Shown piece by piece: positions 1-34,060 of a stretch of DNA of 34,060 nucleotides. Source of the stretch: Aquificaceae bacterium (GTDB lineage: Bacteria; Aquificota; Aquificia; Aquificales; Aquificaceae); NCBI GenBank assembly GCA_027079305.1, contig JALWVU010000074.1, positions 1 through 34,060 on the forward strand, read 5' to 3'. Numbering within the stretch: the stretch's first letter is position 1; the number at the start of each line of letters is the position of its first letter. A model generated the notes under the pieces. It was not told where the DNA came from, searched no databases, and was given only the letters and a program-made list of their open reading frames with translations. The translations under genes and the position numbers were made by a program.

Positions 1-22
1 TTTAACTGATGACACGCTTTTA

Positions 23-28
23 ATTATA
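23..28 (-). promoter_or_regulatory. Possible -10 box of a gene leaving the left edge
   Basis: On the minus strand a perfect TATAAT is followed after 7 nt by a GTG that stays open to the window edge (5 codons). The spacing matches other TATAAT-to-start arrangements in this window, so it may mark a leaderless gene reading out of the window. There is no convincing -35 box, and the surrounding sequence is AT-rich, so chance is a real alternative. Apart from this, positions 1-120 show only AT-rich sequence downstream of the truncated PIN gene. Confidence 0.25.
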
Positions 29-120
29 ACCCGTGAGGTTTTAGTTTCTTTTTTGGGTTTATGACGATAAAAATGTGATCATGTGAATATATTTTGCGAG
101 GGATTTGCAAAAATCATGAA

Positions 121-411
121 CTATATCTCAAGGGCTTCCAGCACTTGTCCTTTGTTGTGAACCTTCACACTTTTGAGTTTTATCAGTTCTCCTAAAATCT
201 CAGAAATCTCCTTTCTGCTCACATTGTAAATTTTCTGAAGAACGTAAACCACCTCCGCGATTACAGACTCAAGGATTAGAACTTTTGCTCTTCCCTCCAT
301 AACTTCGTTAAGAACCTTCTCCGCTCTGGCATAAAGCTCTTCGTCATCTCTGAGTAGGTATCTCAGGATTACGTTCGCATCAATCAGGAAGATGTTTTTC
401 TCTGAGGGCAT
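121..411 (-). pseudogene. Truncated PIN-domain (VapC-like) toxin
   Basis: A 96-residue PIN-domain protein, the ribonuclease toxin half of a toxin-antitoxin pair. The N-terminal hallmark (LIDANVILRYLL, acidic D11) and the second acidic site (E53 in AEVVYVL) are present. A stop codon falls where the intact PIN protein at 20527-20940 continues into its FGDA and TFDRD motifs, so the last two metal-binding acids are missing. Typical VapC proteins have 125-140 residues. I read the other frames after the stop (to about position 50) and found no FGDA-like remnant, so this looks like a deletion and not a simple frameshift. It overlaps the antitoxin gene upstream by 32 bp, the usual antitoxin-first arrangement. 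It is probably inactive as a nuclease, though it might still bind the antitoxin. Confidence 0.75.
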
Positions 412-622
412 TAGCCATAGCCTCCTTCTCCATCTTCATGACCTCTTTTAAGGTCTTTCCCTTGATAGCGTACTTATGAAGAGCCCCTCCAAATTTCCTA
501 ACCGGTCTTATTACCACCTCCCCTTCTCTCATTGTTATCTCCACTATGTCCGTCCCGAGCTTTTTCCTTATTTGGGCCGGTATCGTGACCTGACCCTTTC
601 GGGTAATCTTGACTATAGGCAT
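380..622 (-). CDS. AbrB/SpoVT-family antitoxin (VapB-like)
   Basis: An 80-residue protein whose N-terminus (IVKITRKGQVTIPAQIRKKLG) is the classic swapped-hairpin AbrB DNA-binding motif. The C-terminal half (about residues 45-80) is charged and helical, as expected for the toxin-binding tail. A good ribosome-binding site (AGGAGGT) lies 5-6 nt before the ATG. The gene precedes and overlaps the truncated PIN toxin by 32 bp. Such proteins neutralise the partner toxin and repress their own promoter. With the toxin truncated, its present role may be only DNA binding. Confidence 0.85.
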   Translation of the reverse strand: MPIVKITRKGQVTIPAQIRKKLGTDIVEITMREGEVVIRPVRKFGGALHKYAIKGKTLKEVMKMEKEAMANALREKHLPD

Positions 623-782
623 ACTTACCTCCTGCAGAGGTATTACTCTGATCTAAGGTAATGCACCACATGGGAGTAGTCAACATTCCTCCTCAAGACT
701 CATAAGCTTGCAGATGTAAAACTGTCTGGAACCGGCTTTCTATTGCCTTCTACACACTACGGGAGATTAAAGGATGACGTAG

Positions 783-1016
783 TTAACCCGTCTTGGCCTC
801 TTCTTTTTTCTCTTCCTTGACCTCTTCCGCCTTTACCTCTTTTATCTTCTTTTCTTCCTCCACGTCGATCTCTCCAGAGAGAGCCTTCTTGAAGTTCCTT
901 ATACCTGCTCCGAGGGCCCTCCCCGCCTCGGGTATCCTCGAGGTGCCGAAGAGGACAAGGATTATGGCGAGGATGATCAGAAGCTCGGGCAGTGATATGT
1001 TTCCTATGAAAGGCAT
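783..1016 (-). CDS. tatA: Sec-independent translocase subunit TatA (copy 1)
   Basis: A TatA/E-family protein of about 77 residues, part of the membrane channel that exports folded proteins bearing twin-arginine signals. It has one N-terminal transmembrane helix (about residues 8-22), the hinge-proximal FG motif, an amphipathic helix with RIPEAGRALGAGIRNFKKAL, and a Lys/Glu-rich tail (KEE/VKEEKKEEAK) typical of TatA. The ATG at 1016 overlaps the stop of the upstream tatA copy (TGATG), and an AGGAGG lies 7 nt before it. A GTG one codon earlier (1019) is also possible. No tatC is in this window, so the partner must be elsewhere. Confidence 0.9.
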   Translation of the reverse strand: MPFIGNISLPELLIILAIILVLFGTSRIPEAGRALGAGIRNFKKALSGEIDVEEEKKIKEVKAEEVKEEKKEEAKTG

Positions 1017-1195
1017 CACCTGTCCTCCTTTGTATCTAATTTGGATTTTGCCCCATCTCCTTCGGAAAGGCCCTTTTTAAAGTTCCTTATTCCCTCTCCC
1101 AGTGCCCTTCCGATTTCAGGAAGCCTCGAGGCTCCGAATACGAGGACCACTACGAGCAGGACTAAGATAAGCTGCCACGGCAGTGGAAAGTGCAT
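1016..1195 (-). CDS. tatA: Sec-independent translocase subunit TatA (copy 2, 59 aa)
   Basis: A very short but clear TatA/E homologue, easily missed by length cut-offs. It reads [20 protein letters not shown] (transmembrane helix), then [20 protein letters not shown] (FG-like hinge and amphipathic helix) and a short charged tail. AGGAGG sits 8 nt before the chosen ATG; the other nearby ATG at 1200 is in a different frame. Its stop overlaps the start of the next tatA copy, so the two are probably translated together. The two copies share the RxPExGRALGxGIRNFKK core but differ in tail length, which may point to separate TatA/TatB-like or TatA/TatE-like roles. Confidence 0.88.
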
Positions 1196-1226
1196 ACCAT
1201 GAACCTCCTCTATTTAATATAACCCC

Positions 1227-1469
1227 TTAGCAGCATCTTATCCAATCGAGAGGAGAGTGGTTCAGACCTACCCTCCTGTGCCAGGCGTGGAACTCCTCCA
1301 GGAGTTCAGGGTAGACTTCCAGAAACAGTAGCTTGTATGGATTGGGAAGGCCGAAGTAGTCCGAAAAGAGAAAGAAGAGGAACACCTCCTCCAGACGCCT
1401 TGCCTCCCTTGCGAACTCCTGACCGAACTTGAGCCTGTAGAACTCCTTCAATACATCGGAAAGCTTCAT
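1227..1469 (-). CDS. Cory-CC-star-like small protein downstream of cstA
   Basis: An 80-residue soluble protein rich in aromatic residues. The C-terminal block [20 protein letters not shown], ending in two cysteines directly before the stop, matches what I remember of the 'cory-CC-star' family, which is named for that Cys-Cys-stop ending. Its biochemical function is not established. The start codon overlaps the cstA stop by 4 bp (ATGA), so it is translationally coupled to the transporter. The unrelated enterobacterial partner of CstA, YbdD/YjiX, also ends in two cysteines, suggesting a common role in the transporter complex. That last step is inference. Confidence 0.75.
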
Positions 1470-3139
1470 GCCTGGATACTCCTCTCCGCTCTCACGGCAT
1501 TCACAGCTTCCAGGATTATGGCTATCTCGAGGATAAGTATCAGCCCGCTCACGAAAGAGAGCAGGTAATCTCCCTTTACCGCATTGTTAATCGCGTTCAT
1601 TAACATGGCCACCGAGGTTATTATCAGAACAAGTATCAGGGGAGCGAGGATAGGTAGCGTGGGCCTTCCTTCCCTCCTCAGATATAGGTAGGTAACCAAG
1701 AGGGCAAGGCCCGCCAGAAGCTGGTTTGCCGCACCGAAGACGGGCCAGAATACCAGACCTCCCTTACCACCTTCCTTCGCGAGAACGAGACCCATCGAGG
1801 AGAGAACCGCCACCAGGGAGGCGAGCCAGGCGTTTTTCAGAGGTTTTATAGAGTATATCTGTCCCAGCTCGTTGAGGATGTATCTCTGTATCCTCACGCT
1901 CGTGTCCATCGTTGTGGCCGCAAAGAGGACTATGAGCGTAGCTATGAGTGTCGTTCCCAGATCGGTGGGAATCCCGAGGGAGGATATTAGGTTGGCTCCC
2001 CCCTCAACCACCGCGGGGATCGCGGACTTCTTTATCGATGCCCAGGAGGAGTAGAGCTGGGAAAACTTGTCAGAGGCGAACATGGTAAGACCCGCGGTGC
2101 AGGCGATTATTACCGCTACCGCGAGGGAGCTCTCTCCCAGAAACCCCAAGTATCCCACGGTCCTTGCGTCTGTCTCCTTAGCGAGCTGTTTTGAGGAGGT
2201 TCCCGAAGAGACGAGGGCGTGGAAACCGCTCAGGGCCCCGCAGGCTATAGTTATGAAGAGGAAGGGGAATATGGGGGGTGCTCCCTCGGGGGAGAGGTTG
2301 AAGGCGGGAGCGGACACGCTTGGGTTTGATAATATCGCTCCCAAGTATATCAGTAAAAGGAGTATTACCACCTGAAGGCCGTTGAGGAAATCCCTGGGCT
2401 GGAGCAGGAGCCAGACGGGAAGGGATGAGGCGAAGAAGGTGTATGTGAAGAGGATTAGGATCCAGAACATTATGGGATCTATCCCTAGGAGAGAGGCTAC
2501 GGGATCTACCTTAACAGGGAACTGCTTCCCAACGAGCATGGAGGCGTAGAGGATCAGCAGGAAGATCACCGTCGGGATCAGGAAGTTCACCCTGAACCTG
2601 TAGACACTGTAGCCGAAGGCTATAGCGAGGGGGACTATGGTCCACGCGGGAATAACGCTCGAGGGGAACTTGGTAAAGAGAAGGGCTATCACATATGCGA
2701 AGACCGCGTTCACGAGGATGGCGAGAGCAAGGATTATCAGAAGGAATATCACCCTCGCCCTCTCTCCCGCGTACTCCCCCAGGATCGTTCCCACGGACCT
2801 TCCCTTGTGCCTTATCGATGTAACGAGGGCGGAAAAGTCGTGGACAGCGCCTATGAATACAGCCCCCAGAACCACCCACAGGAGCGCGGGGACCCATCCC
2901 CATATGACCGCTATCGCCGGGCCGACTATAGGCCCCGCTCCCGTTATCGAGGTGAAGTGGTGTCCGAGAAGTATCCACTTGTTGGTGGGGACGTAATCAA
3001 CACCATCGCTAAACTCGTGAGCGGGAGTTTTATTTTCATCGTTCAGTGAAAAGACTCTCTCCGCGAGGTATTTGGAGTAGAAAAGGTATCCGATAAGATA
3101 CATTACCAGAGCGAACCCTATCAGCCATACAGCGCCCAT
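1466..3139 (-). CDS. cstA: Carbon starvation protein CstA-family transporter
   Basis: A 557-residue polytopic membrane protein. The N-terminal region (about residues 40-115) carries the family signature [21 protein letters not shown] followed by [11 protein letters not shown] and [10 protein letters not shown], and hydrophobic segments run to the C-terminus. E. coli members (CstA, BtsT) import peptides and/or pyruvate. In an autotroph with a nearby pyruvate- or 2-oxoglutarate-type oxidoreductase, a 2-oxoacid substrate is plausible but unproven. The gene is divergent from thiO across a 52-bp gap, has a perfect TATAAT 8 nt before its ATG and no ribosome-binding site. It overlaps the cory-CC-star gene by 4 bp and probably heads an operon cstA-cory-tatA-tatA. 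Confidence 0.92.
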
Positions 3140-3147
3140 GTTTTGAA

Positions 3148-3153
3148 ATTATA
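3148..3153 (-). promoter_or_regulatory. TATAAT box 8 nt before cstA (leaderless-type)
   Basis: A perfect TATAAT on the minus strand ends 8 nt before the cstA ATG, so transcription would begin at or within a few bases of the start codon. No Shine-Dalgarno sequence is seen. The -35 region does not match TTGACA. Confidence 0.5.
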
Positions 3154-3177
3154 AGACCTGCTGAGGCAGAGACGTTT

Positions 3178-3183
3178 TATATT
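3178..3183 (+). promoter_or_regulatory. TATATT box 8 nt before thiO (leaderless-type)
   Basis: TATATT followed by 8 nt and the thiO ATG at 3192, without a Shine-Dalgarno sequence in between. Together with the box at 3148-3153 it makes a compact divergent promoter pair within 52 bp. The -35 match is poor. Confidence 0.45.
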
Positions 3184-3191
3184 AAAGTTTA

Positions 3192-4250
3192 ATGAATATC
3201 CTTATAATCGGAAGCGGAGTAATAGGTCTTTCAACCGCTTTTGAGCTTGCCCTTTCGGGACACAACGTCCGGGTAGTAACGAGAAACTACGAGGAAGGCT
3301 CTTCTTGGGTGGCGGGAGGAATGCTCGCACCTTACTCGGAGGGTTTGACCGGGGATCTTCTCAGATTTTCCGTAGAGAGCTTGAGTCTCTATTCTGACTT
3401 TATAAGGAGGCTTGAGGAAGTTTCCAGACTCAACGTTTACTTTAACAGAAACGGCATACTCAGGCTCTTCTTGAATGAGAAAGAGTACGAGGAGGCCAGG
3501 AGGCAGGCTTCCGACGATTACAGGAACACAGATTTTGAAGAGCTTTCGGGAAAAGATCTCAGATCCAGGGAACCTTTCCTGTCTGGTGAACCTATTGGGG
3601 GAATCCTTTTCAAGGAAGAGGGAAATGTAGACTCGGAAAAGCTCATGGACGCTCTCCTCTTTGCCTGTGAGAACCTGAGTGTAAAAATACTGCTGGACGA
3701 TATCGTAGAGATAGAAAAAAAGAACGGAAAAGTAGAAGGTGTTAAAGGGCTAAAGGATTCTTATACAGCGGACTTTTATGTCTTCACCACCGGAGCCTGG
3801 AGCAGACCCCTCTTAAACCTCCCCGTTTACCCTGTGAAGGGACAGATCCTCAAGATAAAAGGCCCGGAGCTGGAGAAGGTCTACTACTCCAATATCTCTT
3901 ACATAATACCTAAGGAAAACTACATACTCATAGGCGCCACCTCGGAGGATGCGGGCTTCGACTCGAGGCCGACGGTTGGTGGAGTTAAATCCCTTCTCGA
4001 GGGCGCTGTAAGGATAATACCCTCTCTTGCGGAGGCGGAACTCCTGAACGTAAAGGTCGGTTTCAGGCCCGGAACGCCCGACGAAAAGCCTGTCTTTGAA
4101 GCGGGAGAGAATTACGTTATATCGGTTGGACATTACAGGAACGGTATACTCTGGGCGCCTCTCAGCGCGAGGATGGTTCTTGATCTGGTAGATAAGGGTA
4201 TCAGGTCTCCCTACTTCGATACCTTCAGCGGGAAAAGGTTTTCCGAATGA
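3192..4250 (+). CDS. thiO: Glycine oxidase ThiO-like FAD-dependent oxidoreductase
   Basis: A 352-residue DAO-family flavoprotein. ThiO oxidises glycine to iminoglycine (dehydroglycine), a precursor of the thiazole half of thiamine. The N-terminus has the dinucleotide-binding fingerprint GSGVIGLS (residues 7-14) and the following GGMLAPYSE segment (about 42-50). The C-terminal part has a RPGTPDEKP stretch and the VGHYRNGILWAPLSA motif typical of ThiO. It sits 65 bp upstream of thiC in the same direction, which supports a thiamine role over other DAO enzymes. Most aerobes use ThiO where anaerobes use the radical enzyme ThiH, so its presence fits a (micro)aerobic lifestyle. Confidence 0.88.
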   Translation: MNILIIGSGVIGLSTAFELALSGHNVRVVTRNYEEGSSWVAGGMLAPYSEGLTGDLLRFSVESLSLYSDFIRRLEEVSRLNVYFNRNGILRLFLNEKEYEEARRQASDDYRNTDFEELSGKDLRSREPFLSGEPIGGILFKEEGNVDSEKLMDALLFACENLSVKILLDDIVEIEKKNGKVEGVKGLKDSYTADFYVFTTGAWSRPLLNLPVYPVKGQILKIKGPELEKVYYSNISYIIPKENYILIGATSEDAGFDSRPTVGGVKSLLEGAVRIIPSLAEAELLNVKVGFRPGTPDEKPVFEAGENYVISVGHYRNGILWAPLSARMVLDLVDKGIRSPYFDTFSGKRFSE

Positions 4251-4291
4251 AAATCATATTGTTAAAGGAGAGCGAGGTTATTAATTTTTAA

Positions 4292-6123
<1,832 letters not shown>

Positions 6124-6131
6124 GGTGATTG

Positions 6132-6146
6132 TAAAACATCGTTTTA
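6132..6146 (+). terminator. Weak AT-rich hairpin after the thiC operon
   Basis: A 6-bp perfect stem (TAAAAC / GTTTTA) with a 3-nt loop lies 9 bp after the last gene of the thi operon. It is all but free of GC pairs and is followed by A residues instead of a T tract, so it is at best a weak terminator or an RNA 3'-end structure. Confidence 0.2.
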
Positions 6147-6176
6147 AAAAGCTTGACCTATCTCATACTTTTTGCC

Positions 6177-6203
6177 TTGACAATATAAGGAAATCCTTAT
6201 AAA
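6177..6203 (+). promoter_or_regulatory. Promoter of the five-subunit oxidoreductase operon
   Basis: A perfect -35 TTGACA at 6177-6182 is followed by a -10 candidate TATAAA at 6198-6203 with a 15-bp spacer. A TAAATT at a 17-bp spacer is the alternative. The leader then carries GGAGG 8 nt before the first ATG at 6236. It is the strongest promoter match in the window, consistent with a highly expressed central-carbon enzyme. Confidence 0.6.
6184..6201. promoter_or_regulatory. Perfect 18-bp palindrome in the promoter (putative operator)
   Basis: TATAAGGAAATCCTTATA is a perfect inverted repeat (8-bp arms, central AA). It fills the space between the -35 and -10 elements of the oxidoreductase promoter and overlaps the -10. 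This position is where a dimeric repressor would exclude RNA polymerase. The regulator is unknown; the match to a TATAAGGA half-site does not remind me of a named family. Confidence 0.5.
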
Positions 6204-6235
6204 TTGTAGGCATCATCGAGAGCGGAGGTTTAATA

Positions 6236-6958
6236 ATGGATCAGGAGAAGAAGCTTATAACACCGGGACCTTCAGGTTATATCCCCACGCCCGGAGCTTT
6301 CATGGGCGTTGAACTTCCCCCACCCGGGAAGGCGCTCCTCTACGGGGAGATAGTTGACGAAGAGACCGCTATGAGGGAGGCCGCCAAGGCCATGCTCACC
6401 AGAAGGAACCCCACCATATTCCCCGGCCCTCTCGTCCTCTGGGGGTGGAACGCGGGCGCGATGGAGAAGGCCAAGGCGGTTCTCGAGCTGGCCATGGAAA
6501 TACCCAACTGCAGGATAATCCCCATGCCCGACTACAGGCCCAAGTATCCCAAGATAGATCCCGAAGCGGAGATAAACCCTAACCACCCGAACCTGACGAT
6601 CCTTCACAACAAGATAGAGGCTTGCATATTCGTCGGAGTCCACTGTCACTACGCGAACCTGTCTCTGAGGATGATAAGGGCGGGGACCAACTGCTTCACG
6701 ATCGCCCTCTGTGCTGAAATGGGACACGAGGACGCAATGGTATCTCTGAGGGACGTCCACGCGGAGGAGATAAGGAGGTTCAGGGACGTTCTCGTTCAGG
6801 TCAGAAATGAACTCGGTATAGAGTGGGAGCCCAAGCTCCCTCCCGAGAATCCCTCCCTGCCCAAGGAAGACTGGACCAAGATATCTCCCCTCGACTTCGG
6901 GGAGTATGCAGCCCTTCTCATGCCCAGAAGGGGCGAGGTTGTAGAGGAGACGGAGTAA
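6236..6958 (+). CDS. 2-oxoacid:ferredoxin oxidoreductase, delta subunit (Aquificales five-subunit type)
   Basis: A 240-residue first gene of the oxidoreductase operon. It does not resemble the small ferredoxin-type delta subunits of archaeal enzymes. It has conserved-looking cysteines and histidines in a central part (FVGVHCHYANLSLRMIRAG, about 134-152, and FTIALCAEMGHE after it) and no CX2C ferredoxin motif. From known Hydrogenobacter five-subunit enzymes (order delta-alpha-beta-gamma-epsilon for the for cluster), I assign it as the delta subunit. What it contributes is unclear; a structural or electron-relay role is possible. A GGAGG ribosome-binding site lies 8 nt before the ATG. Confidence 0.7.
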   Translation: MDQEKKLITPGPSGYIPTPGAFMGVELPPPGKALLYGEIVDEETAMREAAKAMLTRRNPTIFPGPLVLWGWNAGAMEKAKAVLELAMEIPNCRIIPMPDYRPKYPKIDPEAEINPNHPNLTILHNKIEACIFVGVHCHYANLSLRMIRAGTNCFTIALCAEMGHEDAMVSLRDVHAEEIRRFRDVLVQVRNELGIEWEPKLPPENPSLPKEDWTKISPLDFGEYAALLMPRRGEVVEETE

Positions 6959-6977
6959 AAGTCTTAGGAGGTGTGCC

Positions 6978-8147
6978 ATGCCTGAACAGAAGGTTGTGGA
7001 GCCCGAGCACCTTCTCTTAGAGGCTCCGAGGGAGAAGAAGTTTATTACGGGATCTCAGGCCTTCGCGGAGGCCGTTAAAAGGGGGAACGTAGATATAGCC
7101 ATAGCCTATCCCATAACTCCCCAGTCTGAGACCATGCACCTGGTTGGGGATCTATACGCCCAGGGCTACGTTAAGGACTACTACAGAGCGGAAGAGGAAT
7201 ACGGAGCAATGTCCGCCATAGCGGGAGCGGTCAGAGGCGGAGCGAGAGCCTTTACCGCCACTTCAGGTCCCGGACTACTCAGGGGCCTTGAGGCTATAGT
7301 CTCCTGGCCCGGACACAGGATACCCGCGGTCCTCGGTGTAATGACCAGGGTCGTAAACGCTCCCCTTTCTATACAGCCCGACAACGTTGAGATAGCCTAC
7401 CTGCTCCACTCGGGACTGGTCGTGCTCCATGCGGAAAATCAGCAGGACGTTTTCGACTTCACGCTGGCGGGTTTTGTTATATCCGAGAAGGTGGACGTCT
7501 ACCTGCCCGTGGTGGTGGCCACCGAGGGCTTCTTCGTTACCCACGCCAAGGGATACGTGGAGCTACCTCCCGAAGATATGAAGCTACCTCCCAGAGACCC
7601 CTACAAGGCTCCCGTTCCACCTACCGACTGTGAGATACCTCCCGCGAGGATCCAGAGGGACGCTCCCGTTCAGAAGTCCAACTTCATGAGCTACCTGATC
7701 CACGCGGTCTGGCAGCAGGAAGTCTGGTCCGCCAACAGAAGGGCTATGAAGTGGATCTACAAGTATCTGGGCGGACCCATAGAGGTGGTGAACCCAGATG
7801 CGGAGGTCTTCATAGTCGCTTCAGGCTGTGCTGCCGCGCAGGGAAGGGAGGCCCAGAGGTATGCCCAGATGGAAGGTCTCCCTGTGGGACTTGTCAAGAT
7901 CAAGTCTCTCAGGCCCTTCCCTGAGAAGGAGGTAAGGGAAGCTCTCAAGAAGGCCAAGGCGGTCATAGTGCCCGAGCACAACATAGTGGGATGGCTCGCC
8001 AAGGAGGTTAAGGCGGTCATTCCCAACAGCGGTATAGTTGTCGACGGTCCGAGGGTCTACGGCGGAATGACCCTGCCGGTCGAGCTTATAATGGACGAGA
8101 TCTACAAGGCCCTCGGCATCAAGAAGGAGAAGAAAACTGTTGTTTAA
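6978..8147 (+). CDS. forA (or porA): 2-oxoacid:ferredoxin oxidoreductase, alpha subunit
   Basis: A 389-residue alpha subunit (pyrimidine-binding and C-terminal domains) of an enzyme that in the reductive TCA cycle carboxylates acetyl-CoA to pyruvate or succinyl-CoA to 2-oxoglutarate using reduced ferredoxin. Visible motifs are YPITPQS (44-50), the EEEYGAMSAIAGA thiamine-pyrophosphate contact (about 72-84), TSGPGL (95-100) and R124 in MTRVVNAPLS, the position that binds the substrate carboxylate in pyruvate enzymes. The C-terminal domain (about 260-375) includes GCAAAQGREAQ and LRPFPEKEV. Gene order equals the Hydrogenobacter 2-oxoglutarate cluster forDABGE, whereas the pyruvate cluster is porEDABG. 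Order alone does not prove the substrate. Confidence 0.92.
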   Translation: MPEQKVVEPEHLLLEAPREKKFITGSQAFAEAVKRGNVDIAIAYPITPQSETMHLVGDLYAQGYVKDYYRAEEEYGAMSAIAGAVRGGARAFTATSGPGLLRGLEAIVSWPGHRIPAVLGVMTRVVNAPLSIQPDNVEIAYLLHSGLVVLHAENQQDVFDFTLAGFVISEKVDVYLPVVVATEGFFVTHAKGYVELPPEDMKLPPRDPYKAPVPPTDCEIPPARIQRDAPVQKSNFMSYLIHAVWQQEVWSANRRAMKWIYKYLGGPIEVVNPDAEVFIVASGCAAAQGREAQRYAQMEGLPVGLVKIKSLRPFPEKEVREALKKAKAVIVPEHNIVGWLAKEVKAVIPNSGIVVDGPRVYGGMTLPVELIMDEIYKALGIKKEKKTVV

Positions 8148-8170
8148 AATCCCTATAAAGGAGGTGTGTC

Positions 8171-9052
8171 ATGGGACTTGAGTACGTAAAGATATCGCCG
8201 GGGTTTGAAAAATACATGCCCAGGGACTACGTGGACCTGGTCAAGTTCGGCCAGTTCGGTAAAGAGATCGACGTTATGCAACTCGGCCAGTTCAAGGAGC
8301 TGGTCGAAGAGCATCCCATGTGTGCGGGATGCTACATGGCCTACTTTATAAGGGTCTTCTACGCAGCCCTTCCCAAGCCCGAAGACACCATAGTCCTTGG
8401 AACCGCGGGATGCGCAAGGCTTGCCCTCTCCCAGGCGGCGGTTCCCTTTATCTACGGAAACTACGGGGACACGAACGCGGTCGCTTCCGGTCTCAAGAGA
8501 GCCCTCTCGATCAGGTTCCCCGACAAGGACAAGGACGTTGTGGTCATAGCGGGTGACGGCGGTCTCATGGATATAGGTTTCGGAATGACCATGCACTCCT
8601 GGTTCAGAAGGGAGAAGTTCACCACCATAATGGTGGACAACGAGGTTTACGGAAACACGGGAGGACAGGAGAGCGGAATGTCCCCCAAAGGGATACAGCT
8701 CAAGATGGCTCCCAAGGGTAAGCAGTTCGACAAGATAAACGCTGTCGAGCTCGCCCAGGTTGCCGGGTGCGTTTACGTGGCCAGGATATCCCCTACCAAC
8801 CCCAAGAGGATCGCCAAGGTTATAAGGAGGGCTATCCTCGCTGCGAGGAAGTTTGGACCTACCTTCATACACGCCTACACCTCCTGCAACATCGAATACT
8901 CCATACCCACGAGGGAAGTTCTCGCGGACGCGAGAGCCAGAGAGAAGAAGGACTTCAAGTTCTACGAGTGGATGACCGACGAGGTCAAGGAGTATCTCGA
9001 GGAGATAGAGAGAAAGGAGAAGGAGAAGGCCAAGCAGGAGGTGAAGTCATGA
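8171..9052 (+). CDS. forB (or porB): 2-oxoacid:ferredoxin oxidoreductase, beta subunit
   Basis: A 293-residue thiamine-pyrophosphate-binding beta subunit. The TPP/Mg2+ motif runs from GDGG (128-131) to N157 with EVYGNTGGQ after it. C51 and C54 (CAGC), C81 and C239 are placed to bind the proximal [4Fe-4S] cluster, as in other pyruvate-type beta subunits. A ribosome-binding site AGGAGGTG lies 6-7 nt before the ATG. The stop overlaps the start of the gamma gene by 4 bp, so the two are coupled. With the alpha subunit it forms the catalytic core in the cytoplasm. Confidence 0.93.
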   Translation: MGLEYVKISPGFEKYMPRDYVDLVKFGQFGKEIDVMQLGQFKELVEEHPMCAGCYMAYFIRVFYAALPKPEDTIVLGTAGCARLALSQAAVPFIYGNYGDTNAVASGLKRALSIRFPDKDKDVVVIAGDGGLMDIGFGMTMHSWFRREKFTTIMVDNEVYGNTGGQESGMSPKGIQLKMAPKGKQFDKINAVELAQVAGCVYVARISPTNPKRIAKVIRRAILAARKFGPTFIHAYTSCNIEYSIPTREVLADARAREKKDFKFYEWMTDEVKEYLEEIERKEKEKAKQEVKS

Positions 9053-9738
9053 AGAGATACAACATAAGGATAGCGGGTGTCGGTGGGCAGGGGGTCGTCA
9101 CCTCCGCCCACATACTCGGTAACGCCATGTCCGCGGCGGGTAAATACGCCTCCCTCGTTCCCTTCTTCGGTTCAGAGAAGAGAATGGCTCCCGTCGAGGC
9201 CTATGTCAGGGCTTCTGACCAGCCCATATACGAGGTTGGTGAGGTCGTCTACCCGAACGTGATAATGATCTACCACCCCCAGGTCATAACCCACGGCAAA
9301 TCCTACACCATGCCCTTTTACACGGGCCTCAAGCCCAACGGGATGATACTTATAAACTCCGATGCGGACATAATACCCGACGAGGACAAGAAGGTCCTGG
9401 AGGAGCTGAACGCGAGGATCTACATGATACCTGCTACCCAGATAGCGAGGGACATAGCTGGAACGGAGCTCGCCACCAACATGGCTATGGTCGGCCTCTT
9501 CTTCGGTATAACCAAACTCGTGAACCTCGACCACATAGAGAAGGCTCTGATAGAGAGGTTCCTGGGTGGTAGCTTCGTGGCCTCGGGAGGAACCACCGCC
9601 CTCGACTCAGCTATAGAGAAGAAGTTCAAGAAGAAGCAGGAGCTTCTGGCGAAGAATATGGAGGTCATAAAATACACCATAAAGCTGGCTGAAGAGAACG
9701 GATGGGTGGAGGAGGAAGAGGAGAAAGTCGCCACCTGA
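9049..9738 (+). CDS. forG (or porG): 2-oxoacid:ferredoxin oxidoreductase, gamma subunit
   Basis: A 229-residue gamma subunit. The N-terminal RIAGVGGQGVVTSAHILG (about 7-24) is the family signature, and SLVPFFGSEKRMAP (about 35-48) is the conserved second block. I place the start at 9049, which gives an ATGA overlap with the beta subunit; the longer frame upstream is only a shadow of that gene. The C-terminus (about 190-229) is a Lys/Glu-rich helix. Gamma subunits contribute to the coenzyme A site and to holding the complex together. Confidence 0.92.
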   Translation: MKRYNIRIAGVGGQGVVTSAHILGNAMSAAGKYASLVPFFGSEKRMAPVEAYVRASDQPIYEVGEVVYPNVIMIYHPQVITHGKSYTMPFYTGLKPNGMILINSDADIIPDEDKKVLEELNARIYMIPATQIARDIAGTELATNMAMVGLFFGITKLVNLDHIEKALIERFLGGSFVASGGTTALDSAIEKKFKKKQELLAKNMEVIKYTIKLAEENGWVEEEEEKVAT

Positions 9739-9749
9739 GGAGGTTGTAG

Positions 9750-9974
9750 ATGTATTTCGTAGCGGAGGTAAACGAGAAGGAGTGCGCCAAGTACAACTGC
9801 AAACAGTGCGTCCTGTTCTGTCCCGAGCCTAACTGCCTCAACTACAAGCAGAGCGACCACACCGCTTGGGTCTGGGCGGACAGGTGCAAGGGCTGTGAGA
9901 TCTGCGTCTACGTCTGCTCTGACCTTCTCAAGAGACACTGTATCGAGATGGTCATGGTGAAGACAGGGGACTGA
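9750..9974 (+). CDS. 2-oxoacid:ferredoxin oxidoreductase, epsilon (ferredoxin-like) subunit
   Basis: A 74-residue iron-sulfur protein with ten cysteines (12, 17, 20, 24, 29, 46, 49, 52, 56, 64). The second set is a clear CX2CX2CX3C ferredoxin motif (RCKGCEICVYVC); the first (CX4CX2CX3C, with a further Cys at 29) is a variant of it. Two [4Fe-4S] clusters are likely. It is the last gene of the operon, 11 bp after the gamma gene with a GAGGAGG ribosome-binding site, and is followed by an intrinsic terminator. It is the likely electron entry point from soluble ferredoxin. Confidence 0.88.
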   Translation: MYFVAEVNEKECAKYNCKQCVLFCPEPNCLNYKQSDHTAWVWADRCKGCEICVYVCSDLLKRHCIEMVMVKTGD

Positions 9975-9979
9975 GAAAC

Positions 9980-10008
9980 ACCCGCCTGACGGCGGGTCCT
10001 TTTCCTTT
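9980..10008 (+). terminator. Intrinsic terminator of the oxidoreductase operon
   Basis: A perfect 7-bp GC-rich stem ACCCGCC / GGCGGGT with a 4-nt loop, followed by a pyrimidine tract (CCTTTTCCTTT), begins 5 bp after the epsilon stop. It is the only convincing intrinsic terminator I see in the window. Confidence 0.8.
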
Positions 10009-10034
10009 ACAAAAATCCGCCTTTAGTCTACCAT
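10006..10034 (+). promoter_or_regulatory. Candidate promoter of the dab operon
   Basis: TTTACA (10006-10011) and TACCAT (10029-10034) are separated by exactly 17 bp and lie just behind the terminator and 29 bp before the 94-aa gene, which has a GGAGG ribosome-binding site. The -10 match is 4 of 6. Confidence 0.4.
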
Positions 10035-10063
10035 ATTAACCCGAACACCCCGGGAGGAAGAGT

Positions 10064-10348
10064 ATGGATAAGGAGATCAGAGAGAAGCTAGAGAAACTCG
10101 CCCAGGAACTCAAGGACGTTATGGTAAACCCGGACGTGGACATAGAGGTTCACTTTGACGAAGAGGGCAGGAAGTTTCCTTACGTGAAGGTCAAATACAT
10201 AACCGAGGAACACGATGTTCACGAGAAGGACATAGAGATAGCGGAGGACAATCTGAACAAGAGTGTGGAGGAGCTTAAAGAATACGTGACCTTCATGATA
10301 GAGCAATTTATGGAAGAGATAGACAGCGTGGAATACGGGGGGGAGTAA
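10064..10348 (+). CDS. Small acidic protein of unknown function, first gene before dabBA
   Basis: A 94-residue, strongly acidic protein that I do not recognise. Residues 1-20 form a charged helix, about 25-50 a likely beta region (DIEVHFDEEG, YVKVKYITEE), and 58-94 another acidic helix. It contains no cysteine, signal peptide or membrane segment. A good ribosome-binding site (GGGAGGA) precedes the ATG. It stands 52 bp before dabB in the same direction and without a terminator between, so it may be co-transcribed with the inorganic-carbon system. A regulatory or assembly role is only a guess. Confidence 0.65.
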   Translation: MDKEIREKLEKLAQELKDVMVNPDVDIEVHFDEEGRKFPYVKVKYITEEHDVHEKDIEIAEDNLNKSVEELKEYVTFMIEQFMEEIDSVEYGGE

Positions 10349-10400
10349 GGCTCTTACACTTCTTTAGTGCTTAAAGCTCTGGAAAGGTGGTAAGGAAGGC

Positions 10401-12665
10401 ATGGAGAAGTTTATCCCTCTCGTGCCTCTTATAAACTTTCTGTCAGCCTTGCTCGTTTGGATAACTAAAGACGACAAAGTCTTTCCGAGGCTCAGCACCT
10501 TTATGACTTTCTTCGCCTTCCTTCTCAGCCTACTGCTACTTATACTGGGCGAGAGAACCTCGGTCCTGAGCGGATTCTTTGAGCTTTACGGGGACAATTT
10601 GGGATTACTTCTCTCCACCTACATACTGCTGGTCAGCCTGGTGGTTCACAAGTTCTCGGAAAAATACATGGCGGACGAAGAGGGATACAGGAGGTTCTAT
10701 GTGCTCCTGGACCTCATGACCGGAGTCCTCGTCCTGCTGGTTCTGTCCGCCAACCTTATAACTCTCCTCGTGGCCTGGCATCTTATGGGCCTACTTCTTT
10801 ACATGCTTCTTAATCAGAACCACAGAAGGCCCCAGGCTCTTAGGTATGCTAACCTTACCTTCTTTACCCACAGACTGGCGGACATCCCCCTCTTCATAGC
10901 GATCTTCCTCCTATACAGGGAGTTCGGGACACTCAGTTTACCCCAGATAAGTGAGAAAGTTCTCCAAAGCGATTCGGAGATACTTCCTGTCGTAACCACC
11001 CTCATAACACTGAGCGCCATGCTCAAGTCCGCCCAGTTCCTTTTTCATCACTGGATAGTCTACTCTATGGAAGGACCCACTCCCGTATCCGCCCTGATGC
11101 ACGCGGGGATAGTGAACGCGGGAGCTTTTCTGGTTAACAGGTTCGCCCCCCTTTACGTCCACGACAAGCTCGGGCTTACCCTGGCCTTCATAGCCGGATC
11201 TGTAACTGCCATAATCGGCTCGGTTTTAATGCTCCTGCAGACGGACATAAAGAAGTCCCTCGGATACTCGACGGTGGGCCAGATGGGATACATGATTATG
11301 GAGCTCGGTGTGGGGGCCTTTGCCCTCGCGGTCTACCACATGATGGCCCACGGGATATTCAAGGCGACCCTCTTCCTCTACTCGGGAAGCGTCATACACT
11401 CCGCCAGGCACGATCCCAACATACCCGAGGACGAGGTCTACAGGGCTCTGACCAGAAAGGAAGAGGTGGTCAGGAAGGTTCCCTGGCTCCTCTACGGTCT
11501 GGTAACGGTGGCGGTTCCCCTGCTGATCGTTTTCTTCACCCACTACATCTTCGAGGAGAGAATTTTAGAATACAAGACCTCTCTCATAATCCTCTTTTTC
11601 GGTTGGGTCACCGCTGCACAGGTTCTCGTGAGCGTGTTCAGGCTCGGTAGGGAGAAACCTATATTGACCGCCTTCCTCGCGATTCTTTCCCTCCTCGTCG
11701 TTATGACCGGATACGTCCTCATAGGCCACAGTCTCCAGAACTTCCTCTACGACCGGGCTCTGGTAGGGAGGATATACGAGGTAGCTTTCACCTCCTGGTG
11801 GGTCTTCCTCGCTGAGGTCATATTCATGGGTGCGGTTGTGCTGATCGGTTGGATCTTCATATACTACGCGAGCAGGGAAAAATTCCTCCCCATATACCTG
11901 AACCTATACACCCACTTTTCGAGGGAGCTTTATATACACGATATATACGATCTCGCGAAAGACTGGTTCCTCAGGGCGGTCTCCCGGATCTCCAAGAGGA
12001 CCGCCGTTCCCGCCGGAGCCTTTGCCTTCGGCGTGTTCGCTTTAGGGGAGCTGACTCCCCAGACGGCCCTGCTACCTTTGGTAGCCCTTCTCATTCCCAT
12101 ATTCCCCTTCAGCCTACTAACCTCGAAGCTGATAGATAAGCTTGGCCCCGTGGCGCTCGTTTTCCTTCCCGTGGCCGGATTCCTCCTATTGAAGGCTCTC
12201 GAGCCTCCCCACTGGACCAGGGAGCTGGCCCTCTTCACCGTGCTCTTCCACTCCCTGCGCATCCTCTCGGTCAGGAACCTGAGGGGCGGGGCTTCGGAGC
12301 TCTATCCTGCCCTCCTCGGCCTCTCCTACATCTCGGAATGGGCCATCCTGCTTGCGGTCCTCCCACTATCGCTCATGCTCCTCTCGGGCTTCCTGAGGAG
12401 AACCCTACTGACGGACGAGATCCACTTCCTCAGAGGCCTCATACTCAAAGCCCCCTTCCTCTCGACCGTTTTCGTGATCACTCTCGTCCTCTCCTACACG
12501 CTCCCCCTTTTCGTTTACAAAGCGGACATGGACGCGGGTGAGCTTTTCCTGTTCGCTATGGGCTGGTTTTTCTTAGGTCTTTCCCTTCTCACGAACCTGG
12601 GGAAGTTCCTCTGGGGCGAGCCCGAGGAAGATATGGTATACAGGGATATCTGGAGGAGAGCTTAA
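10401..12665 (+). CDS. dabB: DabB-type proton-conducting membrane subunit (NuoL/MrpA-like)
   Basis: A 754-residue polytopic protein of the complex I NuoL / Mrp antiporter family. The core signature is at about 208-245: K209 in LKSAQFLFHHW followed by MEGPTPVSALMHAGIVNAGA, the proton-path region of the family. K209 is the conserved lysine; where NuoL has Glu in its WE motif this protein has H127 (W126-H127). It has no other Nuo or Mrp genes nearby and is followed with zero gap by dabA. This pairing identifies DabAB, in which ion flow through DabB drives uptake or hydration of CO2 by DabA. The C-terminal 250 residues contain more membrane segments that are less conserved. Confidence 0.88.
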   Translation: MEKFIPLVPLINFLSALLVWITKDDKVFPRLSTFMTFFAFLLSLLLLILGERTSVLSGFFELYGDNLGLLLSTYILLVSLVVHKFSEKYMADEEGYRRFYVLLDLMTGVLVLLVLSANLITLLVAWHLMGLLLYMLLNQNHRRPQALRYANLTFFTHRLADIPLFIAIFLLYREFGTLSLPQISEKVLQSDSEILPVVTTLITLSAMLKSAQFLFHHWIVYSMEGPTPVSALMHAGIVNAGAFLVNRFAPLYVHDKLGLTLAFIAGSVTAIIGSVLMLLQTDIKKSLGYSTVGQMGYMIMELGVGAFALAVYHMMAHGIFKATLFLYSGSVIHSARHDPNIPEDEVYRALTRKEEVVRKVPWLLYGLVTVAVPLLIVFFTHYIFEERILEYKTSLIILFFGWVTAAQVLVSVFRLGREKPILTAFLAILSLLVVMTGYVLIGHSLQNFLYDRALVGRIYEVAFTSWWVFLAEVIFMGAVVLIGWIFIYYASREKFLPIYLNLYTHFSRELYIHDIYDLAKDWFLRAVSRISKRTAVPAGAFAFGVFALGELTPQTALLPLVALLIPIFPFSLLTSKLIDKLGPVALVFLPVAGFLLLKALEPPHWTRELALFTVLFHSLRILSVRNLRGGASELYPALLGLSYISEWAILLAVLPLSLMLLSGFLRRTLLTDEIHFLRGLILKAPFLSTVFVITLVLSYTLPLFVYKADMDAGELFLFAMGWFFLGLSLLTNLGKFLWGEPEEDMVYRDIWRRA

Positions 12666-15600
12666 ATGAAGCCGGGCAGGAAGCTCTGGATAAGGTCCTT
12701 AGTGAACGTCTGTGCTGAGCCCGTGCCCTTCTTCTGGCCCATGAAAACCTTCGTCCACCACAATCCTCTCCACGAGCTCGAGGAGATGCCCTTCGAGGAG
12801 GCGGTCAGGCTCGGGAAGAAGCTCTTCGGGGGAAGGGGCTTCCTGAGGAGGGAGGACTGCCAACATCTTATGGAGAGGGGAAAGATCTCGAAAGAGAAGC
12901 TGATGGAGAGGATTGAAGAGTTCCTCGATAGAGAAGGTGTGGACGACGCGGGACTTCCCCTCGTTGATCTGGTTCTCGAGCTTCTCATCAAGGGGAAGGA
13001 TCTCAGGCCCAGGAAGAACAGAGTGGATACGAGCTTACCGAAAGAGCTCCTCTCCGAGGTGGCGGAGAGGTTCAGGGAGGACCCGAGACGGAAGGTAGAG
13101 GAGTTCTTAGCGTCCGTTGGGGAGGAGAGGACCCTATACGAGGCGGTGGAGGAGCTGAGCGGTCTGAACCTGGGAGAGGTGATAGACGACCTGGTGGTCA
13201 AGAGCGTTATGGGCTTCCTGGACGAGGGTCAGGCGGCCATCAGCATGCCCCACAGGGAGGAGGGCCTCTTCAGGTCCTGGCAGAAGCTGGCAAGACACAA
13301 CCTGAGGTTCCTCCTCAGAGCCGGCCTCGACTTCTGGAGAAAGGTTCAGGAGTTCCAGGAGCCCGAGGAGGCCATAGAGGGCGTTCTAAGGGATCTGAAG
13401 ATTCCCGAAAGCCTCTGGGAGGGATACATAACGAAGGAGCTCACCCGCCTGAAGGGCATAGTAGGCTTCATCCGCTGGAGGCAGAGCAACAGGGACTACT
13501 TCTGGCAGAGGATCTATCCTGTTGACGTGGTCGATTACACCGCCATAAGGCTCCTCGTGTCCCGCTCCGTCCTCAAGGCGAGGACGAAGAGGTTACCCTT
13601 CGGGAGAGACTACGAGGCCCTGAGGGAGTTCCTGACCGAGAACTGGGAGAAGGCTTACCTTCTCATAGAGTATTACGGGAGGAAGGCCCACCCTTCCTAC
13701 GCCCACACACTCCCCGAGTTCTTCGAAAGACCCCGTGAGATACTGGAGCGCTACGTGAGAGAAAAGGCCCTCTGGGAGGCGGGAGTGAGGCTCACCTTCC
13801 TCAAGGAGTGGCTCTCCCTAAAAGGTATAGATCTCCTCTCCCTCAGCTACGAGCAGGTAGAAAGCTTGCTGAACCTTTGGGAGAAGCTGGAGGAGAAGGA
13901 GGGAATGATATGGCTGAAGGCCATGGAGGACACCCTCGTGGAGGGCCTGATCTCTGGGATAAGGTTCTCCGACAGCAAAGAAAACATAACCGCCCAGGCC
14001 CTCTTCTGCATAGACGTGAGGTCCGAAAGATACAGGAGGAACCTGGAGAGAGTAGGAAGCTATGAGACCTACGGTATAGCGGGCTTCTTCGGAGTTCCCA
14101 TGGCTTTTGTGGAACTTCACAAGGGGCACGAGGAGTTCCTCTGTCCCGTGATAATAAGGCCCAGGAACGTGGTCCTCGAGATGCCCGTGAGGAGGATAGG
14201 ATCCCACAGGAAGGGGATCCTCGAGGAGGTCCTCCACGACCTTAAGGAGAACGTTCTCACCCCTTACGTGACCGTGGAGGCCATAGGCTTCCTCTTCGGC
14301 TTCGACTTCATAGGGAAGACCTTCTTCCCCTCACCCTACACGAGGGCGCGGGAGAACCTGCTCGGCAAAGGACCCAAGACCCAGCTCTTGATGGACAAGC
14401 TGAGTCCCGAGGAGATAGAGAGCATTACCAGGTCCATCTTCACGAGGATTATAAGGATGGCCCTCGAGAGGGAGCTCGGGATAGAGGATGCGGAGGAGGC
14501 GGTGGTCTCGGAGATCTTCGAGGTTGTGAAGGAGGGCGGTAGGGAGTCCAAGGCCCTCCTGAGGCTCGGTGTTGATAGAAGGATGCAGGAGGAGTTCTTC
14601 AAAAGGCTCAAAGACACCTACAGGGCGGACAGGGGATACGTTCAGGTGGTGAGGGAGAGGCTGAAGCAGGTGGGCTTCACCGCCGAGGAGAAGGCGGTCC
14701 TCGTGGCGAATGCCCTCAGATCCGTGGGGCTGACCCGCTTCGCTCCCATAGTCCTTGTCCTCGGGCACGGGAGCAGATCTGAAAACAACCCCTACGAGTC
14801 AGCTTTAGACTGCGGTGCCTGCGGAGGTGCTTCCGGCATACACAACGCGAGGGCCTTCTGCAGGATGGCCAACGACCCCAAGGTGAGGGAGCTCCTGAGG
14901 GAGAGATACGGAATAGACATTCCCGAGTCCACCTTCTTCGTCCCAGGGCTTCACAACACCACCACCGACGAGGTGGTCCTCCACGACCTCGACCTCCTCC
15001 CCCCCAAGCTCCTGCCTCTTATAGAAAAGATCGAGGAGGATCTTAGAAGGGCCAGCGAGGCCACCGCCCTGGAGAGGGCGAAGGAGCTGGGAACCGACCC
15101 AGATTACGGGAAGGTCCTCGAGAACGCCTACGACTGGTCCCAGGTGAGGCCCGAGTGGGGCCTTTCGGGAAACTACGCCTTCGTTATAGGCAGGAGGGAG
15201 ACGACCAGGGACCTGAACCTGGAGGGCAAGGTCTTCCTCCACTCCTACGACTACAGGATAGACATGAAGGGCTTCCTCCTGGAGAACATACTCTCGGGCC
15301 CCCTCGTGGTGGGACAGTGGATAAACATGGAGCACTACTTCTCCACAACCGATAACGAGATTTACGGGAGCGGGAGCAAGGTCTACCACAACGTGGCGGG
15401 CAGGATAGGCGTTATGACGGGGAACGTGAGCGATCTCAGAACTGGCCTCCCCTCCCAGACGGTCTTAAGGAAGGGAAAGCCCTTCCACACTCCCGTGAGG
15501 CTGATAGTGCTGATAGAGGCTCCACTTGAGTTTGCGAAAAACACCCTATACAAGGTCCACAAGATAAGGGAGCTGATGCTCAAGGAGTGGATAAACGTAG

Positions 15601-15692
15601 TTATACTCGATCCAGAAACCAAGACCTTCCACAGGTTTATAGACGGGGAGTGGAAGGAGATAGGTGCTCTGAGAGAGGAGGTGAGAGCATGA
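12666..15692 (+). CDS. dabA: DabA inorganic-carbon transporter subunit (DUF2309, UPF0753)
   Basis: A 1008-residue DUF2309 protein, the carbonic-anhydrase-like subunit of the DabAB system that turns CO2 into bicarbonate inside the cell. The zinc-site residues are present: C448 and D450 in FCIDVRSE, H701 in VLGHGSRSENNP, and C716 in LDCGACGG. The H-to-C distance of 15 matches that reported for Halothiobacillus DabA (H524, C539). The N-terminal FFWPMKTFVHHNPLHE (about 22-37) is another family block. The stop of dabB directly abuts its ATG. It overlaps the following PII-like gene by 4 bp. It is longer than typical members (800-900 aa); the extra residues seem to lie before the zinc site. Confidence 0.93.
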   Translation: MKPGRKLWIRSLVNVCAEPVPFFWPMKTFVHHNPLHELEEMPFEEAVRLGKKLFGGRGFLRREDCQHLMERGKISKEKLMERIEEFLDREGVDDAGLPLVDLVLELLIKGKDLRPRKNRVDTSLPKELLSEVAERFREDPRRKVEEFLASVGEERTLYEAVEELSGLNLGEVIDDLVVKSVMGFLDEGQAAISMPHREEGLFRSWQKLARHNLRFLLRAGLDFWRKVQEFQEPEEAIEGVLRDLKIPESLWEGYITKELTRLKGIVGFIRWRQSNRDYFWQRIYPVDVVDYTAIRLLVSRSVLKARTKRLPFGRDYEALREFLTENWEKAYLLIEYYGRKAHPSYAHTLPEFFERPREILERYVREKALWEAGVRLTFLKEWLSLKGIDLLSLSYEQVESLLNLWEKLEEKEGMIWLKAMEDTLVEGLISGIRFSDSKENITAQALFCIDVRSERYRRNLERVGSYETYGIAGFFGVPMAFVELHKGHEEFLCPVIIRPRNVVLEMPVRRIGSHRKGILEEVLHDLKENVLTPYVTVEAIGFLFGFDFIGKTFFPSPYTRARENLLGKGPKTQLLMDKLSPEEIESITRSIFTRIIRMALERELGIEDAEEAVVSEIFEVVKEGGRESKALLRLGVDRRMQEEFFKRLKDTYRADRGYVQVVRERLKQVGFTAEEKAVLVANALRSVGLTRFAPIVLVLGHGSRSENNPYESALDCGACGGASGIHNARAFCRMANDPKVRELLRERYGIDIPESTFFVPGLHNTTTDEVVLHDLDLLPPKLLPLIEKIEEDLRRASEATALERAKELGTDPDYGKVLENAYDWSQVRPEWGLSGNYAFVIGRRETTRDLNLEGKVFLHSYDYRIDMKGFLLENILSGPLVVGQWINMEHYFSTTDNEIYGSGSKVYHNVAGRIGVMTGNVSDLRTGLPSQTVLRKGKPFHTPVRLIVLIEAPLEFAKNTLYKVHKIRELMLKEWINVVILDPETKTFHRFIDGEWKEIGALREEVRA

Positions 15693-16015
15693 AGAGCCTG
15701 AACCTGTATCCCATGAAGAAGGTGGAGATAGTGGTGAGGGGAGAGGACCTTCCCTTCGTGATCGACCTCCTCGAGAGGGCCCAGATCTCGGGCTACACCA
15801 TAGTCCACAACCTCTCGGGCAAGGGAAGCCACGGCTTCCACGAGGGGCACCTCCTCTTCAACGAGGAGGACACGCTCGCCATGGTCATCTCAGTGATGCC
15901 CGAGGAGAAGGCCCTCTCCATACTCGAGGGACTCACCCCCTTCCTCAACAAGCACTCGGGCGTGGTGTTCGTATCCGACACGATGGTGAGCAGGCTTGAG
16001 AAGTTCAAGAAGTGA
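15689..16015 (+). CDS. PII-like signalling protein of the Dab operon
   Basis: A 108-residue protein with a PII (GlnB/SbtB-like) pattern: a first beta-alpha unit (KKVEIVVRGEDLPFVIDLLERAQISGYTI split over residues 10-38), a Gly/His-rich segment (SGKGSHGFHEGH, about 43-54) where the T-loop lies, then a beta strand and helix (LAMVISVMPEEKALSILEGL). PII-like proteins next to bicarbonate transporters sense adenine nucleotides and gate transport. I choose the ATG at 15689 because it overlaps the dabA stop (ATGA). The classic uridylylated Tyr of GlnB is not evident, which agrees with a carbon-type PII. Confidence 0.75.
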   Translation: MKSLNLYPMKKVEIVVRGEDLPFVIDLLERAQISGYTIVHNLSGKGSHGFHEGHLLFNEEDTLAMVISVMPEEKALSILEGLTPFLNKHSGVVFVSDTMVSRLEKFKK

Positions 16016-16655
16016 TCTCCTTGAGGTTTACGAGCTTCTCCTGAGATCTTACGGGGAGCAGAACTGGTGGCCCGTGGACGAGGAATACCATAGAGAGCAC
16101 GGGACCGACCCGAGGGAGGAGATAGTTATAGGAGCAGTCCTCACCCAGAACACCAGCTGGAGGAACGTGAAGAAGGCCATCGAGAATCTTAAAAGGGAGG
16201 GAGCGCTCAGCTTCGAGGGAGTGCTGAATACCCCCTTAGATAAGCTCGAGGAGCTGATAAGACCCTCAGGATACTACAGACAGAAGGCGAGGAGGCTCAA
16301 GGTGGTCTCAGAAAAGCTGAGCCCCGTTTCCAAGGTGGAGAGTATAGGTAGGGAGGAGCTTCTGAGTATAGAGGGGATAGGTAGGGAGACCGCGGACGTT
16401 ATCCTCCTGTATGCGGGAGGCAGACCCTACTTCGTCATAGACGCTTACACCAAGAGGATAGTGGAGAGGATCTTCGGTGTTAGGGGGAGCTACGAGGAGC
16501 TCAGAAGCTGGTTTGAAGGCAATCTTCCTAAGGACGTTGAGCTCTACAAGGAGTTCCACGCCCTCCTGGATGAGCATGCGAAGCGCTTCTGCAGGAAAGA
16601 TCCGCTGTGTGAGGGATGCCCCCTCACTCAGGTCTGTATTCAGCCTTCGAGGTAG
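15996..16655 (+). CDS. HhH-GPD DNA glycosylase, MagIII/EndoIII-type
   Basis: A 219-residue helix-hairpin-helix base-excision glycosylase. The N-terminal YGEQNWWPVD (19-28) is typical of the MagIII-like branch (3-methyladenine glycosylases). The hairpin reads IEGIGRETADV: endonuclease III has a catalytic Lys where this has E131, while D149 (VIDAYTKR) is kept. It therefore should be a monofunctional glycosylase without lyase activity. C199, C205, C208 and C214 (CX5CX2CX5C) suggest a [4Fe-4S] cluster. The only in-frame start is TTG at 15996, overlapping the PII gene by 20 bp. Its 3' end overlaps queD on the other strand by 32 bp. It is probably an incidental passenger of the dab operon. Confidence 0.85.
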   Translation: MRSSRSDLLEVYELLLRSYGEQNWWPVDEEYHREHGTDPREEIVIGAVLTQNTSWRNVKKAIENLKREGALSFEGVLNTPLDKLEELIRPSGYYRQKARRLKVVSEKLSPVSKVESIGREELLSIEGIGRETADVILLYAGGRPYFVIDAYTKRIVERIFGVRGSYEELRSWFEGNLPKDVELYKEFHALLDEHAKRFCRKDPLCEGCPLTQVCIQPSR

Positions 16656-17118
16656 CGGTCTCCCAGAGAACGACCTTGACCACCTTCACCTCCCCCAGAA
16701 GCCCAGCGTCCTTCAGCTTCTGAGTGAGAAAGTCGTAGAAGAACTTGGCCAGAGCCTCCGCGGTCGGGCAGAACTCCACGGGGAAGATCTTCATGGCACC
16801 GAACTTCTGGGCCACCTCTTTGAGCTCTGGATACATGGGATCGTGGACGTCTATTATGAAGCTGTGGTCTATGGTGTCTATGAGATCCTTTAGGGCGTTC
16901 TTCACGTGGTAGAAGTCCATCACCATGTCCTGCTCGCTCAGAGTGTCCGATCCCACCGTCACCTCGAGCACGTAGCTGTGCCCGTGGAGGTTCACGCACT
17001 TGTTCTGGGGAACCTCCACATTCCTCGTGAACTCAGCTCCCCTTCCGTGAGTCAGGTTCTGCTTCCAGACCCTGTGCCCAGCCTCGAACCTGAAGGTCTT
17101 GGAGATCTCCCACCTCAC
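16624..17118 (-). CDS. queD: 6-carboxytetrahydropterin synthase QueD-like
   Basis: A 164-residue PTPS/QueD-family protein that makes 6-carboxytetrahydropterin from dihydroneopterin triphosphate on the way to queuosine. Zinc ligands H15 (FEAGHR), H45 and H47 (NLHGHSY), the catalytic C41, the D84-H85 pair (TIDHSF) and E121 (CPTAEAL) are all visible. I place the start at the GTG at 17118, which overlaps the dsrH stop by 4 bp (GTGA); the longer frame shadows dsrH. An insertion at about 20-40 makes it longer than E. coli QueD (about 120 aa). It is the last gene of the tusA-dsrEFH unit. Confidence 0.9.
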   Translation of the reverse strand: MRWEISKTFRFEAGHRVWKQNLTHGRGAEFTRNVEVPQNKCVNLHGHSYVLEVTVGSDTLSEQDMVMDFYHVKNALKDLIDTIDHSFIIDVHDPMYPELKEVAQKFGAMKIFPVEFCPTAEALAKFFYDFLTQKLKDAGLLGEVKVVKVVLWETATSKAEYRPE

Positions 17119-17354
17119 CAGACGATCACCCTCCTCGCCTTCTCTATAAGATCCACTATCTCCTCGTAGCTCTTCATCATACTCTCGGGAACCTTCAAAC
17201 CCCTCGCGACCGCGTCCTCCCTGCATACATACCAGCCCTTCCTCGTGGGCCACCTCAGGACCCCGTCCTGGATCAGGATAACTATATCCTCGTCGGAGAG
17301 GAGCTCCGAGGAGAAGTCCCCCAGCTTTCTGACGAGCCACAAGGTGTTCACCAT
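17115..17354 (-). CDS. dsrH: DsrH/TusB-like sulfur-relay protein
   Basis: A 79-residue DsrH-family protein (LLSDEDIVILIQDGV, residues 18-32, is the family core). With DsrE and DsrF it forms the heterohexamer that passes sulfane sulfur from TusA-type carriers. The Cys near position 20 that is conserved in Allochromatium DsrH is absent; the only Cys is C44 (WYVCRED), so it may be structural only. It overlaps dsrF upstream by 7 bp and queD downstream by 4 bp. Confidence 0.78.
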   Translation of the reverse strand: MVNTLWLVRKLGDFSSELLSDEDIVILIQDGVLRWPTRKGWYVCREDAVARGLKVPESMMKSYEEIVDLIEKARRVIVW

Positions 17355-17689
17355 ACGTAGACCGCCTCCGAGGAGTTTATTATCTCACTTATCTCCTCCG
17401 CAGACCTGATCTCCACCTCACGGACGAGGTCCGTCTCCTTTATACCCCTCTCCTGCATGGAGGCGTCCTCGACCACGAGCCTTATGTTCACGAAGTCCAA
17501 GGTCTCGTAGAACTTCTCGAAGGTGTCCACTCCCAGGTCCTCGGGAGACCACCTCGTCAAGGTATACACACCGTCCCTTATGAAGACGAAGGTGAGCTCG
17601 TGGTTCATCCCCACAGCCACCGCCACCCTGAAGGCCTCGTGAGCCTTCCAGGAGAAGGGATCTCCCTTGAGTATGAACACAACCCTCAT
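17348..17689 (-). CDS. dsrF: DsrF/TusC-like sulfur-relay protein
   Basis: A 113-residue DsrE/F-like protein with the Rossmann-type opening VVFILKGDPFSWKAHEAFRV (3-22), the FVFIRDGVYTL strand-loop (35-45) and a C-terminal AVYVW. It contains no cysteine, consistent with the non-catalytic F/C subunit. It lies 10 bp after dsrE and overlaps dsrH by 7 bp, giving the conserved E-F-H order. Confidence 0.8.
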   Translation of the reverse strand: MRVVFILKGDPFSWKAHEAFRVAVAVGMNHELTFVFIRDGVYTLTRWSPEDLGVDTFEKFYETLDFVNIRLVVEDASMQERGIKETDLVREVEIRSAEEISEIINSSEAVYVW

Positions 17690-17699
17690 CTCGCCCCCT

Positions 17700-18005
17700 T
17701 CAGTTGAAGACTATGACCTTATCGAACTCGCCCATCATGCGGGAGAGGTTGTAGGTGGAACTGCTTTCCGCCCAGGAGGGGACCTTATCCACTCCCCTCT
17801 GGTGCGCGGAGTGGGAGCAGAAGTGGACCTTCGCACCGAACTCGGAGAGCACGTTCGCGTCTGGCCTTATCAGGTAGTAGACTCCGTTCCCCGAGAGGAA
17901 CAGGTGAACCTCGTGGCCCTTCCTGGAGAGCCTCTCCACCAGATTGATTATCGTGCTGTAGTCCTTGGCGTAGGGAACGCTCGTGATGACGAAGAGCACC
18001 TTCAT
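17700..18005 (-). CDS. dsrE: DsrE/TusD-like sulfurtransferase
   Basis: A 101-residue DsrE-family protein. It starts VLFVITSVPYAKDYSTIINLVERL and has FLSGNGVYYL at about 36-45. The only Cys is C63 in HFCSHSAHQRG, in the place of the persulfide-carrying Cys of DsrE/TusD (a Cys followed about seven residues later by RG). It is shorter than E. coli TusD (128 aa). The start overlaps the tusA stop by 4 bp. It should accept sulfur from the adjacent TusA and pass it on for tRNA thiolation or sulfur oxidation. Confidence 0.83.
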   Translation of the reverse strand: MKVLFVITSVPYAKDYSTIINLVERLSRKGHEVHLFLSGNGVYYLIRPDANVLSEFGAKVHFCSHSAHQRGVDKVPSWAESSSTYNLSRMMGEFDKVIVFN

Positions 18006-18244
18006 CTCTTCTTTCTTACGAGGATCTCCCAGAGGTTTTCACCTATCTTGTTTACCGCGAGAACCTCCTGACCCTCTTCCCTCATGCTCTTGGGAACGTT
18101 CTCCGCGGAGGGCTCGTAGTCTATGATAACCCTGAGGACCTCTCCCTCCTTCATCTGCTCCAAGACCAGCTTGCTCTTGACGAAGGTAAACGGGCACACC
18201 TCGCCCCTTATGTCCAGCTCCTTGTCCACCTTAACTTCCTGCAT
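18002..18244 (-). CDS. tusA: TusA-family sulfur carrier
   Basis: An 80-residue TusA (SirA/YeeD) protein. The LDIRGEVCPFTFVKSKLVLEQM segment (split as 10-20 and 21-31) has the catalytic C17-P18 that carries the persulfide. The following beta-alpha unit (VLRVIIDYEPSAENVPKSM) is standard. It is the first gene of tusA-dsrE-dsrF-dsrH-queD and is divergent from a coiled-coil gene across only 15-21 bp. A perfect TATAAT lies 9 nt before the ATG with no Shine-Dalgarno sequence, suggesting a leaderless transcript. Confidence 0.9.
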   Translation of the reverse strand: MQEVKVDKELDIRGEVCPFTFVKSKLVLEQMKEGEVLRVIIDYEPSAENVPKSMREEGQEVLAVNKIGENLWEILVRKKR

Positions 18245-18248
18245 AGTT

Positions 18249-18259
18249 ATAAAATTATA
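18249..18259. promoter_or_regulatory. Shared AT-rich divergent promoter core
   Basis: The sequence around 18248-18259 contains arms TATAA and TTATA around two A residues. On the minus strand it gives a perfect TATAAT (18259 to 18254), 9 nt before the tusA ATG; on the plus strand it gives TATAAA about 11 nt before the ATG at 18266. The two genes are so close that both -10 boxes must overlap and their -35 regions lie within the opposing genes. Confidence 0.4.
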
Positions 18260-18634
18260 GTGGCTATGCGCGAGTGGGCAAAGGGAGTTGTTAAGAAAGT
18301 TACTTTGGAGCTTGTATATGAAGTTGTAGAGGAGAGGTCAAGGGACATCTACGAGAAGCTCGAAAAGATCGAAAGAAGACAGGAGGAGGACTTCAGATAC
18401 CTGAATCAGAAGATAGACACACAGATAGGCCAGGTGAGGCAGGAAATAGGCCAGCTCAGGCAGGAAGTGCGGGAAGAAATTAACCAGTTCCGCCAGGAAG
18501 TGAAGGAAGAAATAAACCAGCTCAGGCAGGAAATGAACCAGCTAAGACAAGAAATGAACCAGCTAAGACAGGAGATATCTGGCATCAACAACAGGATAGA
18601 CACTCTAATTCAGATAATGCTCGAGAGGAGGTAG
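18260..18634 (+). CDS. Coiled-coil protein with 7-residue repeats
   Basis: A protein of 122-124 residues (GTG at 18260 or ATG at 18266). Residues 1-35 form a charged amphipathic helix; about 36-115 is a continuous coiled coil made of near-identical heptads such as NQLRQEM, with hydrophobic residues in a and d positions. There is no signal peptide or membrane span. Similar Aquificales proteins are uncharacterised. The function is unknown; a role as an oligomeric scaffold is only suggested by the coiled coil. The next gene follows after 2 bp. Confidence 0.75.
   Translation: MAMREWAKGVVKKVTLELVYEVVEERSRDIYEKLEKIERRQEEDFRYLNQKIDTQIGQVRQEIGQLRQEVREEINQFRQEVKEEINQLRQEMNQLRQEMNQLRQEISGINNRIDTLIQIMLERR
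18512..18574 (+). repeat. Three tandem 21-bp units encoding heptads
   Basis: Units start at 18512, 18533 and 18554 and encode NQLRQE-type heptads. The last two differ at only 2 of 21 positions, so they look like a recent in-frame duplication. Gain or loss of a unit would change coiled-coil length without breaking the frame. Confidence 0.75.
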
Positions 18635-18636
18635 TT

Positions 18637-18927
18637 ATGGAGGAGATAGTTGCCAGAAGCGTTAAGATAGAGGTGGTGGGAGAGATCAGAAGGTGCGGAT
18701 CTGGAGAGGACTCCAAGTTCTACTGCCTCCCCGTTAAGATCCACTTCGACAACGGGGAGGTGAGGAACTACATGCTCAAGTCCCACAACGAGCCTAAGGG
18801 GCTTGAGAACTTCCTCGCCAACAAGAAGGGGATAAGGGACAGGCTCGAGAAGAGCTTCGTCCTTCTGAAAAACGGCCAGATAAGAGTCATCTACGAGAGG
18901 GAGGAGGAGACTGCCAAGGCGGAGTGA
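18637..18927 (+). CDS. Unknown 96-aa protein downstream of the coiled-coil gene
   Basis: I do not recognise this protein. Residues 5-50 look like a beta-rich fold (KIEVVGEIRRCG, FYCLPVKIHFDNGE, VRNYMLKS), followed by a helix (LENFLANKKGIRDRLEKS) and a final strand (QIRVIYERE). C20 and C30 are the only cysteines. It starts 2 bp after the coiled-coil gene with a GAGGAGG ribosome-binding site. The C-terminal 12 codons overlap ribF on the other strand (37 bp). Confidence 0.7.
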   Translation: MEEIVARSVKIEVVGEIRRCGSGEDSKFYCLPVKIHFDNGEVRNYMLKSHNEPKGLENFLANKKGIRDRLEKSFVLLKNGQIRVIYEREEETAKAE

Positions 18928-19841
18928 ATATCTCTCTCTATCTGCTCTTTTAGCTCCTCCACGCTCGGGAACTTCCTCTCCTCCCTCAGGAACTTCAGAA
19001 ACTCCACCTTTATGCTTCTCCCTCTCAGGTCCCCGCTGAAGCCTGGTATGTGAACCTCGAGGACCTTTCTCTTTCCATCGAAGGTGGGCCTCAGCCCGTA
19101 GTTAGCCACAGCGGGAAGCTCGTCGTTCACGAGAACCGCATAAACCCCCGTTCTCAGGCATAAGTTCTCCGTATCCTTCAGGTTGGCGGTGGGGAAACCG
19201 AGCTTCGAACCTCTCCCCTCTCCCCTTACCACCTTCCTCCTTATCCAGTATCTCCTTCCCAAAAACTCCTCCGCCTCCTCGAGCCTTCCCTCCGAGAGGA
19301 GCCTCCTCACGAGTGTGCTACTCACTATGTGGCCGTTCCTCTTGAAGGGGCTGACGAGCTCCACCTCGAAGCCGAGCCTCTCACCCACTTCCCTTGCCAG
19401 CTCAATCTCCCCTTCCCTCCTGTGCCCGAACCTCCAGTCGTAGCCCACGAGCAGGAACCTGCACCCGAGCCTCCTGTAGAGAACCTCCTCTAAGAACTCC
19501 TTGGCTCCCATCTTAGAGAACTCTTTATCGAACCTTATGAAGCAGAGGTAATCCACACCCTCCCTTTCAAGGAGCTCCGCCTTCTCGTCGGCGCTCGAGA
19601 GCTCGCACAGAAGCAGTCTGGGGGCGAGGACCTTGAGAGGATGCGGGCAGAAGGTTACCACCGTGGTTCTGAGATTTCTCTCCTTTGCCCTTTTCTTAAG
19701 GATCCTGATTAGGTGCCTGTGCCCCAAGTGAAAGCCGTCGAAATTTCCCACAACTATCGCGGTTCTGTCCTCGACCTTCTCGAGAGAATCAAACTTTATG
19801 GGACACTTTTTGGAGGAGAGCTTGAGGAAGAAGGATCTCAT
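18891..19841 (-). CDS. ribF: Bifunctional riboflavin kinase / FAD synthetase RibF
   Basis: A 316-residue RibF that phosphorylates riboflavin to FMN and adenylates FMN to FAD. The N-terminal nucleotidyltransferase domain has GNFDGFHLGH (32-41) and VSSTLVRRLL (about 173-182). The C-terminal kinase domain begins at about 195 (GRRYWIRRKVV) and has the hallmark GFPTAN (215-220). Length and domain order are standard. It follows the HIT gene after 3 bp, suggesting an operon, and its 3' end overlaps the 96-aa gene on the plus strand. Confidence 0.96.
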   Translation of the reverse strand: MRSFFLKLSSKKCPIKFDSLEKVEDRTAIVVGNFDGFHLGHRHLIRILKKRAKERNLRTTVVTFCPHPLKVLAPRLLLCELSSADEKAELLEREGVDYLCFIRFDKEFSKMGAKEFLEEVLYRRLGCRFLLVGYDWRFGHRREGEIELAREVGERLGFEVELVSPFKRNGHIVSSTLVRRLLSEGRLEEAEEFLGRRYWIRRKVVRGEGRGSKLGFPTANLKDTENLCLRTGVYAVLVNDELPAVANYGLRPTFDGKRKVLEVHIPGFSGDLRGRSIKVEFLKFLREERKFPSVEELKEQIERDIHSALAVSSSLS

Positions 19842-19844
19842 TCC

Positions 19845-20204
19845 TCAGCCTGGAGGCCAGCCCATGGATCTTCCGCCGATCAGGTGCAGGTGTAGGTGAA
19901 AAACGCTCTGGCCCGCATCTTTGCCCACGTTGAAGACGAGCCTGTATCCACCGCTGAGGTCCTCTTTGGGAGCGAGGCCCTGTTCTTCCGCGATCTTCCT
20001 CGCCACGTAGAACATGTGTCCCACCAGGCGCTCGTCCTCGGGCTCAAGGGTCTGAATGCCGAGGATGTGCTTCTTGGGAACTATGAGTATGTGAACGGGC
20101 GCGACGGGGTTTATGTCGTGGAAGGCGTAGACCTGGTCGTCCTCGTAAACCTTCTTGGAAGGAACTTCCCCCTTAACTATCTTACAGAATATGCAGTCCT
20201 GCAT
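19845..20204 (-). CDS. HIT-family (HinT-like) nucleotide hydrolase
   Basis: A 119-residue histidine-triad protein. The triad is HLHLHLIGG near the C-terminus (about 103-111), and the N-terminal CIFCKIVKGEVPSKKVYEDD has the CX2C (C4, C7) zinc site found in many bacterial HinT proteins. Such enzymes hydrolyse AMP-lysine or other aminoacyl adenylates. It is the first gene before ribF on this strand. A TAAAAT box lies 7 nt before the ATG with no Shine-Dalgarno sequence. Confidence 0.95.
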   Translation of the reverse strand: MQDCIFCKIVKGEVPSKKVYEDDQVYAFHDINPVAPVHILIVPKKHILGIQTLEPEDERLVGHMFYVARKIAEEQGLAPKEDLSGGYRLVFNVGKDAGQSVFHLHLHLIGGRSMGWPPG

Positions 20205-20211
20205 GGTTTTT

Positions 20212-20217
20212 ATTTTA
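20212..20217 (-). promoter_or_regulatory. TAAAAT box 7 nt before the HIT gene (leaderless-type)
   Basis: TAAAAT matches TATAAT at 5 of 6 positions and ends 7 nt before the ATG, with no ribosome-binding site between. It fits the pattern seen at other genes here. Confidence 0.4.
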
Positions 20218-20300
20218 AACTAACTGCGGTGGGGAGTATAAAGAAAAGATCAGGCATAAGCCACTTGCTGTTTGGTATGACATTCTGTAATTTATCTTAC

Positions 20301-20555
20301 ATGAGCCTGATAGCAAGAGTGAGCAAAAGGTATCAGGTAGTTATACCAAGGGAGGTGAGAAAAAAGCTCGGTATAAAGGAAGGGGACAGAGTGGTGTTTG
20401 AAGTAGAGGGCGATGAGATAAAGATAAGGAAGATAAGAGACTTCATGAGCTTAGCTGGAACCCTCAAGGGTGAGCCTATATCCCTTGAACGTATAAGAGA
20501 AGAGGTGGAGAAGGAGATAGTAAAGGATGCACTACGAAGGGATTTTAGATACTAA
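20301..20555 (+). CDS. AbrB/SpoVT-family antitoxin (VapB-like)
   Basis: An 84-residue AbrB-type antitoxin with the typical DNA-binding hairpin IARVSKRYQVVIPREVRKKLG (split at residues 4-14 and 15-24) and GDRVVFEVEGDEI after it. The C-terminal helix (about 55-84) should bind the toxin. I choose the ATG at 20301 because the conserved domain begins there; an ATG at 20277 is also in frame. It overlaps the PIN toxin gene by 29 bp, as expected for a toxin-antitoxin operon. It is divergent from the HIT gene across about 96 bp. Confidence 0.85.
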   Translation: MSLIARVSKRYQVVIPREVRKKLGIKEGDRVVFEVEGDEIKIRKIRDFMSLAGTLKGEPISLERIREEVEKEIVKDALRRDFRY

Positions 20556-20940
20556 CCTTTTTCTCAGATATCTCCACGACGGCACCGAGAAAGACAAGAA
20601 GAAGTTCAGGAAACTTGTAGAGAATGCATTGCGAAATGGGACAGTGTTCTTCATCCCCTCCATCGTGGTGATCGAGATGGTGTATGTCCTTGAACGGTTT
20701 TACGGCCTTACAAAGGCACAGGTGAGGGAAGTGGTAGAGAGTCTTCTCTCCCTTCCTGTGGAGATGGAAAATCTTGACGTTTTGCTTAAAGCTCTTGCTC
20801 TTTATGAGGAAGAAAACCTCAAGTTCGGAGATGCTCTGATACTCGCCTATGCCAAGGTGAAGGATATCAAGCCAGTGTATACCTTTGACAGGGATTTTAG
20901 AAAATATGAGGAGGCGGAGGTTTTATCCAACAGGGACTAA
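20527..20940 (+). CDS. PIN-domain ribonuclease toxin (VapC-like), intact
   Basis: A 137-residue PIN protein with all four acidic metal-binding positions: D8 (ILDTN), E50 (VVIEMVYVL), D102 (FGDAL) and D121/D123 (TFDRDF). VapC toxins cut tRNA or rRNA when freed from the antitoxin. It follows and overlaps its antitoxin by 29 bp. It serves as the reference showing how the PIN gene at 121-411 is truncated. Its stop overlaps the end of the convergent nitroreductase gene by 4 bp. Confidence 0.9.
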   Translation: MHYEGILDTNLFLRYLHDGTEKDKKKFRKLVENALRNGTVFFIPSIVVIEMVYVLERFYGLTKAQVREVVESLLSLPVEMENLDVLLKALALYEEENLKFGDALILAYAKVKDIKPVYTFDRDFRKYEEAEVLSNRD

Positions 20941-21896
20941 ACTATCTTCCCGAACTCATCAAAGGTGAACCTGTAAGCTCTCGGGAGAAGCTCCTTCTCG
21001 GGGTGTTTGTATCCCACGGCTATTATAAGAGGAACTACCCTATCCCTGCCTATTCCGAGAAATCTCTTCAGCTTCGCCTCGTCGAAGCCCTCCATGGGAT
21101 GAGTCTCGAGTCCGAAGTAGCGCGCAACTATCATCACGCACATCGCAAAGAGAGCAGAGTCCCTTATTGCCTTCCTCTTCCTCTTTTCGGGACTCTTCCA
21201 GCCTGAGAGAATCCTTTCCCTAAGAGGTTCCCTTTCTTCCTTTTTTATATAGCCGAGCTCCACCCAGCTGTCGAGAACCCTGTCCACGTGCTCTTCCGCA
21301 GCCTTCAGGTTGGCTACGATCACTATATTGGCGCTCGCGTCCTCAACCTTCTGCTGACCGTAGCATATCTCCTTCAGCTTTCTCTTCTTCTCCCTGCTCT
21401 TTACCACTATCACCTCCCAGGGCTGGAGGTTGTATCCCGAGGGGGCGAGGGCGGCTATATTGAGTATCTCCTTTATGACCTCGTCCGGCACCTCCCTATC
21501 GGGATCGAAGTAGGTTACAGATCTCCTCTCCTTTATGTATCTTAGGCATTCTTCCCTCCTCTCCTTCTCAGAGGCCTCTTCGATCCCCTCTATCACACCG
21601 CCCACTATCTCCGCCAGGCCTGAGGTGGCCTTGGAGGTCAGGTCCTGGAGCTTTTTTACAACATTCTCGAGCCTTTCTCCCATATGCCTGCGGGTATCCT
21701 GTATGCCCTCTACTATACCCTCCGTTATCTCTTTGACCTTCTCTTTGGAGGGCTGAACCTCTTTCAGCGTCCTCTCGGTTATCTCCCTTATGGTCTGGAC
21801 GGTTGCCTTCTGGACGTCCTTGCTCTTCTCGAAGAAGGTCTTGAACAGCTCCCTGGCTTCCTCTCTGAGGTCCTTCTCCCTTTTCTCCCCGCCCAT
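20937..21896 (-). CDS. Nitroreductase-family protein with long helical N-terminal extension
   Basis: A 319-residue protein. Residues about 118-319 are a nitroreductase (FMN) domain, with RRSVTYFDPDREVPDEVI (124-141) and APSGYNLQPWEVIVV (about 150-165), and a late AVGYKHPEKE block. Residues 1-115 are a separate, highly charged region of repeated amphipathic helices (Glu/Lys-rich, with VKEITEGIVEGIQDTRR and IVGGVIEGIEEASEKE) and no homologous enzyme motif. It lies 21 bp behind the hlyD-like gene and may belong to the tetR-tolC-hlyD unit. The substrate is unknown; reduction of nitro- or quinone-type compounds is typical of the family. Confidence 0.82.
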   Translation of the reverse strand: MGGEKREKDLREEARELFKTFFEKSKDVQKATVQTIREITERTLKEVQPSKEKVKEITEGIVEGIQDTRRHMGERLENVVKKLQDLTSKATSGLAEIVGGVIEGIEEASEKERREECLRYIKERRSVTYFDPDREVPDEVIKEILNIAALAPSGYNLQPWEVIVVKSREKKRKLKEICYGQQKVEDASANIVIVANLKAAEEHVDRVLDSWVELGYIKKEEREPLRERILSGWKSPEKRKRKAIRDSALFAMCVMIVARYFGLETHPMEGFDEAKLKRFLGIGRDRVVPLIIAVGYKHPEKELLPRAYRFTFDEFGKIV

Positions 21897-21917
21897 GCTT
21901 ATTAATAAAGCCCCCTC

Positions 21918-23006
21918 TCAATCCTTTTCAATAGCCACCTCTCCTCCCATTCCTACCCTAAGGAGTTCCTTCCTGCCTTTCACTATCCTAACTTTAACAG
22001 GTATCCTCTGGGCCACCTTGGTGAACTCCCCCGCTGTGATGTCCCGCGGTATAAGGGCGAACTTGGAGGCGGTAGCCCTACCTATCTCCTCCACTACACC
22101 TTCGAACCTCTCGTCCGGAAAGGCGTCTATCTTTATCAGAACCCTGTTTCCCTCCTTTACACCTTTCAGCTTGGTCTCTTCCAGAAGAACGAGGATGTAG
22201 ATGTCCCTGGGATCGTATACCGCGTAGACAAACTGACCCTGCCCTACCACCTCTCCTTCGCTCACGTATTTCTTAACCACGTATCCCTCCACCGGACTCT
22301 TCAGCGTTGTTTCCTCTATCAGGTTCAAGAGATCTTCCCTCTTCTTTTCAATCGCACCGAGTTTCTTTCTGAGGGAAAGGATTTTCTTTTCCAGGCTTTC
22401 CAAACCTTCCAGCTTTGCCTTCAGAACCGAGAGCTTTGAGCGGAGCTGTCCTCTCCTCGCCTCGAGTGCTTTCTTCTTGTGAATGAGGGCTCTGAGCCGG
22501 GTATCTACCTCCTCGAACTTCCTCGAGGGTATCACTCCTTTTTCGTATAGTTCTTTGAACCTTTTCCTGTCCTTTTTGAGCAGGTCAACCTTTGTGTTCA
22601 AAGAGCTTATCTCTTCCTCGAGGTATCTCATCTCAGCCTCGACACCCTTCATGCTTTCAAGGATCTCCTTGCGCCCCGAGGAAAGCTTGATCTGAAGGGC
22701 CTTCATCTCCTCTTTCAGGCTTTCTATGTTCTTCTCCACCTCCTCCAGCTTTATCCGGTAGTCCCTGTCCTTTATCTTGGCGAGAGCTTCCCCCTTCTTC
22801 ACGTAGTCTCCCTCCTTTTTAAAGAGCCTCTCTATCCTCCCCGCGACCCGTCTGTAAGCTACTCTTGTGAAGGTCTCGCTTTCTACGAAGACCGCGTTGG
22901 TGATTGCGTGGGTAAGCCTGTAATGGATCCACTTGATTCCTAAAACGAGCATGCCTATGGAGAGAGACAACAGCAGGAATATCCCGAGGACCTTGAGCCT
23001 ATTCAC
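21918..23006 (-). CDS. HlyD/EmrA-type membrane fusion (periplasmic adaptor) protein
   Basis: A 362-residue adaptor. Residues about 7-27 form a single N-terminal membrane anchor, then a lipoyl/barrel-sandwich half (VAGRIERLFKKEGDYVKKGEALAKI split at 53-77), a long coiled-coil hairpin (about 85-235), the second half (LKSPVEGYVVKKYVSEGEVV) and a beta-barrel domain. This is the usual architecture of proteins linking an inner-membrane pump to a TolC channel. The start overlaps the stop of the tolC-like gene by 8 bp. No pump gene (MFS, ABC or RND) is adjacent. Confidence 0.88.
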   Translation of the reverse strand: MNRLKVLGIFLLLSLSIGMLVLGIKWIHYRLTHAITNAVFVESETFTRVAYRRVAGRIERLFKKEGDYVKKGEALAKIKDRDYRIKLEEVEKNIESLKEEMKALQIKLSSGRKEILESMKGVEAEMRYLEEEISSLNTKVDLLKKDRKRFKELYEKGVIPSRKFEEVDTRLRALIHKKKALEARRGQLRSKLSVLKAKLEGLESLEKKILSLRKKLGAIEKKREDLLNLIEETTLKSPVEGYVVKKYVSEGEVVGQGQFVYAVYDPRDIYILVLLEETKLKGVKEGNRVLIKIDAFPDERFEGVVEEIGRATASKFALIPRDITAGEFTKVAQRIPVKVRIVKGRKELLRVGMGGEVAIEKD

Positions 23007-24264
23007 CGCCGACCACCTCTCTAAGTTTGAAAAGCTTGAGCATCAAGTCATATCTACTCATCTGGAGGGTTTCCTCAGCGGTTTTCAGGTAGCTCTGTGC
23101 GTCGAGAACCTCCGCGTTGGTCCCGAGACCCGCCCTGTATTTCTCCACCGCTACCCTGAAATGCTCCTTCGCCTCCTCGACCTGTTTACGGGCCAGCTCT
23201 ACCTTAACCTTTGTGGTCTCGATCTCCTCAAAAAGGTTTTGTAGCTGGAGTCTCAGCTTTTGCCTCAGATCCTCATAGCTTTTCACCGCCTTAAGGTGCT
23301 CTATCTTCGCCTCCTCTATGGCCCTGAACCTTTTTAAACCGCTGAACAGGTTCCACCTGAAGACGAAGCTTACAAAATACCTGTCCTTGGGAAATAGATC
23401 CGACTCCTCTGTCCGCATATACACCGCTTCGAAAACCGCCCGTGGATAGAGGTAAGATCTCGAAAGCTCCACCGCTTTTTCGGATAGGCGAACGTTCTCC
23501 TTCAGATACCTTAGCAAGGGTCTGTTATCGAGTTCGGAGATAAGCTCCTCGTAATTCAGGTCTACATCTGGATCTTCCGAAAGATTTTCCACCTCCGTAA
23601 CCTTTATACCGGTGAAATAGGATAGGTAGTTGAGGGCTTTTCTATAGTTGGCTTCCGCGGAGGCGAGCTTTTCCCTTACCTCGAAGAGCTTTACCCTGGT
23701 TTCCAGAAGATCCTTATAGGCCACTATCCCCTGTCTGTAAAGCTCTTCTACATCTTTCAGATGAACCTTGACGCGCTCCAGGTGCTTTCTGTATATCTCT
23801 ACCGCGGATCTGGCCTTTAGAGCGTTTACGTAGGCTTCCCTAACCCTGTATAGGATTTCGTTTTTCTTCTCCTCAAGGAGGTATCTCTGGGAGATCTCCG
23901 CTCTTTTGGATATCTCGTATCTTCTTATACTTGTCAGATTGAAAAGATCCTGAACGAGCTGGAGTGTAAACTTGGGATAGCTACCTTTCACGAAAACGAA
24001 CTCCTGCGGAGGTGCCGGAGGTATCTGGAAGGTGAAGCTCTGCTTTCTTGCGAGGTTGAAGGAGGCTTCAAGGTTCAGTGTTGGAAAGAAGTTTCCCAGC
24101 TCTTTCAATCTCTCCTGGTGCTTCTTATCAAGTTCCAGTTTCTGGACCTGAACCTCGTAGTAGTTTTTGAGGGCGGACTCCTCCGCCTCTCTCAAACTTA
24201 TTCCGAAGGAAAGTGTGAAGAAGCTCAGGAGTAAACACCAAGCTCTTTCAATACTTCCACCCAT
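22999..24264 (-). CDS. TolC-family outer-membrane efflux protein
   Basis: A 421-residue outer-membrane factor with an N-terminal signal-like segment (WCLLLSFFTLSFG, about 9-21) and two repeats of long helices flanking beta-strand regions (NFFPTLNLEASFNLARK and FVFVKGSYPKFTL; later YFVSFVFRWNLFSGLKRFRAI). The C-terminal AGLGTNAEVLDAQSYLKTAEE block is the conserved OMF motif. The start is taken at 24264, which overlaps the tetR end by 40 bp; I see no better later start. It forms an operon with tetR and hlyD. Confidence 0.88.
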   Translation of the reverse strand: MGGSIERAWCLLLSFFTLSFGISLREAEESALKNYYEVQVQKLELDKKHQERLKELGNFFPTLNLEASFNLARKQSFTFQIPPAPPQEFVFVKGSYPKFTLQLVQDLFNLTSIRRYEISKRAEISQRYLLEEKKNEILYRVREAYVNALKARSAVEIYRKHLERVKVHLKDVEELYRQGIVAYKDLLETRVKLFEVREKLASAEANYRKALNYLSYFTGIKVTEVENLSEDPDVDLNYEELISELDNRPLLRYLKENVRLSEKAVELSRSYLYPRAVFEAVYMRTEESDLFPKDRYFVSFVFRWNLFSGLKRFRAIEEAKIEHLKAVKSYEDLRQKLRLQLQNLFEEIETTKVKVELARKQVEEAKEHFRVAVEKYRAGLGTNAEVLDAQSYLKTAEETLQMSRYDLMLKLFKLREVVGGE

Positions 24265-24785
24265 CTGGCTTTGACCTCTTCTCCTGTGAGTATAAGGATC
24301 TCTATCAGGTGCCTTGCGGTCCCCATGAGCATGTGAGCTTTTATCTCTGAATTCTCTATGTTGAGGAGCTGAAGGGCTTCCCGGGTCTCCCTCAGCAGGA
24401 TTTCCTTACTCTCCTTGTAAAACTCCTGAAACTTTCTGTCCGAGCATATGGCCTCGAAGAAGAGTATCTTGGCAAGCTCCCTCTCCCTTACCATGAGGTC
24501 GAAGGGTTTAACGAAGACGAGATCCTTACCTCCTTTAAGGTTCCCTTCCGATATGGCCCTCCTTCCCTCCTCGATTAGGGATAGTATCTCCTCCCTTACC
24601 GAGTGCAGGAGGCTGAGAAGAAACTCTTCCTTGCTTCTGAAGTAGATGTAGAAGGTTCCGTGGGCGAGGCCGGCTTCTGCGGTTATGTCAGACACCCTCG
24701 CCCTGTGAAAGCCCTTCTGGAATATAACCTTCTTCCCTGCCTCTATCAGTCTCTCCCTGGTTTCCCGGTTTGCTGACTGACTCAT
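24225..24785 (-). CDS. TetR/AcrR-family transcriptional regulator
   Basis: A 186-residue regulator. The N-terminal helix-turn-helix covers about residues 9-55 (TRERLIEAGKKVIFQKGF, RVSDITAEAGLAHGTFYIYF, split at two blocks) and is typical TetR. The C-terminal ligand domain is unassigned. It heads the tolC-hlyD operon and likely represses it. The start codon lies inside a 20-bp imperfect palindrome and 8 nt after a TATACT box, fitting autoregulation of a leaderless transcript. Confidence 0.92.
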   Translation of the reverse strand: MSQSANRETRERLIEAGKKVIFQKGFHRARVSDITAEAGLAHGTFYIYFRSKEEFLLSLLHSVREEILSLIEEGRRAISEGNLKGGKDLVFVKPFDLMVRERELAKILFFEAICSDRKFQEFYKESKEILLRETREALQLLNIENSEIKAHMLMGTARHLIEILILTGEEVKARWVEVLKELGVYS

Positions 24786-24792
24786 CAGTTAG
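24773..24792. promoter_or_regulatory. Putative TetR operator over the tetR start codon
   Basis: CTGACTGA-CTCA-TCAGTTAG is an inverted repeat with 7 of 8 arm positions paired and a 4-bp centre. It overlaps the tetR start codon and ends 1 bp before the TATACT box. Size and position suit a TetR-dimer site, but binding is inferred only. Confidence 0.45.
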
Positions 24793-24793
24793 T

Positions 24794-24799
24794 AGTATA
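24794..24799 (-). promoter_or_regulatory. TATACT box 8 nt before tetR (leaderless-type)
   Basis: TATACT matches the -10 consensus at 5 of 6 positions and ends 8 nt before the ATG. There is no Shine-Dalgarno sequence. The -35 region does not match TTGACA. Confidence 0.45.
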
Positions 24800-24832
24800 G
24801 CACAGCGGTTCATCTAAGGATTGGGGCTTACT

Positions 24833-25924
24833 TTACTCGTCCTTGTATCGCTCCCTTATCTCCAGAACCTTGTCTATGCTGTCAAAGAATATGTCTATCA
24901 GCTGGGGATCAAAGGCCTTTCCTCTCAGGCTTTTCATGTATTCGGTCGTTCTTTCAAGGCTCCAGGGCTCTTTGTAAGGCCTCCTGGACATCAGAGCGTC
25001 GAAGACGTCCGCTATGGAGGTTATCCTCCCCCAGAGGCTTATCTCCTCTCCCTTTTTCCCGTTAGGATAGCCTGTTCCATCCCACCTTTCGTGGTGATCG
25101 AGGGCAACGAGAGCAGCCATCTGGAGCAGTTCGCTTGCACTGTTCTTAAGGATTTCGTATCCGATTATGGTGTGCCTCTTCATAACCTCCCACTCCCAGT
25201 CGGTTAGCTTTCCCTTCTTCAAAAGTATGGCGTCCGGTATCCCTATCTTACCTATGTCGTGCATAGGAGCTGCGAGCATTAAATTCTCACACACCTCCTT
25301 CTCCAGACCCAGTTTCTCCCCCATAAGCCGTGCGTACAGACCCACCCTTACTATGTGATTGAAGGTTTCCGGATCCTTATATTCCGCGGCATGTGAGAGT
25401 CTCATGATGGCCTCTTTGTAGGCTTCCTTGATCTTGGCCTGGAGAAGGGAGTTCTCTATTGCGGAAGAGGCGTAGCCCGCGAGTAGGGTGAGGAGCTCCA
25501 CATCTTCTTCCGAGAACTTTCCAGAGAGCTTGTTCACCGCCTGGAAAACACCCAGAACGTTTCCCTTTTTGTCGAAGAGGGGAACCGCCAGTATGTTCCT
25601 GGTCCTGTAGCCGGTTTTTTTATCCACCTCCGGATTGAACCTGGGATCCGAGTAGGCGTCTTCCACCACAAGGTTCTCCCCGTGCTTTGCCACCCAGCCC
25701 ACTATTCCGCTTCCCGAGGGAACCCTTATCTCCTCCACACCGTGGGCAACCTTGGTCCACAGCTCCCCCTTCTCCCTATCCAAAAGGAAGAGACTGCACC
25801 TGTCCACCTGGAGAATGTCCCTCGCAAGGTCCGAGAGCATGAGTAGGAGCTTGTCTACATCCTGCTCCCTGCTTATCTTTTCCGCGGAGGATAGGAGGAG
25901 TTTTATCCTTCCGAGCTCGGACAT
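24833..25924 (-). CDS. GAF-HD-GYP protein (cyclic-di-GMP phosphodiesterase type)
   Basis: A 363-residue cytoplasmic signalling protein. Residues about 22-160 form a GAF sensor domain (VEDAYSDPRFN at 87-97, QAVNKLSGKFSEEDVELL at 128-145). Residues about 170-363 form an HD-GYP domain with H190, HDIGK (222-226), H251 and HHERWDGTGYP (277-287), so the metal and GYP residues are complete and c-di-GMP hydrolysis is likely. It lies alone on this strand, 47 bp after the tetR start region, with no membrane segment. The input sensed by the GAF domain is unknown. Confidence 0.92.
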   Translation of the reverse strand: MSELGRIKLLLSSAEKISREQDVDKLLLMLSDLARDILQVDRCSLFLLDREKGELWTKVAHGVEEIRVPSGSGIVGWVAKHGENLVVEDAYSDPRFNPEVDKKTGYRTRNILAVPLFDKKGNVLGVFQAVNKLSGKFSEEDVELLTLLAGYASSAIENSLLQAKIKEAYKEAIMRLSHAAEYKDPETFNHIVRVGLYARLMGEKLGLEKEVCENLMLAAPMHDIGKIGIPDAILLKKGKLTDWEWEVMKRHTIIGYEILKNSASELLQMAALVALDHHERWDGTGYPNGKKGEEISLWGRITSIADVFDALMSRRPYKEPWSLERTTEYMKSLRGKAFDPQLIDIFFDSIDKVLEIRERYKDE

Positions 25925-25944
25925 AACTAAAATCTAACACCGCA

Positions 25945-25950
25945 TATAAT
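25945..25950 (+). promoter_or_regulatory. TATAAT box 8 nt before the 242-aa gene (leaderless-type)
   Basis: A perfect TATAAT is followed by 8 nt and the ATG at 25959, with no Shine-Dalgarno sequence. It lies in a 34-bp divergent gap with the GAF-HD-GYP gene. Confidence 0.5.
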
Positions 25951-25958
25951 TAAATACC

Positions 25959-26687
25959 ATGCAAAAGGTTAGGGTAGGCTGGAGCATAACTCATCAGGAG
26001 TTTACTATAACCGACTACTACTACTTCTCTATACTTCAGAAGGAAGCCCGGGAAGCGGGCATAGATATAGATGAGGTGGACGACTGGAAAAGGCTCAGGG
26101 AATACGACACCATAGTCTTTAATTACCCGGAGATACCCTTTACCGAGGAAGAGGCTAAGGAGGTTGAGAAATGGGTCTGGGAGGAGGGCAAGAAGGTTAT
26201 ACTCCTTGGATACTACAAGAACGAGGACCACATAGCGGACACCTGCAACACCCTTGCGAGAAGGTTCGGTATGGAGCTGAATTCGGACGAGGTGGTGGAT
26301 GAGAAGAGCAATCACAACGGAGACAAATACTTTGTGGTAACCTCAAAGATAAGGAGATACAACAAGAACGACAAGAACGAGGTAAACGTGGAGAAGATTC
26401 TCCTCCCCTGCACCGCCTCCATAAGGCCCATAATGCCTGATATAAAGATAGTGGCGAGAGCTGAGGACACCGCGGAGTCCAACCAGGGGAACTACACGCT
26501 CCTGATAGCGGAGCAGATAGCACCTCCCTCGGGGGGATACTTCTGCCTGGCGGGGACCTGCGTCTTCTGGGATAACTACTCCATCTCCCTGTATGATAAC
26601 CTGAACTTTTCCCTTAACCTCCTGAGGCACAAGCCCCCCCTCAAGGAAGTTCCCGGGGGAGGCAAGCCCGTAAGGTTCGGGCTCTAA
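25959..26687 (+). CDS. Unknown 242-aa protein with a Rossmann-like N-terminal half
   Basis: I do not recognise this protein with confidence. The first 90 residues look like a beta-alpha fold of the DUF4350/GIFT or glutamine-amidotransferase-like type: YDTIVFNYPEIPFTEEEAKEVEKWVWEEGKKVILLG (split across residues 49-84) pairs a strand, an acidic helix and a second strand. There is no catalytic Cys-His-Glu triad evident. The C-terminal part has SGGYFCLAGTCVFWDNYSISLYDN (about 195-218) and a final LNLLRHKPP. The product lacks a signal peptide. Its 3' end overlaps the outer-membrane gene on the minus strand by 4 bp. Confidence 0.6.
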   Translation: MQKVRVGWSITHQEFTITDYYYFSILQKEAREAGIDIDEVDDWKRLREYDTIVFNYPEIPFTEEEAKEVEKWVWEEGKKVILLGYYKNEDHIADTCNTLARRFGMELNSDEVVDEKSNHNGDKYFVVTSKIRRYNKNDKNEVNVEKILLPCTASIRPIMPDIKIVARAEDTAESNQGNYTLLIAEQIAPPSGGYFCLAGTCVFWDNYSISLYDNLNFSLNLLRHKPPLKEVPGGGKPVRFGL

Positions 26688-27238
26688 TGGATCAGGAAGA
26701 ATATTCCCACGTTGAAGTGGTGGACCACGTTGTTGTTGTAATCACCCGTCATGAATATCTTCCCCTTGTATTCACCGAGGACGCCGAAGTTGGGGAAGAT
26801 GTTGTATTTGGCCCCTACGAGGAACTGAAGCCCGAAGTTGGTATCCTTATTGATCAGGCCTCCTGCCCTCTCCTTAAACCTGTTTATGGAGCCTCCAAAG
26901 CCTGTAAAGGCCCTCAGCTTTTCTCCGAAGGAGAACTCCACGGAAGGGTTCAGCTCCAGGGAGCTGTATATGACCGTCCTTCTGTCGCTCATCTTGCTTC
27001 CTGAGGAGAGTTCCATTGAAACCCCCGCGGTAAAGCCCGCGGTAGTTCCGGCGCCCAGATAGCCGTATACGGACAGAAACTCGTCGAGGGTCTTGTCCGG
27101 TTTTGATCCGTCTACGCTGTCGTATTTGACCGTTACAAGGCCTGTCTTCACACCGAACTCACGGATCACATCACCCTCGAAATACTGGGCGAAGCTGATA
27201 GAAGCCATAAAGGGTAGTGCTATTAGGAACCTTTTCAT
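26684..27238 (-). CDS. Small outer-membrane beta-barrel protein
   Basis: A 184-residue protein with a signal peptide (residues 1-18, MKRFLIALPFMASISFAQ) and alternating amphipathic strands: FGVKTGLVTVKY, FLSVYGYLGAGTTAGFTAGVS, TVIYSSLELNPSVEFSF, AFTGFGGSINRF, FGLQFLVGAKYNI, FGVLGEYKGKIF and the ending HHFNVGIFFLIH, which terminates near an aromatic-rich strand. This is typical of an 8-strand outer-membrane barrel (OmpW/OmpX-like size). It is coupled to the upstream K+ channel gene by a 4-bp overlap. The ligand or role is unknown. Confidence 0.75.
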   Translation of the reverse strand: MKRFLIALPFMASISFAQYFEGDVIREFGVKTGLVTVKYDSVDGSKPDKTLDEFLSVYGYLGAGTTAGFTAGVSMELSSGSKMSDRRTVIYSSLELNPSVEFSFGEKLRAFTGFGGSINRFKERAGGLINKDTNFGLQFLVGAKYNIFPNFGVLGEYKGKIFMTGDYNNNVVHHFNVGIFFLIH

Positions 27239-28623
27239 CCTCTCTCCTCCTTTTGATGTTCTCTTATGAGAAGAAGTTTATCACCTTTCCTGAGCATATG
27301 GGAGGTTCTCGGGAAGTATATAACCCTTCCGTCCCTGACCACGCCCACTATCCTGTAGCCTCTGTGCTCGAGTTTCTTCTCCGCCTCCCCCACGCTAATC
27401 TCATCATCCCAGTCTTTGATCTCCATCTCCATGTGCTCGACTATGTGATTGAGAAGGTCTCCGTAGAACTTCTGCTGGGCAAACTTGGATATGATCACCC
27501 CGAGCATCTCTCCGCCTATGATTATGTAGTCCGCCACCCTTCTCCTTTTTATCAGCTTTGCGTTCTCCCTCAGGAGAAGTTCGAGAACAAGGATGGCGTT
27601 CCTGTTAAGGTCCTTGACCTGCATACCCGTGAGGATGGTCCTCGCGTCTATGGAGTCTTCGGAAAAACCCGGGAGTTTCTCCGCAAGGATTATAACCATG
27701 TAAGCCTTTTCAACGCCCGCGTCCTGAAGGACCTCCTCCCTGCCGAAATCTCCCTTTTTGTAGTAAAAATCTCCCGTCTGGGGAACGTCCTGAGTCGTTA
27801 TGAGGACTATGTCCCTCCCCAGCTTGCTCAGGTTCTCGATAACAACCTTGGCGGTCTCGTTCCAACCGCAGATGACTATGTGGTTTTTCATGTCCTTAAA
27901 ACTTATCATACCCATCTTCAGCATCTGCACGTAGTTGAAGAAGCCCGCGCTTATGGTGGCTATCGACATGGAGAATATAAAGAGACCTCCCGCACCCAGA
28001 AGCATGGAGAGGACCCTGCCCTCCCAGGTTATGGGAACTATGTCCCCGTAGCCCACCGTGGTCATGGTGATCACGACAAGGTAGAGGGCATCGAAGAGGC
28101 TATTTACGTTCGGATTTCCGGCTCCCGCCTCGAGAGAGTACATGATCACGAGAGCGGACAGGAAGAAGAATACGAAGAAGGATAGGAGGAAGTAAAACTC
28201 GAAGGATATGCTCCTGAATATGAAAGTAAGAGCCTTGGCGAAGAACCTGTATCTATAAGCTATCCGCAGGAGCCTTGCCACTATCACGATGAATCTTAGG
28301 ACCCTGAAGGGCTGGAAGTAGGGGATTATGGCTATCAGGTCTATGATAGACAGGGGGTTGAGGACGTATTCGAGCTTTCTCTCAGCGAGAATGAACCTCC
28401 CAGTATATTCGAAGGCGATTACACAGGACACTACGAGCTCGAGCTTGGATATAAAAGGGTGTAGCTCCCAGTGAAATCCTTTCAGCTCGTCGTAGAGGCC
28501 CAGGACTACAGAGAGCATAAGAACGCTGAAGGAGAAACTCTGGTAGAAGATGAAGGCCCTCGAGCGGTCGTTCTCGAGTATCTCGTTCAAAAAGTGCTTC
28601 AGCATATTCAGGCTCTGGGTCAT
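27235..28623 (-). CDS. Voltage-gated-type K+ channel with RCK/TrkA domain
   Basis: A 462-residue channel. The membrane half (about 23-230) has the layout of a six-helix Kv channel, including an S4-like segment with Arg at 107, 110, 117 and 120, and a pore loop with the K+ selectivity filter TVGYGD (189-194). The cytoplasmic RCK/TrkA-N domain begins at about 247 (NHIVICGWNETAKVV), and a TrkA-C-like domain covers about 385-455. The GxGxxG of a classic NAD site reads GWNETA here, so ligand binding may differ. It starts 1 bp after the Res-like helicase stop with a GAAGGAAG ribosome-binding site, and overlaps the outer-membrane gene by 4 bp. Confidence 0.92.
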   Translation of the reverse strand: MTQSLNMLKHFLNEILENDRSRAFIFYQSFSFSVLMLSVVLGLYDELKGFHWELHPFISKLELVVSCVIAFEYTGRFILAERKLEYVLNPLSIIDLIAIIPYFQPFRVLRFIVIVARLLRIAYRYRFFAKALTFIFRSISFEFYFLLSFFVFFFLSALVIMYSLEAGAGNPNVNSLFDALYLVVITMTTVGYGDIVPITWEGRVLSMLLGAGGLFIFSMSIATISAGFFNYVQMLKMGMISFKDMKNHIVICGWNETAKVVIENLSKLGRDIVLITTQDVPQTGDFYYKKGDFGREEVLQDAGVEKAYMVIILAEKLPGFSEDSIDARTILTGMQVKDLNRNAILVLELLLRENAKLIKRRRVADYIIIGGEMLGVIISKFAQQKFYGDLLNHIVEHMEMEIKDWDDEISVGEAEKKLEHRGYRIVGVVRDGRVIYFPRTSHMLRKGDKLLLIREHQKEERG

Positions 28624-28624
28624 C

Positions 28625-30472
28625 TTAAACTTCCTTCAGAAGCAGGAAGCGAACCGCCTCCGACTTTATATTGCTCATAAGTGCTTTGACCTCCTCCCGC
28701 TCTACGTGGCTTGAGCAGTGCTTCGACCTGTCCCTAAGTTTGGTATCGGGCACCCTGTGTAAAGCTTTAGAGGATTTCTTGTTTTCATCTACCTGTTCTT
28801 CCTTTAAGGTTCCGTTTATAACGGAGAGAACTTCCCTCCTGCTTGTGGTGAACACGTAAAGGGTCTCTAAGGGTCTTACGAGATTACGCCTCCGCCTGTG
28901 CTCACCGCGGTCATCCATTATCTTTACACGAACTCCCCTGCCGAGGGATTGAAGGAGGAACTTCCGGGCGTTCCTGCTCCCGATGTTTATGTAGGCGATT
29001 ACGTTAGGCCTCGGACTGTCCCAGCCCTCGTAGAAGCTCCTCGAGCCTGCGAGTAGGCTCACACTCTCTTTGTTATCTATGTTCAGAAAGAAACTTTCCC
29101 GCTCTATCAACTCCCTGATTTCAACATTATTGGAGAGGCTCCTCAGCCAGTCTGTAATGTCGCCTATCCTGACAACCGCAAAGGGCTCCTCCGCGTTCTT
29201 CAGCTTGAAGGCTATCTCCTGTCTGTTTTCGGGATGGTGGATTATCTCCACCTTGGAGGGGCCCGGGGCGGAGAAGAAGTGCAGGTGAAGATCCTCCAGG
29301 CTAAAAGAGATTATTCCGTTTACCTCCTCCGCTCTCAGCCTGTCTTCCTCAAACCAGAAGGGGATGGTGGACAGCTCCCTTAGGAGCTCTCTCTTGAGTT
29401 CTTCGAAAACATTCACTTCAAGGCTTTCCTCTGCTATCCTGAAGAGCTCCGAGAAGAAAAGTCTGAGATCCGCATCCTTCGTATTCACCGTGTTTACGAG
29501 AACCACCGCCAGTGGGGAAGGATACCTGTCGTCTCTTATCTTTCTGAGAAACCCGGTGAGGATCAGCATCTTGGCTAAGATTCTCCTTTTCTCCTCGGGT
29601 GTATAATCAGCCCTTTTGCCAAGGGCTTTCGTCTGGGTTTCCATAACGAGGATGTGCTTTCCGTATCCTCCCCTGATGAAGTCCGCGAGGTTAAACTTGA
29701 AGACGGTGCTCGCCCTGTCGAACTCGTCGGTGAAGGTGGCGGAGAAGTTGAACATAAAGCCCCTTTTGGTGAATACCTTGAAGATCTGTCTCCTCTTGCT
29801 CTCCTCCGCATCCCCCTTGTGGGCCTCGTCCAGTATCAGATACCAGTTCCCCTCGTTGTGGTAGTTCTCGTAGTGAAGTATCTTTTCTCCCCTCCTGTCC
29901 GATATAAGATCCGCCCTGTAGTAGAAGACGAGTATGTTATCCCTGTCGAAGGGTTCCGGATTGGCCTTCCTGCGGTGGAAGTTCTTAAGCTCTTCGAGAA
30001 GTATCTTCCTGCCAGCTCCGAGGTTGTATTCCTCAACGTGTCTTTTAAAGGATTCGACGAGATCCTCCCTCTGGGTAAGAAAGAGGATATCCCTCCTCGG
30101 GATAATTCCCGCTCTCATCATAGAGTCGAGGAGTTCTATTAGCTTAACTATAACGAGCGTCTTACCGCTTCCCGTTGCCATCCAGAAGCAGGCCCTGTTT
30201 ACGAAGTTCCTGTAGGAGATATCCTCCCCTCTGAAGTGAAATCTGAGGATCTCAGAACTACCCTCCCATTCTTTATTGAATCCCCTCCTGACGTATTCAT
30301 TCCAGAGCTTTCCCTTATCTTCTTCTATCTCACGGTAGAAGTAATGAAGTAGCCTGTGTATGTTTACAAGTGCTCTGATTTGGTAGTCGTAGAGTCTTTT
30401 CTTGGCTGAGAAGTGCTCGGGATCGCTCGGAAGTTCCACAGGTGGTAGAGATTCCACAAAGTCCTGTAGCAT
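28625..30472 (-). CDS. Type III Res-like DEAD/DEAH helicase without nuclease domain
   Basis: A 615-residue superfamily 2 translocase. It has Walker A MATGSGKT (98-105), motif II DEAH (215-218), motif III SAT (244-246), motif V GSRSFYEGWDSPRPN (476-490) and motif VI QSLGRGVR (508-515). The motif V/VI pattern is that of type III restriction Res subunits. EcoP15I Res has about 970 residues and ends in a PD-(D/E)XK nuclease domain; here only about 100 residues follow motif VI, they are Arg/Lys-rich and no nuclease motif is visible. The nuclease is likely supplied by the preceding gene (4 bp upstream). Confidence 0.88.
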   Translation of the reverse strand: MLQDFVESLPPVELPSDPEHFSAKKRLYDYQIRALVNIHRLLHYFYREIEEDKGKLWNEYVRRGFNKEWEGSSEILRFHFRGEDISYRNFVNRACFWMATGSGKTLVIVKLIELLDSMMRAGIIPRRDILFLTQREDLVESFKRHVEEYNLGAGRKILLEELKNFHRRKANPEPFDRDNILVFYYRADLISDRRGEKILHYENYHNEGNWYLILDEAHKGDAEESKRRQIFKVFTKRGFMFNFSATFTDEFDRASTVFKFNLADFIRGGYGKHILVMETQTKALGKRADYTPEEKRRILAKMLILTGFLRKIRDDRYPSPLAVVLVNTVNTKDADLRLFFSELFRIAEESLEVNVFEELKRELLRELSTIPFWFEEDRLRAEEVNGIISFSLEDLHLHFFSAPGPSKVEIIHHPENRQEIAFKLKNAEEPFAVVRIGDITDWLRSLSNNVEIRELIERESFFLNIDNKESVSLLAGSRSFYEGWDSPRPNVIAYINIGSRNARKFLLQSLGRGVRVKIMDDRGEHRRRRNLVRPLETLYVFTTSRREVLSVINGTLKEEQVDENKKSSKALHRVPDTKLRDRSKHCSSHVEREEVKALMSNIKSEAVRFLLLKEV

Positions 30473-30476
30473 TTTC

Positions 30477-31262
30477 TTACGCCTCTCTTAGCCTTTCCAC
30501 ACCCCTGCTCTCCAAGTTCAGAAGATATACGAGCTCCTCTTCCGAGACACTCCTGCCGTTGAGGCGTATGTCTTCGTCATTCGGATGGAACTCGAGGCTG
30601 TAAAGTCCGAGGTATTCGTAGGTTGCTCCGCTTTTGGGGTTGAAAGCCTTTTCCTCAGATTCGTTATACCTGCGGAGCAGGTGGTCTATGTATATCAGCC
30701 TCCGGTTTATGCCCGACTCGGTTATAAGGATGAAGTAGCCTGTGCAGTAGTTAAGCAGAACCCAGTCCACGGTGAAATGCTCAAGGCTATAGTTGTCCAA
30801 TACCTTTCCAAGGTTCGAAGGGCGGGAACCGGACCTCTCGGAGGCAGTTTTGCTACCTGCGGATCTTCCCCTGCAGTCCCAGAGCCGATCGAAGTTTTCC
30901 TCTATTACCTCTTCAAACCAGTTGCTGATAAAAGTTTCCCCTGCCCTCACTCCTCTTATGAAGCTGTGAAAGTCTCTCTCCACATCTCTGAGCCTCACGC
31001 GGGTGCATTCTTCGCTGATAGCATAGATCAGAAAGTAGCCGAGGAATCCCTCCGTCACCTTGGCGAGGATGTCGCTCATCATCTTAGCTATGACCGCCTG
31101 CGGTGGGGAGACCCTGGCCCTCTCGCTTGTCTTCTCCTCCGCGAGAAAGAACCTGTCATCGTTGAGGAAGACCACATAGTCTATATCCTGGCTTATCAGG
31201 CCGTGAGTTGCGGGCTTAAGATGGTCCCTCATCCATACCGAGAAGTCGCTCGGGCCATTCAC
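30477..31262 (-). CDS. Putative stand-alone PD-(D/E)XK nuclease subunit of the R-M operon
   Basis: A 261-residue protein between the methyltransferase and helicase genes (4-bp gaps on both sides). D26/D28 in SQDIDYVVFL, followed after 13-15 residues by E42-x-K44 in FFLAEEKTSE, and Q55 in the next helix give the D-(D/E)XK-Q arrangement of this nuclease fold, with hydrophobic strands on both sides. The middle (about 130-152) is a low-complexity Ser/Arg/Gly linker. The C-terminal half (160-261) has mixed helix-strand character and no motif I recognise. Start is the GTG at 31262, with GGAG upstream. Nuclease function is inferred from motif and context, not proven. Confidence 0.62.
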   Translation of the reverse strand: MNGPSDFSVWMRDHLKPATHGLISQDIDYVVFLNDDRFFLAEEKTSERARVSPPQAVIAKMMSDILAKVTEGFLGYFLIYAISEECTRVRLRDVERDFHSFIRGVRAGETFISNWFEEVIEENFDRLWDCRGRSAGSKTASERSGSRPSNLGKVLDNYSLEHFTVDWVLLNYCTGYFILITESGINRRLIYIDHLLRRYNESEEKAFNPKSGATYEYLGLYSLEFHPNDEDIRLNGRSVSEEELVYLLNLESRGVERLREA

Positions 31263-31266
31263 AGGC

Positions 31267-33897
31267 TCATCTCCACCAGAGGGCTTTGGCTATCTCATCA
31301 AGCTCTACCCTTCCTTCGTCGATCCGGACTTTAGATCCGTCTTCCAGCTCGACCAGCCCGTCTTTGATACTTCTTATCCTTAGGCCTTTTATTAGGGACA
31401 GGGTCTCCGCAAGATCGATCTGTTTCTTCGGATAGAGCTTGTCGGGCCTGAAGTAAAACTTTCCATTCTCCTTTTCTACGCTGTGAAGGAGCTTCGTATC
31501 GACCGAGAAGAGGAATTCCTCGGGGAAGTTCTCGTGATCCTTCTCTATATCGTTGTACCTTATAGTTCTAAGTATGTCTTCATATTGCTCGAGTTCAAAG
31601 TATTTGAAAAAGCCACCTGCACTGCTCTCGTTGTATTCCTTTTTCACATCCTCCTCCTTGCTAATGCCGGATCTGTCGTAGGCTAAGACCTTCTTCATCC
31701 GTGGCAGGACCACCCTGTAGAAATGCTCCCCCATCTCTATACCTATCCACTTTCTTCCCAGCTTGTGGGCGACCGCGGTGGTGGTTCCCGAACCGAGGAA
31801 GAAGTCCAGGACGATATCTCCTCTATCCGATGTGGACTCTATGACCCTCTTGAGCAGGGCCTCCGAGTTCTGGGTCTTGAATCCGAAGGTGTCCTCGTAG
31901 GAGGGGATGTCCTTCCAGTTGTCCGTTATCTTCCTCTTTTCGGAAGTCAAGTACTCTACCCTCCAGTCGTCCGCTCCACAGTTCAGGCATCTGTCTACCT
32001 CAGATACACCGTAAACCTTCCTGCCGTTCTTGAGGCCCATGAACTTGAACCTTTCCTTCTCGTTTTTTAAGACCTCTTTCAGGAAGTTTTCTCCTCTTTT
32101 AAGCTCGTCGTAGTAGTAGACCGCCCCGCAGGCTCTGCACTTGAGCCTCAGGTATCTCTCCTTCAGGAGCTTGTCTACCTTCTCCTGCTTCAGGGAGAAG
32201 TGCTGTCCCTCTGGAGGATACAGCTTCTTTCCCAGGAACACCCTCTCTCTCGGGTTCCTCTCCTCCTGCTTTAAAAAGCCCGTCCACTTTATCTCCGAGA
32301 GTTTCCTCGGAACGAACAGGTCGTATCTCTTGACCTTCTCTTCACATTTTGAGTAGAAGTAGAGGAACTCGTTTTCTACCTCGAACTTGCCGGGCGTCCC
32401 TATGGCCTGCCTCTTCCTGTTTATCAGGATCTCGTTCCTGAAGTTTTCCTCTCCGAAGATCTCGTTCAGCAGTAATCTCACGTAAGCGTTCCCGTTGTAG
32501 TCACACCTCACGAATATGCTCCCTTCCTCCTTAAGAAGGTCCTTACCGAGCCTTATCCTGTTCTCGAGCATGGTTATCCATGTAGTGTCCTTGTAGTCCA
32601 CCAGATAGTCGTAGTCCGCGTCCTGACCCTTGTTGAAAGGAGGATCTATGTATATTGTCTGAACCCTCCCTTTGAATTTTGGCAGGATTGTGTTTAAGGC
32701 CTGAAAGTTTTCACTCTTTATCAGCCAGCCGTCAAGCTCCTCCTCGAGATTCTCAAAAAGGGAGAGTATCTCCTGCTCCAAGTCTTTGAAGTATCTGGTA
32801 TCCACGGGAAGGAATCTGTGCTTTTCGTTCAGCCTCAATCCATGGAGATCTCTGACAAGTATGTCTTCCTTTCGGAAAGAGCTCTCCACTATCCCGAGAT
32901 CTACCCACTCTTTAACCTGAGTATCCATATTCGGATGGGAGATGATCTTCTCTATTACTTGAATTCCTCCTTTCTTTTCTATCCTGTCAAGAGTGATCAC
33001 GTAGTTGGAGTTGAAAACAAAGCGGGGCTTGAGCCATACCTTTAAAAGCTCGTTTTCAAAGAGAGCTATCCACTTTATTATCCTGTGCGCTATCTCCTTG
33101 AGAACTTGGAGCTGTCTTATCCTCTTCTCCGTCCAGTAGGTAAACTCTTCCTGTCCCACGAAGCCGAAAACATACTGATACATCCAGAGATCGAACTGCT
33201 CCTTAAGGAACTTTTCCGCATCCTTACATATGAAGTAGTCCACTTTCCTCTGCCTTTCGAAGATCCCTATGGCTTTTCTTATGACCTCTTCAGGAGGTAC
33301 CTCCTCTGTGTATCTCTTGAGTCCGAGTTTCTTCTTTATCTCCCTCCTTATACTCTCCACCCTGGTCTCCCTGTTCCCTTCCCTGTATGCGACCTTCAGG
33401 ATAAGCTTCTTTTGATCCTTAAGATAGTCTTGGTAGGTGTATATGAGGGCTTTTTTCTCATTCCCCTTTTTGTATTCGAGGGAGGACACGGCAAAGAAGA
33501 TCTTAAAGCCTTCCACCTCTACCTCCATACTTCTCAGAAGTCTGTCCGTTTTTACGTAGTAATGACGGGAAGTCTTCCAATAGAGCCTCACGTCCGCCTC
33601 CCCGTATATGCGGTCGAAAACACTTGCGTGGTAAGGTGTAAGTGCCATCATAGGCGTCCCGGTATCGTTGAGGTATCTGTGGAAGAAATCGTAAAGTCTG
33701 TCGAGCAGTTCTTCCCTGAACTCGGGAAAGTCTCTGGTTCTGTCTTCTATGAACTTTTCCAGGTCTGGTTTTACTTTCTTTGTAAAGAACTTGCTTTTGA
33801 CTTTCAGCAGGTTTACGTATCCTCCCTCTCCCTCTATCTTCTCGCCCACGAAGGTCTCCTCGAGGAGTTCAAAGAACCTGTGTGTATTTTTATCCAT
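31267..33897 (-). CDS. Type III-like (beta-class) adenine-specific DNA methyltransferase
   Basis: An 876-residue enzyme that should transfer a methyl group from SAM to adenine N6. Motif IV is TIYIDPPFN (D418-F421) and motif I comes later, LDFFLGSGTTTAVAHKLG (D698, G702-G704); this order defines the beta class of type III Mod proteins. Between them is an insert with two CX2C pairs (C587/C590 and C637/C640), a probable zinc ribbon within the target-recognition part. About 380 residues precede the catalytic core, much more than in EcoP15I Mod (644 aa in total). It is the first gene of a five-gene minus-strand run. It starts at the ATG at 33897. Confidence 0.92.
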   Translation of the reverse strand: MDKNTHRFFELLEETFVGEKIEGEGGYVNLLKVKSKFFTKKVKPDLEKFIEDRTRDFPEFREELLDRLYDFFHRYLNDTGTPMMALTPYHASVFDRIYGEADVRLYWKTSRHYYVKTDRLLRSMEVEVEGFKIFFAVSSLEYKKGNEKKALIYTYQDYLKDQKKLILKVAYREGNRETRVESIRREIKKKLGLKRYTEEVPPEEVIRKAIGIFERQRKVDYFICKDAEKFLKEQFDLWMYQYVFGFVGQEEFTYWTEKRIRQLQVLKEIAHRIIKWIALFENELLKVWLKPRFVFNSNYVITLDRIEKKGGIQVIEKIISHPNMDTQVKEWVDLGIVESSFRKEDILVRDLHGLRLNEKHRFLPVDTRYFKDLEQEILSLFENLEEELDGWLIKSENFQALNTILPKFKGRVQTIYIDPPFNKGQDADYDYLVDYKDTTWITMLENRIRLGKDLLKEEGSIFVRCDYNGNAYVRLLLNEIFGEENFRNEILINRKRQAIGTPGKFEVENEFLYFYSKCEEKVKRYDLFVPRKLSEIKWTGFLKQEERNPRERVFLGKKLYPPEGQHFSLKQEKVDKLLKERYLRLKCRACGAVYYYDELKRGENFLKEVLKNEKERFKFMGLKNGRKVYGVSEVDRCLNCGADDWRVEYLTSEKRKITDNWKDIPSYEDTFGFKTQNSEALLKRVIESTSDRGDIVLDFFLGSGTTTAVAHKLGRKWIGIEMGEHFYRVVLPRMKKVLAYDRSGISKEEDVKKEYNESSAGGFFKYFELEQYEDILRTIRYNDIEKDHENFPEEFLFSVDTKLLHSVEKENGKFYFRPDKLYPKKQIDLAETLSLIKGLRIRSIKDGLVELEDGSKVRIDEGRVELDEIAKALWWR

Positions 33898-33923
33898 ACT
33901 TAATAAAAGCTTAACAGATACCG

Positions 33924-33952
33924 CCTATAGGTAAGGTGCCTGAGAACTGCAA
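33924..33952 (-). promoter_or_regulatory. Candidate promoter of the R-M operon
   Basis: On the minus strand TTGCAG (33952 to 33947) and TATAGG (33929 to 33924) are separated by exactly 17 bp, which would start transcription about 20 nt before the methyltransferase ATG. The -35 match is weak (3 of 6) and the -10 is 4 of 6. Confidence 0.35.
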
Positions 33953-34017
33953 ATCAGGAACAAAATGTGTTCAGAAACAAAATGTGTTCAGATGATTAGA
34001 TTCTACAGTCCTCAGGC
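33938..34017. repeat. Inverted repeat framing the tandem repeats upstream of mod
   Basis: GCCTGAGAACTG (33938-33949) is nearly repeated in inverted form at 34006-34017 (CAGTCCTCAGGC, 11 of 12 paired), with the pairing extending a little inward with one gap. The two arms enclose the tandem 17-bp repeat. It could be a regulatory structure or the scar of an insertion. Confidence 0.5.
33959..33992. repeat. Perfect tandem 17-bp repeat upstream of mod
   Basis: AACAAAATGTGTTCAGA occurs twice, head to tail, at 33959-33975 and 33976-33992. Each unit contains ACA-N5-TGT, and the first extends to the imperfect palindrome GAACA-N5-TGTTC, which resembles a dimer binding site. The pair lies directly upstream of the candidate -35 box of the methyltransferase. 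The remaining sequence to 34060 shows no gene I can call. Confidence 0.6.
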
Positions 34018-34060
34018 TCAACCCACAGCTACTACCCCCTATCCCCAGAAGGGACTCGGG

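Follow-up and report, generated by a model that had tools for sequence, protein, structure and literature searches.

Type III restriction–modification (R-M) systems of the DthLIII/FnoB1III group consist of two genes, and their Res proteins of about 990 aa carry a C-terminal nuclease. DthLIII modifies CACC to give m4C, and its methylation depends on co-expression of Res; a requirement of Res for methylation by Mod has been shown for both DthLIII and FnoB1III (PMC8259958). EcoP15I and EcoPI are likewise two-gene systems with the nuclease fused to Res, and they make m6A. Cleavage by type III systems is ATP-dependent, requires two inverted sites and falls about 25 bp from the site. A helical spacer precedes the nuclease domain of EcoP15I, which shows disorder in the crystal structure (PMC4490356). 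Third genes have been described in BspHIV and Eco86II, where the additional gene encodes an ATPase 5' of mod without a nuclease motif (PMC8259958, Murray et al. 2021), and in the three-gene CglI/NgoAVII system (M, R, N), in which a separate nuclease and an ATPase cut together (PMC4267653). A methyltransferase, a nuclease and an SF2 ATPase encoded as three genes are therefore already known from CglI/NgoAVII, as is a different third gene in type III systems. In the open-licence literature, we found no description of a type III system that pairs a nuclease-less Res with a separate nuclease.

The window analyzed here is the whole 34,060-nucleotide stretch of contig JALWVU010000074.1 from an Aquificaceae bacterium. 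It contains the following features:

31267–33897, minus strand: Mod, 876 aa, a type III, beta-class amino-methyltransferase
31263–31266, minus strand: gap between Mod and Mid, exactly 4 bp of junction DNA
30477–31262, minus strand: Mid, the middle protein, 261 aa, GTG start, a putative stand-alone nuclease
30473–30476, minus strand: gap between Mid and the helicase, exactly 4 bp of junction DNA
28625–30472, minus strand: Res-like SF2 helicase/ATPase, 615 aa, without a C-terminal nuclease domain

An earlier note on this DNA had described a trio of Mod, a 261-aa protein and a Res-like helicase separated by 4-bp gaps, and the coordinates of all three genes confirm it. The type III-like character that it gave to Mod and Res agrees with matches to PADLOC MTase_III and Pfam ResIII. 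The trio resembles the DthLIII/FnoB1III group in its homologous Mod and helicase core, its DPPF motif and its thermophilic host, but that group has no Mid. With EcoP15I and EcoPI it shares the logic of a Mod and an SF2 Res with a ResIII domain. Like CglI/NgoAVII, it encodes a methyltransferase, a separate nuclease candidate and a separate SF2 ATPase in three genes; CglI/NgoAVII, however, has a C5 methyltransferase, a nuclease of the PLD family that has a B3 domain of its own for recognition, and a Z1-domain ATPase. Pfam searches of the trio returned N6_N4_Mtase and ResIII only, with no PLD or Z1 domain, and the trio is not a CglI/NgoAVII system.

Residues 1–864 of the window Mod match PADLOC MTase_III PDLC03638 (E 1e-276), and the protein also matches Pfam N6_N4_Mtase (8e-41) and the EcoP15I Mod in the PDB (1e-16). 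Motif IV (DPPF, at 418) precedes a target-recognition domain (TRD, ~521–650) that contains a CxxC, and motif I (FLGSGT, at 700) follows it, which is the order of a beta-class type III Mod. Related Mods were found in 30 of the 136 genomes of the phylum at the thresholds used. The Mod tree places L069/L070/L071 as the sister group of the window clade (support 100/100). The window and L070 Mods are homologous along their full length, at about 45–53% identity, and the helicase cores of the two systems are 39–42% identical. The genome with L070 gave three N6_N4_Mtase matches, one of which is a large type III-like Mod, and L070 is probably DthLIII. By homology of Mod and of the Res core, and by tree position, the window system belongs to the DthLIII-like m4C type III clade. 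By analogy with DthLIII, we infer an m4C product and a Mod that would be inactive without Res. The m6A mark expected by the earlier note is doubtful, because DthLIII, the characterized relative, makes m4C. The genome from which the window comes also encodes another type III system, which is full-length and consists of two genes (L069:3181-8783, G000:C55). Upstream of the window mod, near the contig end, lies a short tandem-like repeat, aacaaaatgtgttcag, in two copies (33955–33995).

The window helicase carries the SF2 motifs GSGKT, DEAH, SAT and QSLGRGVR (motif VI, residues 508–515) and matches Pfam ResIII (1.3e-18), and a Res with SF2 motifs adjoining mod is a type III feature. The protein terminates about 100 residues past motif VI. 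Full-length Res relatives are ~960–1060 aa long and end in a PD...DxK nuclease with the consensus FkPDFIFWl.Kg..Y.IlFvDPKG; alignment with them bore out the earlier suspicion that this PDF..FW..DPKG nuclease is missing from the 615-aa window protein. As the PD-(D/E)XK domain at the Res C-terminus that characterizes type III systems is absent, we file the trio as type III-derived rather than canonical type III. A tblastn search with the C-terminal nuclease domain detected no remnant after the window helicase gene, so this gene is not a frameshifted or broken full-length res. The window helicase forms its own long branch in the Res tree, and it is ~50 aa shorter than the sister short Res proteins. 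A potassium-channel gene with TrkA domains (27235–28623) begins 1 bp past the helicase stop.

We then compared Res relatives across genomes. Within the phylum, related Res proteins occur in 27 of 136 genomes at the thresholds used. Two-gene relatives (L038 and L068–L071) have a Res of about 960–1000 aa, and four trio relatives (L062, L063, L065 and L067) have a Res of 659–684 aa; the genome survey for the same trio that the earlier note had proposed thus recovered it in related genomes. A scan of genome contigs gave 523 Res relatives. Among the best 80 of these 523, which were read, the C-terminal nuclease is present in all relatives from outside Aquificota except L103; L133 has the nuclease and an interrupted helicase. 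Searches of 695 genomes of two other phyla yielded eight Res relatives, seven with open frames of 944–1121 aa and the broken L103 (766). L103 comes from an archaeal MAG, Candidatus Methanolliviera, and its Res nuclease has suffered two frameshifts and a truncation directly after DPKG (L103:7901-8560), with Mod, helicase core and Mid intact.

The nuclease was lost repeatedly. In the Res-core tree, the short state requires at least three changes, forced by supported branches, a count that takes in L066, which groups with L067; the shape of the Mod tree agrees. L066 was left out of the locus counts: although its Res is short and a nuclease-like gene is present, the Mod is broken and the contig ends 86 bp later. 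The full-length L064 is nested as sister of the short L065, with Res cores 83% identical. Compared with outgroups, the L064 C-terminal domain gave 0.32–0.38 and its core 0.42–0.48, so that the two diverge in step. Because this divergence is as expected for its core, the L064 nuclease looks ancestral and inherited rather than recently regained. A single ancestral loss followed by regain in L064 through recombination is less economical, though conceivable. The locus sets, trio loci included, are largely MAG sequences.

Both the Mod end (LWWR stop) and the Res start are conserved, and in every trio the small gene fits exactly into the space that they enclose. Since the LWWR-stop end is kept in the sister trios, the middle gene changes right after the end of Mod. 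The Mids fall into at least three unrelated sequence families: those of L062 and L065 are 62% identical, that of L067 is weakly similar to the L063 Mid (32%, E 2e-6), and the window Mid is unlike all sister Mids. L062 and L063 have unrelated Mids with Res proteins 73% identical, whereas the Mids of L063 and L103 are 59–60% identical with Res proteins at 46%. The earlier note had read the middle gene as a Res nuclease that had apparently been split off, but this view did not survive. Profile comparison of the Mids with 80 Res C-terminal domains by hhalign showed no detectable relation (E 0.18–0.48). Even between close sister systems whose Mod and Res are 65–74% identical, the Mids often have nothing in common. 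A literal split of the Res domain is therefore not supported, and these loci fit replacement and exchange instead of splitting.

Near its N-terminus, the window Mid carries D26-x-D28, E42-x-K44 and Q54. This is the D...E-x-K...Q pattern reported earlier, and it contains the D...(D/E)xK catalytic motif of PD-(D/E)XK nucleases, a superfamily with an alpha-beta-beta-beta-alpha-beta fold. A loose D...[DE]xK arises in 26% of shuffles of the window Mid and therefore means little alone, whereas 0.46% of the shuffles contain the strict DxD[hydrophobic]...[hydrophobic]xExK (chance 0.0046). The strict motif, in the same slot as the sister DxD...ExK genes, upholds the idea of a separate nuclease-like gene between Mod and Res and suggests that the window Mid is a nuclease. 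Codon scores identify the minus-strand frame as coding, with +0.27 per codon against −0.13 for an overlapping 249-aa plus-strand ORF. The protein had no match in Pfam, NCBIfam, PADLOC, PHROG or PDB. Searches of the 136 genomes of the phylum and of genome contigs, viral contigs and plasmids yielded no homologs, and phages gave chance matches only. No relative reached statistical significance, with a leave-one-out profile score of p about 0.02 at best, and a MAFFT alignment with the sister Mids misplaced the ExK motif. AlphaFold2 run on the single sequence without relatives gave a pLDDT of 38; for a sister Mid, a two-sequence prediction reached a pLDDT of 57. Both models were too poor to use, and Foldseek against the PDB returned no meaningful match. 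A GSRPSxL stretch occurs at residues ~141–160 of the window Mid, toward its C-terminus, and at residues 7–28 of the L062 Mid, at its N-terminus. This 'GSRPS' stretch, common to the window Mid and L062/L065 (hhalign E 0.025, borderline), is possibly a shared accessory domain and was set aside in the argument below.

We consider it somewhat probable that the locus is an R-M system on a type III chassis in which the Res nuclease was lost and replaced by a separately encoded, exchangeable and unrelated nuclease, Mid. A chassis of the DthLIII (m4C) clade would have lost the C-terminal nuclease built into Res, and an unrelated nuclease would have entered the space separating mod from res in the form of an exchangeable cassette, with Mid rather than Res performing cleavage. 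The helicase may have been kept because Res would be needed in this clade for Mod to methylate at all, and possibly also for driving DNA communication. In the version that we prefer, slightly over the alternative, Mid would be an endonuclease with the same target as its Mod, in a type II-like manner, which would explain a Mid that changes together with the TRD. If this is true, type III systems can do without a nuclease of their own and rely on unrelated ones acquired as cassettes, a route by which ATP-dependent type III restriction could become type II-like. Such loci would offer a clean test of the purpose of the type III motor once the nuclease is gone, and of why thermophile systems need Res for methylation. 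Moreover, the unrelated Mids would all be new thermostable nucleases whose partner methyltransferases are known.

We next compared the TRDs of the trio Mods. TRD identity is 78% for L062/L065 and 60% for L063/L103, and 26–36% for most other trio pairs. In the Mod stretch between the TRD and Mid, identity is 61% for L062/L065 and 50% for L063/L103; the L063 and L103 Mods are 48% identical at the N-terminus. In L063/L103, the similar TRD and Mid are thus separated by a dissimilar stretch, which argues against transfer of a single block. The TRD of L062/L065 also occurs in the full-length-Res systems L071 and L122, without such a Mid, and the TRD of L064, a full-length-Res member of the trio clade, is 69% identical to that of L069. 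The chance of the observed pairing of Mid and TRD among the six loci is about 1/45. Closely related Mids thus appear to accompany related TRDs in two pairs, one of them within a single clade. We regard this as a lead: a target-matched endonuclease would produce such pairing, and a sequence-blind subunit would not need it.

Target matching would make the trios a hybrid R-M class, in which a type III Mod and a nuclease-less Res modify and an exchangeable, target-matched endonuclease, encoded exactly between the two and swapped with the TRD, restricts, the change from type III to type II-like having taken place several times. We put this forward tentatively. Type II R-M systems with small PD-(D/E)XK enzymes also have a stand-alone nuclease-like gene beside a methyltransferase, and they resemble the Mids in fast divergence and in an apparent link to specificity. 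To our knowledge, type II systems do not retain a type III helicase and usually lack a Mod of 800–900 aa.

Alternatively, the three proteins may form a type III complex, with Mid as a sequence-independent nuclease subunit on Mod2-Res that cleaves once two complexes have met, in the manner of the C-terminal domain of the EcoP15I Res; specificity would come from Mod alone, and ATP and two inverted sites would be required. In favor of this explanation, all trios keep the motor, and the helicase motifs are preserved. The flexible placement of the EcoP15I nuclease, disordered behind its spacer, makes a detached or replaced nuclease mechanically plausible (PMC4490356), and CglI/NgoAVII is a three-gene precedent (PMC4267653). 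However, a generic subunit should keep a conserved docking surface, yet Res proteins that are ~70% identical go with unrelated Mids. The Mids also seem to track the TRD, which would be needless for a generic subunit, and a need of Res for methylation, like that of DthLIII, would already account for retention of the helicase. Overall, we find the three-subunit complex doubtful, if conceivable.

We also considered whether Mid could be another cargo gene, such as an anti-phage effector, a toxin–antitoxin component or a regulator, in a system that has lost restriction and is now modification-only or regulatory. In the full-length-Res members L079–L154, cargo recurs in the interval that separates mod from res (e.g., L122:4599-5904, L131:2922-5883 and L109:5123-5953). 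Its contents, named by eye, include BRO-like, Schlafen-like, PHP-like, AAA-like and TIR-like genes as well as PIN/COG2856-like and MNT/HEPN-like pairs. Because the gap in this family hosts such unrelated cargo, position alone proves nothing, and the argument depends on the association with the motif. A nuclease fold of the window Mid is suggested by that motif, and the AlphaFold2 pLDDT of 38 leaves room for a cargo gene. Nevertheless, a slot gene with DxD[hydrophobic]...ExK is present in all six loci that lack a working C-terminal nuclease (window, L062, L063, L065, L067 and L103), whereas the 65 intact-nuclease loci, counted by hand, gave a single small slot ORF with this motif, an unrelated MNT-type nucleotidyltransferase in L153. 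With a generous by-eye count of four nuclease-like slot genes in intact loci (L064, L079, L114 and L142), Fisher's p is 1.5e-6, with loci that are not fully independent. In L064, where the Res nuclease is kept, the middle gene has ExE instead of ExK. Mod, Mid and helicase are, moreover, all intact and tightly spaced in the window. We therefore regard a mere cargo role as unlikely.

Finally, we looked for Mid-like proteins elsewhere. A Mid-A profile had no match in 345 genomes of another phylum, and a profile match in L121|3 was rejected as a Mid, being an out-of-frame ORF. In G035, a Mid-like gene (E 6e-5) overlaps a small beta-class methyltransferase gene in a type II-like layout. At L160:1426-2645, the gene for a Mid-A-like protein of 170 aa overlaps a small methyltransferase gene. 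Streptomyces phages L171, L172, L173 and L174 encode hypothetical homologs of the Mid-A-like protein (phrog_16357) of ~300 aa, in which the DxD...ExK motif is degenerate.
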